DNA of 46,499 nt from an uncultured Lachnospiraceae bacterium (GTDB taxonomy: Bacteria; Bacillota; Clostridia; Lachnospirales; Lachnospiraceae), in NCBI GenBank assembly GCA_947169235.1, contig CAMVOY010000015.1:1-46499 (forward strand), written 5' to 3'. Made by a program: the position numbers and the translations under genes. Positions 1 through 46,499 of this stretch are shown in pieces (within the stretch, counting starts at the first letter, position 1; every line of letters begins with the position of its first letter). The notes below the pieces were generated by a model. That model did no database searches, was not told the DNA's origin, and was given only the letters and a program-made list of their open reading frames with translations.

Positions 1-129
1 GAGGCTCGAGGTGAGGCTAGGGCCTACAGAAAAATGGGCCTGACCGACGAAGAAATAGCAGAAAAGATGGATAAGACTGTTGAAGAAGTCAGGGAGATAC
101 TCCGAGAAAAGGAAGTTGTGGCTTCCTGA
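1..129 (+). CDS. 3' end of an Rpn-family nuclease/transposase-like gene (partial)
   Basis: The window opens inside a reading frame that ends with TGA at 127-129. Its 42 residues are identical to the C-terminus of the complete Rpn-like protein at 371-1237: an EAR-repeat followed by a short helical segment (KMGLTDEEIAEKMDKTVEEV) typical of the tail of Rpn/PD-(D/E)XK proteins in Firmicutes. The nuclease domain lies upstream of the window and cannot be inspected. The DNA identity extends through the terminator (see repeat), so this is the last part of a tandem paralogue. Identification rests wholly on identity to the next gene. Confidence 0.75.
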   Translation, partial: EARGEARAYRKMGLTDEEIAEKMDKTVEEVREILREKEVVAS

Positions 130-137
130 AGAATGAT

Positions 138-165
138 AAAACCCGCTCAGTGAGCGGGTTTTTCC
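138..165 (+). terminator. Intrinsic terminator of the first Rpn-like gene
   Basis: A perfect 9-bp stem, ACCCGCTCA (141-149) with TGAGCGGGT (151-159), has a very short loop and is followed by a T run. It lies 11 nt after the stop codon. Confidence 0.85.
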
Positions 166-211
166 TATTCGGATCGCAGAGTGGTCAGTATCCTCAAAAA
201 GCTGTAATAAG

Positions 212-240
212 TTGACATTTTAGGGGAATAGTGTTATCCT
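212..240 (+). promoter_or_regulatory. Sigma-A-type promoter for the Rpn-like gene
   Basis: The -35 TTGACA (212-217) is perfect and is separated by 17 nt from a -10 TATCCT (235-240). It lies about 130 bp before the ATG at 371, leaving a leader of roughly 120 nt. Confidence 0.7.
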
Positions 241-287
241 ATATTTACCGTGATGTATATCCTTATGTTCTCATTCTGAGAGCAGGA

Positions 288-340
288 GGCCAAAGAAAGT
301 GCGATGGAATCCGGAGATTCCGGATGCTTTTTTAGTGGCC
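288..340 (+). promoter_or_regulatory. Terminator-like stem-loop in the Rpn gene leader (possible attenuator)
   Basis: ATCCGGA (309-315) pairs with TCCGGAT (319-325) across a 3-nt loop, and six T residues follow shortly after at 328-333. A flanking GGCCA (288-292) can also pair with TGGCC (336-340). The structure lies downstream of the promoter and upstream of the start codon, so if transcribed it could cause premature termination. No known riboswitch was recognised. Confidence 0.4.
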
Positions 341-370
341 ATGGTTTAGAGAAAGGAGGGATACTACATC

Positions 371-1237
371 ATGGTAAAGAATAAAAAAGACATAACAGAA
401 AAAACGCTCGAAGACTATAATGATGTCTTTGCGGACATTGTAAATGGTCTTCTGTTTGGTGGAGAACAGGTGGTTCACGAGGATGAGCTCTCACCCGTGC
501 CGACCACAAGCCAGTATAAGACTGACGATGGTGAGATTCATGAACAGGAGAGGGATGTATCAAAGCTTTGGAAGGATGTGACAATCACTGTTGCCCTGAT
601 AGGAGTTGAAAACCAGACTGATCCGGATTCTGACATGATATTCCGTGTTATGGGTTATGATGGCGCTTCGTATCGAAGCCAGCTTTTGGCCGGAAAGGAA
701 AGATATCCGGTTATAACGTTGGTGCTCTATTTTGGATACGAGTCGCATTGGAATCAGAGGACATTGTATGACAGGCTTGACATACCGGATAAGCTAAAAG
801 AGTATGTAAGCGATTACAGGATGAATGTATTTGAAATCGCATATTTGGAAGATGAAGTCATCGAAAGATTTCATAGTGATTTTGGCATAGTTGCAAGGTA
901 CTTTTCGCAGAAACGAAAAAAAGAGAAGTACAAACCGACTTCTGAAGAGATTAAGCATGTGGATGAAGTGTTAAAACTGATGAAAGTGTTGACAGGTGAC
1001 AACAGATTTCAAGAGGCGCAGAAACAGAAAAGGATATCAAAGGAGGGAGGCTCAATGACAATGATTGATGTGTTTGGTGAGTTTATCGCTGAGGGAGAGG
1101 CTCGAGGAGAGGCTCGAGGTGAGGCTAGGGCCTACAGAAAAATGGGCCTGACCGACGAAGAAATAGCAGAAAAGATGGATAAGACTGTTGAAGAAGTCAG
1201 GGAGATACTCCGAGAAAAGGAAGTTGTGGCTTCCTGA
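371..1237 (+). CDS. Rpn family recombination-promoting nuclease / putative transposase
   Basis: 288 aa. ATG at 371 is preceded by AAAGGAGG (about 352-359). The first two thirds resemble the PD-(D/E)XK nuclease fold of the Rpn/Transposase_31 family: an N-terminal lead (DYNDVFADIVN), an acidic segment followed by KDVTITVALIGVENQT, where D and the E-x-Q of ENQ are candidate active-site residues, and the downstream YPVITLVLYFG strand. The C-terminus has three EAR/GEARGEAR units and a helical tail common to these proteins. Characterised E. coli Rpn proteins are DNA endonucleases that promote RecA-independent recombination; that role is inferred here. A near neighbour with an identical 3' end (1-129) shows recent tandem duplication or gene conversion. 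It has its own promoter and terminator, so it is probably monocistronic. Confidence 0.8.
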   Translation: MVKNKKDITEKTLEDYNDVFADIVNGLLFGGEQVVHEDELSPVPTTSQYKTDDGEIHEQERDVSKLWKDVTITVALIGVENQTDPDSDMIFRVMGYDGASYRSQLLAGKERYPVITLVLYFGYESHWNQRTLYDRLDIPDKLKEYVSDYRMNVFEIAYLEDEVIERFHSDFGIVARYFSQKRKKEKYKPTSEEIKHVDEVLKLMKVLTGDNRFQEAQKQKRISKEGGSMTMIDVFGEFIAEGEARGEARGEARAYRKMGLTDEEIAEKMDKTVEEVREILREKEVVAS

Positions 1238-1277
1238 AGAATGATAAAACCCGCTCAGTGAGCGGGTTTTTCCTATT
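1109..1277 (+). repeat. Direct repeat, copy 2 (169 bp, identical to 1-169)
   Basis: This is the second copy of the exact 169-bp repeat, offset 1108 bp from the first. It contains the last 42 codons and the terminator of the complete Rpn-like gene. The distance between copies is about one gene length, consistent with tandem gene duplication. Confidence 0.95.
1246..1273 (+). terminator. Intrinsic terminator of the second Rpn-like gene
   Basis: Same hairpin as at 138-165: ACCCGCTCA (1249-1257) pairs with TGAGCGGGT (1259-1267), followed by T residues. Confidence 0.85.
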
Positions 1278-1354
1278 TAAACCTTACTGTGTGATAGAAT
1301 TATTTTTGCGAAACCTTACGATTAATAGTTTCGTTACATTTCGTTAAAAAACTA

Positions 1355-1383
1355 TTTACATTTGATTTTTTGCATGTTATACT
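1355..1383 (+). promoter_or_regulatory. Promoter of the first surface-protein gene
   Basis: TTTACA (1355-1360), 17-nt spacer, TATACT (1378-1383). Upstream are a CGAAAC/GTTTCG inverted repeat (1309-1314/1328-1333) and two TTCGTTA direct repeats. The paralogous gene at 3697 has an equivalent promoter with TTTACA and TTTCGT nearby, suggesting common control. Confidence 0.7.
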
Positions 1384-1387
1384 CAAC

Positions 1388-1465
1388 ATAGGATTATTCT
1401 ATTTATGACAATTGCGATTATAGGTTACTGTCGATCGTTTTCTTTTTAATTGAAGGGAGAAGACT
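1388..1465 (+). promoter_or_regulatory. Conserved leader shared by the two surface-protein genes, copy 1
   Basis: The 78 nt between the -10 box and the ATG are nearly the same as 3620-3696. The blocks ATAGGATTATT and ACAATTGCGATTATAGG, the following GTTACTGT, and the terminal GAAGGGAGAAGACT are unchanged or almost so. Non-coding conservation of this degree between diverged paralogues suggests either recent duplication with constraint or a regulatory RNA/protein site. The end contains the ribosome binding site GAAGGGAG. Confidence 0.6.
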
Positions 1466-3511
1466 ATGAAAAAAATCAGAAGGAGAACGCGAAACCGAAT
1501 AATCGGTGTAGGATCAACTTTGGTTGTCCTTGTGCTTGGGATCATGCTTGTAACTGGCATGATTAAAGCTGATTACTCATCTAAACAGTTCCATGATGAT
1601 TTGATGGGTGAGGCTAAGGAGTATGGCCTTGTGGCTGACTCAATTCATCAGTGGTACTATCATATGGGTACGAATTTTGCAACGAATAAGTACAGTACCT
1701 CGGGTTTTTGGGATAATGGTAAATTGATTCCGCAGACCTTTACAACAGGGCAGTACTCCAGTGGTGGATACTCTGATACGATTGCGGTTAAGGTTGCGGA
1801 CGGCAGTAAGCTGTGGGCTACCGGTACAGATGGGGTTCTTCCGACAATCTATACTGCAGAGGATCTGACCAAAGATGCTAATAAGAATAAGTTCAAATTC
1901 CAGGGTAGCGATGACTATTATTATAACCATATGATAGTCAAGCAAGACAGTTCCACGGTTCTTAGTAAAAAGGTTGATGATATGCTTTCTCATGTTCGGG
2001 GAAAGTCTCAAGAACTTGGAAAGAAAAAGTCCGATGACTATACAGTTGCTATAGAAAATAATGTGGTAAAAATCGATGCATCAAGGTGTAGTAAATTTGT
2101 GTATATCGATGCGTATGATCCTCAGTTTTTTGATTATTCAAAAGGAAAGGTTTGGGGGATTGTAGATCGGTGCCGCACGATTTATATCAAGAAGAATCCG
2201 AAAATTGATGATCAGGTTTTTGTTCTTAATTATGCAAGATATGATGGTGAGGAGACGCCATCGCCTACAGTAGAGCCGACGGATGAGCCAACAACAGAGC
2301 CGACGCAAGAGCCGGCGAATGTACAGAGTGCGAATGCGGTTGCGGATCCTACTGATAATCCGACTAATGAAGGTGGTGAAGGAACGTTAACAGCTCCTTT
2401 GCCAGCTCAGGGAAATGACCCAGAAACGACTGTGGAAGAGTCTACAGAAGAGCCTTCGTCGGAACCTGAAACAGAGAAAAATGTAAGTCTTCTTGGATTG
2501 CCGAGAGAAGCGCGTGCGGCGGAGCATATTTACAAGTATGACATTAATAACAGTAAGAAAGTTGAAGTTCAGCTTGCCAGAGTTTGGTTTGTCAATGATA
2601 ATTGGCAGCCGATCCAGCTTGATCAGAATAGTGCAAGCGCTGTTGAAGACTTCTCTCAGCGTGTGATCTATAACCTGCCGTATGCTAGCAAAGTATGGGC
2701 GAATCAGACGATTGGAACTATTCTTGCTCCGGAGGCTGATTCAAAGTTTGGTGGAAACGATGATAATGATCAGTCAAATCGTGCGAACTGCTCAGGGTGG
2801 TTCGTTACGAAGAAAATAGAGTCTAACTGTGGTGAGTGGCATTTCTTCAGAACACCTCCGACAACAGAGCCACCGTCAACAACAGAGCCGGTTGTTACAA
2901 CAGAGCCACCGGTAGAAACGACGGAGCCACCTGTAGTTACAACAGAACCACCGGTAGTAACGACGGAGCCGCCTGTAGTGACAACGGAGCCGCCTGTAGT
3001 TACAACGGAGCCGCCTGTAGTTACAACAGAGCCGCCGGTAGTGACAACAGAACCACCGGTAGTTACAACAGAGCCGCCGGTAGTAACGACAGAGCCACCT
3101 GTAGTTACAACAGAGCCGCCGGTAGTAACGACAGAACCGCCGGTAGTAACGACACAGCCGCCGGTAACGACACCTCCGGTAGTGACGACACAGCCGCCGA
3201 CGAACACACCGCCGACGACTTATACAAATCCGCCAAGCAATACGCCGCCGGTAGTATACTACACTTTCTCACCTTCACCGACGGAGACGCCGACTACAGT
3301 AGTTGAGGAAGAAGTACCGTTGTCAGACTTCACTCCTGAGGAGAAGCCGAAAGAGGAGACAACCACAATCGTTGAGGATGTTCCTCTGGCAGCGACTGTT
3401 CCTGAGACAGGCGATACGATGAATCCGATGGTTCCGATCGCGGGAATGGGACTTTCACTGTTGGCTATCGTAGGAGTGGTAGTGATCAGAAAAAAGAAGT
3501 CTACTAAATAA
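1466..3511 (+). CDS. Sortase-anchored surface protein with TP-repeat stalk (paralogue 1; choice-of-anchor-A-like)
   Basis: 681 aa. The N-terminus is a long signal sequence: basic MKKIRRRTRNR, then a hydrophobic stretch to about residue 33. Residues ~35-460 form the exposed head. It begins DDLMGEAKEYGLVADSIHQ and ends with YNLPYASKVW...GTILAPEA...GWFVTKKIESNCGEWHF, which resembles the start and end of choice-of-anchor-A adhesin domains (N/P, ILAP and GE-H-F signatures); this is an inference from motif order. An acidic, TP-rich insert lies near 262-345. Residues ~464-620 are a Pro/Thr stalk with 11 EPPVVTT heptads. The C-terminus has VPETG (LPxTG variant), a hydrophobic segment and RKKK, a sortase signal. 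Likely role is adhesion or cell-surface display. No sortase gene lies in the window. Paralogue follows at 3697. Confidence 0.8.
   Translation: MKKIRRRTRNRIIGVGSTLVVLVLGIMLVTGMIKADYSSKQFHDDLMGEAKEYGLVADSIHQWYYHMGTNFATNKYSTSGFWDNGKLIPQTFTTGQYSSGGYSDTIAVKVADGSKLWATGTDGVLPTIYTAEDLTKDANKNKFKFQGSDDYYYNHMIVKQDSSTVLSKKVDDMLSHVRGKSQELGKKKSDDYTVAIENNVVKIDASRCSKFVYIDAYDPQFFDYSKGKVWGIVDRCRTIYIKKNPKIDDQVFVLNYARYDGEETPSPTVEPTDEPTTEPTQEPANVQSANAVADPTDNPTNEGGEGTLTAPLPAQGNDPETTVEESTEEPSSEPETEKNVSLLGLPREARAAEHIYKYDINNSKKVEVQLARVWFVNDNWQPIQLDQNSASAVEDFSQRVIYNLPYASKVWANQTIGTILAPEADSKFGGNDDNDQSNRANCSGWFVTKKIESNCGEWHFFRTPPTTEPPSTTEPVVTTEPPVETTEPPVVTTEPPVVTTEPPVVTTEPPVVTTEPPVVTTEPPVVTTEPPVVTTEPPVVTTEPPVVTTEPPVVTTEPPVVTTQPPVTTPPVVTTQPPTNTPPTTYTNPPSNTPPVVYYTFSPSPTETPTTVVEEEVPLSDFTPEEKPKEETTTIVEDVPLAATVPETGDTMNPMVPIAGMGLSLLAIVGVVVIRKKKSTK
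2924..3154 (+). repeat. 21-bp tandem repeat encoding EPPVVTT (11 units)
   Basis: Eleven consecutive in-frame 21-bp units encode the heptad EPPVVTT. Units differ only at third positions (cct/ccg/cca, gta/gtt/gtg). Diverged relatives (VETT, PVTT, QPP) flank the block. The high-proline repeat opens long spurious frames on both strands. Confidence 0.9.
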
Positions 3512-3526
3512 TTCGTAAGTGCTCAA

Positions 3527-3564
3527 AGAGGCCTGTAACACTAAGTTGCGGGTCTCTTTTTTTT
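3527..3564 (+). terminator. Intrinsic terminator after surface protein 1
   Basis: AGAGGCCTG (3527-3535) pairs with the region GGGTCTCT (3550-3557), including G-U pairs, and is followed by an uninterrupted T run to 3564. Confidence 0.65.
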
Positions 3565-3592
3565 GTAAAGTTTCGTAAAATAATCCTTTACA
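3564..3592 (+). promoter_or_regulatory. Inverted repeat overlapping the -35 box (possible operator)
   Basis: TGTAAAG (3564-3570) and CTTTACA (3586-3592) are perfect inverted repeats 15 nt apart. The right arm contains the -35 hexamer of the second surface-protein promoter, a position that suits a repressor or activator site. Confidence 0.35.
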
Positions 3593-3615
3593 AATATGGT
3601 TATAGGTGGTATAGT
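3587..3615 (+). promoter_or_regulatory. Promoter of the second surface-protein gene
   Basis: TTTACA (3587-3592), 17-nt spacer, TATAGT (3610-3615). It has the same -35 hexamer, spacing and downstream leader as the promoter at 1355-1383. Confidence 0.7.
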
Positions 3616-3619
3616 GTAC

Positions 3620-3696
3620 ATAGGATTATTAAATTTGGGACAATTGCGATTATAGGTTACTGTTGATTGTTTTCTTTTGATTGAAGGGAGAAGACT
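3620..3696 (+). promoter_or_regulatory. Conserved leader shared by the two surface-protein genes, copy 2
   Basis: These 77 nt are the counterpart of 1388-1465, with a few substitutions and one length difference. They end in the same GAAGGGAGAAGACT before ATG. Confidence 0.6.
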
Positions 3697-5919
3697 ATGA
3701 AAAAAATCAGAAGAAGAACTAGGAACAGAATTGTTGGCGTATGTTCTACGTTAGCTGTTCTTTTGCTCGGTGTGGTTTTGGTTACAACCATCAACTTTGC
3801 CGGTAATGGTGATTTCCACAAAGAGCTGCTCGGCGATGCCGAGAACTATGGTATTGTTGCGGATTCTATCCATCAGACCAGTCACATGGATACAAACTTT
3901 GCAACTAATTACTATACTAATACCAGCAATTTTACTGTTGGTCAGTACACGTTTGGTAATCCGTTGATTACTATCGCAACCAGAGTTGGAGATCCGACAA
4001 ATCCCGATCTTCCGCCACTTGGACTTAAAAAAGTATATGGAAAGGATTTTTCTAAGGTACATGCATCGACAGCCGGCGGGGCCGAAGCGGCAGTATTCTG
4101 GACGGCTGAGTCGCAGGATCTTGAAAATTTGAAGAGTAAGTTTAAGATCCAGACTAAGTGGATTGAAGATGAGAACGGAAATAAAGTAGAGGTACTTGAC
4201 TTTTTTGAAAACCATGCCATGGTACAATTCTATGACAATGAAGATGATCTTAAGACTATCGTCAATGGTATGCGTTCTCACGTTAAGGGCAAATCTGAGG
4301 AATTCGGCACTCGTCTTACAGAGGGATACAAGTGGGAGAAGGATCCTGCTAAGGATGACAGAGATATGATCGACATCACGCCGTGTTCAGAGAAGGTTGT
4401 TTATGTTGATGCAACTCCTCTTGTTATCAAAGATGGCAATAAGGCGATGTGGATCAAGTTTGAAGAGGGACCGAAATGCGGAACATGTGATTATGTTTAT
4501 CCGATGAAGGACTTTTCCGTAAAGAAGAGAAGTGATCAGACGATTGTTCTTAACTTTGTGAAGACTACAGGATCCGGTACACTTTTGGAAGAGGCTAATG
4601 CTGTAGAAGAGCCTGCAAATAATCTGTTGATGGGCAAAAAACCCAAAAATGCGATTTTCGTTGATGAAGACGGGAATGTAGTTGACAATGGTCAGGATGC
4701 AGATAAGACAGAGGGCGAAGAGAGTGTAGCCCCTGCAAAGGTAGAAGAGCCTGAAGTTGTAGAAATGAAGGATGAAGTGCAGAAGACGGAGAATCAAGAA
4801 ACTACTCCGGATGTTGAGAAGACCGCAGACCCTGTTGTTCAGGAAGTAATAACTGACGGGGAAGAAGAGACAGAGACAGAAGAGACTGAGGAGAAAGTAT
4901 CATTCCTTGGGCTTACGAGTGTTGCTAAGGCAGGAACCAAGACCTTTGGCGTTGACATGGATACAACAAAAGAGGTTAGTAAGGTTCAACTTCATGGAGT
5001 AAAGAAGCTGTACGACGAACACGGAAAAGACGTAACTCCTGGTGATTCAGGAACGGATGATAACTCTCTCAATGCCTACAAGACTATAATATACAATCTT
5101 CCGTATTCAACACATGCTTGGTGTGGATATACGAAGGGAACAATCATTGCTCCTAACGCGCAGGTTAAGTTTGGTGAGGGCAACTGTGCCGGATGGCTTG
5201 TTGCAGAGCGTGTGTATGGTAACTGTGGAGAGTGGCATTTCTGCTACAATCCGCCGAAGGAGACAGCTACTCCGCCGGTAGAAACAACAGAGCCGCCGGT
5301 AGAAACAACAGAGCCACCGGTAGAAACAACAGAGCCGCCGGTAGAAACAACAGAGCCGCCGGTAGAAACGACAGAGCCGCCTGTAGTGACAACAGAGCCG
5401 CCGGTAGTAACGACAGAGCCGCCGGTAGTAACGACAGAGCCGCCAGTAGTAACGACAGAGCCGCCTGTAGTGACAACAGAGCCGCCGGTAGTAACGACAG
5501 AGCCGCCAGTAGTGACAACAGAGCCGCCGGTAGTAACGACAGAGCCGCCTGTGGTGACGACACAGCCGCCGGTAACAACAGCTCCGGTAGTGACGACACA
5601 GCCGCCGACTAACACACCGCCGACGACTTATACCAATCCGCCGAGCAACACACCGCCGATCGTGTATTACACCTTCTCGCCGGCTCCGACGGAGACACCG
5701 ACTACGATAGTTGAGGAAGAAGTACCGTTGTCAAACTTCACTCCTGAGGAGAAGCCGAAAGAGGAGACAACCACAATCATTGATGATGTTCCTTTGGCAG
5801 CGACTGTTCCTGAGACAGGCGATACGATGAATCCGATGATTCCGATCGCAGGAATGGGACTTTCACTTCTGGCTATGTTGGGAGTGGTAGTGATTCGCAA
5901 AAAGAAGTTTACAAAATAA
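3697..5919 (+). CDS. Sortase-anchored surface protein with TP-repeat stalk (paralogue 2; choice-of-anchor-A-like)
   Basis: 740 aa, same architecture as the 1466-3511 product: signal sequence MKKIRRRTRNRIVG plus a hydrophobic run, a head starting LLGDAENYGIVADSIHQ and closing with YNLPYSTHAWCGYTKGTII then APNAQV...NCGEWHF, a PT stalk, VPETGD, hydrophobic span and RKKK. Before the head's end lies a Glu/Val-rich segment (~residues 300-405), where paralogue 1 has TEPT/EPAN sequence, so the paralogues differ most there. The stalk has five PPVETT units followed by nine EPPVVTT units. The head has Cys pairs (CGTCD; NCAGW; NCGEW) that might form disulfides. The stalk and anchor regions are far more alike than the heads, consistent with recombination at the repeats. 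Transcribed from its own promoter and terminated at 5940-5972. Confidence 0.8.
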   Translation: MKKIRRRTRNRIVGVCSTLAVLLLGVVLVTTINFAGNGDFHKELLGDAENYGIVADSIHQTSHMDTNFATNYYTNTSNFTVGQYTFGNPLITIATRVGDPTNPDLPPLGLKKVYGKDFSKVHASTAGGAEAAVFWTAESQDLENLKSKFKIQTKWIEDENGNKVEVLDFFENHAMVQFYDNEDDLKTIVNGMRSHVKGKSEEFGTRLTEGYKWEKDPAKDDRDMIDITPCSEKVVYVDATPLVIKDGNKAMWIKFEEGPKCGTCDYVYPMKDFSVKKRSDQTIVLNFVKTTGSGTLLEEANAVEEPANNLLMGKKPKNAIFVDEDGNVVDNGQDADKTEGEESVAPAKVEEPEVVEMKDEVQKTENQETTPDVEKTADPVVQEVITDGEEETETEETEEKVSFLGLTSVAKAGTKTFGVDMDTTKEVSKVQLHGVKKLYDEHGKDVTPGDSGTDDNSLNAYKTIIYNLPYSTHAWCGYTKGTIIAPNAQVKFGEGNCAGWLVAERVYGNCGEWHFCYNPPKETATPPVETTEPPVETTEPPVETTEPPVETTEPPVETTEPPVVTTEPPVVTTEPPVVTTEPPVVTTEPPVVTTEPPVVTTEPPVVTTEPPVVTTEPPVVTTQPPVTTAPVVTTQPPTNTPPTTYTNPPSNTPPIVYYTFSPAPTETPTTIVEEEVPLSNFTPEEKPKEETTTIIDDVPLAATVPETGDTMNPMIPIAGMGLSLLAMLGVVVIRKKKFTK
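5272..5562 (+). repeat. 21-bp tandem repeat encoding (E)PPVETT and EPPVVTT
   Basis: Five PPVETT units followed by nine EPPVVTT units, all in frame with a 21-bp period, then QPP. Unit sequences are shared with the block at 2924-3154, which offers a long substrate for recombination between the two genes. Confidence 0.9.
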
Positions 5920-5939
5920 GAACGTAAGTAAATGATATT

Positions 5940-5972
5940 GAGCCCCACGGCATCGCCGTGGGACTCTTTTTG
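5940..5972 (+). terminator. Intrinsic terminator after surface protein 2
   Basis: GAG-c-CCCACGGC pairs with GCCGTGGG-a-CTC across a 3-nt ATC loop, followed by TTTTT. Confidence 0.9.
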
Positions 5973-5988
5973 TGTACGTGGAAAGTAC

Positions 5989-6017
5989 TTGATTTTTTAA
6001 ACGAGATAGGCTATAAT
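5989..6017 (+). promoter_or_regulatory. Promoter of the dehydratase-activase gene
   Basis: TTGATT (5989-5994), 17-nt spacer, perfect TATAAT (6012-6017). Confidence 0.75.
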
Positions 6018-6070
6018 CATATAGTTAATGATTAAGTTGGGTTACTATAGTTTCTAAGGAGGATGGTTCG

Positions 6071-9000
6071 ATGCTTCGATTGGGTATTGATATCGGTTCA
6101 ACCACAGTTAAGATAGCTATTCTTGACGAGGACAACCGTATTATTTTCTCTGCCTATGAGAGACATTTTGCAAATATACAGGAGACACTTCGCGAGATAG
6201 TTGATAGGGCGTATACCGAGATGGGTGATAAGGATATCGATCCGATGATCACCGGATCCGGCGGTCTGTCTATCGCGGACCATCTGGATATCCCCTTTGT
6301 ACAGGAGGTGTTCTCTGTTGCAACAGCACTGAAGGATTATGCACCGAAAACGGATGTGGCTATCGAGCTCGGTGGTGAGGATGCAAAGATCATCTATTTT
6401 TCCGATGGTATAGAGCAGCGTATGAACGGAATATGTGCCGGAGGTACGGGTTCATTCATCGACCAGATGGCGAGCCTGTTGAAGACTGACGCAGCTGGAC
6501 TTAACGAGTATGCAAAAGGTTATCAGGCTATCTATCCGATCGCTGCGAGATGCGGAGTGTTTGCCAAGACTGACATACAGCCCCTGATCAATGAGGGAGC
6601 AGCGAAGGAGGATCTGGCTGCATCCATATTCCAGGCTGTAGTAAATCAGACCATATCCGGCCTGGCTTGTGGTAAGCCGATCCGTGGGCACGTGGCATTT
6701 TTGGGAGGACCGCTTCACTTCCTCACGGAGTTGAAGGAGTCATTCATACGTACACTGAAGCTGACCGACGAGTACATCATCGCACCGGAGAACTCGCACC
6801 TGTTTGCAGCGAGCGGAGCAGCGATGAATGCGGCAGGGGAGAAACCGACCACGCTCAAAAAGCTTCTCAATCTGCTCTCTTCAGAGATCCATCTGCAGTT
6901 CGAGGTAGAGCGTATGGAGCCTCTGTTCAAGGATCAGGCTGAGTATGATGAATTCCTGAAAAAACACAGTGAGCACGATGTTGTCAAGGGCGATCTGGCA
7001 AACTATGAGGGGGATGTTTTCCTCGGTATCGACGCGGGTTCGACCACGACGAAGGTCGCACTGGTTGGCAGTGATGGAGAGCTTTTGTATTCGTTCTATG
7101 ATAACAATAACGGAAGTCCGTTAAAGACTACAATCCGTGCCATCAGAGAGATAAAAGAAAAGCTTCCCGACAGCGCACAGATCGTCAGATCATGCTCGAC
7201 CGGATACGGAGAAGCTCTGATCAAGTCCGCACTCATGCTCGACGAGGGTGAGGTCGAGACGGTCTCGCATTACTATGCGGCGCATTTTTTTGAGCCTGAT
7301 GTAGACTGTATCCTCGACATCGGCGGACAGGATATGAAATGTATAAAGATCAAAAATAACTCCGTGGATAGCGTGCAGTTAAATGAGGCCTGCTCGTCAG
7401 GATGCGGATCGTTTATAGAGACCTTCGCGAGGAGTCTCGGACATGACGTGAAGGATTTCGCGAAGATGGCTCTGTTTGCGGAGAACCCGATAGACTTGGG
7501 TTCCAGGTGTACAGTGTTCATGAACTCGAAGGTTAAACAGGCTCAGAAGGAGGGCGCTACGGTTGAGGATATCTCAGCCGGACTCGCCATCTCCGTTATT
7601 AAGAATGCCCTGCTGAAGGTCATCAAGCTCACTGATCCGAAGGATCTGGGCACCAACGTGGTCGTACAGGGTGGAACTTTCTATAATGATGCAGTACTGA
7701 GGAGTTTCGAGAGAGTCTCCGGATGTAAGGCTGTACGCCCTGATATCGCGGGTATCATGGGTGCTTTCGGTGCGGCTCTGATCGCGCGTGAGCACTACGA
7801 GGAGGGCGAGGAGACCACGATGCTCTCGCTCGATGACATCATCGATCTGAGATTCGACTCGACGATGTCCAGATGCAAAGGCTGCACGAACCATTGTCTT
7901 TTGACCATCAACCGTTTCTCGGGCGGCAGACAGTTCATCTCAGGGAACCGCTGTGAGAGAGGTCTCGGAAAAGAGAGAACAAACAAAGATATTCCGAACT
8001 TATATGAGTATAAAAACAAAAGACTTTTTGCACACTACAAACCGCTTTCAGCAGATCGGGCCGTGAGAGGACGCGTGGGTATCCCGAGAGTTCTTAACAT
8101 GTATGAGAACTATCCGTTCTGGTTCACATTTTTCACGGAGCTCGGATACCAGGTTATAGTTTCTCCGCCATCGTCGAGAGACATATATTCACTCGGTATC
8201 GAGAGTATCCCGAGTGAGAGTGAGTGCTACCCGGCGAAGCTTGCGCACGGTCATATCATGTGGCTTCTCGCGCAGGGACTTGATTACATATTCTATCCCT
8301 GCGTACCATACGAGAGGAACGAGTTTGAGGGATCGGGTAACCATTATAACTGTCCGATCGTAACATCATATGGCGAGAATATAAAGAATAATGTCGAGGA
8401 GTTATCAGATCCTTCCATCACTTATCAGAACCCGTTTGTGAGTTTCGAGAGTGAGAAGGCGATAACCGGCGAGCTGGTCAGATATATAAGTGCGGAAAAC
8501 GGTATATCTCCGAATGAGATCCGTGCTGCCGCGCACAAGGCATATGAAGAGCTGCAGGCTACCCGTGAGGATATAAAGAAAAAGGGCGAGGAGGTCCTTA
8601 GGTGGATGGAGGAGCATGACGCTATGGGTATCGTGCTTTCGGGCCGTCCGTATCATATCGATCCCGAGATCCATCATGGAATACCTGAGCTTATCACGTC
8701 CTACGGTATCGCGGTACTGTCCGAGGACAGTATCTCGCATCTGGCTGAGATAAACAGACCTACCATAGCTGTCGATCAGTGGATGTATCATTCGAGACTC
8801 TATGCAGCGGCAACATATGTCAGGACCAGAGATGATCTCGAGATGATCCAGCTTAATTCATTCGGTTGCGGACTTGATGCGGTGACTACCGATCAGGTAA
8901 ACGATATCCTGACCGGTTCTGACAAGATATGTACGGTTCTGAAGATCGATGAGGTAAACAACTTAGGTGCCGCACGTATCCGTATCAGATCGCTGATATC

Positions 9001-10312
9001 CGCCGTCAAGGACAGAAAGAGAAAGAAGTTCGAGAGAACCATAAGGGATGCTGCTTATCACAGAGTGGTATTTACCAAGGAGATGAAAAAGGAGTATACG
9101 ATCCTCGCTCCGCAGATGTCTCCGATACATTTTGATCTCGTGGTGCCTGCACTCAAGGCCTGCGGATATAATATAGTCCAGCTTCCGACAGGAGTCGGTG
9201 AGCTTGAATACGGACTCAAATATGTAAATAATGACGCGTGCTACCCGTCGCTTTTGGTGGTGGGACAGTTTATGAAAGCGCTTTTGTCGGGAGAGTATGA
9301 CCTCGATCGTACGGCACTTATCATCACCCAGACAGGTGGTGGATGCCGCGCGACGAACTATATCGGATTCATCAGACGAGCACTCAGAAAAGCCGGGATG
9401 AGTCAGATACCGGTTATCAGTCTCAGTGCCGGAGTGGAGTCAAACCCGGGATTCAAGATCGGATACGGACTTCTGAAACGAGCGATACATGCGCTGATCT
9501 ACGGAGATCTGTTTATGCGAGTCGTATATCGCACGAGACCGTATGAGAAGGTAAAGGGCTCAGTAGAAGAGCTTCATCAGAAGTGGCTTCCGATATGTAT
9601 TGAGGAGTGCCAAAAACCGAACCACAGCAAGTTCAAGAAAAATGTCGCGGGCATCATCCGTGATTTCGATAACATAGAGCTCGATGAATCGAGGAAGAGA
9701 CCCAGGGTCGGAGTGGTCGGAGAGATACTTGTCAAATACCTCCCTGCCGCAAACAACTATGTTGTCGACCTTCTCGAAAAAGAAGGAGCGGAGGCAGTCG
9801 TACCTGATATGCTTGATTTCTTCATGTACGGCGCGGTGGACAGCGTGTTCCAGTCAGATCATCTCGGACATTCGACTACGGGCAAGATGCTCGGAGAGCT
9901 GGCTAACTGGGCTCTTGAAAAATACAGGGGACCTGTTGTCCGTGAACTGAAAAAGAGCAAACGCTTTGATGCGCCGCCGGATATATATACTCTTATGGAG
10001 TATGCGAAGCCTTTCGTGTCACCCGGAAATCAGACCGGTGAGGGATGGTTTTTGACGGGAGAGATGATAGAGCTTCTCCACTCGGGTGTACCGAATATAG
10101 TATGTACACAGCCTTTCGGATGCCTGCCTAACCATGTGGTTGGAAAGGGTGTCATCAAGCAGCTGCGCAAATCATTCCCGGGAGCAAATATAGTCGCAGT
10201 CGACTACGATCCCGGAGCCAGTGAGGTCAATCAGCTCAACCGTATCAAGCTTATGCTGGCCACGGCTAATGATCAGATGGATCAGGAGGAAGAGCAAAAG
10301 AAAGACGCCTGA
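6071..10312 (+). CDS. 2-hydroxyacyl-CoA dehydratase activase-like protein with two ATPase domains
   Basis: 1413 aa; AAGGAGG precedes the ATG. Two BadF/BadG/HgdC-type ASKHA ATPase domains occur in tandem: residues ~3-255 ([12 protein letters not shown]) and ~317-575 ([13 protein letters not shown]). Each carries the cysteine pair that holds the [4Fe-4S] cluster in HgdC: C122/C161 in the first and C441/C480 in the second, each 39 residues apart, as I recall for HgdC C127/C166. A CKGCTNHC Cys cluster follows (~602), then a DUF2229/CoA-activase region (~668-890) and a C-terminal HgdB-like part (~1020-1400; [27 protein letters not shown]). Known activases are homodimers using ATP to send one electron to a dehydratase; here the two halves are fused. 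No dehydratase subunit genes adjoin it, so its target is unknown. Such ~1400-residue proteins are widespread in Clostridia. Confidence 0.9.
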
Positions 10313-10347
10313 TAAAAAACGATAATCGGAAAAGGAGGGCAATCTCC

Positions 10348-11277
10348 ATGGTTACGATATACAAATCAAATGAAGACAGAGAGATGTTCGAGCTCAAAGA
10401 ACCGGAAGAGGGATGCTGGATCAGAGTGTGTCATCCGACGGGTGAGGAACTTGATTGGCTTGCCGAGGTTACTGAGATCGATCCGGATGATCTGAAGGCG
10501 CCTCTGGATATCGAGGAGAGATCACGTCTGGAACTCGAAACGGATTACAGGATGGTCCTTGTCGATATACCTTTTCACGATGAGGAGGACCACTACGAGA
10601 CCATGCCTTTGGGCATCTATCTGACCAAGAGTTATATCATCACGATCAGTCTCGTGGATACTCCGATACTTCGTGCGTTCGCGAACAAGAGAGTAAAAGA
10701 ATTCTTTACTTTTAAAAAGACCAGATTTCTTTTCCAGATCCTGTACAGGAACGCTTCTTCCTATCTGAGATACCTGCGTATCATCGACAGAAAGAGTGAT
10801 CAGATAGAAGAAAAGCTTCAGCGTTCACAGAAGAACAGCGAGCTTTTGGAGCTGATGGAGTTGGAGAAATCCCTTGTGTACTTCACGACATCCCTTCGTT
10901 CGAATGAGGTTGTGTTAGAGAAACTCCTTCGTACCGATAAGGTGAAAAAATACCCCGATGATGAGGACCTTCTGGAGGACGTCATCATAGAGAATAAACA
11001 GGCGATCGAGATGGCGAACATATACTCAGGAATCCTAAACGGTGTCATGGGAACCTTTGCTTCGGTCATCTCAAACAACCAAAATGTTGTTATGAAGATC
11101 CTTGCAACCATGACGATCGTTCTGTCGATCCCGACGATCATATCGGGATTTTATGGAATGAACTTTGATGTGATCCCGTTTGCGCATGAACCTTTGGGAT
11201 TCGTGATCACTGTTTTGGTTTCATTTTTGATATCCGGAGGAGTTGCATTTATCCTCTACAAAAAGAAGTTTTTATAA
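10348..11277 (+). CDS. corA: CorA-family divalent metal transporter
   Basis: 309 aa, starting 8 nt after AAAGGAGGG. The N-terminal ~245 residues are the acidic cytosolic domain with long helices. Two C-terminal membrane helices (about 247-270 and 282-304) are joined by the YGMNFD loop, which holds the GMN selectivity signature of CorA channels, and the protein ends with KKKF. The family carries Mg2+ (sometimes Co2+/Ni2+) into the cell as a pentamer. A nickel role could be imagined in an organism with a [NiFe] hydrogenase, but nothing in the sequence shows it. It lies 35 nt after the activase gene with no terminator between them, so they may be cotranscribed. Confidence 0.9.
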   Translation: MVTIYKSNEDREMFELKEPEEGCWIRVCHPTGEELDWLAEVTEIDPDDLKAPLDIEERSRLELETDYRMVLVDIPFHDEEDHYETMPLGIYLTKSYIITISLVDTPILRAFANKRVKEFFTFKKTRFLFQILYRNASSYLRYLRIIDRKSDQIEEKLQRSQKNSELLELMELEKSLVYFTTSLRSNEVVLEKLLRTDKVKKYPDDEDLLEDVIIENKQAIEMANIYSGILNGVMGTFASVISNNQNVVMKILATMTIVLSIPTIISGFYGMNFDVIPFAHEPLGFVITVLVSFLISGGVAFILYKKKFL

Positions 11278-11315
11278 GTTGATGTTTTTATGGGTTTAAC
11301 ACAGGAGAGAGTCAG

Positions 11316-12293
11316 ATGAACTTTATTGACAAGCTTGAAAAGAAGTTCCCGCGCTTCGGGATCACGAACCTGATGAAGTACGTGATCTGTATAAATATCG
11401 CGGGGACGGTAATACAGCTGATAGATATGAGCGGTATGTTGCCGATCAGTATTTACAGTGAATATCTTTCATTGGATTTTTACAAAATACTCCACGGACA
11501 GGTATGGAGGATCTTTTCTTTTGTGCTTCATCCGACTCTTGATTCGGGCGGTCTTTACGGCACGTCGAGAGTGTTTATAGATATCTTGTGGTTCGCCATC
11601 TGGGCATTTGTTTACTACCAGATCGGAATGGTATTGGAACGCGAATGGGGCAAGTTTCGATTCACGCTGTTTTACCTGAGCGGAGTATTTTTTGTAATAA
11701 TAACAACACTTGTTTTTTATCTGGTTTACGGAAGTATCGCCGGTGCGGATATAGGGGTGGATGCATCGGAGTATCTCGGCTATATGATAGGATCGGGAGC
11801 GACATTAAGCTATCTGAATGAAACGCTGTTTTTGGCTTTCGCACTGATGTTCCCGGACACGAGATTCTTCCTGTATTTTTTGATACCGGTGAAGGCCAAA
11901 TGGCTCGCATTTGTATATCTCGGACTGATGGCTTTCAGTATAGTCAGATGTATCATGTACTCACAGTATTATGCGCTTGTTCTGACACTCGGAGCGCTTG
12001 TGAACTTCGCGATATTCTTTATATTTGCGAGAGGTTCGTCCTCAGTAAAGGGTGCATATACCCAGAAGAAGAGGCGGAAGGATTTCGAAAAAAAAGCAAA
12101 CAGTGCATGGTCGCAGCAAAGGCGGCCGCATGAGGCTTCTGCACCGACGGGTGGAGCCAGACATAAATGTGCGATCTGTGGAAGGACAGAGCTTGACGAT
12201 CCGAAACTCGAGTTCAGATACTGTTCAAAATGTAACGGTAATTATGAGTATTGTTCGGATCATCTGTTCTCGCACACACACGTGAGCGGATAA
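11316..12293 (+). CDS. Rhomboid-like membrane protein with C-terminal zinc ribbon
   Basis: 325 aa; RBS CAGGAGAG before the ATG. About six hydrophobic segments lie between residues 20 and 240, with the order and spacing of rhomboid-fold proteins (KILHGQVWRIFSFVLHP in the first loop, then VLEREWGKFRFTLFYLSG). The protease GxSG motif is not found: the corresponding stretch reads YMIGSGATLSYLNE. A basic linker (~245-270) leads to a Cys/His-rich tail CAICGRTELDD...YCSKCNGNYEYCSDH...HTH, a plausible zinc site. I therefore read it as a rhomboid-like pseudoprotease or a relative of unknown role. It is in the same direction and close to corA (38 nt). The stop codon is followed by the structured leader of the next gene. 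Confidence 0.7.
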   Translation: MNFIDKLEKKFPRFGITNLMKYVICINIAGTVIQLIDMSGMLPISIYSEYLSLDFYKILHGQVWRIFSFVLHPTLDSGGLYGTSRVFIDILWFAIWAFVYYQIGMVLEREWGKFRFTLFYLSGVFFVIITTLVFYLVYGSIAGADIGVDASEYLGYMIGSGATLSYLNETLFLAFALMFPDTRFFLYFLIPVKAKWLAFVYLGLMAFSIVRCIMYSQYYALVLTLGALVNFAIFFIFARGSSSVKGAYTQKKRRKDFEKKANSAWSQQRRPHEASAPTGGARHKCAICGRTELDDPKLEFRYCSKCNGNYEYCSDHLFSHTHVSG

Positions 12294-12301
12294 GGCGTGA
12301 G

Positions 12302-12361
12302 CCTGTACGATGTATGTGTATGGCGCGTGCGTGCACGCAGCCGTACACATACAAGTACAGG
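12302..12361 (+). promoter_or_regulatory. 60-nt near-perfect stem-loop in the glycosyltransferase leader
   Basis: Nested arms pair along almost the whole length: CCTGTAC (12302-12308) with GTACAGG (12355-12361); TGTATGTGTA (12311-12320) with TACACATACA (12344-12353); TGGC (12321-12324) with GCCG (12340-12343, one G-U); GCGTGC (12325-12330) with GCACGC (12333-12338). The loop is 2 nt, with small bulges at 12309-12310, 12339 and 12354. There is no T tract, so it is not a classic terminator; it may be a regulatory RNA element, an mRNA-processing site or a palindromic repeat unit. Confidence 0.65.
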
Positions 12362-12380
12362 TGAACCCAACGGACAACGA

Positions 12381-12397
12381 GAATCCCGAAGGGATTC
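12381..12397 (+). promoter_or_regulatory. Second perfect hairpin in the glycosyltransferase leader
   Basis: GAATCCC (12381-12387) pairs with GGGATTC (12391-12397) around a GAA loop. Confidence 0.55.
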
Positions 12398-12401
12398 GAG
12401 T

Positions 12402-12461
12402 CTGGAAGTTGGGGCTCACGCAGGATTACAGCTGGAAGTTGGGGCTCACGCAGGATTACAG
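12402..12461 (+). repeat. Exact 30-bp tandem duplication before the glycosyltransferase RBS
   Basis: The units 12402-12431 and 12432-12461 are identical. The second ends directly against the ribosome binding site GGAGGAG (12461-12467). Confidence 0.9.
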
Positions 12462-12470
12462 GAGGAGAAT

Positions 12471-15400
12471 ATGGATTTTGATTTGATGCCCGCTACCAAA
12501 AACATAGTTACATGCTTAGAGATAGGCGGACTGGGTCTGATACTGATGATCTTTTCATATCTGTGGAGGATCCGTTATGAAGTTGAGGGCTATAGACGAT
12601 ACAAGGCAGACGATGAAAAGGGCTTTAAAAAGTATGTATGGATACTGGGCCTGCTTGCCTGTGCGTTTGTTTTTAAGCTCGTATTAGCAGCTCATTACAA
12701 AGGATTTGAGGTCGACATGAATTGCTTTAATTCATGGTCTGACATGATATATGATGGTGGTATAGGAAACTTCTATACATCAGGAAGCTTTACCGATTAT
12801 CCGCCGGGATATATGCTGATATTGTACGTGATAGAGGCGATCAGCAGACTGTTTTCGATAGAGACGGCCACGGTTGGGGCACGAGTCATGATAAAGCTGG
12901 TGCCTGTACTTGCAGATCTGGGTGCGGGATTCTTCATCTGGAAGCTTGCTAAACACAAGTTTTCAGAGGGTTCATCCTGCCTTTTAGCAGGACTCTATGT
13001 GATCAGTCCGGCGATACTGATGGATTCATCGGTGTGGGGGCAGACGGACAGCGTGTACACACTCTGTCTCATCTTAGTATGCTATCTTTGCATGAAAGAA
13101 AAGAGGATACCGGCTTACTTCGTGTTTATGCTGGGAGTCTTTATCAAGCCTCAGATGATCATGTTCACTCCGGTGCTGATATGGACCATAGTTGAGCAGG
13201 TATTTTTGAAAGATTTTTCCTGGAAAAAGTTTGTAACGGATCTGATAGGCGGTCTGGCGTCTATCGGTGCATTTTTGATAGCGTTACTGCCGTTCGGTAT
13301 CGGTCAGGTTTTGGGACAGTATATCTCCACGATGGGAGAGTATGAGTATGCTACGGTAAACGCATATAATTTCTGGGCTCTCATGGGTAAAAACTGGGTG
13401 GATCAGAACGAGGTCTTTATGTTTTTGCCGATGCGCGTCTGGGGTACCGTTATCATCCTTTTATCCGTGATATTAAGCGGTTATGTGTTCTTCAAACTCA
13501 GAAAAAGAGATGATAAAACACGTTATGTTATAAGTGGTGCGGTCGTTATCTCAACCATGTTTCTTTTTGCGGTGCGTATGCATGAGAGATACCTGTTTCC
13601 GATCGTGGCGCTGTTACTTGTGGCGTTTGTTATCAAGCCTGCGAGAGAGCTGTATGCGACCTTCGTGGGATTCGCGTTTGCGCACTTTTTGAACGTGGCG
13701 TTCGTGTTCAAGGTTTATGCTTTGGAGGGATCCTCGAGCGGATTCATCGGAGTGATATGTCTGGTCACGCTTGTTATGTACGGTTATATGTGGTTTGCCA
13801 TATTCAGGGAGGGAGATACCCTGCCTTTCGTCGAGAGTATCAAATCGAACGGGAGGAAGACCATACAGACATTTATGAGTGTTAAGGATGAGGATGCACA
13901 GAAGGAGCATGAACCGAGGAGACATTTCCATATCAGAAAGACTCGCGAGATGCCGAAGTTCACAAAGATGGATTGGATCGTGCTTTTCGGTATCATTCTT
14001 TTCTACGGGACGATCGCGATCGTAAATCTCGGAAACACTTACGCGCCTGAGACGGAGTATACCTTTACTCAGGATCAGGAGGCTACTTTCGATCTGGGTG
14101 AGATCAAAAGAGTCAATATGATCTACATGTACAATGGTCATTATGAGGGAAGACGTTTTAATGTTGACATATCTCAGGACGGAGTTAACTACGAGTCGTT
14201 CGGAGAGATGAAGTCCGATTCCGTTTTCCATTGGAACAGACTTACAAAGCAGGATGAGAATCCTGAGAGCTACAACCTTTTAAATGAATACAGATTTATA
14301 AGAATAAAGGCACTGGATAACGAGGCGTTTATCAGAGAGATCGCCATAGTAGGCGAGGATAACAAGGTGCTGACGCCTGTTAACGCGGATGAGTATCGGG
14401 AGCTTTTTGATGAGCAGGATATGCTGGAGCTGCCTGTGACGTGGAGAAGCGGTACTTACTTTGACGAGATATATCATGCGAGAACCGCGCAGGAGATGAT
14501 CGACGGAGAGTATTGCTATGAGAACACGCATCCGCCGCTCGGCAAATGGTTCCTGAGTTTGGGTATCAGGATATTTGGAATGAATCCTTTCGGATGGCGT
14601 ATCGTGGGAACGCTGTTCGGAATAGGAATGCTTCCTTTGCTTTTCGTGTTTGCGAGGAGACTCTTTAATGCGAAGACCTGGGCGGCAGGTGTCGCGACGA
14701 CTCTGTTTGCATTCGACTTTATGCATTTCACTCAGACGAGGATCGCGACCATCGACGTGTACGGAACATTTTTCATCATTGCGATGTTCTTCTTCATGTA
14801 CTGGTACTCGCAGATGAGCTTTTACGACACGCCTTTGTGGAAGACGTTTATTCCGCTACTCGGTGCTGCAGTGTCCATGGGACTTGGTTGTGCGTCGAAG
14901 TGGACGGCTGTGTATGCCGCTGCAGGTATGGCGATATTCTTCTTCTCGACTGTGTACATGAGGACGAGAGAGTACAGATTTGCAAAAAAAGACCCGACCG
15001 GCGTTTCGGACGGGATAGAGCATCAGCATATAATCGATGTATGGAAGAAAAATCTTCTGATCACGCTCGGTGTGTGTGTGCTTTTATTCATCGTACTGGC
15101 GGGACTCATATATCTTTTGAGCTATATCCCGTTCTCGAACGGTGATGATTCGATGGGCCTTTGGGACAGGATGATAAAGAATCAGGTGGATATGTACAAC
15201 TATCACGCAAACCTGGTAGCGGAGCATCCGTATTCGTCTGTATGGTACGAGTGGCCGTTTATGATCAGGCCTGTGTTCTATTACAGCGGAACTACCGTTG
15301 CCGGACTGAAGGAGGGCATATCCGCGTTCGGTAATCCGCTCGTATGGTGGGCGGGTATACCGGCGTTTATCTACCTTGTTTTCAGGATGATCAGATACAA

Positions 15401-15710
15401 TGACGGCAAGGCGATGTTTTTATCCTTTGCATATATAGTTCAGCTCGCGCCGTGGATACTCGTGACCAGATGTACATTTATGTATCATTATTTCCCGAGT
15501 GTGCCTTTCATCGTTTTGATGATCGTTTATGTTATGTACATCCTTGACAAAAAAGAGGATAAGCATTGGCACAGGTGGATATATGTATATACGGGACTGG
15601 CTGTCGTGTTATTTTTCTACTTCTATCCGGTCATATCCGGTGCGAGCGTCGACGGAAATATGATCAAGGACGGAATGAAGTGGCTGCCTGACTGGGCGCT
15701 GTACATATGA
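12471..15710 (+). CDS. Two-module GT-C glycosyltransferase (PMT/family 39-like) with a central beta-sandwich domain
   Basis: 1079 aa integral membrane protein. I choose ATG 12471 because GGAGGAG lies just upstream; an in-frame GTG at 12297 would add an Arg-rich, repeat-encoded extension through the hairpins. Residues ~1-500 are a first multi-span GT-C unit with a luminal-type loop containing GSFTDYPPGY (~105-114). Residues ~520-640 are soluble (EYTFTQDQEATFDLGEIKRV...FNVDISQDGVNYESFGEM) and resemble an F5/8 type C or other carbohydrate-binding beta-sandwich. Residues ~655-1079 form a second unit with YFDEIYHARTAQEM and THPPLGKWF, characteristic of phospholipid-carrier-dependent protein O-mannosyltransferases. 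The protein probably transfers sugar from a polyprenyl carrier to proteins or cell-wall polymers outside the membrane; the surface proteins at 1466 and 3697 are conceivable acceptors, but this is speculation. Confidence 0.8.
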   Translation: MDFDLMPATKNIVTCLEIGGLGLILMIFSYLWRIRYEVEGYRRYKADDEKGFKKYVWILGLLACAFVFKLVLAAHYKGFEVDMNCFNSWSDMIYDGGIGNFYTSGSFTDYPPGYMLILYVIEAISRLFSIETATVGARVMIKLVPVLADLGAGFFIWKLAKHKFSEGSSCLLAGLYVISPAILMDSSVWGQTDSVYTLCLILVCYLCMKEKRIPAYFVFMLGVFIKPQMIMFTPVLIWTIVEQVFLKDFSWKKFVTDLIGGLASIGAFLIALLPFGIGQVLGQYISTMGEYEYATVNAYNFWALMGKNWVDQNEVFMFLPMRVWGTVIILLSVILSGYVFFKLRKRDDKTRYVISGAVVISTMFLFAVRMHERYLFPIVALLLVAFVIKPARELYATFVGFAFAHFLNVAFVFKVYALEGSSSGFIGVICLVTLVMYGYMWFAIFREGDTLPFVESIKSNGRKTIQTFMSVKDEDAQKEHEPRRHFHIRKTREMPKFTKMDWIVLFGIILFYGTIAIVNLGNTYAPETEYTFTQDQEATFDLGEIKRVNMIYMYNGHYEGRRFNVDISQDGVNYESFGEMKSDSVFHWNRLTKQDENPESYNLLNEYRFIRIKALDNEAFIREIAIVGEDNKVLTPVNADEYRELFDEQDMLELPVTWRSGTYFDEIYHARTAQEMIDGEYCYENTHPPLGKWFLSLGIRIFGMNPFGWRIVGTLFGIGMLPLLFVFARRLFNAKTWAAGVATTLFAFDFMHFTQTRIATIDVYGTFFIIAMFFFMYWYSQMSFYDTPLWKTFIPLLGAAVSMGLGCASKWTAVYAAAGMAIFFFSTVYMRTREYRFAKKDPTGVSDGIEHQHIIDVWKKNLLITLGVCVLLFIVLAGLIYLLSYIPFSNGDDSMGLWDRMIKNQVDMYNYHANLVAEHPYSSVWYEWPFMIRPVFYYSGTTVAGLKEGISAFGNPLVWWAGIPAFIYLVFRMIRYNDGKAMFLSFAYIVQLAPWILVTRCTFMYHYFPSVPFIVLMIVYVMYILDKKEDKHWHRWIYVYTGLAVVLFFYFYPVISGASVDGNMIKDGMKWLPDWALYI

Positions 15711-15750
15711 TGACAGTCGGAGATGATTGATAATGGAGGATGACTCTCGG

Positions 15751-17100
15751 ATGAACAGAAATGAGTTTTTGGTATGTCGTGAATATGCATCCATAGATCT
15801 GGCTTTTACTTTGTACAATCTCTATGAGATGCTCTTCGGCGAGGAGGACGAGGAGATAAAGGCTCTTTACGGAGCGCCGGAAAAGGGTTACTATGATTGG
15901 TTTGTCAGAGAGCTTAGGAAGGTGCTTTCGGTAGTGGCGGATGATGATGTTACTGCTGCACAAAAGGTCGTAAGCGAAGCCGAGGCCCAGCTCAGGGAGC
16001 TGAGGCGTGAGAACAAGCAGAGGATGGAGTTTTTTACGACTCTGACCGACAGACTTGTTGTATATGAGCATGTACTCAACAGATGTGAGCTAAGGTATGC
16101 GCCGCAGGAAAAGCTGGATGCGTTTTTGAGGTCAAATCCCGATGATGAGATCATGATCCAGATAAATCTTTATGTCGGGGGCCCTGATAAAGATCCGAAG
16201 ACTGCGATGCAGAGGATACAGTCTCTGGTCGGAGAGATACCGACGCAGCTTACAAAGCAGAAGCTTTTTGAGCTTATCGATCATGCGATGACTCTGTATG
16301 AGGGCTCGGATGAGACTGCTTTGGATGAGTTTTTATACATGCTTCGTATGGCTGGAAGGGTGTTCCAGACAGGAAGCTATATCGGTGAGTATCCGACTCT
16401 GGAGAAGCCTCTCCATGATTTCGAGCAGACGGATCTAAAGGAGATGGATGAGGAGAGATACAACACTCTCCGTGATGAGATATTCGAGCTTTCAGGTAAG
16501 CTGTCATTTATTATTGATTATTACAACGACCTGCAGAGATGTACGAACGATCTGCTCGCTTTGTGCCTGGCAAAAAAATGGCTGCCAGGCTCAGATAAGA
16601 TGTTTACGGAAGCCGAGAGGACCGCGATAGAGGCTTGTCTTTCCGGTGAGCCGGATGATGGTGCATTCGTACCTTTGGAAGGTCATATCGAGGGAGTTTC
16701 CGAAAAACTGAATGCTCAGATGGTAAAGGTGGTCGCACCTGATATGAATGCCGAGGAAGAAGAAGAGTATCTGGATGTAGCCACGATAGCGCGTCTTCTT
16801 TCAAACAGTATATATGCTGAGATCGATCCGTTGTTCGTCGAGAGCAGGACCGTGACGAAGGAGCTTATCCGTGAAAAGGAAGATGTTTTCTTCGGTGAGC
16901 TCTCTGAGGTCTTTGCTTCTGTTCAGAGACCCGTGAAAAAGGCGATCTTTGCAAAGATAATCGAGAATCTTCCGCCTATGTTTTCCAGCGCGGAGGAGTT
17001 TACGGAGTATGTGAGACTGAATCTTTTCGGCTGCAGGGATATATCGGAAAGATGCGCGTCGATCGCAATAGTGAAGCAGCTGTGTATAGAAGGAGAGTGA
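15751..17100 (+). CDS. Hypothetical protein, acidic and helical, in the glycosyltransferase-DUF2953 operon
   Basis: About 449 aa and soluble, with no signal peptide or membrane segment. ATG 15751 follows TGGAGGA (15734-15740); ATG 15733 and TTG 15727 are in-frame alternatives. The sequence is rich in Glu/Asp and long helices (AAQKVVSEAEAQLRELRREN near residues 70-90). It contains CLAKKWLPGSDKMFTEAERTAIEACL in the middle, seen here only as two short pieces, and ends LFGCRDISERCASIAIVKQLC. I recognise no family. It starts 40 nt after the glycosyltransferase stop and is followed by the gene at 17141, so it is almost certainly in the same transcript. Confidence 0.7.
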   Translation: MNRNEFLVCREYASIDLAFTLYNLYEMLFGEEDEEIKALYGAPEKGYYDWFVRELRKVLSVVADDDVTAAQKVVSEAEAQLRELRRENKQRMEFFTTLTDRLVVYEHVLNRCELRYAPQEKLDAFLRSNPDDEIMIQINLYVGGPDKDPKTAMQRIQSLVGEIPTQLTKQKLFELIDHAMTLYEGSDETALDEFLYMLRMAGRVFQTGSYIGEYPTLEKPLHDFEQTDLKEMDEERYNTLRDEIFELSGKLSFIIDYYNDLQRCTNDLLALCLAKKWLPGSDKMFTEAERTAIEACLSGEPDDGAFVPLEGHIEGVSEKLNAQMVKVVAPDMNAEEEEEYLDVATIARLLSNSIYAEIDPLFVESRTVTKELIREKEDVFFGELSEVFASVQRPVKKAIFAKIIENLPPMFSSAEEFTEYVRLNLFGCRDISERCASIAIVKQLCIEGE

Positions 17101-17140
17101 GACTGCCCTGGTGGAGCTCACACTCCGAAAAGGAGAAGAC

Positions 17141-17563
17141 ATGTTATACTGGTATCGCGATCTGATGATCAGCAAAAAGCTGAAAAAGAAAAGAGAGCGC
17201 CACATGCACCGTGTGGAGCAGTATTATCGTGCTGATCCGAAAAGCAAAGTATTCAGTGATAAAAAGAGAAGCTGGGAGCATTTTGTAGGGAAAAGGATCC
17301 CGTGGAAAGAATACTTTATTGTGATAAGGGCGACGAACCCTGATAATCTTTTTGAAGTCATGAGCACCAGACAGCTCATCCTCAGGCATTATGAGAGGAC
17401 GGATCTGTATGTGATCGGGCTGTATTCATCAAATGACGAGGCACTCACGGCTGTGCAGGAGATGCTCATAGACGGTTATGCGGAAAATGCGGAGTACTCA
17501 CCCAAAGACGAGTTTTCGAAGGATGAGGCGTATGAATGCTTCACCGCGGAGGAAGTTAAATGA
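17141..17563 (+). CDS. Hypothetical small basic/acidic protein
   Basis: 140 aa from ATG 17141 (MLYWYRDLMISKKLKKK), chosen because AAAAGGAGAAG sits 4-14 nt upstream; an in-frame GTG at 17111 lacks a good site. The first 45 residues are Lys/Arg-rich; the rest forms a likely alpha/beta domain (FIVIRATNPDNLFEVMSTRQ, LYVIGLYSSNDEALTAVQEM). Its last codons overlap the start of the DUF2953 gene by 4 nt (ATGA), so the two are probably translationally coupled. Family not recognised. Confidence 0.7.
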   Translation: MLYWYRDLMISKKLKKKRERHMHRVEQYYRADPKSKVFSDKKRSWEHFVGKRIPWKEYFIVIRATNPDNLFEVMSTRQLILRHYERTDLYVIGLYSSNDEALTAVQEMLIDGYAENAEYSPKDEFSKDEAYECFTAEEVK

Positions 17564-18621
17564 TAGTACTATCGATACTGAAATGGATAGGGATTGTGCT
17601 CGGATGGATCCTTTTGGGCATCCTGGCGCTGGCTTTACTTATCCTTCTTATGGTATTGTTTGTACCGTTCAGATACTCGGCCAGTATAAGTACCGGTGAG
17701 AGTGAGGATTCGAAGGTGGCATACGGATTCGGTGTCACGTGGATACTTCATGCCATCAGCGTCAGAAAAAAGGTGGATTCTGATATTACTGTCGTGAGGA
17801 TCCTCGGTATTCCCGTGAAAAAGATAGGCGGGACAGTGGAGCAACCGGAAGATGATGATATCTTCCAATATGAGGATGAGGATATTTTTTCGGAGTCTGA
17901 GGCTACGGATGTAAGGAAAGCAGAGTCATCAGATCCTGAAAAAGAGGTTGAGGCCCGGACCGCTATAGGTGCAGAGGATCCGGAGACAGTCAGAGAGCGG
18001 AAGATAGATGGCGATGAGCCTTCTGATGTGCCTCTTATAGAGGAACCTGTCGAGGAGAAAGACGAAAAGTCTGAGAAAAAGAAGAAAAAAGACGAACTTG
18101 CAGCCATAAAAAATGAAAAGAAAAAAGGGCCGATAGAGCGCCTGATATCCGCGATCGGAGACAAGATCCGAGGTATAAAAAGGAAGATTCGCGACAGTTT
18201 TAGAAAAATTGGCTTTATTTTTTATAAATTATCTAGTATAATAGATATCGTGAGAGACCGGGCGCCTCGCAGAACCATAAAAAGGCTTGTAAAAGAGGTG
18301 GTCCGTATGATAAGATATGTAGGGCCGAAAAAGATCAGTGGAACGGTGGAGTTCGGAACGGGCGATCCGTCGAGCACGGGACTGATACTTGGAGGAGTGA
18401 GTCTGTGTAAGCTTGCATATCAAAAGGATGTATCGATCACACCGAACTTTGAAGAGAAGTGCCTCGTCGGAAACGCGACGGTTAAGGGTAGAGTGAGAGT
18501 CGTGTACTTTTTGCGGATGGCACTCAGGATCTGGTTTGATAAGGATGTCCATCATCTGTGGCGCAGATATCGCCGTATGAAGAAGGATTTCAGAAAAAAA
18601 GAAAGAGCATTACAAAGCTAA
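17560..18621 (+). CDS. DUF2953 domain-containing membrane protein
   Basis: 353 aa. A strong N-terminal membrane segment (residues ~5-33, WIGIVLGWILLGILALAL) is followed by VPFRYSASIS and YGFGVTWILHAISVRKKVDSD, the usual start of DUF2953 proteins. A long charged, low-complexity linker (~95-205; many Glu/Asp, then KKKKKDE) separates it from the C-terminal DUF2953 part (KISGTVEFGTGDPSSTGLIL; GKARV-like VKGRVRVVYFLRMALRIWF). In Firmicutes this family usually lies directly before ytfJ/gerW, as it does here. The family has no proven activity. The ATG overlaps the previous stop codon. An unusually AT-rich patch at 18196-18250 holds promoter-like boxes (see finding). Confidence 0.85.
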   Translation: MIVLSILKWIGIVLGWILLGILALALLILLMVLFVPFRYSASISTGESEDSKVAYGFGVTWILHAISVRKKVDSDITVVRILGIPVKKIGGTVEQPEDDDIFQYEDEDIFSESEATDVRKAESSDPEKEVEARTAIGAEDPETVRERKIDGDEPSDVPLIEEPVEEKDEKSEKKKKKDELAAIKNEKKKGPIERLISAIGDKIRGIKRKIRDSFRKIGFIFYKLSSIIDIVRDRAPRRTIKRLVKEVVRMIRYVGPKKISGTVEFGTGDPSSTGLILGGVSLCKLAYQKDVSITPNFEEKCLVGNATVKGRVRVVYFLRMALRIWFDKDVHHLWRRYRRMKKDFRKKERALQS

Positions 18622-18644
18622 ACTGTTTATAGGAGGACTGACCA

Positions 18645-19094
18645 ATGGCAGAGAACAAGTTTGGAGAAACAATGGAGTCGCTTTTTAAGGGCATGGATGC
18701 GTTCATCTCATCAAAGACCGTTATCGGCGATGCAGTGAAGTTTGACGATGGGACGATCGTGCTACCGCTCGTTGATGTGAGCTTCGGTGTCGCTGCGGGC
18801 GCGTTTGCGAATGACAGTGATAAAAAGAACAACGGAGGCGGTGGTCTCGGAGGAAAGATCCAGCCGAGTGCTATCCTTATTATAAAGGACGGCAGTTCAA
18901 AGCTTGTCAATGTCAAGAATCAGAGCGGCATGACCAAGATCCTCGATATGGTCCCGGATTTTGTCGATAAGTTCTCCGGCGGAAACGATGACGATAGCAA
19001 AAAGGACAAGAAAAAAGACAAGAAAAAGAACAAAAAGACCGGAGATCCGTTTGAGGAGCTTTCGGACGGAGATGTAGTGGTACATGACGCATAA
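18645..19094 (+). CDS. gerW: GerW/YtfJ family sporulation-associated protein
   Basis: 149 aa; start ATG 18645 preceded by ATAGGAGGAC. The N-terminal half has the family pattern METLFKGMDAFISSKTVIGDAV-like followed by DGTIVLPLVDVSFGVAAGAF, a Gly-rich turn (GGGGLGGKIQP) and SAILIIKDG. The C-terminal quarter is a Lys/Asp-rich tail (DDDSKKDKKKDKKKNKK) that varies in the family. In Bacillus GerW is made in the forespore and needed for normal germination, but the family is also found in clostridia not known to sporulate. Placement 23 nt after DUF2953 is the standard order. A terminator follows at 19119. Confidence 0.9.
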   Translation: MAENKFGETMESLFKGMDAFISSKTVIGDAVKFDDGTIVLPLVDVSFGVAAGAFANDSDKKNNGGGGLGGKIQPSAILIIKDGSSKLVNVKNQSGMTKILDMVPDFVDKFSGGNDDDSKKDKKKDKKKNKKTGDPFEELSDGDVVVHDA

Positions 19095-19118
19095 GTTATG
19101 TATATAACGAATTTATGG

Positions 19119-19158
19119 GATCCTCCGTGGTGTGACCATGGGGGATCTTTACATTTTT
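19119..19158 (+). terminator. Intrinsic terminator after gerW
   Basis: GATCCTCCGTGGT (19119-19131) pairs with ACCATGGGGGATC (19135-19147), with two G-U pairs, followed by TTTACATTTTTT. Confidence 0.85.
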
Positions 19159-19189
19159 TGAAAAAAATGGTATTATTTCAAAAAAAAGC

Positions 19190-19218
19190 TTGCAATTTGT
19201 GCGATTGTTTGGTAGAAT
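19190..19218 (+). promoter_or_regulatory. Promoter of rpmB
   Basis: TTGCAA (19190-19195), 17-nt spacer, TAGAAT (19213-19218). The 16 nt ending at the -10 box (GATTGTTTGGTAGAAT, 19203-19218) recur exactly at the promoter of the regulator gene at 43530. Confidence 0.75.
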
Positions 19219-19259
19219 TGTAGTGTTCTATGTAAAGAAACCAGTAAGGAGGTGCAGTC

Positions 19260-19445
19260 ATGGCTAAGTGTGCTATCTGTGGAAAGAGCGTTCATTTCGG
19301 AAACGCAGTCAGCCACTCACACAGACGCAGTAACAAGATCTGGAAGTCAAATCTTAAGTCTGTTCGTGTGAAGACAAACGGTGGTTCAAAGAAAATGTAT
19401 GTATGTACATCGTGCCTCCGTGCAGGCAAGGTTGAGCGTGCCTGA
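19260..19445 (+). CDS. rpmB: 50S ribosomal protein L28
   Basis: 61 aa, the normal length for this group. It starts MAKCAICGKSVHFGNAVSHSH, carries the basic core RRSNKIWKSNLKSVRVK, and has a second Cys pair CTSC, so it is the zinc-binding (C+) form with C4/C7 and a CxxC near the end. L28 is part of the large ribosomal subunit. GTAAGGAGGTG precedes the ATG. The gene has its own promoter and terminator, and is followed by the asp23-fakA pair as in many Firmicutes. Confidence 0.98.
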   Translation: MAKCAICGKSVHFGNAVSHSHRRSNKIWKSNLKSVRVKTNGGSKKMYVCTSCLRAGKVERA

Positions 19446-19463
19446 TCCGTATCTATGATGATT

Positions 19464-19500
19464 AATAAGTGATGGTTAAGGCCATCACTTATTTTTTTTG
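19464..19500 (+). terminator. Intrinsic terminator after rpmB
   Basis: AATAAGTGATGG (19464-19475) pairs perfectly with CCATCACTTATT (19482-19493) across a 6-nt loop and runs into T8. Confidence 0.95.
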
Positions 19501-19506
19501 TTACGC

Positions 19507-19535
19507 TTGATTTTTCGAGCGGAGTGTAGTAGAAT
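19507..19535 (+). promoter_or_regulatory. Promoter of the asp23-fakA operon
   Basis: TTGATT (19507-19512), 17-nt spacer, TAGAAT (19530-19535). Confidence 0.7.
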
Positions 19536-19589
19536 GTTTACATCTGTGAGACTTAACCTCGGATGAGGTATGAAATGGAGGATCGATAT

Positions 19590-19949
19590 ATGAAGGGACA
19601 GATGGTTACTAAACTTGGTTCGATCGTTATTGATGAGGATGTGCTTGGTAAGTACGCCGGTTCGGCAGCAGTCGGATGCTTCGGCGTGGTAGGTATGGCC
19701 TCGGTAAACATGAAGGATGGCATTGTTAAGCTTCTGAAGCGTGACAGTTTACGTCATGGTGTAAACATCTCGATGGATGAGAATGGGAAGCTTCGTATCG
19801 AGCTTCACATCATCGTGGCCTTTGGCGTAAGCATTCTGGCCGTTGCAGAAAACCTTGTTGATACAGTGCGTTACAACCTCGAAGAGTTCACCGGCATGGA
19901 GGTCGGCAAGATCGTGGTTTGTGTAGAAGGCGTGCGTGTGGTTGACTGA
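19590..19949 (+). CDS. Asp23/Gls24 family envelope stress response protein
   Basis: 119 aa from ATG 19590 (MKGQMVTKLGSIVIDEDVLG), chosen because TGGAGG (19576-19581) is correctly spaced; an in-frame ATG at 19563 lacks a site. The sequence matches the short YloU-type branch: GSIVIDEDVLGKYAGSAAVG, then GIVKLL, then LRIELHIIVAFGVSILAVAEN and YNLEEFTGMEVGKIVVCVEGV. Asp23-family proteins associate with the membrane or envelope and respond to alkaline or cell-wall stress. The gene immediately precedes fakA (23 nt), the same pairing as yloU-yloV in Bacillus. Confidence 0.9.
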   Translation: MKGQMVTKLGSIVIDEDVLGKYAGSAAVGCFGVVGMASVNMKDGIVKLLKRDSLRHGVNISMDENGKLRIELHIIVAFGVSILAVAENLVDTVRYNLEEFTGMEVGKIVVCVEGVRVVD

Positions 19950-19972
19950 CAACGACCAAAGGAGGAAAGATA

Positions 19973-21724
19973 ATGCTGATCCAGACTATAGATGTGTCCA
20001 CTATTCGCCGATGTTTTCTTGCGGGTGCGAACGCATTGGATGCCCATAAGGATATAGTCAATGAACTAAACGTTTTTCCGGTACCGGACGGTGACACCGG
20101 AACAAATATGACTATGACTATCATGTCTGCTGCAAAGGAGGTAGCGGCGTTACCTGAGGATGCGGACATGAAAACCCTGTGTAAAGCTATATCGGGAGGC
20201 TCGCTTAAGGGCGCCAGAGGAAACTCGGGTGTCATCCTTTCACAGCTTCTGAGAGGTTTTACAAAGGGAATACAGGATTTCGATGAGGTAGATGTACCCG
20301 TTCTTTCCGCTGCGTTTGAGCGCGGAGTGGGTCAGGCCTATAAGGCAGTCATGAAGCCAAAAGAGGGAACGATACTCACCGTAGCCAGAGGCGGCGCGGA
20401 GAAGGCTTTTGAGATGGCTGAGACTACAGACAATCTCGTAGAGATGGTGAATGCCGTCCTTATACATATGGAGGATGTGCTCGAGCAGACACCTGACATG
20501 CTTCCGGTACTGAAGGATGCAGGAGTGGTTGACTCCGGTGGTCAGGGACTTTTGTTCTTCCTTCAGGGTTGTAACGATGTGCTTCTGGGACGCGAGGTTG
20601 ATACTGATATCAGCGACAAATCCGTGACCAACAAGCAGGCGGGTGCCGGCGAGATGACGGGAGACCTTCCGTCAAGGAGAATGGGTGCAGATGCGGATGT
20701 CGTTGCAGCTGCGGATATCAAGTTCGGTTATTGTACCGAGTTTATCATCATGCTTGAAAAAGAGTTCACCGAAGATATGGAGGACGACTTCAAGGCATTT
20801 TTGAGCTCTATCGGTGATTCGATCGTATGCGTATCGGATGACGAGGTCGTGAAGGTTCATGTTCATACGAACGACCCCGGACTCGCCATACAGCGTGCGC
20901 TCACATACGGACAGCTGACGCGTATGAAGATTGACAACATGCGCCAGGAGCATCATGAGCGCGTGATCCACAATGCTGAACAGGTGGCTGCAGAGATGGC
21001 CATAGCAGATGCCAAAAAGGCATCAGAAAAAGAAAAAGCTGCCGAGCCGGAGAGATTCCCGCACAAGGAGAACGCATTCATCAGTGTTTCCGCGGGTAAC
21101 GGTATCAGTGAGATCTTCAGGGATCTCGGAGTCGATATCATCATCGAAGGCGGACAGACTATGAATCCGAGTACGGAGGATATCCTTACTGCCATAAACA
21201 GACTTGATGCCGATCATATATTCATCCTGCCGAACAACGGAAACATACTCCTTGCGGCCAATCAGGCAAAGGATATGTCGAAGGATCAGGATGTCGTCGT
21301 TATACAGTCGAAAAATATACCGCAGGGTATCGCAGCGATGCTTGGGTTCATCGACGGAGTGCCTGTCGAGGACAATGAGGAAGCCATGAATGAGGCTCTC
21401 GGTGAGATAGAAGAGGGCGAGGTTACCTACGCTGTTCGAGATACGGTGGTCGATGGCAAAGAGATAAAGACCGGTGACATCATGGGTATCAGCGGAAAGA
21501 AGATCGTAAGTGTCGGTTCTGATGTTGTTGATACAACGGTCGATCTGATTAATTCGATGCTGACTGAGGACTCTGAACTCGTAACGATCTACTACGGTGA
21601 GGAAGCCAAGGAGGAGGATGCTGAGGCTATAGCATCAAAGATCGGTGCAGAACGTGACGATGTCGACTTTGAGATACAGTCGGGCGGTCAGCCGATATAC
21701 TATTTCTTTATTTCAGTTGAATAA
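19973..21724 (+). CDS. fakA: Fatty acid kinase ATP-binding subunit FakA (YloV; DAK2/DhaL domain)
   Basis: 583 aa; AAAGGAGGAAAG precedes the ATG. Residues ~8-200 are a DhaL-type kinase domain with the Mg/ATP signature NVFPVPDGDTGTNM (Asp residues bind the metals) and GARGNSGVILSQLLRGF. A linker and middle domain follow (~235-345; YCTEFIIMLEKEF, VKVHVHTNDPGLA). The C-terminal ~215 residues are the DegV-like/FakA C-domain (NAFISVSAGNGISEIFRDLG, IFILPNNGNILLAANQA). FakA phosphorylates fatty acids presented by a DegV-type FakB protein so that they enter phospholipid synthesis; no fakB lies in the window. In many Firmicutes recG follows, but here a terminator does (21743-21788). Confidence 0.92.
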   Translation: MLIQTIDVSTIRRCFLAGANALDAHKDIVNELNVFPVPDGDTGTNMTMTIMSAAKEVAALPEDADMKTLCKAISGGSLKGARGNSGVILSQLLRGFTKGIQDFDEVDVPVLSAAFERGVGQAYKAVMKPKEGTILTVARGGAEKAFEMAETTDNLVEMVNAVLIHMEDVLEQTPDMLPVLKDAGVVDSGGQGLLFFLQGCNDVLLGREVDTDISDKSVTNKQAGAGEMTGDLPSRRMGADADVVAAADIKFGYCTEFIIMLEKEFTEDMEDDFKAFLSSIGDSIVCVSDDEVVKVHVHTNDPGLAIQRALTYGQLTRMKIDNMRQEHHERVIHNAEQVAAEMAIADAKKASEKEKAAEPERFPHKENAFISVSAGNGISEIFRDLGVDIIIEGGQTMNPSTEDILTAINRLDADHIFILPNNGNILLAANQAKDMSKDQDVVVIQSKNIPQGIAAMLGFIDGVPVEDNEEAMNEALGEIEEGEVTYAVRDTVVDGKEIKTGDIMGISGKKIVSVGSDVVDTTVDLINSMLTEDSELVTIYYGEEAKEEDAEAIASKIGAERDDVDFEIQSGGQPIYYFFISVE

Positions 21725-21742
21725 AATCTGAACTTATAAAGT

Positions 21743-21788
21743 GGTTCGGGAAGTATATCTTTGGTATGCTCCCGGGCCGTTTTTTTTA
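21743..21788 (+). terminator. Intrinsic terminator after fakA
   Basis: GGTTCGGG (21743-21750) pairs with CCCGGGCC (21771-21778) with G-U pairs; AGTAT and ATGCT extend the stem. T8 follows. Confidence 0.85.
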
Positions 21789-21799
21789 TTCATACATTT

Positions 21800-21828
21800 T
21801 TGAAACTAACTATTAGTTAGTATAAATA
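21800..21828 (+). promoter_or_regulatory. Promoter of the secreted-protein operon
   Basis: TTGAAA (21800-21805) and an AT-rich TATAAATA (21821-21828). The spacer is 15 nt to TATAAA or 17 nt to TAAATA. A 17-bp palindrome fills the spacer. Confidence 0.5.
21805..21821 (+). promoter_or_regulatory. Perfect 17-bp palindrome inside the promoter (candidate operator)
   Basis: ACTAACTA (21805-21812), one central base, TAGTTAGT (21814-21821). Position between the -35 and -10 boxes and perfect dyad symmetry are typical of a TetR- or MarR-type repressor site. No such regulator gene is in the window. Confidence 0.6.
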
Positions 21829-21903
21829 CAAAAATCGAAGTGTTATCATAGAACCAAATTGGAGTTGTTTGGCATGCAGCCGACGAAGATAAGGAGGAAA
21901 AAC

Positions 21904-24900
21904 ATGAAAGGCAGGAGAAATAGGATATTATCATCAGCATGCTCGTTGGTTCTGGCATTATTACTTATGTGCCAGACTGTCCTCGGAAGCACTGTCAGCT
22001 CGATGGCAGCAACGCGATCGGGACTTCAGGGCTGGGATGATAACTGGTATGACTCGGGTACCGGTGATGCTTGGTTATCAAGTAAGATGGTAACGGGTGT
22101 AAAGCTTGACAAAAGCACTTATATCGTAGGGGAGGATGACGGGATCACGGTTTCGTTCAATGTCCGTTCGCTTCCGAGCCCCGGTGATCTGAACTACGAT
22201 GCCAATCTGGTCTTTGATGTTAATATAGATGAGGGATCAGGTATCCAGGTGGCCACACAGGAGATTCCCGTAGCTGACCTGAGGCTCGGTATGAATACGG
22301 TAGAGATTCCTGTTGCGTTTACTGCCGATGAAAAGATGTACATGATGGTAAGCCAGGATCATATGGATTTCCCAAGTACGAGTATCGTTAACTTTGAAGT
22401 GAAGACGCCGGACACCATAGATCAGGAACAGAAAGATAAAGAAGAAAAAGGTAAGTATGTAGAAAACTGGTTCATCCAGGAGCAGGTATCGGGAGTGACT
22501 TTAGACAGTACTGAGTTTACGACCGGTTCGGGGCAGAACGTGGGTGTCACTTATAATGTCGCAAAGATACCGAATTCAGAAAGTCTTCAGTTGGATGACA
22601 AGCTTTATTTCGCGGTCGTCACAAGCGACTACAAAAACAAGACTGATGACGACGATGACGATGATGATGACTCCGACGGAACCACAACAAAAACAGTTGT
22701 CGTGGAAAAAGAAGTACCCGTAAAGGAACTGAAGGTGGGTCAGAACAGTATCTCTTTGGATGCTCATTTCCCAAAGAAGGGAACTTATTATCTGATCGTA
22801 AAACAGATGGGATTAGGTGAGCTCCATGCAGACAATAACAAGTTCAAATTAAAGCTCACGGTAAAGCCTCTGAAGGACGATACGGGAAAGACTATAAATA
22901 CCTCCGCAGGTGCAAGACCTGAGTACAGTGTTTATTCCTCGTCCAAGGCTGCAAAGATGAAAATATTCTACTCCATAGATGACATCACCTGTGATTACAC
23001 ACTGTTGGTCGCAAGGTGCAACTCGGAGTCGGGAAAATCGGAGGTTCAGAAAAAGAACACGGTGGCTGAGTTTTCATCCGAACAGGATGAGCTGGAGTTG
23101 GAGCTCGGAAAGGAACAGTCCATAACACTGGATAAAACCGCCAAGGATTTTGCCCTGGGTGTATATGCCGTGGCTCTTTATAACAATACAACAGACACTG
23201 AGGTTGCAAAGGAACTGTTCTATGTAACAAAGGAGCAGTATCTGATCCAGCGCGATACAACAAAGATGAATGATGACGGCAAGATACCGTTTGATTGTAC
23301 TGCGAGCATCCGCAATTTCAGTATGGATAAGGATGAGAAATACAGTTTCGATGTATGCTTCCCACTGAACTATCAGAAGTACTTTGATGACATAAAGAAA
23401 TGTTATGATTATTACGGGAAACCGGATGATGATCTGAAGGACGATGACAATCCTTATCTCAAGGATGACTACAATGTTTACATGACGGTTAAGTATACTC
23501 CGGCAGGATCGAAGGATACCCGTAAGCTGTATGAGAAAACACTTAAGGGTCTCTATAAGGCACACACCGTAAGCTTAAGCTCTAAAGAGATCATGAAGAA
23601 AATCTATGATACAAACAAAAATGATACAAGCTATGCAGGTGTCGTTACCGTTCAGTTCACAAATAAAGCAGATTCCAAAAATGTTCAGGATATCGCAAAC
23701 GAAGCTATCATACCGTTTGACGAAAGCTTCAAGTTCGGAGTATATAAGACAGCAAAAGTGACAGGGACTTCGGCTTCACCGACAAATCCTGAACTCGCAT
23801 ACGGTGAGAGAGTCCTGGTCAAGGTCAATGAGAACCTGGGTGGAAAGATAATTGCTGATGTTTATAACGGAAGCAAGAAGATCAAATCAGTCAAAGGAAC
23901 ATGCGGACTGAATTCAGATGGAACGGCAACCGGTGATGCTGTTTGGAATCTGACGGATGGCAGCGGGAACTATGTCGGTGCGGGAGAGTACACGATTAAG
24001 GTCCATACCGTAAATGAGTACACCGTATTTGATGAGGACGGCAGCACCAGTGATAAAAAGGTAGAGTCAGAGGAAAAAACGGTAAGCGTCAATATCAACC
24101 TCTGCATCGGGTATCTCCGGAGGAAACGTCGTTTATATCGAGAAACCCGTGATCGGAGCGGTCGTAAAAACAAACCTTGGTGTGAGTGTGATCGCATCCG
24201 TAAAGAACTCCAAAGGAGAGGAGCTTAAGAACTGTTCTGCGATAATCAGAAAGGGGCAGGGCTCGGTAAGTCTTAACCTTTCCGGGCACAAGATCAAGGC
24301 CGGCAAATACAAGCTGACTGTAAAAGCAGAGACTCTTGATGGTCAGAAGAAAACCACCACGACGAGCTTCACCATGAAAAAGCTTCCGAAGTCAAAGATC
24401 ACCAATTCTTCAGTGAGTCTGAGTAATGGTGTGGGAAATGTATCATTCTCTATTTCAGAGTATGCTAATGTCACTGTCACGGTCAAGTCGGGAAAGACCG
24501 TAAAGCAGACAGTTATAGATCATGCCTACTCAGCCGGAAGTGTAAAGGCGTCCTTCTCATACGGAGGATACAAGCCGGGTACCTACAGTGTTGTTATAAA
24601 AACCAGTAACAGCGGAGGAAGCAAAAGTGCAACCAAATCCTTCGTTATAAAGAAAAAGCCTGTAGTGATAAAGAAGCCTACAGCGAGCGGACTCAATATC
24701 AAATATCTGACGGGCAAGGATGGTGACCGTGTACAGGGATCATTCTATTATACAGGCAAAAATTCAAAGGTTGTCATAGATATCATGTACAATGATACCG
24801 AAGAGATCGTCTACACCTATACCGGCAAGACAACAAAAGACAGTGCGTATTTCACATGGACCTGGGATGGATTCAAATCAAACGGATTCCGTTGCTGGCC

Positions 24901-24988
24901 CGGCAGCTATACGTATCGTGTTTATGTTGTAAACAGTGCAGGTTGGTCAGGGTATCTGAGACAAAACTTTTCGATCAATTTCGGTTGA
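21904..24988 (+). pseudogene. Secreted multi-domain protein, interrupted by a single-nucleotide frameshift
   Basis: Start ATG 21904 after AAGGAGG; an earlier in-frame TTG at 21859 lacks a site. The signal peptide (MKGRRNRILSSACSLVLALLLM) is followed by several beta-rich, Ig-like or FlgD-like domains of unknown binding partner, an Asp8 run (~residues 248-256) and a late unit with LTDGSGNYVGAGEYTIKVHT. The first frame ends at 24228 in an Arg-rich, non-homologous tail. The neighbouring frame is open from about 24086 to 24988 and continues the domain pattern (GISGGNVVYIEKPVIGAVV ... WDGFKSNGFRCWPGSYTYRV). The whole span is 3085 nt, one more than a multiple of three, so one inserted base (or two lost) near 24086-24117 explains it. 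Intact product would be ~1027 aa. It may be a real mutation, programmed shift or base-call error. Confidence 0.7.
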
Positions 24989-25006
24989 TATGGAGGACGG
25001 ATCAAT

Positions 25007-26626
25007 ATGAAAAAAACAAATCATGTGAAGAGAATAAAAAAGGGTCTGATCGCGATGTCCATGACACTTTCACTGGTAGTATCGCAGATCGCAGTACCCG
25101 TATCAAATGCCGCATCGGACAGTGCGACTGATGAGCTCAGAACACTAATCCGTGCCAACCTGGTAAAGAATTACGATCCCGACAAAGATGGTGCAATGCG
25201 TATTGTTCATACTGAAAGAAGTCGTTATGCATCGGATGTTCTTACCTATGAGGCACAGACCCTTCAGGCGAATGCGGGTGACCGACCGGCTACATATGCG
25301 CTCTGTGATATCGATCAGGATGACAGTTCAGAGATGATGATCCGATGGACTGAGAGCGGAAAGAGCATCGTACAGATACACAGATATGATGATTCCAAAT
25401 ACACCACGAAGCTTGTTGGTGCATTTTCCGATGTTACGGATGTACGTACTAACGCGAAAAAGAAACAGATAGTGGTAGTGACAAGTCCCGGAAAGAATAA
25501 AAAAACGATAGCTGCATATAAAATGAATTATTCCGGAAAGCTGAAGAGCATATCTGTTTATAAACAGAACGGGAAAAAGTTCACAAAAGGATCAAAAAAG
25601 ATCACAAAGAAAGCTTTTAACAGCTATATTAAATCAGTCAACAAGCTTAATAAGGTTAAGTTCGGAACAATCCCCGACATCGACTATTCATATAGCGGAG
25701 TTGATGAGCTCTTCCTCGGAAAGGGAGAGTTCTACAGATGGTTTGCTGATGAAGTCGGACAGGAATCACTGTATATGACAAAGGGGACCTCATCTACACC
25801 TTCAGAAAACAGATTTCTCGCATACAGCTGTAGTTATGATCTGATGGGATGGCATGAGTATTCAGTCGAAGGCGGATATACCCGTTATGTATTCGGGCCT
25901 GATGTGAAAGATCCGAAGACGGGAAAGACCTATCGTGAAGAGGATTGGGAGGCTATGCGCAAGGAGGAGTTCGGTGAGAAGCATGCACCATACTTCCTTA
26001 CCGAGCATGTTTATGAGGACGGCTCAAAGGTTCTCGATATCGAGTCTGACGGAGAGCTTTACGGCGTGGAGGTCACCGATACGGAGGCCGTATGCGGAAA
26101 AACAAAATACAAGGCAAAGGCCTACAGTCAGGAGTATGGCGACTGTCGTCTCAGTATGGTATTCTTTGCGGAGGGACCATACAAGGACAGGATCGCAAGG
26201 GTTGGGATCATTTATCCTGAGATAACAGGTGACATGCCTCAGGATGTTTGGACATTCAGCTATGGCGATGATGCCGGAAATCCCGCAAAACCGGATCCCA
26301 TGGTTTATGATCTGGTAACAAACGGAGGCAAATCATCAGACTCCAAAACACGTACATTGAATATATATGGAGCTGCCGGGAAACTGGAGCAAAAGATAAA
26401 AGTTTCTGATGCTGTCAGATTTGAGCTTTACGGAAACGGAGCCGGACAATTCTATACGATCACTGCGTATGGTACAAAAATGCTTCTTCCGGTTGAGCTT
26501 GTGAGAATAGATGGCGAGGATAATGAGGCATGGGTGGATTATGAGAACATGCTCAATCCTGCCACAGGTCAGATGTCGTTTGGCGATCCTTTGTTTGAAG
26601 AAAATGTATATTGGGAAGCGAAATAA
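25007..26626 (+). CDS. Secreted hypothetical protein with a calcium-loop-like motif
   Basis: 539 aa; ATG 25007 follows ATGGAGGACG at a good distance. The N-terminus has a signal peptide (KKGLIAMSMTLSLVVSQIAV, cleavage probably near SNAAS, residue ~36). Residues ~95-130 contain LCDIDQDDSSEMMIRW followed by IVQIHRYDDSKYTTKLVG; this acidic D-x-D-x-D motif resembles the Ca-loop/FG-GAP-like segments common in secreted Lachnospiraceae proteins. The rest is beta-rich with no recognised enzyme motif. It starts 18 nt after the frameshifted gene and shares its transcript and the terminator at 26677. Function unknown; probably a cell-surface or extracellular factor. Confidence 0.75.
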   Translation: MKKTNHVKRIKKGLIAMSMTLSLVVSQIAVPVSNAASDSATDELRTLIRANLVKNYDPDKDGAMRIVHTERSRYASDVLTYEAQTLQANAGDRPATYALCDIDQDDSSEMMIRWTESGKSIVQIHRYDDSKYTTKLVGAFSDVTDVRTNAKKKQIVVVTSPGKNKKTIAAYKMNYSGKLKSISVYKQNGKKFTKGSKKITKKAFNSYIKSVNKLNKVKFGTIPDIDYSYSGVDELFLGKGEFYRWFADEVGQESLYMTKGTSSTPSENRFLAYSCSYDLMGWHEYSVEGGYTRYVFGPDVKDPKTGKTYREEDWEAMRKEEFGEKHAPYFLTEHVYEDGSKVLDIESDGELYGVEVTDTEAVCGKTKYKAKAYSQEYGDCRLSMVFFAEGPYKDRIARVGIIYPEITGDMPQDVWTFSYGDDAGNPAKPDPMVYDLVTNGGKSSDSKTRTLNIYGAAGKLEQKIKVSDAVRFELYGNGAGQFYTITAYGTKMLLPVELVRIDGEDNEAWVDYENMLNPATGQMSFGDPLFEENVYWEAK

Positions 26627-26676
26627 GAGGAGATAATCATATAAAAAACAAAGGTTGTCAAATATATTTATATTGA

Positions 26677-26710
26677 AAAATGGGCCATGTGATCCTGCAT
26701 GGCTCATTTT
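26677..26710 (+). terminator. Terminator after the secreted-protein operon
   Basis: AAAATGGGCCATG (26677-26689) pairs with CATGGCTCATTTT (26698-26710), one G-U pair, loop of 8 nt. A tracts and T tracts on the two sides would let it work in both directions. Confidence 0.75.
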
Positions 26711-26800
26711 AGTTGACGGCAGAGTATGCCTGATCAGGCAGATGATAAGTGCCTTCCTACATTTAGCATAGACAGTCCTGAAAGGGTATGGATATTGTTG

Positions 26801-26828
26801 TTGATTTATCGTAGAATTGTGATATAAT
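26801..26828 (+). promoter_or_regulatory. Promoter of the AraC-type regulator
   Basis: TTGATT (26801-26806), 16-nt spacer, perfect TATAAT (26823-26828). Confidence 0.6.
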
Positions 26829-26897
26829 AGGTATGTTGCTAGTAAAAAAGCATTGATATATGACATTTATGATATTTTACTCAAGGAGGGTGACCGG

Positions 26898-27662
26898 ATG
26901 GAAGAGCCGATCTATCTCGAATACCTTCGTGATGAGAGCGAAGTAAAAGAAGAGCAGAAGGAGAAAAGGATCCCCAGCTTTGCGATGATCCCTTATTACA
27001 GCCTAAGAGACGGAAACATCGAAGGCGTGATGAGTTGCAAGGCGCTTATTGACAGTGTCGAAGGAGACAAGCTCTCAAACGATGAGCTTATGAATAAGAA
27101 ATTCCTGTTTGTGTCATCGACAACGATGGCAGCTTTTTTTGCTATGCAGGGAGGAATGCAGACAGAGGCTGCTACGGCACTGAAGAATCTTTACATAAGC
27201 CGTATGGATGATTGCAAGACAATAGAGTCCGTGGATGAGCTCCATACGATCATGTTCCTTGACTTCACCAGAAAGGTTCAGGAGAGCAAGGAGTTTATCG
27301 AGGAGAGCGAGAAGGCAGAGGAAAAGGGTCGTGCGAAGATCAGCCGTTCCATCGCTCAGGCTATGGAATACATCAGACAGAATCTGCACACCAAGCTTAT
27401 GCTCAAGGATATCGGAAAGGCTGTCAGCCTCTCACCGAACTATCTGGCTACAAGATTCCATGAGGAGACCGGCTCAACCGTTCAGGATTATGTCAGGGAT
27501 CAGAGAGTGGCTGTGGCCGCTGTGATGCTCAAGGAGTCGAATTATACACTTTCTCAGATCTCTACCGGTCTAGGGTTTGGTTCGAATTCTCACTTTATCA
27601 AGGTTTTTCGTGAGCAGATGGAGATCACTCCGAAACAGTATCGTCTCAGATACTACAGATAA
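26898..27662 (+). CDS. AraC family transcriptional regulator
   Basis: 254 aa from ATG 26898 (MEEPIYLEYLRDES), chosen for AAGGAGGGTG 5-14 nt upstream. The N-terminal ~145 residues are a ligand or interaction domain I cannot place (FAMIPYYSLRDGNIEGVMSC). A short charged coil leads to the C-terminal ~105 residues with two helix-turn-helix units: IRQNLHTKLMLKDIGKAVSL then SPNYLATRFHEETGSTVQDY, and SQISTGLGFGSNSHFIKVFR with EITPKQYR, the AraC/XylS signature. It is a DNA-binding regulator, effector unknown. It directly precedes the ech operon, so it could control it; the spacing (86 nt) and the dyad at that promoter suggest this but do not prove it. Confidence 0.9.
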   Translation: MEEPIYLEYLRDESEVKEEQKEKRIPSFAMIPYYSLRDGNIEGVMSCKALIDSVEGDKLSNDELMNKKFLFVSSTTMAAFFAMQGGMQTEAATALKNLYISRMDDCKTIESVDELHTIMFLDFTRKVQESKEFIEESEKAEEKGRAKISRSIAQAMEYIRQNLHTKLMLKDIGKAVSLSPNYLATRFHEETGSTVQDYVRDQRVAVAAVMLKESNYTLSQISTGLGFGSNSHFIKVFREQMEITPKQYRLRYYR

Positions 27663-27674
27663 TAAAAAAATTGA

Positions 27675-27703
27675 TTGACAAGGCACCCGACATCATGTAG
27701 AAT
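27675..27703 (+). promoter_or_regulatory. Promoter of the ech hydrogenase operon
   Basis: Perfect TTGACA (27675-27680), 17-nt spacer, TAGAAT (27698-27703). Confidence 0.8.
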
Positions 27704-27713
27704 GATTGGGTGC
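27683..27713 (+). promoter_or_regulatory. Dyad spanning the ech -10 region (candidate operator)
   Basis: GCACCC (27683-27688) and GGGTGC (27708-27713) enclose a second pair ATCAT (27692-27696) and ATGAT (27702-27706). The dyad covers the spacer, -10 box and start region. It could bind a regulator or act as a weak terminator hairpin for the upstream gene, although no T tract follows. Confidence 0.4.
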
Positions 27714-27748
27714 TTTCAGAATATATTGTGATTTTTTAGGAGGGTAAT

Positions 27749-29683
27749 ATGGGCAATTTACCGGTAGTTCCATTTCTGATCATCTTTCCTTTGGTGATCG
27801 CTTTTTTAATGTTTGTGGTCAGAAAGAGCAATGTACGTGCCGTGATCGCATACATAGGATCGATCTTTATCATGATCGGAGTGGGTTATCTTACATGGAT
27901 GTGGATCGATGGCGGATCGAAGCCGATCACGCTATACGTGGAGACTGAGATAGCTGACTACGCTATACTTGCAGCAGAGATCCTGCTTATGTTCGTGGTC
28001 GTATTTCTCAGTTTCAGATACAGAAAGTACTGGGTATCGCTTCTTTCGATCATACCTACTGCCGGCATGGTCTGGCTTGAGTTTTCGGGAGTGAAGCTTG
28101 CACAGATCGCTCATATCCGCATTGACCGTCTTTCCGTACTGATGTGTATCATCGTCGGAGTGATCGGCGGACTTATTGTAATATATGCCGTTGGATACAT
28201 GCACGGTTATCATAAGCATCATAAGGAGGTAGAGGACAGGAGATACTACTTCTTTATGCTGCTGTTTTTATTCCTTTCGGCGATGTTCGGATTCGTTCTG
28301 TCAGAGAGTCTTCTGTGGATCGATTTCTTCTGGGAGCTGACGAGTGTGTGCTCGTTCCTTCTTATCGGATATACAAGAGAAAAAGAAGCAATCACGAATT
28401 CGTTCAGAGCTCTGTGGATGAACCTTCTCGGCGGATGTGCTCTCGCAGTCGGGATCATCTATTTCGCGATCAACATGCACACAGTATCGCTGAGCGGACT
28501 TGTTCGTATGTGTGAGAACTCTCACGGATCTGTCGCAACGATCGCAGTTGCTTTGATCGCATTTGCGGCTCTTACCAAGGCTGCACAGCTGCCGTTCTCT
28601 ACATGGCTTATCGGTGCGATGGTGGCACCTACACCGTCATCAGCACTTCTTCACTCGGCTACGATGGTCAAGGCCGGTATATATGTGCTGCTCAGACTGT
28701 CGCCTGCCATGACGGGTACGACTACCGGAAATCTGATCGCGCTTATCGGAGGTTTTACCTTCCTTGCGACATCGTTGATGGCTATCGCTCAGAGTGACGG
28801 TAAAAAAATACTCGCATTCTCGACGATATCAAACCTCGGTCTGATGGTGGCCTGTGCCGGAGTCGGCACACCTGAAACCATGTGGGCCGGAGTATTTTTG
28901 ATGATATTCCATGCGATAAGTAAATCGCTTCTTTTCCAGGATGTCGGTGCCACGGAGAACTCGCTTCATTCCAGAGATGTCGAGGATATGCACGGACTTC
29001 TGTATATCATGCCGAAGCTGGCGGCGTTTATGTTCATAGGTATAGCCGGAATGTTTTTGGCACCGTTCGGAATGCTGATCTCGAAGTGGTCGGCGCTGCG
29101 TGCGTCGGTAGATGAGCGAAACATCATGCTCGTTCTCTTCATCTGCTTCGGTTCGGCTACAACGTCACTGTACTGGACTAAGTGGATGGGTAAGCTTGTA
29201 AGCCATACTCATCTTACCGAGGAAAAGATAAAGGATGTTACAAAGAAAAACGAGATGGTATCGCTGGCGATACACGCAGCGCTGATGCTCCTTCTGTGCG
29301 CACTGTTCCCGCTTCTTTCAAGCGTGTTTGTAAATCCGCTCGTGGAGGAGAACTTCGGTGTGGCTATGAACGTGCTTCCTACGGAGGTTCTGATCGTGCT
29401 CGTGATCATCATCCTGTTGGTATTCGCGGTGCCGGTATTTGCTTATCTGTACTCGAGAAAGATCATGACATACAACAGAAAAGACTCATACATGAACGGT
29501 GTCAACTACGGAGACAACCGCTCGTTTGTGGATTCATTCGGTGAGAGAAAAACACTTTGGTTGTCAAACCATTATTATAAAGACCTGGTCGGCAAGCGAA
29601 AGCTGATGAAGCCGTCTCAGTTGTTCACGATGGCAGTACTCATCGTGATGATGGTCTATATCATAGGAGGTGCGTTGTCATGA
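27749..29683 (+). CDS. echA: Ech-type hydrogenase membrane subunit EchA (NuoL/MrpA-like antiporter subunit)
   Basis: 644 aa with about 14-16 membrane helices. AGGAGGGTA precedes the ATG. The core carries the proton-translocation signature of NuoL/M/N subunits: an acidic WIDFFWELTSVCSFLL helix (Glu) and LTKAAQLPFSTWLIGAMVAPTPSSA with its Lys, followed by LLHSATMVKAGIYVLLRL. In energy-converting hydrogenases this subunit moves H+ or Na+ across the membrane while electrons flow between ferredoxin and protons. First gene of the ech operon; its stop overlaps the echB start by 4 nt. Confidence 0.92.
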   Translation: MGNLPVVPFLIIFPLVIAFLMFVVRKSNVRAVIAYIGSIFIMIGVGYLTWMWIDGGSKPITLYVETEIADYAILAAEILLMFVVVFLSFRYRKYWVSLLSIIPTAGMVWLEFSGVKLAQIAHIRIDRLSVLMCIIVGVIGGLIVIYAVGYMHGYHKHHKEVEDRRYYFFMLLFLFLSAMFGFVLSESLLWIDFFWELTSVCSFLLIGYTREKEAITNSFRALWMNLLGGCALAVGIIYFAINMHTVSLSGLVRMCENSHGSVATIAVALIAFAALTKAAQLPFSTWLIGAMVAPTPSSALLHSATMVKAGIYVLLRLSPAMTGTTTGNLIALIGGFTFLATSLMAIAQSDGKKILAFSTISNLGLMVACAGVGTPETMWAGVFLMIFHAISKSLLFQDVGATENSLHSRDVEDMHGLLYIMPKLAAFMFIGIAGMFLAPFGMLISKWSALRASVDERNIMLVLFICFGSATTSLYWTKWMGKLVSHTHLTEEKIKDVTKKNEMVSLAIHAALMLLLCALFPLLSSVFVNPLVEENFGVAMNVLPTEVLIVLVIIILLVFAVPVFAYLYSRKIMTYNRKDSYMNGVNYGDNRSFVDSFGERKTLWLSNHYYKDLVGKRKLMKPSQLFTMAVLIVMMVYIIGGALS

Positions 29684-30555
29684 GTATAACAACTACAAAG
29701 ATTATCCTTATGGTAGCCTATGTCCTCCTGGCACCTTTGGTCGGTGGACTTTTGGAAGGCTTCGACAGAAAGATCAGTGCACGTATGCAAAGGCGTGTGG
29801 GACCACCGCTTTTACAGCCGTTCTACGACGTGATCAAGCTTTTTTCAAAGCAGGTCATCATCGTAAGCCGTTCGCAGATGTTTTTCCTGATCTCTTACTT
29901 TGTGATGATAGTAGTGACGGGAGTTATGTTCTTTGCGGGAACTGATATCCTGATGTGCTTTTTCGTGATGAGTACCGGAGCGACATTCCTTTATTTCGCA
30001 GCGATGGTAACATCGACACCGTACTCGACCATGGGAGCGAACAGAGAGCTTATACAGATGCTCGCTTATGAGCCTGCGGTACTCCTTACGTGCGTGGGAT
30101 TCTATCTTGCGGAAGGAACATTTAACGTAAGTGAGATCGCAACATCGGATTGGTCGGCGATAACATTTTTGCCGGGATTCTTTATTGCATTCGTATTTAT
30201 ATTGACTATCAAGATGAGAAAGTCACCTTTCGATCTTTCGACTTCGCATCATATGCATCAGGAGCTCGTCAAGGGTCTGACTACGGAGATGGGTGCGAGA
30301 AACCTCGCTATCTTCCAGGTGACCGAGTGGTACGAGAATGTATTTTTGATGGGTGTCGTAGGACTCTATATCATCAATTCGGCATGGTGGAGTATTTTTA
30401 TCGCGATCGGTGTCGTGCTTGTGACTTATTTTGTGGAGATCCTGATCGACAACACATCAGCCCGTGTAAAGTGGGATATGATGGTGAAGCTTTCATGGGG
30501 CGTGACCGCGCTCTCTGCAGGAGTTAATCTTATCATTTTGATGATCATGCGTTGA
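29680..30555 (+). CDS. echB: Ech-type hydrogenase membrane subunit EchB (NuoH-like)
   Basis: 291 aa, about eight hydrophobic segments. Family hallmarks are visible: RKISARMQRRVGPPLLQPFYD, DVIKLFSKQ in the first loop, and the second conserved loop with MRKSPFDLSTSHHMHQELV. NuoH-like subunits form the membrane end of the path connecting the hydrogenase module to the ion-moving subunit. Starts in the ATGA overlap with echA. Length matches family members (~280-300 aa). Confidence 0.92.
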   Translation: MSITTTKIILMVAYVLLAPLVGGLLEGFDRKISARMQRRVGPPLLQPFYDVIKLFSKQVIIVSRSQMFFLISYFVMIVVTGVMFFAGTDILMCFFVMSTGATFLYFAAMVTSTPYSTMGANRELIQMLAYEPAVLLTCVGFYLAEGTFNVSEIATSDWSAITFLPGFFIAFVFILTIKMRKSPFDLSTSHHMHQELVKGLTTEMGARNLAIFQVTEWYENVFLMGVVGLYIINSAWWSIFIAIGVVLVTYFVEILIDNTSARVKWDMMVKLSWGVTALSAGVNLIILMIMR

Positions 30556-30583
30556 GAGTCGCGCTTGATATAAGGAGGTAATA

Positions 30584-31063
30584 ATGGCAAATATAAAAAG
30601 ATCCCCGTGGCTGCTCCACTATGATGGATCCAGCTGTAACGGATGCGATATCGAGGTTCTGGCCGCACTCACTCCCGTGTATGATGCTGAGAGATTCGGT
30701 GTGATGAATACGGGTGACCCGATGCAGGCTGATATCCTCATGATCACCGGCGGTATAAATGAGCAGAATGCTCCCGTAGTTAAGCAGCTCTATGATCAGA
30801 TGCCACGTCCCAAGGTTGTCGTTGCCGTGGGAGTGTGTGCGTGCACCGGTGGTATTTTTAAAGATTGTTACAACATCCTCGGCGGCGCTGATTCGGTTAT
30901 TCCGGTAGATATCTATGTGCCGGGTTGTGCAGCCCGTCCGCAGGCTATCATCGACGGCGTGGTACAGGCTGTCGAGCTTTTCCAAAAAAGACTGGATGAG
31001 CATAAGTACAATAAAAAACACGGTATTAAACCGGAGGAGAGCGAGGTGAAGGAAAATGTCTGA
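30584..31063 (+). CDS. echC: Ech-type hydrogenase small subunit EchC (NuoB-like)
   Basis: 159 aa; TAAGGAGGTAAT precedes the ATG. The cysteines of the single proximal [4Fe-4S] cluster are present: the CNGCDIE pair near residue 20, GVCACTGG in mid protein and VPGCAARPQA near the end. Subunit passes electrons from ferredoxin-type clusters (EchF) to the Ni-Fe site of EchE. Its 3' end overlaps the echD start by 8 nt. Confidence 0.95.
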   Translation: MANIKRSPWLLHYDGSSCNGCDIEVLAALTPVYDAERFGVMNTGDPMQADILMITGGINEQNAPVVKQLYDQMPRPKVVVAVGVCACTGGIFKDCYNILGGADSVIPVDIYVPGCAARPQAIIDGVVQAVELFQKRLDEHKYNKKHGIKPEESEVKENV

Positions 31064-31442
31064 AGTGATACATCCGGATGAGATACTCGAGCAGATCGAG
31101 GTCGGAGATCTCCTCCCAAAGGTGATGAGACTGAAGAAGGACGGGATGCGTCTGTCACAGGCGTGTGCCGCATACATAAATGAGAAGTTTGAGCTCAGCT
31201 ATTCCTTCGCAGATGATACTACTTATCAGTATACGACGCTGAGACTTGTCATAGACCCTGATGTAGAGGTGCCTTCCATAACGGAGGTTGTGCCGCCTGC
31301 CGTATTCTATGAGAATGAGATGAAGGAGCTTTTCGGAGTAAAGATCAAGATGATCTCTCTTGATTACAATAACAAGCTCTATAGAATAAAGGTCCAAAAT
31401 CCGCTCGGACCAAATGGAGAGGGGGAACAGAATAATGGCTAA
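31056..31442 (+). CDS. echD: Ech-type hydrogenase subunit EchD (NuoC-like)
   Basis: 128 aa soluble subunit, shorter than most NuoC proteins, as is usual in Ech. It has the structural NuoC patterns (YQYTTLRLVIDPDVEVPSIT, ENEMKELFGVKIKM), the latter being the conserved W/ERE-MFG-like region. It has no cofactor and joins EchC and EchE. Starts inside echC and overlaps echE by 8 nt, indicating strong translational coupling. Confidence 0.85.
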   Translation: MSEVIHPDEILEQIEVGDLLPKVMRLKKDGMRLSQACAAYINEKFELSYSFADDTTYQYTTLRLVIDPDVEVPSITEVVPPAVFYENEMKELFGVKIKMISLDYNNKLYRIKVQNPLGPNGEGEQNNG

Positions 31443-32517
31443 AAAAAGTGTTATTCCTTTCGGCCCTCAGCATCCGGTATTACCGGAGCCTATTCACCTC
31501 GACCTGGTTGTTGAGGATGAAAAAATAGTTGAGGCTATACCGTCTATAGGTTTTATTCACAGAGGACTTGAGAGCCTTGTTAAAAAACGTGATTTCAACC
31601 AGCTTACATATGTGGCTGAGCGTACCTGCGGAATATGCAGTTTCCAGCATGGTATGGGATACTGTGAGACCGTAGAGCATATTTTTGGAGTTGAGATTTC
31701 GGACAGAGCAAAGTATCTTCGCACGATCTGGGCTGAGCTCGGACGTATGCATTCACACCTTCTGTGGTTGGGACTTCTCGCAGACGGTTTCGGATTTGAG
31801 AACCTGTTCTATCAGGCTTGGAGAGTAAGAGAGAAGATACTTGATCTCCAGGAGATGACCAGTGGCGGAAGACTTATCTTCTCGGTTAACTGCGTCGGTG
31901 GTGTGATCAAGGATATTACGGATGACCAGATGAAGATCATCCTTACGACTCTGGATGAGGTTGAGGAGGAGCTTGAGGTCCTCAGCAAGACATTTTTGGA
32001 GGACTACTCGGTACAGTCCCGTCTCGTGGGAGTCGGTGTGCTTACCAAGGAGCAGGCACATGATCTCGGATGCTGCGGTCCGTTTGGAAGAGCGAGCGGT
32101 ATCTATTCGGATATGAGAAAGCTTGGTTATGCTGCTTATCCGGATCTCGATTTCGAGCCGATCGTGAGTCACGAGGGTGACTGCTATGCGAGATGTAAGT
32201 GCAGAGTGCTGGAGATTTTTCAGTCTATCGATCTGCTTCGTCAGGCCATCGCAAAGATACCGGCATCTGATGAGCTGGCGGTACCTGTAAAGGGCAATCC
32301 TGACGGTGAGTATTTCATGAGAGTTGAGCAGCCGCGTGGTGAGGCGGTCTACTATGTGAAGGCTTGCGGAAAGCCGTTCGTAGAGAGGATGCGAATCCGC
32401 ACCCCAACCTTTGCGAACCTTCCGGGTCTGTGTGAGATGTTGAAGAATACTGAGCTCGCGGATGTAGGACTTCTGATCCTTACGATCGATCCGTGTGTAT
32501 CGTGTACAGAGAGATAA
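31435..32517 (+). CDS. echE: Ech-type [NiFe] hydrogenase large subunit EchE
   Basis: 360 aa from ATG 31435, chosen because GAGGGGGAAC (31419-31429) lies just before it; ATG 31414 has no site. Both Ni-binding motifs are intact: ERTCGICS (C65 and C68) near the N-terminus and DPCVSCTER at the C-terminus, which distinguishes it from NuoD and makes it a real hydrogenase. The protein stops three residues after the last Ni ligand, so it lacks the C-terminal extension that a maturation protease normally removes. Known group 4 enzymes such as CooH share this. Needs the Hyp proteins encoded downstream. Confidence 0.95.
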   Translation: MAKKSVIPFGPQHPVLPEPIHLDLVVEDEKIVEAIPSIGFIHRGLESLVKKRDFNQLTYVAERTCGICSFQHGMGYCETVEHIFGVEISDRAKYLRTIWAELGRMHSHLLWLGLLADGFGFENLFYQAWRVREKILDLQEMTSGGRLIFSVNCVGGVIKDITDDQMKIILTTLDEVEEELEVLSKTFLEDYSVQSRLVGVGVLTKEQAHDLGCCGPFGRASGIYSDMRKLGYAAYPDLDFEPIVSHEGDCYARCKCRVLEIFQSIDLLRQAIAKIPASDELAVPVKGNPDGEYFMRVEQPRGEAVYYVKACGKPFVERMRIRTPTFANLPGLCEMLKNTELADVGLLILTIDPCVSCTER

Positions 32518-32529
32518 AGGAGAGAAAAA

Positions 32530-33000
32530 ATGGGCGTAATGAAGTTTGCACCGGCCACACTGAAAAACCTTTTCAAAAAGCCGGTTACAACGAGCTATCC
32601 TTTTGAGCCGTATGAGTATCCTGAGAGGGCACGCGGTCATATCGAGATAACGATTGACGAGTGTATCGGATGCGGTCTCTGTACGAGATGCTGTCCGTGT
32701 GGGACGCTGACGGTTGACAAGATCAAGGGTACCTGGTCGATCGACAGGTTTGATTGTATCGCCTGCGGTTATTGTGTTGAGAAGTGTCCGAAAAAATGTC
32801 TCCACATGATCAGTGGATACCAGACACCGGGACCGGAAAAGGGACGTGTGACATATACCAAGTCACCTGAGGTTCTGGAGGCTGAGGCTAAGAAGAGAGC
32901 TGAGCTCGCGGAGAAGGCAGCAGCTGCGAAGAAAGCTAAGGAAGAAGCGGAGAGAGCAGCGGCAGCGAAGGCAGCAGAGGGTGGCGAGGCTGAGTCTTGA
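32530..33000 (+). CDS. echF: Ech-type hydrogenase ferredoxin-like subunit EchF (NuoI-like)
   Basis: 156 aa; AAAGGAGAGAAAA precedes the ATG. Two [4Fe-4S] motifs are present: CIGCGLCTRCCP (residues ~40-51) and CIACGYCVEKCP (~77-88). The last ~45 residues form a charged Ala/Glu/Lys-rich tail (EAEAKKRAELAEKAAAAKKA) that is unlike the compact ends of most EchF proteins and probably disordered or coiled coil. The subunit takes electrons from reduced ferredoxin. It ends the ech operon; hypF begins 25 nt later in the same direction. Confidence 0.92.
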   Translation: MGVMKFAPATLKNLFKKPVTTSYPFEPYEYPERARGHIEITIDECIGCGLCTRCCPCGTLTVDKIKGTWSIDRFDCIACGYCVEKCPKKCLHMISGYQTPGPEKGRVTYTKSPEVLEAEAKKRAELAEKAAAAKKAKEEAERAAAAKAAEGGEAES

Positions 33001-33025
33001 GGACAGTCGCAGGAGAAAGAATAAG

Positions 33026-35365
33026 ATGCGTGAGATAACCATTTATGGTTTGGTGCAGGGAGTTGGATTCCGTCCGTTCGTCGCGGAGGCGGCGCAGGAT
33101 TTATCCATTTCAGGCACGGTTATGAATGCCGGCGGAATTGTGAAGGTACGTGCGGCATCAAGTAATGATGAGGCGTTGGATGAGTTCATCCAGCGCCTTT
33201 CGTCGTGTCATATCCCGGGAGCACGGGTGGATCGAATAGAGATAAAAAGGGTGGAGGATCCGCAGGATTTATCCACATCAGGCACAGTTATGAATGCCGG
33301 CGGAATTGTGGCGGACGCCGGCGGAATGGAGATCATCCCGAGCGAGAGCATGGATGATGAGATCAGATTTCTGCCACCTGATATCGCGACCTGTGACAGG
33401 TGCGCGAGTGAGTTATCGGATCCGATGAACCGCAGATACAGGTATCCTTTTATCAGCTGTACATCCTGTGGCCCCAGATTCTCGATCATGACTGATATAC
33501 CGTATGACAGAGAAAGGACATCGATGGATGGGTTTAAACTCTGTCCCAAGTGTGCCGGGGAGTACAAACGTCGCGGGGATATCAGACGACATGCTCAGAC
33601 TATCGCATGCGAGGTGTGCGGTCCGAAGGTGAAGCTGTTTACCGTAACTGAGGCCGTGTCAGAAGGAGCTGTTTTGGCAGCTGTTGACATCCTGAAAAAC
33701 GGTGGCATCATCGCAGTTAAGGATATAGGTGGTTTTCATTTTTGCTTTGACCCGTACTGTGCATCGGCGGGTGAAAAGTTGAGAGAGTATAAAAACAGAG
33801 ACAATAAACCGTTTGCAGTCATGTTTAAAAACATGGAAGCGGTACGGGAGATGTCATACGTTTCGGATACCGAATTAAAGCTCTTGACATCCGCTGAAAG
33901 ACCGATCGTTCTTTTGGAAAAAAAGGCCGGTAAGGAGTTCGCCTCATCGGTATGTGAAGGTTATCCGAGAGTGGGAGCTATGCTTCCCTGCAATCCTCTC
34001 CAGATACTTCTTTTGGAGGAGATTGATGCGCTCGTTATGACCAGTGGCAACCGCGGCGGCGAGCCGATAGCGACTACGGACGAGCCTATGATACAGGCTA
34101 TGAATGAAGGGTGGATAGATGCAGTCCTTACGCACGACAGGGATATAATAAACGGCCAGGATGACTCGATATACAAGGTTACAAAAACAGATGAAACAGA
34201 GTATGTTCAGATCATAAGACGCGCCAGAGGATCAGTACCTGCACCGATAGAGCTTCCCAAAGAGCTTTCCGGCGATACATTCGCATCCGGCGCGGATCTG
34301 AAAAACGTGTTCGCACTCGGACGCAAGAATATGGCATATCTCTCCGCGCATTTTGGGAATCTTGATGATGTCAGATGTGCCGAAAAAAGGGATGAAGGAT
34401 TAGAGAGCTTAAAGAGTCTTACGGGTATCGACCCGGTCAGTGCCGTGTGTGATCTGCATCCGGGATATGTCTCTACCGGAAAGACTTTAGAAGCATTTGA
34501 GGATACGACATTGATCCAGCATCATTATGCCCACGTGGCATCGGTGATCGCTGAGCATGCGATAAAGGGTGATGTTACCGGAGTCGCATTTGACGGAACG
34601 GGTTATGGAGATGACGGGACGATCTGGGGTTCGGAGATCTTTCGGATCGAAAAAAAAGGATACAAAAGACGGGGACATTTTTCTGCTGTTATGATGACAG
34701 GAGGAGATGCCGCAGCCAAAGATGCGAACATCTCATTGTACGCATATCTGGTAGAAGCAGAAAAAAGAGGTCTTTTGACGGACGGCGAGATAGATGCTAC
34801 GGTAGGTGATCTGAATGCATATGACATTACAAAAAAAGCCATCGAATCCGGCATCAACACGGTGAAGAGTTCGTCGATGGGCAGACTTTTTGATGCGGTA
34901 AGTTCTTTGCTTGGGATCTGTTATAAAAATACGCACGAGGGTGAATGTGCGATGAAGCTGGAGGCCGCAGCTGAGAGGTTTTGTAAGAAGGGCAGTGACG
35001 ATGTCTCGTCTGTATGGGCGCCTGTGAAGGTTGAGAACGGAGTTTATGTCGCGGACAGTGTATACATGATATCTCAGCTTGCAAAGGCCATGCTTTATGG
35101 GGAGGATGCGGATGAGCTCGCATTTATGTTCCATATGGCCGTAGCGGAGGCTACATCAGGAATAATAGGTGTAATATCCGACCGCAAACAAAGCGTGGCG
35201 TTGAGCGGAGGGTGCATGTGCAACAGTCTGCTTTTACGCCTTTTGATACCGATGCTCAAATCCCGGGGACATGATGTTTTTCTCAATGAGAAGGTACCCT
35301 GCACGGATGGTGGCATCGCTTTAGGACAGCTGATGGGAAAAATAACATATATCCACGAAAAGTAA
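33026..35365 (+). CDS. hypF: Hydrogenase maturation carbamoyltransferase HypF
   Basis: 779 aa from ATG 33026 (MREITIYGLVQGVGFRPFV), chosen for AGGAGA before it; an in-frame start at 32981 overlaps echF and lacks a site. Domains in order: acylphosphatase (~1-95, VQGVGFRPF); two-zinc finger pair with CDRC, CTSC, CPKC, CEVC (~115-195); YrdC-like carbamoyl-adenylate domain (~215-400, GGIIAVKDIGGFHFCFDPY); Kae1-like transferase domain (~440-779; QHHYAHVASVIAEH, VAFDGTGYGDDGTIWGSEIF, SGGCMCNSLL). HypF uses carbamoyl phosphate and ATP to put a carbamoyl group on HypE's C-terminal Cys; it becomes cyanide of the Fe centre. Unusual: a 49-bp segment of the acylphosphatase domain is duplicated in frame (33094-33142 and 33262-33310). 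Confidence 0.95.
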   Translation: MREITIYGLVQGVGFRPFVAEAAQDLSISGTVMNAGGIVKVRAASSNDEALDEFIQRLSSCHIPGARVDRIEIKRVEDPQDLSTSGTVMNAGGIVADAGGMEIIPSESMDDEIRFLPPDIATCDRCASELSDPMNRRYRYPFISCTSCGPRFSIMTDIPYDRERTSMDGFKLCPKCAGEYKRRGDIRRHAQTIACEVCGPKVKLFTVTEAVSEGAVLAAVDILKNGGIIAVKDIGGFHFCFDPYCASAGEKLREYKNRDNKPFAVMFKNMEAVREMSYVSDTELKLLTSAERPIVLLEKKAGKEFASSVCEGYPRVGAMLPCNPLQILLLEEIDALVMTSGNRGGEPIATTDEPMIQAMNEGWIDAVLTHDRDIINGQDDSIYKVTKTDETEYVQIIRRARGSVPAPIELPKELSGDTFASGADLKNVFALGRKNMAYLSAHFGNLDDVRCAEKRDEGLESLKSLTGIDPVSAVCDLHPGYVSTGKTLEAFEDTTLIQHHYAHVASVIAEHAIKGDVTGVAFDGTGYGDDGTIWGSEIFRIEKKGYKRRGHFSAVMMTGGDAAAKDANISLYAYLVEAEKRGLLTDGEIDATVGDLNAYDITKKAIESGINTVKSSSMGRLFDAVSSLLGICYKNTHEGECAMKLEAAAERFCKKGSDDVSSVWAPVKVENGVYVADSVYMISQLAKAMLYGEDADELAFMFHMAVAEATSGIIGVISDRKQSVALSGGCMCNSLLLRLLIPMLKSRGHDVFLNEKVPCTDGGIALGQLMGKITYIHEK
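33094..33142 (+). repeat. Internal 49-bp repeat in hypF, copy 1
   Basis: 46 of 49 bases match 33262-33310. It encodes QDLSISGTVMNAGGIV, in the place where acylphosphatase domains normally have the GxVxNxxxGxV strand-turn. Confidence 0.9.
33262..33310 (+). repeat. Internal 49-bp repeat in hypF, copy 2
   Basis: Second copy, 168 bp (56 codons) after the first, in the same frame, encoding QDLSTSGTVMNAGGIV. It lies where the last strand of the acylphosphatase domain should begin. A shorter echo of the repeat end (GCCGGCGGAAT) follows at 33318-33328. Confidence 0.9.
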
Positions 35366-35375
35366 CATGTTTTAC

Positions 35376-35404
35376 TTGAATGAATATGGTTTTTATGGTA
35401 TAAT
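35376..35404 (+). promoter_or_regulatory. Promoter of the sensor-kinase pair and hypCED
   Basis: TTGAAT (35376-35381), 17-nt spacer, perfect TATAAT (35399-35404), about 43 bp before the HK1 start. It gives the second half of the cluster its own promoter. Confidence 0.75.
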
Positions 35405-35446
35405 TAACCGTAACATTCTACGCAGATCATGAAGGGGACAGTAAAC

Positions 35447-36943
35447 ATGAGTATCAGAAAATCTTCATTTACCGGAAAGATACTTCTTGTTGCTATCGCG
35501 ATCCTAACGGTAACGATAGTTATTTTTGCGTATATCTCTACCATGCGTTCTCAGAAATCCGTTAAAGAGCTGATGTGTAACCGAATGATCAATATCACTA
35601 ATTCTGCGGCAGCTATGATAAACGGTGATGATCTGCGCGCGATCAAGGGAAATATTTCAGATGCGAAAACAGAAGAGTATAAAAGGATCAACTCTGTTCT
35701 TGATGTCTTTTTTCATTCCGTTGAATTAAAATATGTATATGCCGTGAAGCTGCTGCCTGACGGTTATGGCGTTGTTGTCGATCCGGATATGCAGGCCGAG
35801 GATGAGTACGGCGAGATCATCGAGAGTACGCCTGCGCTTGAGGCTGCCATGGACGGAGTTCCGTCAGCTGATGAGGAGTCGACATCTGACAGATGGGGAA
35901 GCTTCTACAGCTCATACTCACCGGTGTATGATTCGAATAAGAATATCGTGGGAGTTATCGCGGTAGACTTTGATGCTGACTGGTTTGATACCAGAAAGGG
36001 AACGCTTGACAAATTCCTTCTGATGCTGTGTGTGGTTATAGTACTCGGAAGTGTGATAATAGTTTGGATCATCACACGCAGAGCCAGGAGAGAGCTCAAT
36101 GAGAGGAGACGTGAGGGTGAGAGATTGCTCGCGACCAAGCGTGCGATCGAGCAGGCAGAGGCTACCAAGCGTGATTTCCTTACGCATATCACTCAGGAGG
36201 TTCGTACTCCCGTGCACACTGTCCTCGAGAAGAATGACAGGATCCTCGAAGAAACCGACGTTGACAGGACCAGGCTCTGTGCGAATAACATCCGTACGGC
36301 AGGCCATTCGTTGCTCGCCATGATCAATGATATCCTGGATTACTCAAATATCGAGGATGGCAAGGTGAAACTAGAGCAGAAGGAGTACGATGTAGTTGAG
36401 CTTATCGATAAGCTGGTAAGGACCATTACACCGTCAGCCAGGGAGAACAGGCTTGAGTTCGAGCTGACTGTCGATGAGGTGCTTCCAAGATATCTTTACG
36501 GAGATGCTCCGAAGCTGTCCCAGATCATTATGAACCTGCTTTCCAACGCAGTGAAGTTCACACCTGAGGGAAGCGTGAGCTTGTCATTTTTCATGGTTTC
36601 ACTCGATGGAGACGAGGTTGCCATAAAGATCAGCGTAGAGGACACCGGAGTGGGTATCCATCCGGAGGATGTGAACAGACTGTTTAATGCATTTGAGCGT
36701 TTTGACAGAGATAAGAATAACACTACAGGCACCGGTCTCGGTATGGCTATAGTCCAAAGACTGTTAAGGATGATGGACACCGAGCTTACCGTAGAGAGTC
36801 TGTATGGACAGGGGTCGTTGTTTACATTTATCGTAAAGCAGGGAGTGGTCAAAGATACTCCGATAGGAGATTTTGACCATGCTTCGAGCCACCTCAGAAG
36901 TGTGAGAGTTGAAGAGGAGCCCGAAACGGAGGACAGCCTATGA
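35447..36943 (+). CDS. Membrane sensor histidine kinase-like protein without the phospho-accepting His
   Basis: 498 aa from ATG 35447; AAGGGG lies about 10 nt upstream, and the ATG at 35429 has no site. Architecture: membrane helix (~10-30), an extracellular Cache-like sensor (~35-185; WGSFYSSYSPVYDSNKNIVG), second membrane helix (~190-212), HisKA-like helix pair and HATPase. The H box reads FLTHITQEVRTPVH where family members have FLxxMSHEIRTP; the phospho-acceptor position is Gln (CAG, 36194-36196; residue 250). The N box (QIIMNLLSNAVKFTPEG), G1 (DTGVGI) and G2 (GTGLGMAIV) are intact, so it can probably bind ATP but not autophosphorylate on the usual site. It may act as a partner, pseudokinase or heterodimer half for HK2, whose start codon overlaps its stop by 4 nt. 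It sits between hypF and hypC. Confidence 0.85.
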   Translation: MSIRKSSFTGKILLVAIAILTVTIVIFAYISTMRSQKSVKELMCNRMINITNSAAAMINGDDLRAIKGNISDAKTEEYKRINSVLDVFFHSVELKYVYAVKLLPDGYGVVVDPDMQAEDEYGEIIESTPALEAAMDGVPSADEESTSDRWGSFYSSYSPVYDSNKNIVGVIAVDFDADWFDTRKGTLDKFLLMLCVVIVLGSVIIVWIITRRARRELNERRREGERLLATKRAIEQAEATKRDFLTHITQEVRTPVHTVLEKNDRILEETDVDRTRLCANNIRTAGHSLLAMINDILDYSNIEDGKVKLEQKEYDVVELIDKLVRTITPSARENRLEFELTVDEVLPRYLYGDAPKLSQIIMNLLSNAVKFTPEGSVSLSFFMVSLDGDEVAIKISVEDTGVGIHPEDVNRLFNAFERFDRDKNNTTGTGLGMAIVQRLLRMMDTELTVESLYGQGSLFTFIVKQGVVKDTPIGDFDHASSHLRSVRVEEEPETEDSL

Positions 36944-38829
36944 TCAAGCGATGGAGAGAACACGGAATAGGTAAAGTCGCTATCGCAGCTGTAATCTATA
37001 TGGCTGTTGTTGTTGGGCTGTCTGTTTTTTCGGTAAACAGGTCACATTCGATCATGGAGGAGTTGCTGAAAAAGGAGATGATAGATGTTGCCCGTTCAGC
37101 GGCTGCGTCTATTGATGGGGATTATCTTATAAGTATCCATGAGGGTGATGAGGATACAAAGGAATACAAAGAGGTTTATGACACACTCAGTGTGTTTTTG
37201 AAACAGACTCAGGCAAAATACATTTATGTTGTGCGCAGGCATGTGACAGGAAGGTTCGGATTTGTGCTTGATACCGATCCTGAGGACCCTGGTGTATACG
37301 GAGAGCCTGTCATGGGTACGGATGCCATGGAGGAGGCGGTACATGGAAATCCTGCCGTGGATGATAATGCGTACGAAGATCGATGGGGCATTTTTTACTC
37401 GGCTTACTGTCCCGTATACGATACCACCGGAAAGCTTGCCGGACTTGTTTGTGCGGACTTCCCGGCATCATGGTATGAGGGAGAGGTTGCCACGCAGATG
37501 CGTCTGATCATCATCATCGTTGCATCTGCGATAATACTTAGCGTGCTTATAATCGTGCTCGTTTTGTGGAATGCATCACGCGAGGCAAAGATCAAAGCGG
37601 GTGAGAAGGAAGAACTCGAGTTCGCGAAGTCTCTTGCGGAGGAGGCGAACAACAAACGAAATGAGTTCCTCGATATGATGTCGCATGAGATACGTACACC
37701 CATATCCATGGTCATGGGTATGGATGAGATGATACTTCGTGAATCCGTCGAGAAAAATGTCCGCGAGTACGCTGCGGAGATCAGGCATGCGGGGAATATT
37801 TTGTTGTCATTGGTTGATGAGGTCCTCGATATGTCGCAGATTGACAACGGTGATATCGATCTGCATCCTGTCCGTTACGATCCCATGCTTTTGATCTCAG
37901 ATATTTCGGAGATTGTCAGAACACGTTTGCATAACTCGAGCGTGCAGTTTTTCACCGAGATAGATGACAAGATACCAAGCATCGTATTCGGTGATTCAAC
38001 GAGGATCAAGCAGTGCCTTTTAAATCTGCTTTCGAACGCATTACGTTATACAAAGCAGGGTGAGATACATTTTTCGATAACCAGAGAACGACTTCGTGAT
38101 AACAATGTATGGCTTAAGTTCTGTGTATCCGATACCGGAGAAGGTGTACCGAGAGAAGCGGTAAAGAGGATGGTAGATTACTTTGAAACGGGCGAGTGTA
38201 TCGATGACGATATGACCGGTATCACTGAGCTTGGTCTGTCGATGGTTTCGAGATTTTTGAATCAGATGGATACCAAGCTTGAGTTTGAGAGTGAACTTGG
38301 AAAGGGTTCGAGTTTCTTCTTTTCGATCAGGCAGGGGATCATCGACGAGAAGCAGATCGGTGATTTTAAGAGGGCGAGAGAGATCATGTCCTCTTCGGAT
38401 GAGCATATCGAAAAGAAAAAATACATAGCACCTGATGCCAGGATTCTTCTTGTGGATGATGAGAAGATGAATCTCGCAGTAGTGAAGACTCTTCTTCAGT
38501 CAACACAGATAAAGATCGACACGACCATGAGCGGAGCCGAGGCTTTGGAGCTTATGGCAGAGAACACATATGATGTTCTTATATTCGATCACCTTATGAG
38601 AGAGATTGATGGCGTGGAGCTTTTGAGGCTGGTCAGAGAGAACCGCGACAATCCGAACTGCGTCGTGCCTTGTATCGTGCTTACCGCAAATGCGATGGAG
38701 GGTGCGCGTGAAGAATATCTGAAGGTCGGATTTGATGCCTATCTTTCAAAGCCGGTTAATAAGGACAGGATCGAGAGCATGATACTCAGGTATCTGCCTC
38801 GTGCCAAGGTTAAGTTTGAGACGTTTTAA
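36940..38829 (+). CDS. Hybrid sensor histidine kinase with C-terminal receiver domain
   Basis: 629 aa. ATG overlaps the stop of the first kinase (ATGA), so the two are translationally coupled and likely equimolar. Domains: membrane helix (~10-30), extracellular Cache-like sensor (~35-180; DRWGIFYSAYCPVYDTTGK), second helix (~187-210), HisKA with intact FLDMMSHEIRTPIS (His249), HATPase (N box CLLNLLSNALRYT, G1 DTGEGV; the G2 region reads GITELGLSMV, slightly off consensus), then a receiver domain (~500-620) with Asp550 as the likely phosphoacceptor, Thr in VLTANA and Lys in LSKPVN. No separate response regulator with an output domain is nearby, so the downstream target is unknown. Its signal is unknown too. 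HypC follows 13 nt later with its own RBS. Confidence 0.9.
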   Translation: MIKRWREHGIGKVAIAAVIYMAVVVGLSVFSVNRSHSIMEELLKKEMIDVARSAAASIDGDYLISIHEGDEDTKEYKEVYDTLSVFLKQTQAKYIYVVRRHVTGRFGFVLDTDPEDPGVYGEPVMGTDAMEEAVHGNPAVDDNAYEDRWGIFYSAYCPVYDTTGKLAGLVCADFPASWYEGEVATQMRLIIIIVASAIILSVLIIVLVLWNASREAKIKAGEKEELEFAKSLAEEANNKRNEFLDMMSHEIRTPISMVMGMDEMILRESVEKNVREYAAEIRHAGNILLSLVDEVLDMSQIDNGDIDLHPVRYDPMLLISDISEIVRTRLHNSSVQFFTEIDDKIPSIVFGDSTRIKQCLLNLLSNALRYTKQGEIHFSITRERLRDNNVWLKFCVSDTGEGVPREAVKRMVDYFETGECIDDDMTGITELGLSMVSRFLNQMDTKLEFESELGKGSSFFFSIRQGIIDEKQIGDFKRAREIMSSSDEHIEKKKYIAPDARILLVDDEKMNLAVVKTLLQSTQIKIDTTMSGAEALELMAENTYDVLIFDHLMREIDGVELLRLVRENRDNPNCVVPCIVLTANAMEGAREEYLKVGFDAYLSKPVNKDRIESMILRYLPRAKVKFETF

Positions 38830-38842
38830 CAGGAGATAAAAA

Positions 38843-39061
38843 ATGTGTGTAGCATTACCGGGAACGGTTATTGAAGCCGGAAGTAAAAAGTCTATTGTTG
38901 ATTTCGGTGGCAACAGAGTGGAGGCCAGATCAGGACTGGTGGATGTAAAGCCGGGAGACCGTGTTTTGGTCCATGCGGGTTGCATCCTGCAGAAGGTATC
39001 CGAGGAGGAAGCTCTGGAGCTGGAAAAGCTGTTTTCGGAGGTTACGGAGGCAGCAGAATGA
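38843..39061 (+). CDS. hypC: Hydrogenase assembly chaperone HypC
   Basis: 72 aa. Starts MCVALPGTVIEAG, the family signature, with the essential N-terminal Cys2; the rest (VDVKPGDRVLVHAGCILQKV) also matches HypC. It works with HypD to hold the Fe(CN)2CO unit and pass it to EchE. ACAGGAGATAAAAA precedes the ATG. It overlaps the hypE start by 4 nt (ATGA), which suggests coupling. Confidence 0.95.
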   Translation: MCVALPGTVIEAGSKKSIVDFGGNRVEARSGLVDVKPGDRVLVHAGCILQKVSEEEALELEKLFSEVTEAAE

Positions 39062-40077
39062 ATACTAATATAACCATGATACACGGAAGCGGCGGAGCGG
39101 CCACCGGTGAACTGATTCACGAGGTGTTTGCGTCCGCCTTTAATAATACCGTATTGGATGCGATGGAGGATGCCGCGGTGCTCGATGCCGTAAGTGTCTC
39201 AGATGGAACAGGAGCAAAACTGGCGGTGACTACTGACAGTTTTGTCGTGACGCCGGTTGAGTTCAGGGGCGGTGATATCGGCAGGCTTGCCGTATGCGGA
39301 ACAGTTAATGACCTTTTGATGAGAGGTGCCGTGCCGAAGTATATCACTTCGGCCTGGATACTGGAGACAGGCGTTGATACAGAGCTTTTAAAGAGGGTAG
39401 TCAGATCCATGGCGGAGACTGCCCGTGAGGCCGGAGTACAGGTGGTCTGTGGGGACACAAAGGTAATAGAGGGCCGGGGTGGTATCTACGTGAACACGAC
39501 CGGAGTAGGATTTGTTCCGGATAAGGTTGACATCAGTGCGTCGGGTGCGAAGCCCGGTGATGTGATCTTGGTATCGGGTACCATGGGAGATCATCATGCG
39601 GCGATACTGTCGGAGAGAATGTCAATAGAGACTGATATACGCAGCGATGTAGCGCCCTTATGCGACATGTGTGAGGGGCTCAGAGCTTTAAATGTACACT
39701 CGATGCGTGATGTTACCCGAGGTGGCCTGGGAACGGTGCTTAAGGAGCTTGCTGAGGCGTCAGCTACCGTGTTTGAGGTGGAGGATGGTCTGATACCCGT
39801 AGGAGATAAGGTAAGGGAGTTTAGCGGGCTTCTGGGACTCGATCCGATGTATATGGGTAATGAAGGAAAGATGGTGGCGATCGTTCATCCTGACGATGAG
39901 GCGAAAGCTTTGGAGATCATGAGAAACTCAAGGTATGGGCAGGACGCTGCGAGGATCGGTATAGTCGCTGCGCCGGATGAAAAAAAATGCGCCGGAAGTC
40001 TGTATGCCAAGACGTCGATAGGTGGGATAAGAGAGTTGGATGTATTGCAGGGTGAAGGGCTGCCAAGGATATGCTAG
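39058..40077 (+). CDS. hypE: Hydrogenase expression/formation protein HypE
   Basis: 339 aa from ATG 39058, in the ATGA overlap with hypC; an earlier in-frame start at 38980 lies in hypC. It is a PurM/ThiL-like ATPase: MIHGSGGAATGELIHEVF at the N-terminus, TTDSFVVTPVEFRGGDIG, TVNDLLMRGAVPKYIT, GDTKVIEGRG, DVTRGGLGTVLKEL. It ends in GLPRIC, whose final Cys is the carbamoyl acceptor from HypF, then dehydrated to thiocyanate. The stop codon TAG (40075-40077) overlaps the terminal inverted repeat of the palindromic element. Confidence 0.95.
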   Translation: MNTNITMIHGSGGAATGELIHEVFASAFNNTVLDAMEDAAVLDAVSVSDGTGAKLAVTTDSFVVTPVEFRGGDIGRLAVCGTVNDLLMRGAVPKYITSAWILETGVDTELLKRVVRSMAETAREAGVQVVCGDTKVIEGRGGIYVNTTGVGFVPDKVDISASGAKPGDVILVSGTMGDHHAAILSERMSIETDIRSDVAPLCDMCEGLRALNVHSMRDVTRGGLGTVLKELAEASATVFEVEDGLIPVGDKVREFSGLLGLDPMYMGNEGKMVAIVHPDDEAKALEIMRNSRYGQDAARIGIVAAPDEKKCAGSLYAKTSIGGIRELDVLQGEGLPRIC

Positions 40078-40306
40078 CGTAGCACGTCGGACAGATTCAT
40101 AGATTCTTGTCTCACTCTATGCCAAATGCTGCGCATTTGCCCAAGCCGTTCGACTGCGAACTATGTCATCTGTCCTGAGAGGAGTAGTGTGAAAAATCAC
40201 ACTGATATGCTGATTTTTCACACGGCTATTTGTGCCGGAGCGTCACAAATAGCCACTGATGGCAGACGAGAACTGGATGTTCTCGTCGCCACTCCGTCGC
40301 TACGCT
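40076..40306 (+). repeat. Palindrome-rich 231-bp element between hypE and hypD (MITE-like or structured RNA)
   Basis: Ends: AGCGTAGC (40076-40083) and GCTACGCT (40299-40306) are perfect 8-bp inverted repeats. Inside, six further stems occur without overlap or with a single shared base: GGACAGAT-t-CATAG (40089-40102) with CTATG-tc-ATCTGTCC (40161-40175), enclosing CAAATGC/GCATTTG (40123-40129/40133-40139) and GTTCG/CGAAC (40148-40152/40157-40161); GTGTGAAAAATCA/TGATTTTTCACAC (40187-40199/40211-40223); GGCTATTTGTG/CACAAATAGCC (40224-40234/40244-40254); GGC-a-GACGAGAAC/GTTCTCGTC-GCC (40261-40273/40279-40290). No T tract, no protein-coding gene. The hypD RBS lies just outside. Could be an untranslated mobile palindromic element or a folded RNA in the hyp transcript. 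Confidence 0.7.
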
Positions 40307-40323
40307 CCGGAATGGGGAGTAAT

Positions 40324-41358
40324 ATGGAAAGTATCAAGGAATATCTGGCCGGTTATGATGGACCTGCCATGAATATCATGGAGATATGTGGAAGCCATAC
40401 TGAAGCGGTGGCTCGCTTTGGAATACCATCATTGTTATCTGACAAGATCAAGCTGATATCGGGGCCGGGGTGTCCCGTATGCGTGACTACATCGGCGTAT
40501 ATTGACAGGTTGCTTACGCTTGCAAAAGAGGGGAATGTGATCGCAACATTCGGTGATCTTATCAGGGTGCCGGGCAGTCATGATTCGCTGTCTGACGCAA
40601 AGGGTGAAGGCGCGGATATACGCATGGTTTATTCGCCGCTTGATGTGGTGGATCTGGCTGAAAGCGAGCCGGATAAGAGTTTTATTTTTGCGGCGGTCGG
40701 ATTCGAGACGACCACACCGGTGTATGCGCTACTTGTGGAAGAGATCATCGGGCATGGTCTTAAGAATATCAGGCTTCTCACTGCGTTGAAAACCATGCCG
40801 GAAGTTGTAGACGAGATGCTGGCCAAAGGTGCGCCTATAGACGGTTTTCTGGCACCGGGACATGTGTCTGTTGTTACCGGTTATGACATCTTTAAGCCGA
40901 TCGCACAAAAGTATGATATCCCATTTGCTGTCTCCGGGTTTGAGGGCGAGGAGATATTGATCGCATTATATGAGGTGGTCAGGAACAGAGGAAAGGGCGT
41001 TATCAGAAACTGTTATCCGACTGTGGTCTCCGCCGAAGGAAATATTGTTGCAAAGAAAAAGACAGATAAGTATTTTGAAAAATGCGATGCAGCGTGGAGA
41101 GGACTCGGCGTCGTGTCCGGTTCGGGGATGAAGCTGAGAGATGAGTACAGCATTTATGATGCCGGAAGCGACGGGCTTGATTCGGATACAAAGATGAATC
41201 CGGCATGCTCGTGTGCCATGGTTCTCACGGGACGAATGAGGCCGTATGAGTGTCCGCTGTATGGAAAGGTATGTAATCCCGGTAACCCTCAGGGAGCATG
41301 TATGGTATCCACGGAGGGGAGTTGTTATTCTTACTTTGTTAACAAGCGTAGGGATTAG
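40324..41358 (+). CDS. hypD: Hydrogenase formation protein HypD
   Basis: 344 aa from ATG 40324 (MESIKEYLAGYDGPAMN), chosen because ATGGGGAG lies just upstream; the frame stays open back to 40126 only because it crosses the palindromic element. Family motifs: MEICGSHTEAVARFG (catalytic Cys), GPGCPVCVTT, VGFETTTP, and the C-terminal [4Fe-4S] cysteines in ACSCAMVLTG...YECPLYGKVCNPGNPQGACMVS. HypD with HypC assembles the Fe(CN)2CO ligand set. Other Hyp proteins nearby are F, C and E; nickel-inserting HypA and HypB are not in the window. Confidence 0.96.
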   Translation: MESIKEYLAGYDGPAMNIMEICGSHTEAVARFGIPSLLSDKIKLISGPGCPVCVTTSAYIDRLLTLAKEGNVIATFGDLIRVPGSHDSLSDAKGEGADIRMVYSPLDVVDLAESEPDKSFIFAAVGFETTTPVYALLVEEIIGHGLKNIRLLTALKTMPEVVDEMLAKGAPIDGFLAPGHVSVVTGYDIFKPIAQKYDIPFAVSGFEGEEILIALYEVVRNRGKGVIRNCYPTVVSAEGNIVAKKKTDKYFEKCDAAWRGLGVVSGSGMKLRDEYSIYDAGSDGLDSDTKMNPACSCAMVLTGRMRPYECPLYGKVCNPGNPQGACMVSTEGSCYSYFVNKRRD

Positions 41359-41372
41359 AATGGAGGAAAGCG

Positions 41373-42605
41373 ATGATAAACAATAAAAAAAGAAAGCTGC
41401 TCATAATGACTCTTGTATTTGCACTTGTCCTGTGTATATCAGGTGAGACCGGAGCGGTAGCGGAGGTAACCGAAGAGCCTGTAGCGACACCGACAGAGAC
41501 ACCGTATTCTACCGAGGCACCGAAGCCGACCGAAACATCAGAGCCTGCCGTGACAGCAGAGCCGACTGAAACGCCGAAGCCGACCAAAACACCCAAGCCG
41601 ACCAAAACACCCAAGCCCACACCGAATGTGACCAAGGTGACGTTAAGCTGCGCCGGTGACTGCACGATCGGAACGGATCCCGCATTTAACTGGTCGACCA
41701 GCCTGAATGCAATGGTAAATAAGGTCAAGGACAAGAGTTATTTCTTCAAAAATGTTCAGAAGTACTTTGCCAAAGACGATATGACGATCGTTAATTTTGA
41801 AGGGACACTTACTTCGAGAACAACCCGCGCTGATAAAAAGTTTACGTTCAAGGGCCCGGCTTCATACATCAATATTATTAAAAAGGGTAATATAGAGGCG
41901 GTCGCGTTTGCAAACAATCACTGCAGAGATTTTGGACAGGGAAGCTATGAAGACACCATAAAGGTGTTTAAAAACAAAGGGGTAAAATACTCATCCTACG
42001 CCAAAGTAAGCGCGTATAACGTGAAAAAGAATCACACAAAGATAAAGATCGGAATGATCTCCGTGAATGGACTCGAGGGATATCAATCCTCTGCAAACCA
42101 TATTAAAAACGGCATCAAAAAGCTCAAAAAGAAAAAGTGCAACATGATCATAGTGAGTATGCACGCCGGTATAGAGAGACAGTATACACCTGATGGAAAT
42201 CAAAAAAGCATAGCTCATTATGCTGTCGATCAGGGAGCGGATCTGGTGCTCGGTCATCATCCGCATGTCCTTCATGGAGTGGAAAAATACAAAGGTGTAT
42301 ATATCGTTTACAGTCTTGGTAATTTCTGTTTTGGCGGAAACTCAAATCCGTCTGACAAGGATACGATGATCGCGAGACCGCAGTTTACCTTCAGGGAAGG
42401 AAAGCTTCAAAAAAAGAAAACCTCACTCAGATTGATCCCATGCTGCCTCTCATCTACGACCGCATACAACAACTATCAGCCCACTCCGAAAAAGGGAGCT
42501 GAGAAAAAAAGAGTACTTAGAAAAATAAATAACATGTGTGAGGCGCTCGGAACTACTCTGAAAAACAGTTCGGGAAAGTTGACGACAACTTGTATGAAAA
42601 AATGA
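41373..42605 (+). CDS. CapA family secreted metallophosphatase-like protein
   Basis: 410 aa; ATGGAGGAAAG precedes the ATG. Signal peptide (~8-29), then a Thr/Pro/Glu/Lys linker (residues ~30-85, with PKPTKT repeats) that likely spans the cell wall, then a CapA/PgsA-type metallophosphatase domain (~88-380): CAGDCTIGTD, VNFEGTLTSR, FANNHCRDFG, VSMHAGIE, GHHPHVLHGVEKY, YSLGNFCFGG. CapA domains occur with poly-gamma-glutamate synthesis but also alone in clostridial cell-surface proteins; no pgsBC lies nearby, so the substrate is unknown. It follows hypD by 14 nt and might be in the same transcript, with no obvious functional link. Confidence 0.88.
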   Translation: MINNKKRKLLIMTLVFALVLCISGETGAVAEVTEEPVATPTETPYSTEAPKPTETSEPAVTAEPTETPKPTKTPKPTKTPKPTPNVTKVTLSCAGDCTIGTDPAFNWSTSLNAMVNKVKDKSYFFKNVQKYFAKDDMTIVNFEGTLTSRTTRADKKFTFKGPASYINIIKKGNIEAVAFANNHCRDFGQGSYEDTIKVFKNKGVKYSSYAKVSAYNVKKNHTKIKIGMISVNGLEGYQSSANHIKNGIKKLKKKKCNMIIVSMHAGIERQYTPDGNQKSIAHYAVDQGADLVLGHHPHVLHGVEKYKGVYIVYSLGNFCFGGNSNPSDKDTMIARPQFTFREGKLQKKKTSLRLIPCCLSSTTAYNNYQPTPKKGAEKKRVLRKINNMCEALGTTLKNSSGKLTTTCMKK

Positions 42606-42765
42606 ATTATTATTCATATGTTATTGCTCCAAAATGAGGTCGAAATAGTGAATTTGTATCATGAATGACGATTTTTGATTAAAAATGGGTTGATAGAGTT
42701 ACTATTTCACTGAATTTGAACAAAAGTGGCGAAAACACGTGCTTTGACGCATGTTTTCGCCACTT
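42602..42765 (+). promoter_or_regulatory. Gene-free stretch with four stem-loops, the last terminator-like
   Basis: No gene was seen from 42606 to 42915. Stems found: ATGAAT/ATTCAT (42602-42607/42612-42617); GAAATAGT/ACTATTTC (42642-42649/42701-42708) enclosing ATTTTT/AAAAAT (42671-42676/42681-42686); and AAGTGGCGAAAACA/TGTTTTCGCCACTT (42724-42737/42752-42765), 14 perfect pairs with three more inside. The last could terminate the capA transcript, although the tail ATTTATG is a weak U tract. Confidence 0.5.
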
Positions 42766-42834
42766 ATTTATGTGAAAAAATGACCGTTTTTCTGAAGAAA
42801 AATAACAAAAATTTAATTTTTTTTCAAAAAAGGC

Positions 42835-42863
42835 TTGCAATTACGTGTGAATAGTATTATATT
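42835..42863 (+). promoter_or_regulatory. Promoter of the DUF6465-like gene
   Basis: TTGCAA (42835-42840), 17-nt spacer, TATATT (42858-42863). The -35 hexamer is the same as at rpmB. Confidence 0.65.
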
Positions 42864-42915
42864 AGTGTATGCAACGTATAGATTTTTTGTCCGATTCATA
42901 AAAGGAGAAATGAGC

Positions 42916-43413
42916 ATGGATATCAAAACAACCACATCCAAGGCACCTGTAGCAAAGACTACAGAGGCAGCAAAGACAACTGAGGCTGCAAAGACTACTA
43001 CAACAGCAGCTAAGCCGGCAGCAGCTAAGCCTGCAGCAAAGAAGCCTGCAGCAAAGAAACCTGCAGCTAAAAAGCCTGCAGCAAAGAAGCCTGCAGCTAA
43101 GAAGACTACTGCAGCTAAGAAGCCTGCAGCAGCTAAGAAGGCACCTGCAAAGAAGGCTACTACTAAGAGAGGCCGCAAGCCGGGTTCAAAGAATAAGGTA
43201 GTTGAGAGCGTACAGGAGACAATCGTACAGGTTGATGGCGTAGATATCGCTGTAGCTGAGACACTTGTTACCCGTGTTAAGGAGGCATACAAGAACTCAG
43301 GTCATCGTATCGGAAACATCAAGTCTCTCCGCATCTACATCAATGTTAATGATCGCAAGGCTTACTATGTGATCAATGACAAGCAGGATGAGCAGAATGT
43401 AATCGATCTTTGA
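42916..43413 (+). CDS. DUF6465-like protein with a histone-H1-like Lys/Ala/Pro tail
   Basis: 165 aa from ATG 42916, the start best spaced from AAAGGAG (42901-42907); ATG 42910 is too close. Residues ~1-90 are low complexity: KTTEAAKTT repeats, then five AAKKP-type units and KRGRKPGSKNK, an AT-hook-like basic motif at its end. The C-terminal ~70 residues (VQVDGVDIAVAETLVTRVKE, LRIYINVNDRKAYYVIND) match the small domain annotated as DUF6465 in Lachnospiraceae. I infer a DNA- or RNA-associated, nucleoid-type role from composition only. Codons are strongly biased to gca/gct-aag, as in highly expressed genes. Own promoter and terminator. Confidence 0.75.
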   Translation: MDIKTTTSKAPVAKTTEAAKTTEAAKTTTTAAKPAAAKPAAKKPAAKKPAAKKPAAKKPAAKKTTAAKKPAAAKKAPAKKATTKRGRKPGSKNKVVESVQETIVQVDGVDIAVAETLVTRVKEAYKNSGHRIGNIKSLRIYINVNDRKAYYVINDKQDEQNVIDL

Positions 43414-43435
43414 TCCTTTGATCAATGAACATTCG

Positions 43436-43467
43436 GGGCCGGTGCATATGCATCGGCCCTTTTTTTG
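43436..43467 (+). terminator. Intrinsic terminator after the DUF6465-like gene
   Basis: GGGCCGGTGCA and TGCATCGGCCC pair (one G-U), with GGGCC starting at 43436 and CGGCCC ending at 43459, followed by T8. Confidence 0.92.
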
Positions 43468-43496
43468 TTGATTTTTGTTTGATTGTTTGGTAGAAT
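43468..43496 (+). promoter_or_regulatory. Promoter of the MalT/LuxR-type regulator
   Basis: TTGATT (43468-43473), 17-nt spacer, TAGAAT (43491-43496). The last 16 nt are identical to 19203-19218 before rpmB. Confidence 0.7.
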
Positions 43497-43529
43497 GTTA
43501 GTAAATCTGAACCTGAAGGAGAGTCGGAT

Positions 43530-46070
43530 ATGCCAAAGCAATCACCAAATCTTCAGACGCTATATTTGTCGGAACGTATCCGGGAGATTTTTCGTCATAT
43601 CCGCACGCACGCTCTGACTTCAGTTGTCGCGCCCATGGGCTATGGAAAGACGACTGCGCTCAACATTTATCTGGATGAGCAGGAAGAAGAGCTGGGTGCT
43701 GTAGTTATGCGCATAAGCATCTACTCTGACAACTCTCAGATATTTTGGCACCAGCTTCAGAACGTATTCTCAGAGACCGAGGTATACGAGGAGATTAAAA
43801 AGCTTGAGTTTCCTCAGAACAGAACCGGTCTTTTTTTCTTCATGGAGATCATAGAAAAATACTTCACGGCGCATGCTCAGGAGCATTTTCTTTTTATCGA
43901 TGATTATCATCTGTTGACATCTGAAAACGCATCAGAGTTTCTGTATGAAATAGCAAAGAATATCCCGCAGAACTTCCATCTGATAGTAGCGGGCAGAAAC
44001 AGTTTTGTTTCGAAGAAGGCGGAGCTTGAGCTCGGTGGCAGGTTTTTTAGGATCAGTCAGGATGATCTGAGGCTCAATTTCACCGAGATGGTCGCATATT
44101 GTAAAGGCTGCGGAGTAACATTGACCGAGGATATAAAGGAGCAGCTTTTTGAGATCTCGGAGGGATGGTTTTCCGGACTTTATCTGTGTCTGAGAGGCTA
44201 TCTCGAGTCGGGATTTATACCGACACAGACCGGAAGCATATATGACATGATGGACGAGGTTCTTCTTGAGCCGATCTCCGAAAAGGATCGTATGTTTTTG
44301 CTTTCGTTATGTCTGGCAGATGAGTTTACCGAGGAGATGGCAGGTTTCCTTTCGGGTAAAAAGGATGTAAAAAAACAGCTCGCGGATGCAGTACGTACCA
44401 ATGCGTTCATAACTCTGCTTCCGGATCATATACACTATCGTTTTCATCATATTCTGAAGGAGTGCACGAGGAGAAGATTCGATTTTGTTTCGGATGGTGA
44501 CAGGCAGAAGATCCTTTCGCGTTACGGCCAGTGGTATGAGGAGCACGCTCTGTATGCAAAAGCGATGGAGGCTTATCGCGAGTGTGAGGATTGGAAAGCG
44601 TTATTCAGGATAATCGGCAAAGATCAGGGGATGGAGCTTACATACTTCACGCAGGAGACGGTGAAGGGATGGGTTTTGGACTGCCCCGGAGATATGCTTC
44701 GAAGTGAGCCGCCAGCTCTGCTCGTACTGATGAAGCAGTTTTTCAGTTGGAGACTTATGCCGGAGATGCAGAAACTTCGAGAGGAGTTTTTGCAGGCGGT
44801 AGAGGAGAACGAAACGCTATCCGAAGAAGAAAAAAATAATCTGCTCGGAGAGTGTGAGATGGTGATGAGTTTCACCGCATTTAACAGTATAAAAAAAATG
44901 AGTGAATATCATCAGGCTGCCAGGAAAAAGATGAACAGACCCGCTGTGACCATGGGCAGGCGTGGAACCTGGACATTTGGCAGTCCGACGATATTGGCCA
45001 TGTATCACAGAGAGATAGGACGTCTGGATGATGAGCTTTTGGCTATGCATCGTTCGATGCCTTACTACTATGCGCTGACGCAGGATCACGGTATGGGAGC
45101 CGAGTATATCATGGAGGCAGAGGCACTTTTTATGCGCGGTGATCTGAAGAAGTCGATGGTCGCCATAGAGGAAGCAAGGTTCAAGGCAGAGAGTATTTCG
45201 GACAAAGAAAAAGAGATGCGTTCCATTCTTCTGTGTTGTTTTTTCACTGAGCTGAATCTTGCATTCCTCGGAGAAACCGGAACGAGCGCATCGGGTCATG
45301 CAGACGGCTCGAAGGACTGGTATGATCAGGAAGCGGAGGAACTCAGGAAGTTCCGTTCGCCAATGCTGATGACAACGCTTGATCTGATAGCTGCGTGGTA
45401 TTTTTCCATGGTAGGACTGCCGGACAGGATACCTGATTGGATAAAAGAAGGCGGAGTTGAACAGGCAAATCTGTTGTTCCCTGCAAAACCTATAGCTTTG
45501 CTGATACAGAATCAGGCACATATGGCTATGGGCGATCACGCGTCCGTTATATCAGGAAAGGATGCGCTGGCGGGGTTGTGCCGGGTTTATCCGTATCTGT
45601 TCTGCAGTCTGATACTCGAGTTGCAGCTCGCTGAGAGTTACAGAGTGCTCGGACAGATAGATGAGGCGAGGGAGCATGCGAATGTTGCTGCGGAGATCGC
45701 AGAGCCGGATGGATTGATACTTCCGTTTGCGATGATCATCGGATCGGAAGATATCCTGCCGCAGAGTATGAGGAAAAAGGTTCATCCGTGGTTTGAGAGG
45801 TTCGATAAGGCCCGTAGGGAGAACAAAAACAGGCTGACAATACCTGATGCCTTAAAGGGGCTTACTTCGCAGGAACAGCAGGTTGCGATCCTTATGGCAC
45901 GAGGGAAGAAAAATAAGGAGATAGCATCAGAGCTGTTCCTAAGTGAAGGAACAGTCAAGCAGTATATAAATCGAATATACGGCAAACTCGATCTGGTCGG
46001 AACATCCACGGAAAAAAGAGAGAAGATCAGCGAACTTTTAGACTTGAAGGGCTCAGATTCCGTCCGTTAA
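43530..46070 (+). CDS. LuxR family transcriptional regulator, MalT-like (STAND ATPase)
   Basis: 846 aa; GAAGGAGAG precedes the ATG. N-terminal NTPase with Walker A APMGYGKTT (~36-44) and Walker B HFLFIDDYHLL (~120-130), then winged-helix-type segment (~230-320), a long helical-repeat region (~320-760, TPR-like) that would bind the effector, and a C-terminal LuxR helix-turn-helix (LTSQEQQVAILMARGKKNKE, IASELFLSEGTVKQYINRIY). It follows the MalT design: ATP and ligand binding trigger oligomerisation and activation of target promoters. Inducer and targets are unknown; nothing of a maltose or other operon lies nearby. Own promoter. The gene is followed by a CIRCE-controlled gene, with only a poor hairpin plus T run between. 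Confidence 0.92.
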   Translation: MPKQSPNLQTLYLSERIREIFRHIRTHALTSVVAPMGYGKTTALNIYLDEQEEELGAVVMRISIYSDNSQIFWHQLQNVFSETEVYEEIKKLEFPQNRTGLFFFMEIIEKYFTAHAQEHFLFIDDYHLLTSENASEFLYEIAKNIPQNFHLIVAGRNSFVSKKAELELGGRFFRISQDDLRLNFTEMVAYCKGCGVTLTEDIKEQLFEISEGWFSGLYLCLRGYLESGFIPTQTGSIYDMMDEVLLEPISEKDRMFLLSLCLADEFTEEMAGFLSGKKDVKKQLADAVRTNAFITLLPDHIHYRFHHILKECTRRRFDFVSDGDRQKILSRYGQWYEEHALYAKAMEAYRECEDWKALFRIIGKDQGMELTYFTQETVKGWVLDCPGDMLRSEPPALLVLMKQFFSWRLMPEMQKLREEFLQAVEENETLSEEEKNNLLGECEMVMSFTAFNSIKKMSEYHQAARKKMNRPAVTMGRRGTWTFGSPTILAMYHREIGRLDDELLAMHRSMPYYYALTQDHGMGAEYIMEAEALFMRGDLKKSMVAIEEARFKAESISDKEKEMRSILLCCFFTELNLAFLGETGTSASGHADGSKDWYDQEAEELRKFRSPMLMTTLDLIAAWYFSMVGLPDRIPDWIKEGGVEQANLLFPAKPIALLIQNQAHMAMGDHASVISGKDALAGLCRVYPYLFCSLILELQLAESYRVLGQIDEAREHANVAAEIAEPDGLILPFAMIIGSEDILPQSMRKKVHPWFERFDKARRENKNRLTIPDALKGLTSQEQQVAILMARGKKNKEIASELFLSEGTVKQYINRIYGKLDLVGTSTEKREKISELLDLKGSDSVR

Positions 46071-46125
46071 AGGATCCCGAAGTGTGGAGGCTCTTTTTTG
46101 TTGAGAAAAGTTTCACAAAGAAATG

Positions 46126-46152
46126 TTAGCAGTCCAGTTGAGAGAGTGCTAA
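46126..46152 (+). promoter_or_regulatory. CIRCE element (HrcA operator)
   Basis: TTAGCAGTC (46126-46134), 9-nt spacer, GAGTGCTAA (46144-46152). This is the canonical CIRCE (TTAGCACTC-N9-GAGTGCTAA) with one mismatch in the left arm. It overlaps the promoter, so HrcA would block transcription until heat shock. Confidence 0.92.
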
Positions 46153-46166
46153 CAAAGTGATATAAT
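46138..46166 (+). promoter_or_regulatory. Promoter of the small heat-shock gene
   Basis: TTGAGA (46138-46143), 17-nt spacer, TATAAT (46161-46166). The right CIRCE arm lies inside the spacer. Confidence 0.8.
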
Positions 46167-46186
46167 GAGCTCGAAATCAAGGAAAA

Positions 46187-46249
46187 GGGCGCATGACCCT
46201 GAGGATTTCAGGCGTCATAACCCATCACCGTGAGCATGACGATGCCACG
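46187..46249 (+). promoter_or_regulatory. Two stem-loops in the small heat-shock gene leader
   Basis: First: ATGACCCTGA (46193-46202) with TCAGG-c-GTCAT (46208-46218), extended by GGG/CCC (46187-46189/46221-46223). Second: CGTG-a-GCAT (46229-46237) with ATGC-CACG (46242-46249). They lie in the ~100-nt leader, upstream of the RBS (AAGGAA, 46263-46268). Confidence 0.5.
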
Positions 46250-46274
46250 CGTAAAGAGAAAGAAGGAATGACTT

Positions 46275-46499
46275 ATGTTGATGCCAAGTATTTTCGGAAC
46301 AAGTTTTGTGGATGATGTATTTGATGACTTCTTTGGAGCTCCGATTCCTCACGCGCATACTACTGCGACGAATTCAATGAAGGCTGATATCACCGAGACT
46401 GATAAGTCATATCTTATCGAGATGAATCACCCGGATGACGCAAAGAAGGAGGAAGAGGATGATATGAACGCAGACGACCGCGACTTCATCCTTGACATT
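46275..46499 (+). CDS. Small heat-shock protein (Hsp20 family), N-terminal part
   Basis: The frame from ATG 46275 is open to the window edge (75 codons, 3' end outside). It starts MLMPSIFGTSFVDDVFDDFF, the standard N-terminus of Firmicute Hsp20 proteins, followed by MKADITETDKSYLIEM, the start of the alpha-crystallin domain. After that the expected LPGFKK-type loop is replaced by NHPDDAKKEEEDDMNADDRD, an acidic stretch, before FILDI. Hsp20 proteins are ATP-independent holdases. The CIRCE promoter supports heat-shock control. The crystallin domain cannot be checked further. Confidence 0.85.
   Translation, partial: MLMPSIFGTSFVDDVFDDFFGAPIPHAHTTATNSMKADITETDKSYLIEMNHPDDAKKEEEDDMNADDRDFILDI

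Follow-up and report, generated by a model that had tools for sequence, protein, structure and literature searches.

What occupies the gap between the hydrogenase maturation genes hypE and hypD in a 46,499-nucleotide stretch of DNA (the window) from an uncultured Lachnospiraceae bacterium, and does it act on hypD? An initial annotation, made from the letters alone, described the gap as one palindrome-packed unit enclosed by 8-bp terminal inverted repeats, with three candidate identities—that is, a small non-autonomous mobile element, a REP-like repeat, or a folded RNA controlling hypD. The gap is instead made up of two unrelated dispersed repeats lying side by side, the second of which, element B, probably represents a family of non-autonomous elements, roughly 100-170 bp (about 130 bp) in length, that transposes in trans into GGAG-rich Shine-Dalgarno (SD) sites.

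Two dispersed repeats between hypE and hypD

A similarity search of the organism's own genome (G000; 2.37 Mb in 106 contigs, 96.55% complete) with positions 40060-40320 as the query and a cut-off of E <= 1 gave 33 matches, part of which are palindromes matching themselves in reverse. These matches form two groups, one covering 40086-40181 (element A) and the other covering 40171-40319 (element B), and because no other listed match covers both, the gap is read as two adjacent repeats (Table 1) rather than as a single element. The palindromes themselves are real: perfect 13-bp arms at 40187-40199/40211-40223, a further pair of 14 bp at 93%, a 9-bp pair at 40235-40243/40302-40310, a 7-bp pair at 40123-40129/40133-40139, and an 8-bp pair at 40089-40096/40168-40175 were recovered, and the reading frame was confirmed to be open into hypD from 40126. 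The supposedly terminal 8-bp pair (40076-40083/40299-40306) also exists, but it does not mark an element boundary, its arms lying in the flank of A and inside B and matching no dispersed unit; by arithmetic, an 8-mer inverted pair is expected about 0.4 times by chance in 231 bp. Terminal inverted repeats of the whole gap were thus rejected, the boundaries fitting no dispersed unit seen. The original description is therefore partly confirmed, in its palindromes and not in its unit, and its interpretation is partly supported.

Table 1. Features of the hypE-hypD region, in positions of the window.
Feature	Position	Strand	Remarks
hypE, upstream gene	38980..40077	+	TIGR02124, 364.8 bits; ORF given, gene may start further downstream
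Element A, separate dispersed repeat	about 40086..40180	+	begins about 8 nt past hypE stop
Outer stem of element A	40089-40096/40168-40175	+	8-bp pair
Upstream SD-like copy GAGGAGTA, 5' flank of B	40179..40186	+	7/8 identical to 40314-40321
Element B, 126 bp, GTGTGAAAAATC to CGCTCCGGAA	40187..40312	+	ends read from copies and empty sites
Hairpin H1, 13-bp stem	40187..40223	+	pairs kept in A1; many rows found by a pattern that includes H1
Hairpin H2, loop CCGGAGCGT at 40235-40243	40224..40254	+	pair search, alignment
Hairpin H3 with GGC/GCC base	40261..40290	+	alignment
Pseudoknot 3' strand, pairs with 40235-40243	40302..40310	+	6/9 pairs changed on both sides
Downstream SD copy TGGGGAGTA, before hypD	40313..40321	+	equivalent SD at other B copies
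hypD, host gene of the window's B copy	40324..41358	+	TIGR00075, 361.6 bits

Element A has six matching places in the own genome, including that in the window; two others cover most of its length (C53 and C63:6752) and three are partial (C25, C63:4043, and C63:3939), with further partial matches in genomes G011 and G016. Its outer stem (GGACAG..CTGTCC) was observed to vary compensatorily (window 40086-40180; L017, L020, and L024), and the fuller own-genome copies appear, by eye, to lie shortly past the stop codons of upstream genes. Elsewhere in the window, an ORF at 42835-43413 contains a Lys/Ala/Pro-rich repeat tract, which we take to resemble histone H1-like bacterial proteins.

Copies, host genes, and position of element B

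The own genome contains 15 copies of B and a truncated one on contig C4 (a covariance model gave 16 matches, of which one, a reverse-strand artefact, was left out). The truncated copy (L026 around 2003-2034, G000 C4:66802) ends at ATATG within the H1 loop, where it runs into what may be a gene start, a form that a deletion between two ATATG words would leave. B was found in 21 of 41 relatives, including the own genome, by BLAST, and, in large scans with stricter filters than this BLAST search, in 9 of 196 genomes of the order, including the own genome (covariance-model scan), and in 1 of 398 genomes of the phylum, namely the own genome only. An exact H1+H2 pattern, scanned in GTDB species genomes, matched at least 117 stretches, and the names among the 80 matches listed are mostly Lachnospiraceae (Roseburia, Acetatifactor, Eisenbergiella, Lachnospira, and Lachnoclostridium). 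B is accordingly spread patchily in the Lachnospiraceae and another family of their order, to judge by the probable family assignment of the carriers. Loci of CAMECH01 (L116, L122, L123, and others), labelled uncultured Bacteroides, hold many copies of B of an otherwise Lachnospiraceae type, and this genome is possibly a misnamed bin. At L082, L117, L145, and L189, members of different subfamilies lie in tandem or close to one another.

Carriage by phages or plasmids was considered and rejected, the exact H1-H2 pattern giving no match in IMG/VR and blastn giving no match to B in plasmids; nor were HypD relatives confirmed in viral contigs. Three records named Bacteriophage sp. (L342, L343, and L344; MT837007.1, MT838414.1, and MT836788.1) do carry B. 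Their proteins, read as enolase, FeoB, and Tex, are presumably bacterial housekeeping proteins, and the records are therefore probably bacterial contamination.

The genes downstream of B are unrelated (17 were translated and nine downstream proteins scanned). They include hypD and genes for chorismate mutase, EF-Ts, YebC, thioredoxin, RuvA, TypA, and a LolD-like ABC ATPase, some of the nine scanned proteins coming from relatives rather than the own genome and several being N-terminal parts below a profile's cut-off; no conserved association with one gene or pathway was found among them. In genome G023, ten copies are 98-100% identical to that in the window. Unrelated downstream genes, patchy distribution, and these near-identical copies together indicate that B is a mobile element and not a regulator of hydrogenase maturation. 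Of the identities first proposed, the small non-autonomous mobile element is supported by many near-identical dispersed copies, by relatives with empty sites, and by duplicated flanks. The RNA controlling hypD is not supported, since copies precede unrelated genes and two relatives (G011 and G002) are without B in the hypE-hypD gap.

B sits on the coding strand, generally a few nt ahead of a start codon. All 15 own-genome copies found by the model are followed by ATG within 2-6 nt of the model end, and these ATGs open same-strand ORFs of at least 93 codons. Applied to 100 of the at least 117 GTDB loci, the covariance model, which was built on 44 diverse copies (A1), gave 108 matches, leaving 97 after 11 cut by contig ends were dropped. 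A start codon 1-4 nt past the model end with an open ORF (ATG, GTG, or TTG; at least 30 codons, or 10 if running off the contig) was found at 84 of the 97, against 605 of 4850 random positions in the same loci, and the spacing is exactly 2 nt in 67 of the 84. The 13 exceptions comprise one running into Ns, one followed by another copy, and several with an ATG and a short ORF. In other genomes, 44 of 46 model matches pass a slightly wider rule, a set that counts one copy twice (L278/L309), contains an apparently identical pair (L275 and L283), and has some G091 and G031 copies in common with the training set of the model. Since the model includes the 3' SD, sets found with it contain an SD in part by construction; the start codon, unlike the 3' SD, lies outside the model. 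In the copies examined, B and the downstream gene run in the same direction. The targeting of SDs could look sharper than it is if insertions inside genes are selected against.

Flanking SD sequences and empty sites

SD-like sequence usually lies on both sides of B, and a single SD remains in relatives that lack the insertion. A search of ten genomes with the joined flanks of 21 copies was followed by a comparison of 19 locus pairs: one partner carries B (L251), one carries a decayed copy (L249), and 17 lack B in the stretch shown, most of them being too diverged upstream to place the junction and two being clear cases. In the first, before chorismate mutase (L009), the own genome has TGGAGGATTA on both sides of 126 bp—that is, a 10-bp duplication—and the empty site in G011 reads AATAAAGTGGAGGATTAATATGCC (96% identity over the joined query), with AATAAAGTGGAGGATTAATATG where the own genome has TGGAGGATTA flanking B twice. 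In the second (L023), G002 has a single TGGAGGATAATATG; in the own genome, a second element type sits here after the remnant of a first, so that elements land in the SDs of earlier elements, and stacking of this kind was seen at L082, L023, and L050. Before tsf (L014), B is absent from G011 and G016 and present in G002.

Over 141 copies, the match between 5' and 3' flanks had a mean score of 3.38, against 1.97 +/- 0.17 for shuffled pairs, in a test that included one spurious row (140 after removal), non-independent copies, and shuffling across rather than within genomes. Most flank pairs are imperfect repeats, a score of 9 or more being reached by 19 of the 141 copies, where 3.8 would be expected (the maximum over 200 shuffles being 9). 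GGAG occurs in the 14 bases upstream of 10 of the 15 own copies, so upstream SD copies have often decayed or were imperfect from the start. The window's flank pair matches at 7 of 8 positions. The corresponding site in G011 is a short gap, GTCGGACAGATTCATATGGAGAATAATATGG, with the first 16 nt of A kept and a single SD, a comparison complicated by most of A missing, A having been either lost there or gained in the own genome; in G002, hypE and hypD appear to overlap in our reading of the alignment. B is therefore absent from this site in both relatives. The clean 10-bp case, compared with its empty site, and the flank-pair test thus establish insertion with target duplication.

The same flanks bear on another route, namely site-specific recombination of a circular intermediate, in which the SD would serve as a short common core, with the downstream SD often brought along from the previous site, in analogy to the coupling sequences of Tn916. 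The downstream SDs are indeed often lineage-like, six G023 copies having the 3' SD TGGAGATTA in common and several G014 copies having TGGGGATTA, with differing upstream SDs, and the excess of matching flank pairs over shuffles is what mixed heteroduplex resolution would give; however, no conserved arms were noticed in the targets beyond the SD and the start codon. The differing upstream flanks in G023 may reflect either decay or, on the recombination account, carry-over from the donor site, and we regard this route as possible, if rather unlikely.

Fold, candidate enzymes, and known systems

The RNA modelled from 40178-40330 has a fold energy of -68.1 kcal/mol, against -40.6 +/- 3.84 for shuffles (z = -7.16). 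In a plain MAFFT alignment of 44 distinct sequences, with the structure taken from the window's copy, 87.7% of cells are paired, a share that falls to 35-51% on sliding by 1-3 columns; two-sided changes occur in 27 of 45 pairs, and each of the five measures observed lay beyond the values from all 500 shuffles. The conserved fold of B comprises three hairpins and a pseudoknot that joins the H2 loop to the 3' end, and its covariation is strong. The conservation of H1 is partly a matter of ascertainment, many rows having been found by H1 sequence; loci found otherwise have diverged H1 stems (L095, L145, and L091). Covarying stems confined to hyp loci had been suggested as the mark of an RNA; strong covarying stems are present, but at scattered loci. 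The two ends of B, GTGTGAAAAATC and CGCTCCGGAA, have no inverted repeat in common.

For transposition in trans, we infer that a putative enzyme would recognize folded B, by H1 at the 5' end and the loop-to-3'-end pseudoknot at the 3' end. The target would be opened just past the SD, as a rule 2-3 nt ahead of the start codon, and about 8-10 bp, SD included, would be duplicated on repair. The downstream SD copy would keep the correct spacing to the start codon and serve the gene, so that insertion before housekeeping genes would be tolerated, and SD duplication would provide a safe landing site for B.

A cis-regulatory, riboswitch-like leader RNA, kept for translational control of the downstream gene, would also account for the fixed place ahead of the start codon, for the strong covariation, and for a pseudoknot that adjoins the SD. 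Unrelated host genes, patchy presence, and empty sites argue against such a leader, as do partition-function folds, which mask neither SD consistently, and we consider it very improbable. In these folds, SD2 was more open than SD1 in 18 or 19 of 44. A conserved pyrimidine tract after H3 (CCUCC/ACUCC/CCCCG) is SD-complementary and close to the stretch of B in which complementarity is highest, its pairing with the SD being modestly better than that of shuffled letters (-5.65 vs -4.95 +/- 0.26); the tract showed no covariation with each copy's own flank (p = 0.43). Masking of the upstream SD by this tract was rejected as inconsistent, SD1-tract pairing being 0.22-0.26 on average. The tract is a candidate guide if B belongs to a new class of mobile elements in which a mobile, SD-guided RNA or single-strand DNA would locate the sites of translation initiation, perhaps through base pairing; we hold this idea to be unlikely.

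From element position 3 onwards (GTG AAA), many copies have GTG or TTG at normal spacing after the upstream SD. The frame from this GTG contains 65 stops, against 154 and 138 in the other frames, and is fully open in 24 of 61 distinct copies. Because lengths are not multiples of three, the stops in the other frames are consensus-driven, and the rows are related, a translated small ORF is not claimed.

Profiles of candidate enzymes were tested in eight carriers and four genomes without a model match, all of them draft genomes in which a gene may be missed. Y1_Tnp has no match in carriers G000, G023, G002, G011, and G179, and is present in G014, G091, and G031. RVT_1 has no match in carriers G000, G023, G179, and G031, and is present in G014, G002, G011, and G091, as well as in each of the four genomes that gave no model match. 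IS110 is over the cut-off in G000, G011, G014, G179, and G031, below it in G023 and G091, and not found in G002. Thus, none of the three was found in every carrier. No longer element with the ends of B was found at orphan 3' ends in the stretches fetched from fragmented drafts.

These results bear on the REP-like identity initially offered. Movement by a Y1 (RAYT) transposase would suit small palindromic extragenic repeats in many copies, as would the GGAG at the hairpin foot, which resembles some REP tetranucleotides, and the presence of Y1_Tnp in three carriers. B nevertheless differs from REP and REPIN in its larger pseudoknotted fold and its target duplication, which single-strand Y1 transposition, to our knowledge, does not give, and Y1 was not found in five of the eight carriers tested, namely the own genome and four of the seven others. 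We judge this identity extremely improbable.

A further possibility is spread by RNA copies, in which the folded transcript would be reverse transcribed into SD sites in the manner of a bacterial SINE. Flank duplication without inverted repeats, a structured sense-strand RNA, copies without the 5' part (e.g., L045 and L074), and RVT_1 in four carriers are consistent with it. Against this stand the four carriers without RVT_1, one of which, G023, nevertheless has the ten near-identical copies, and the wobble pairs, which are only slightly above A-C mismatches (G-U 38 vs A-C 23 in H1, H2, and the pseudoknot, a weak excess); spread by this route seems very unlikely. The 5' end of B, GTGTG, resembles the GUGYG of group II introns, from which B differs in its length of about 130 nt and in RVT_1 being undetected in four of eight carriers, including its own genome; no Rfam intron match occurred in the stretches scanned. 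In IS110 bridge RNA elements, as in B, a structured RNA is tied to a mobile element. Unlike these, B has a longer target duplication, and IS110 matches were absent from G002 and below the cut-off in G023 and G091.

B thus remains, in our reading, a non-autonomous element moved in trans. Like MITEs (pneumococcal BOX/RUP and enterobacterial RU/ERIC), it is small, non-autonomous, dispersed, and structured, with target duplications. In contrast to MITEs, it has no terminal inverted repeats, no partner transposon was found, its target is the SD, and it is co-directional in the copies examined. Rfam gave no match at E<=1 over window 38000-42000, and, at six loci with variants, a T-box outside the element and one miRNA match over a copy (30.8 bits, gathering 84). 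At L272, a T-box leader match at 1216-1467 (E 1e-17, 85.5 bits, gathering 93) lies directly upstream of a copy at 1501. In the passages available of a study listing 250 mobile or repeat candidates (PMC11109978), MRSC-65-2, the one of these with which B was compared among the 250, is likewise an abundant structured motif with covariation, but it consists of a single long stem with a UYCCGG repeat, unlike the three hairpins and pseudoknot of B (PMC11109978). No description of an SD-targeted element was found in the accessible part of the full-text literature, nor in passages of PMC2229807, PMC10969869, PMC11109978, PMC2267715, and PMC3049150, and the word 'Shine' is absent from the main text of the two MITE reviews searched for it.

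Among small non-autonomous mobile elements, B is unusual in targeting the SD, in having no terminal inverted repeats, and in conserving a pseudoknot. If the proposed mechanism is true, B would be a mobile element using the ribosome-binding site as a safe landing place, with housekeeping genes kept working. The family would then be an orphan mobility system, the enzyme of which could be hunted by genetics, a test case for the origin of insertion specificity toward translation signals, and a portable structured 5' leader in Lachnospiraceae.
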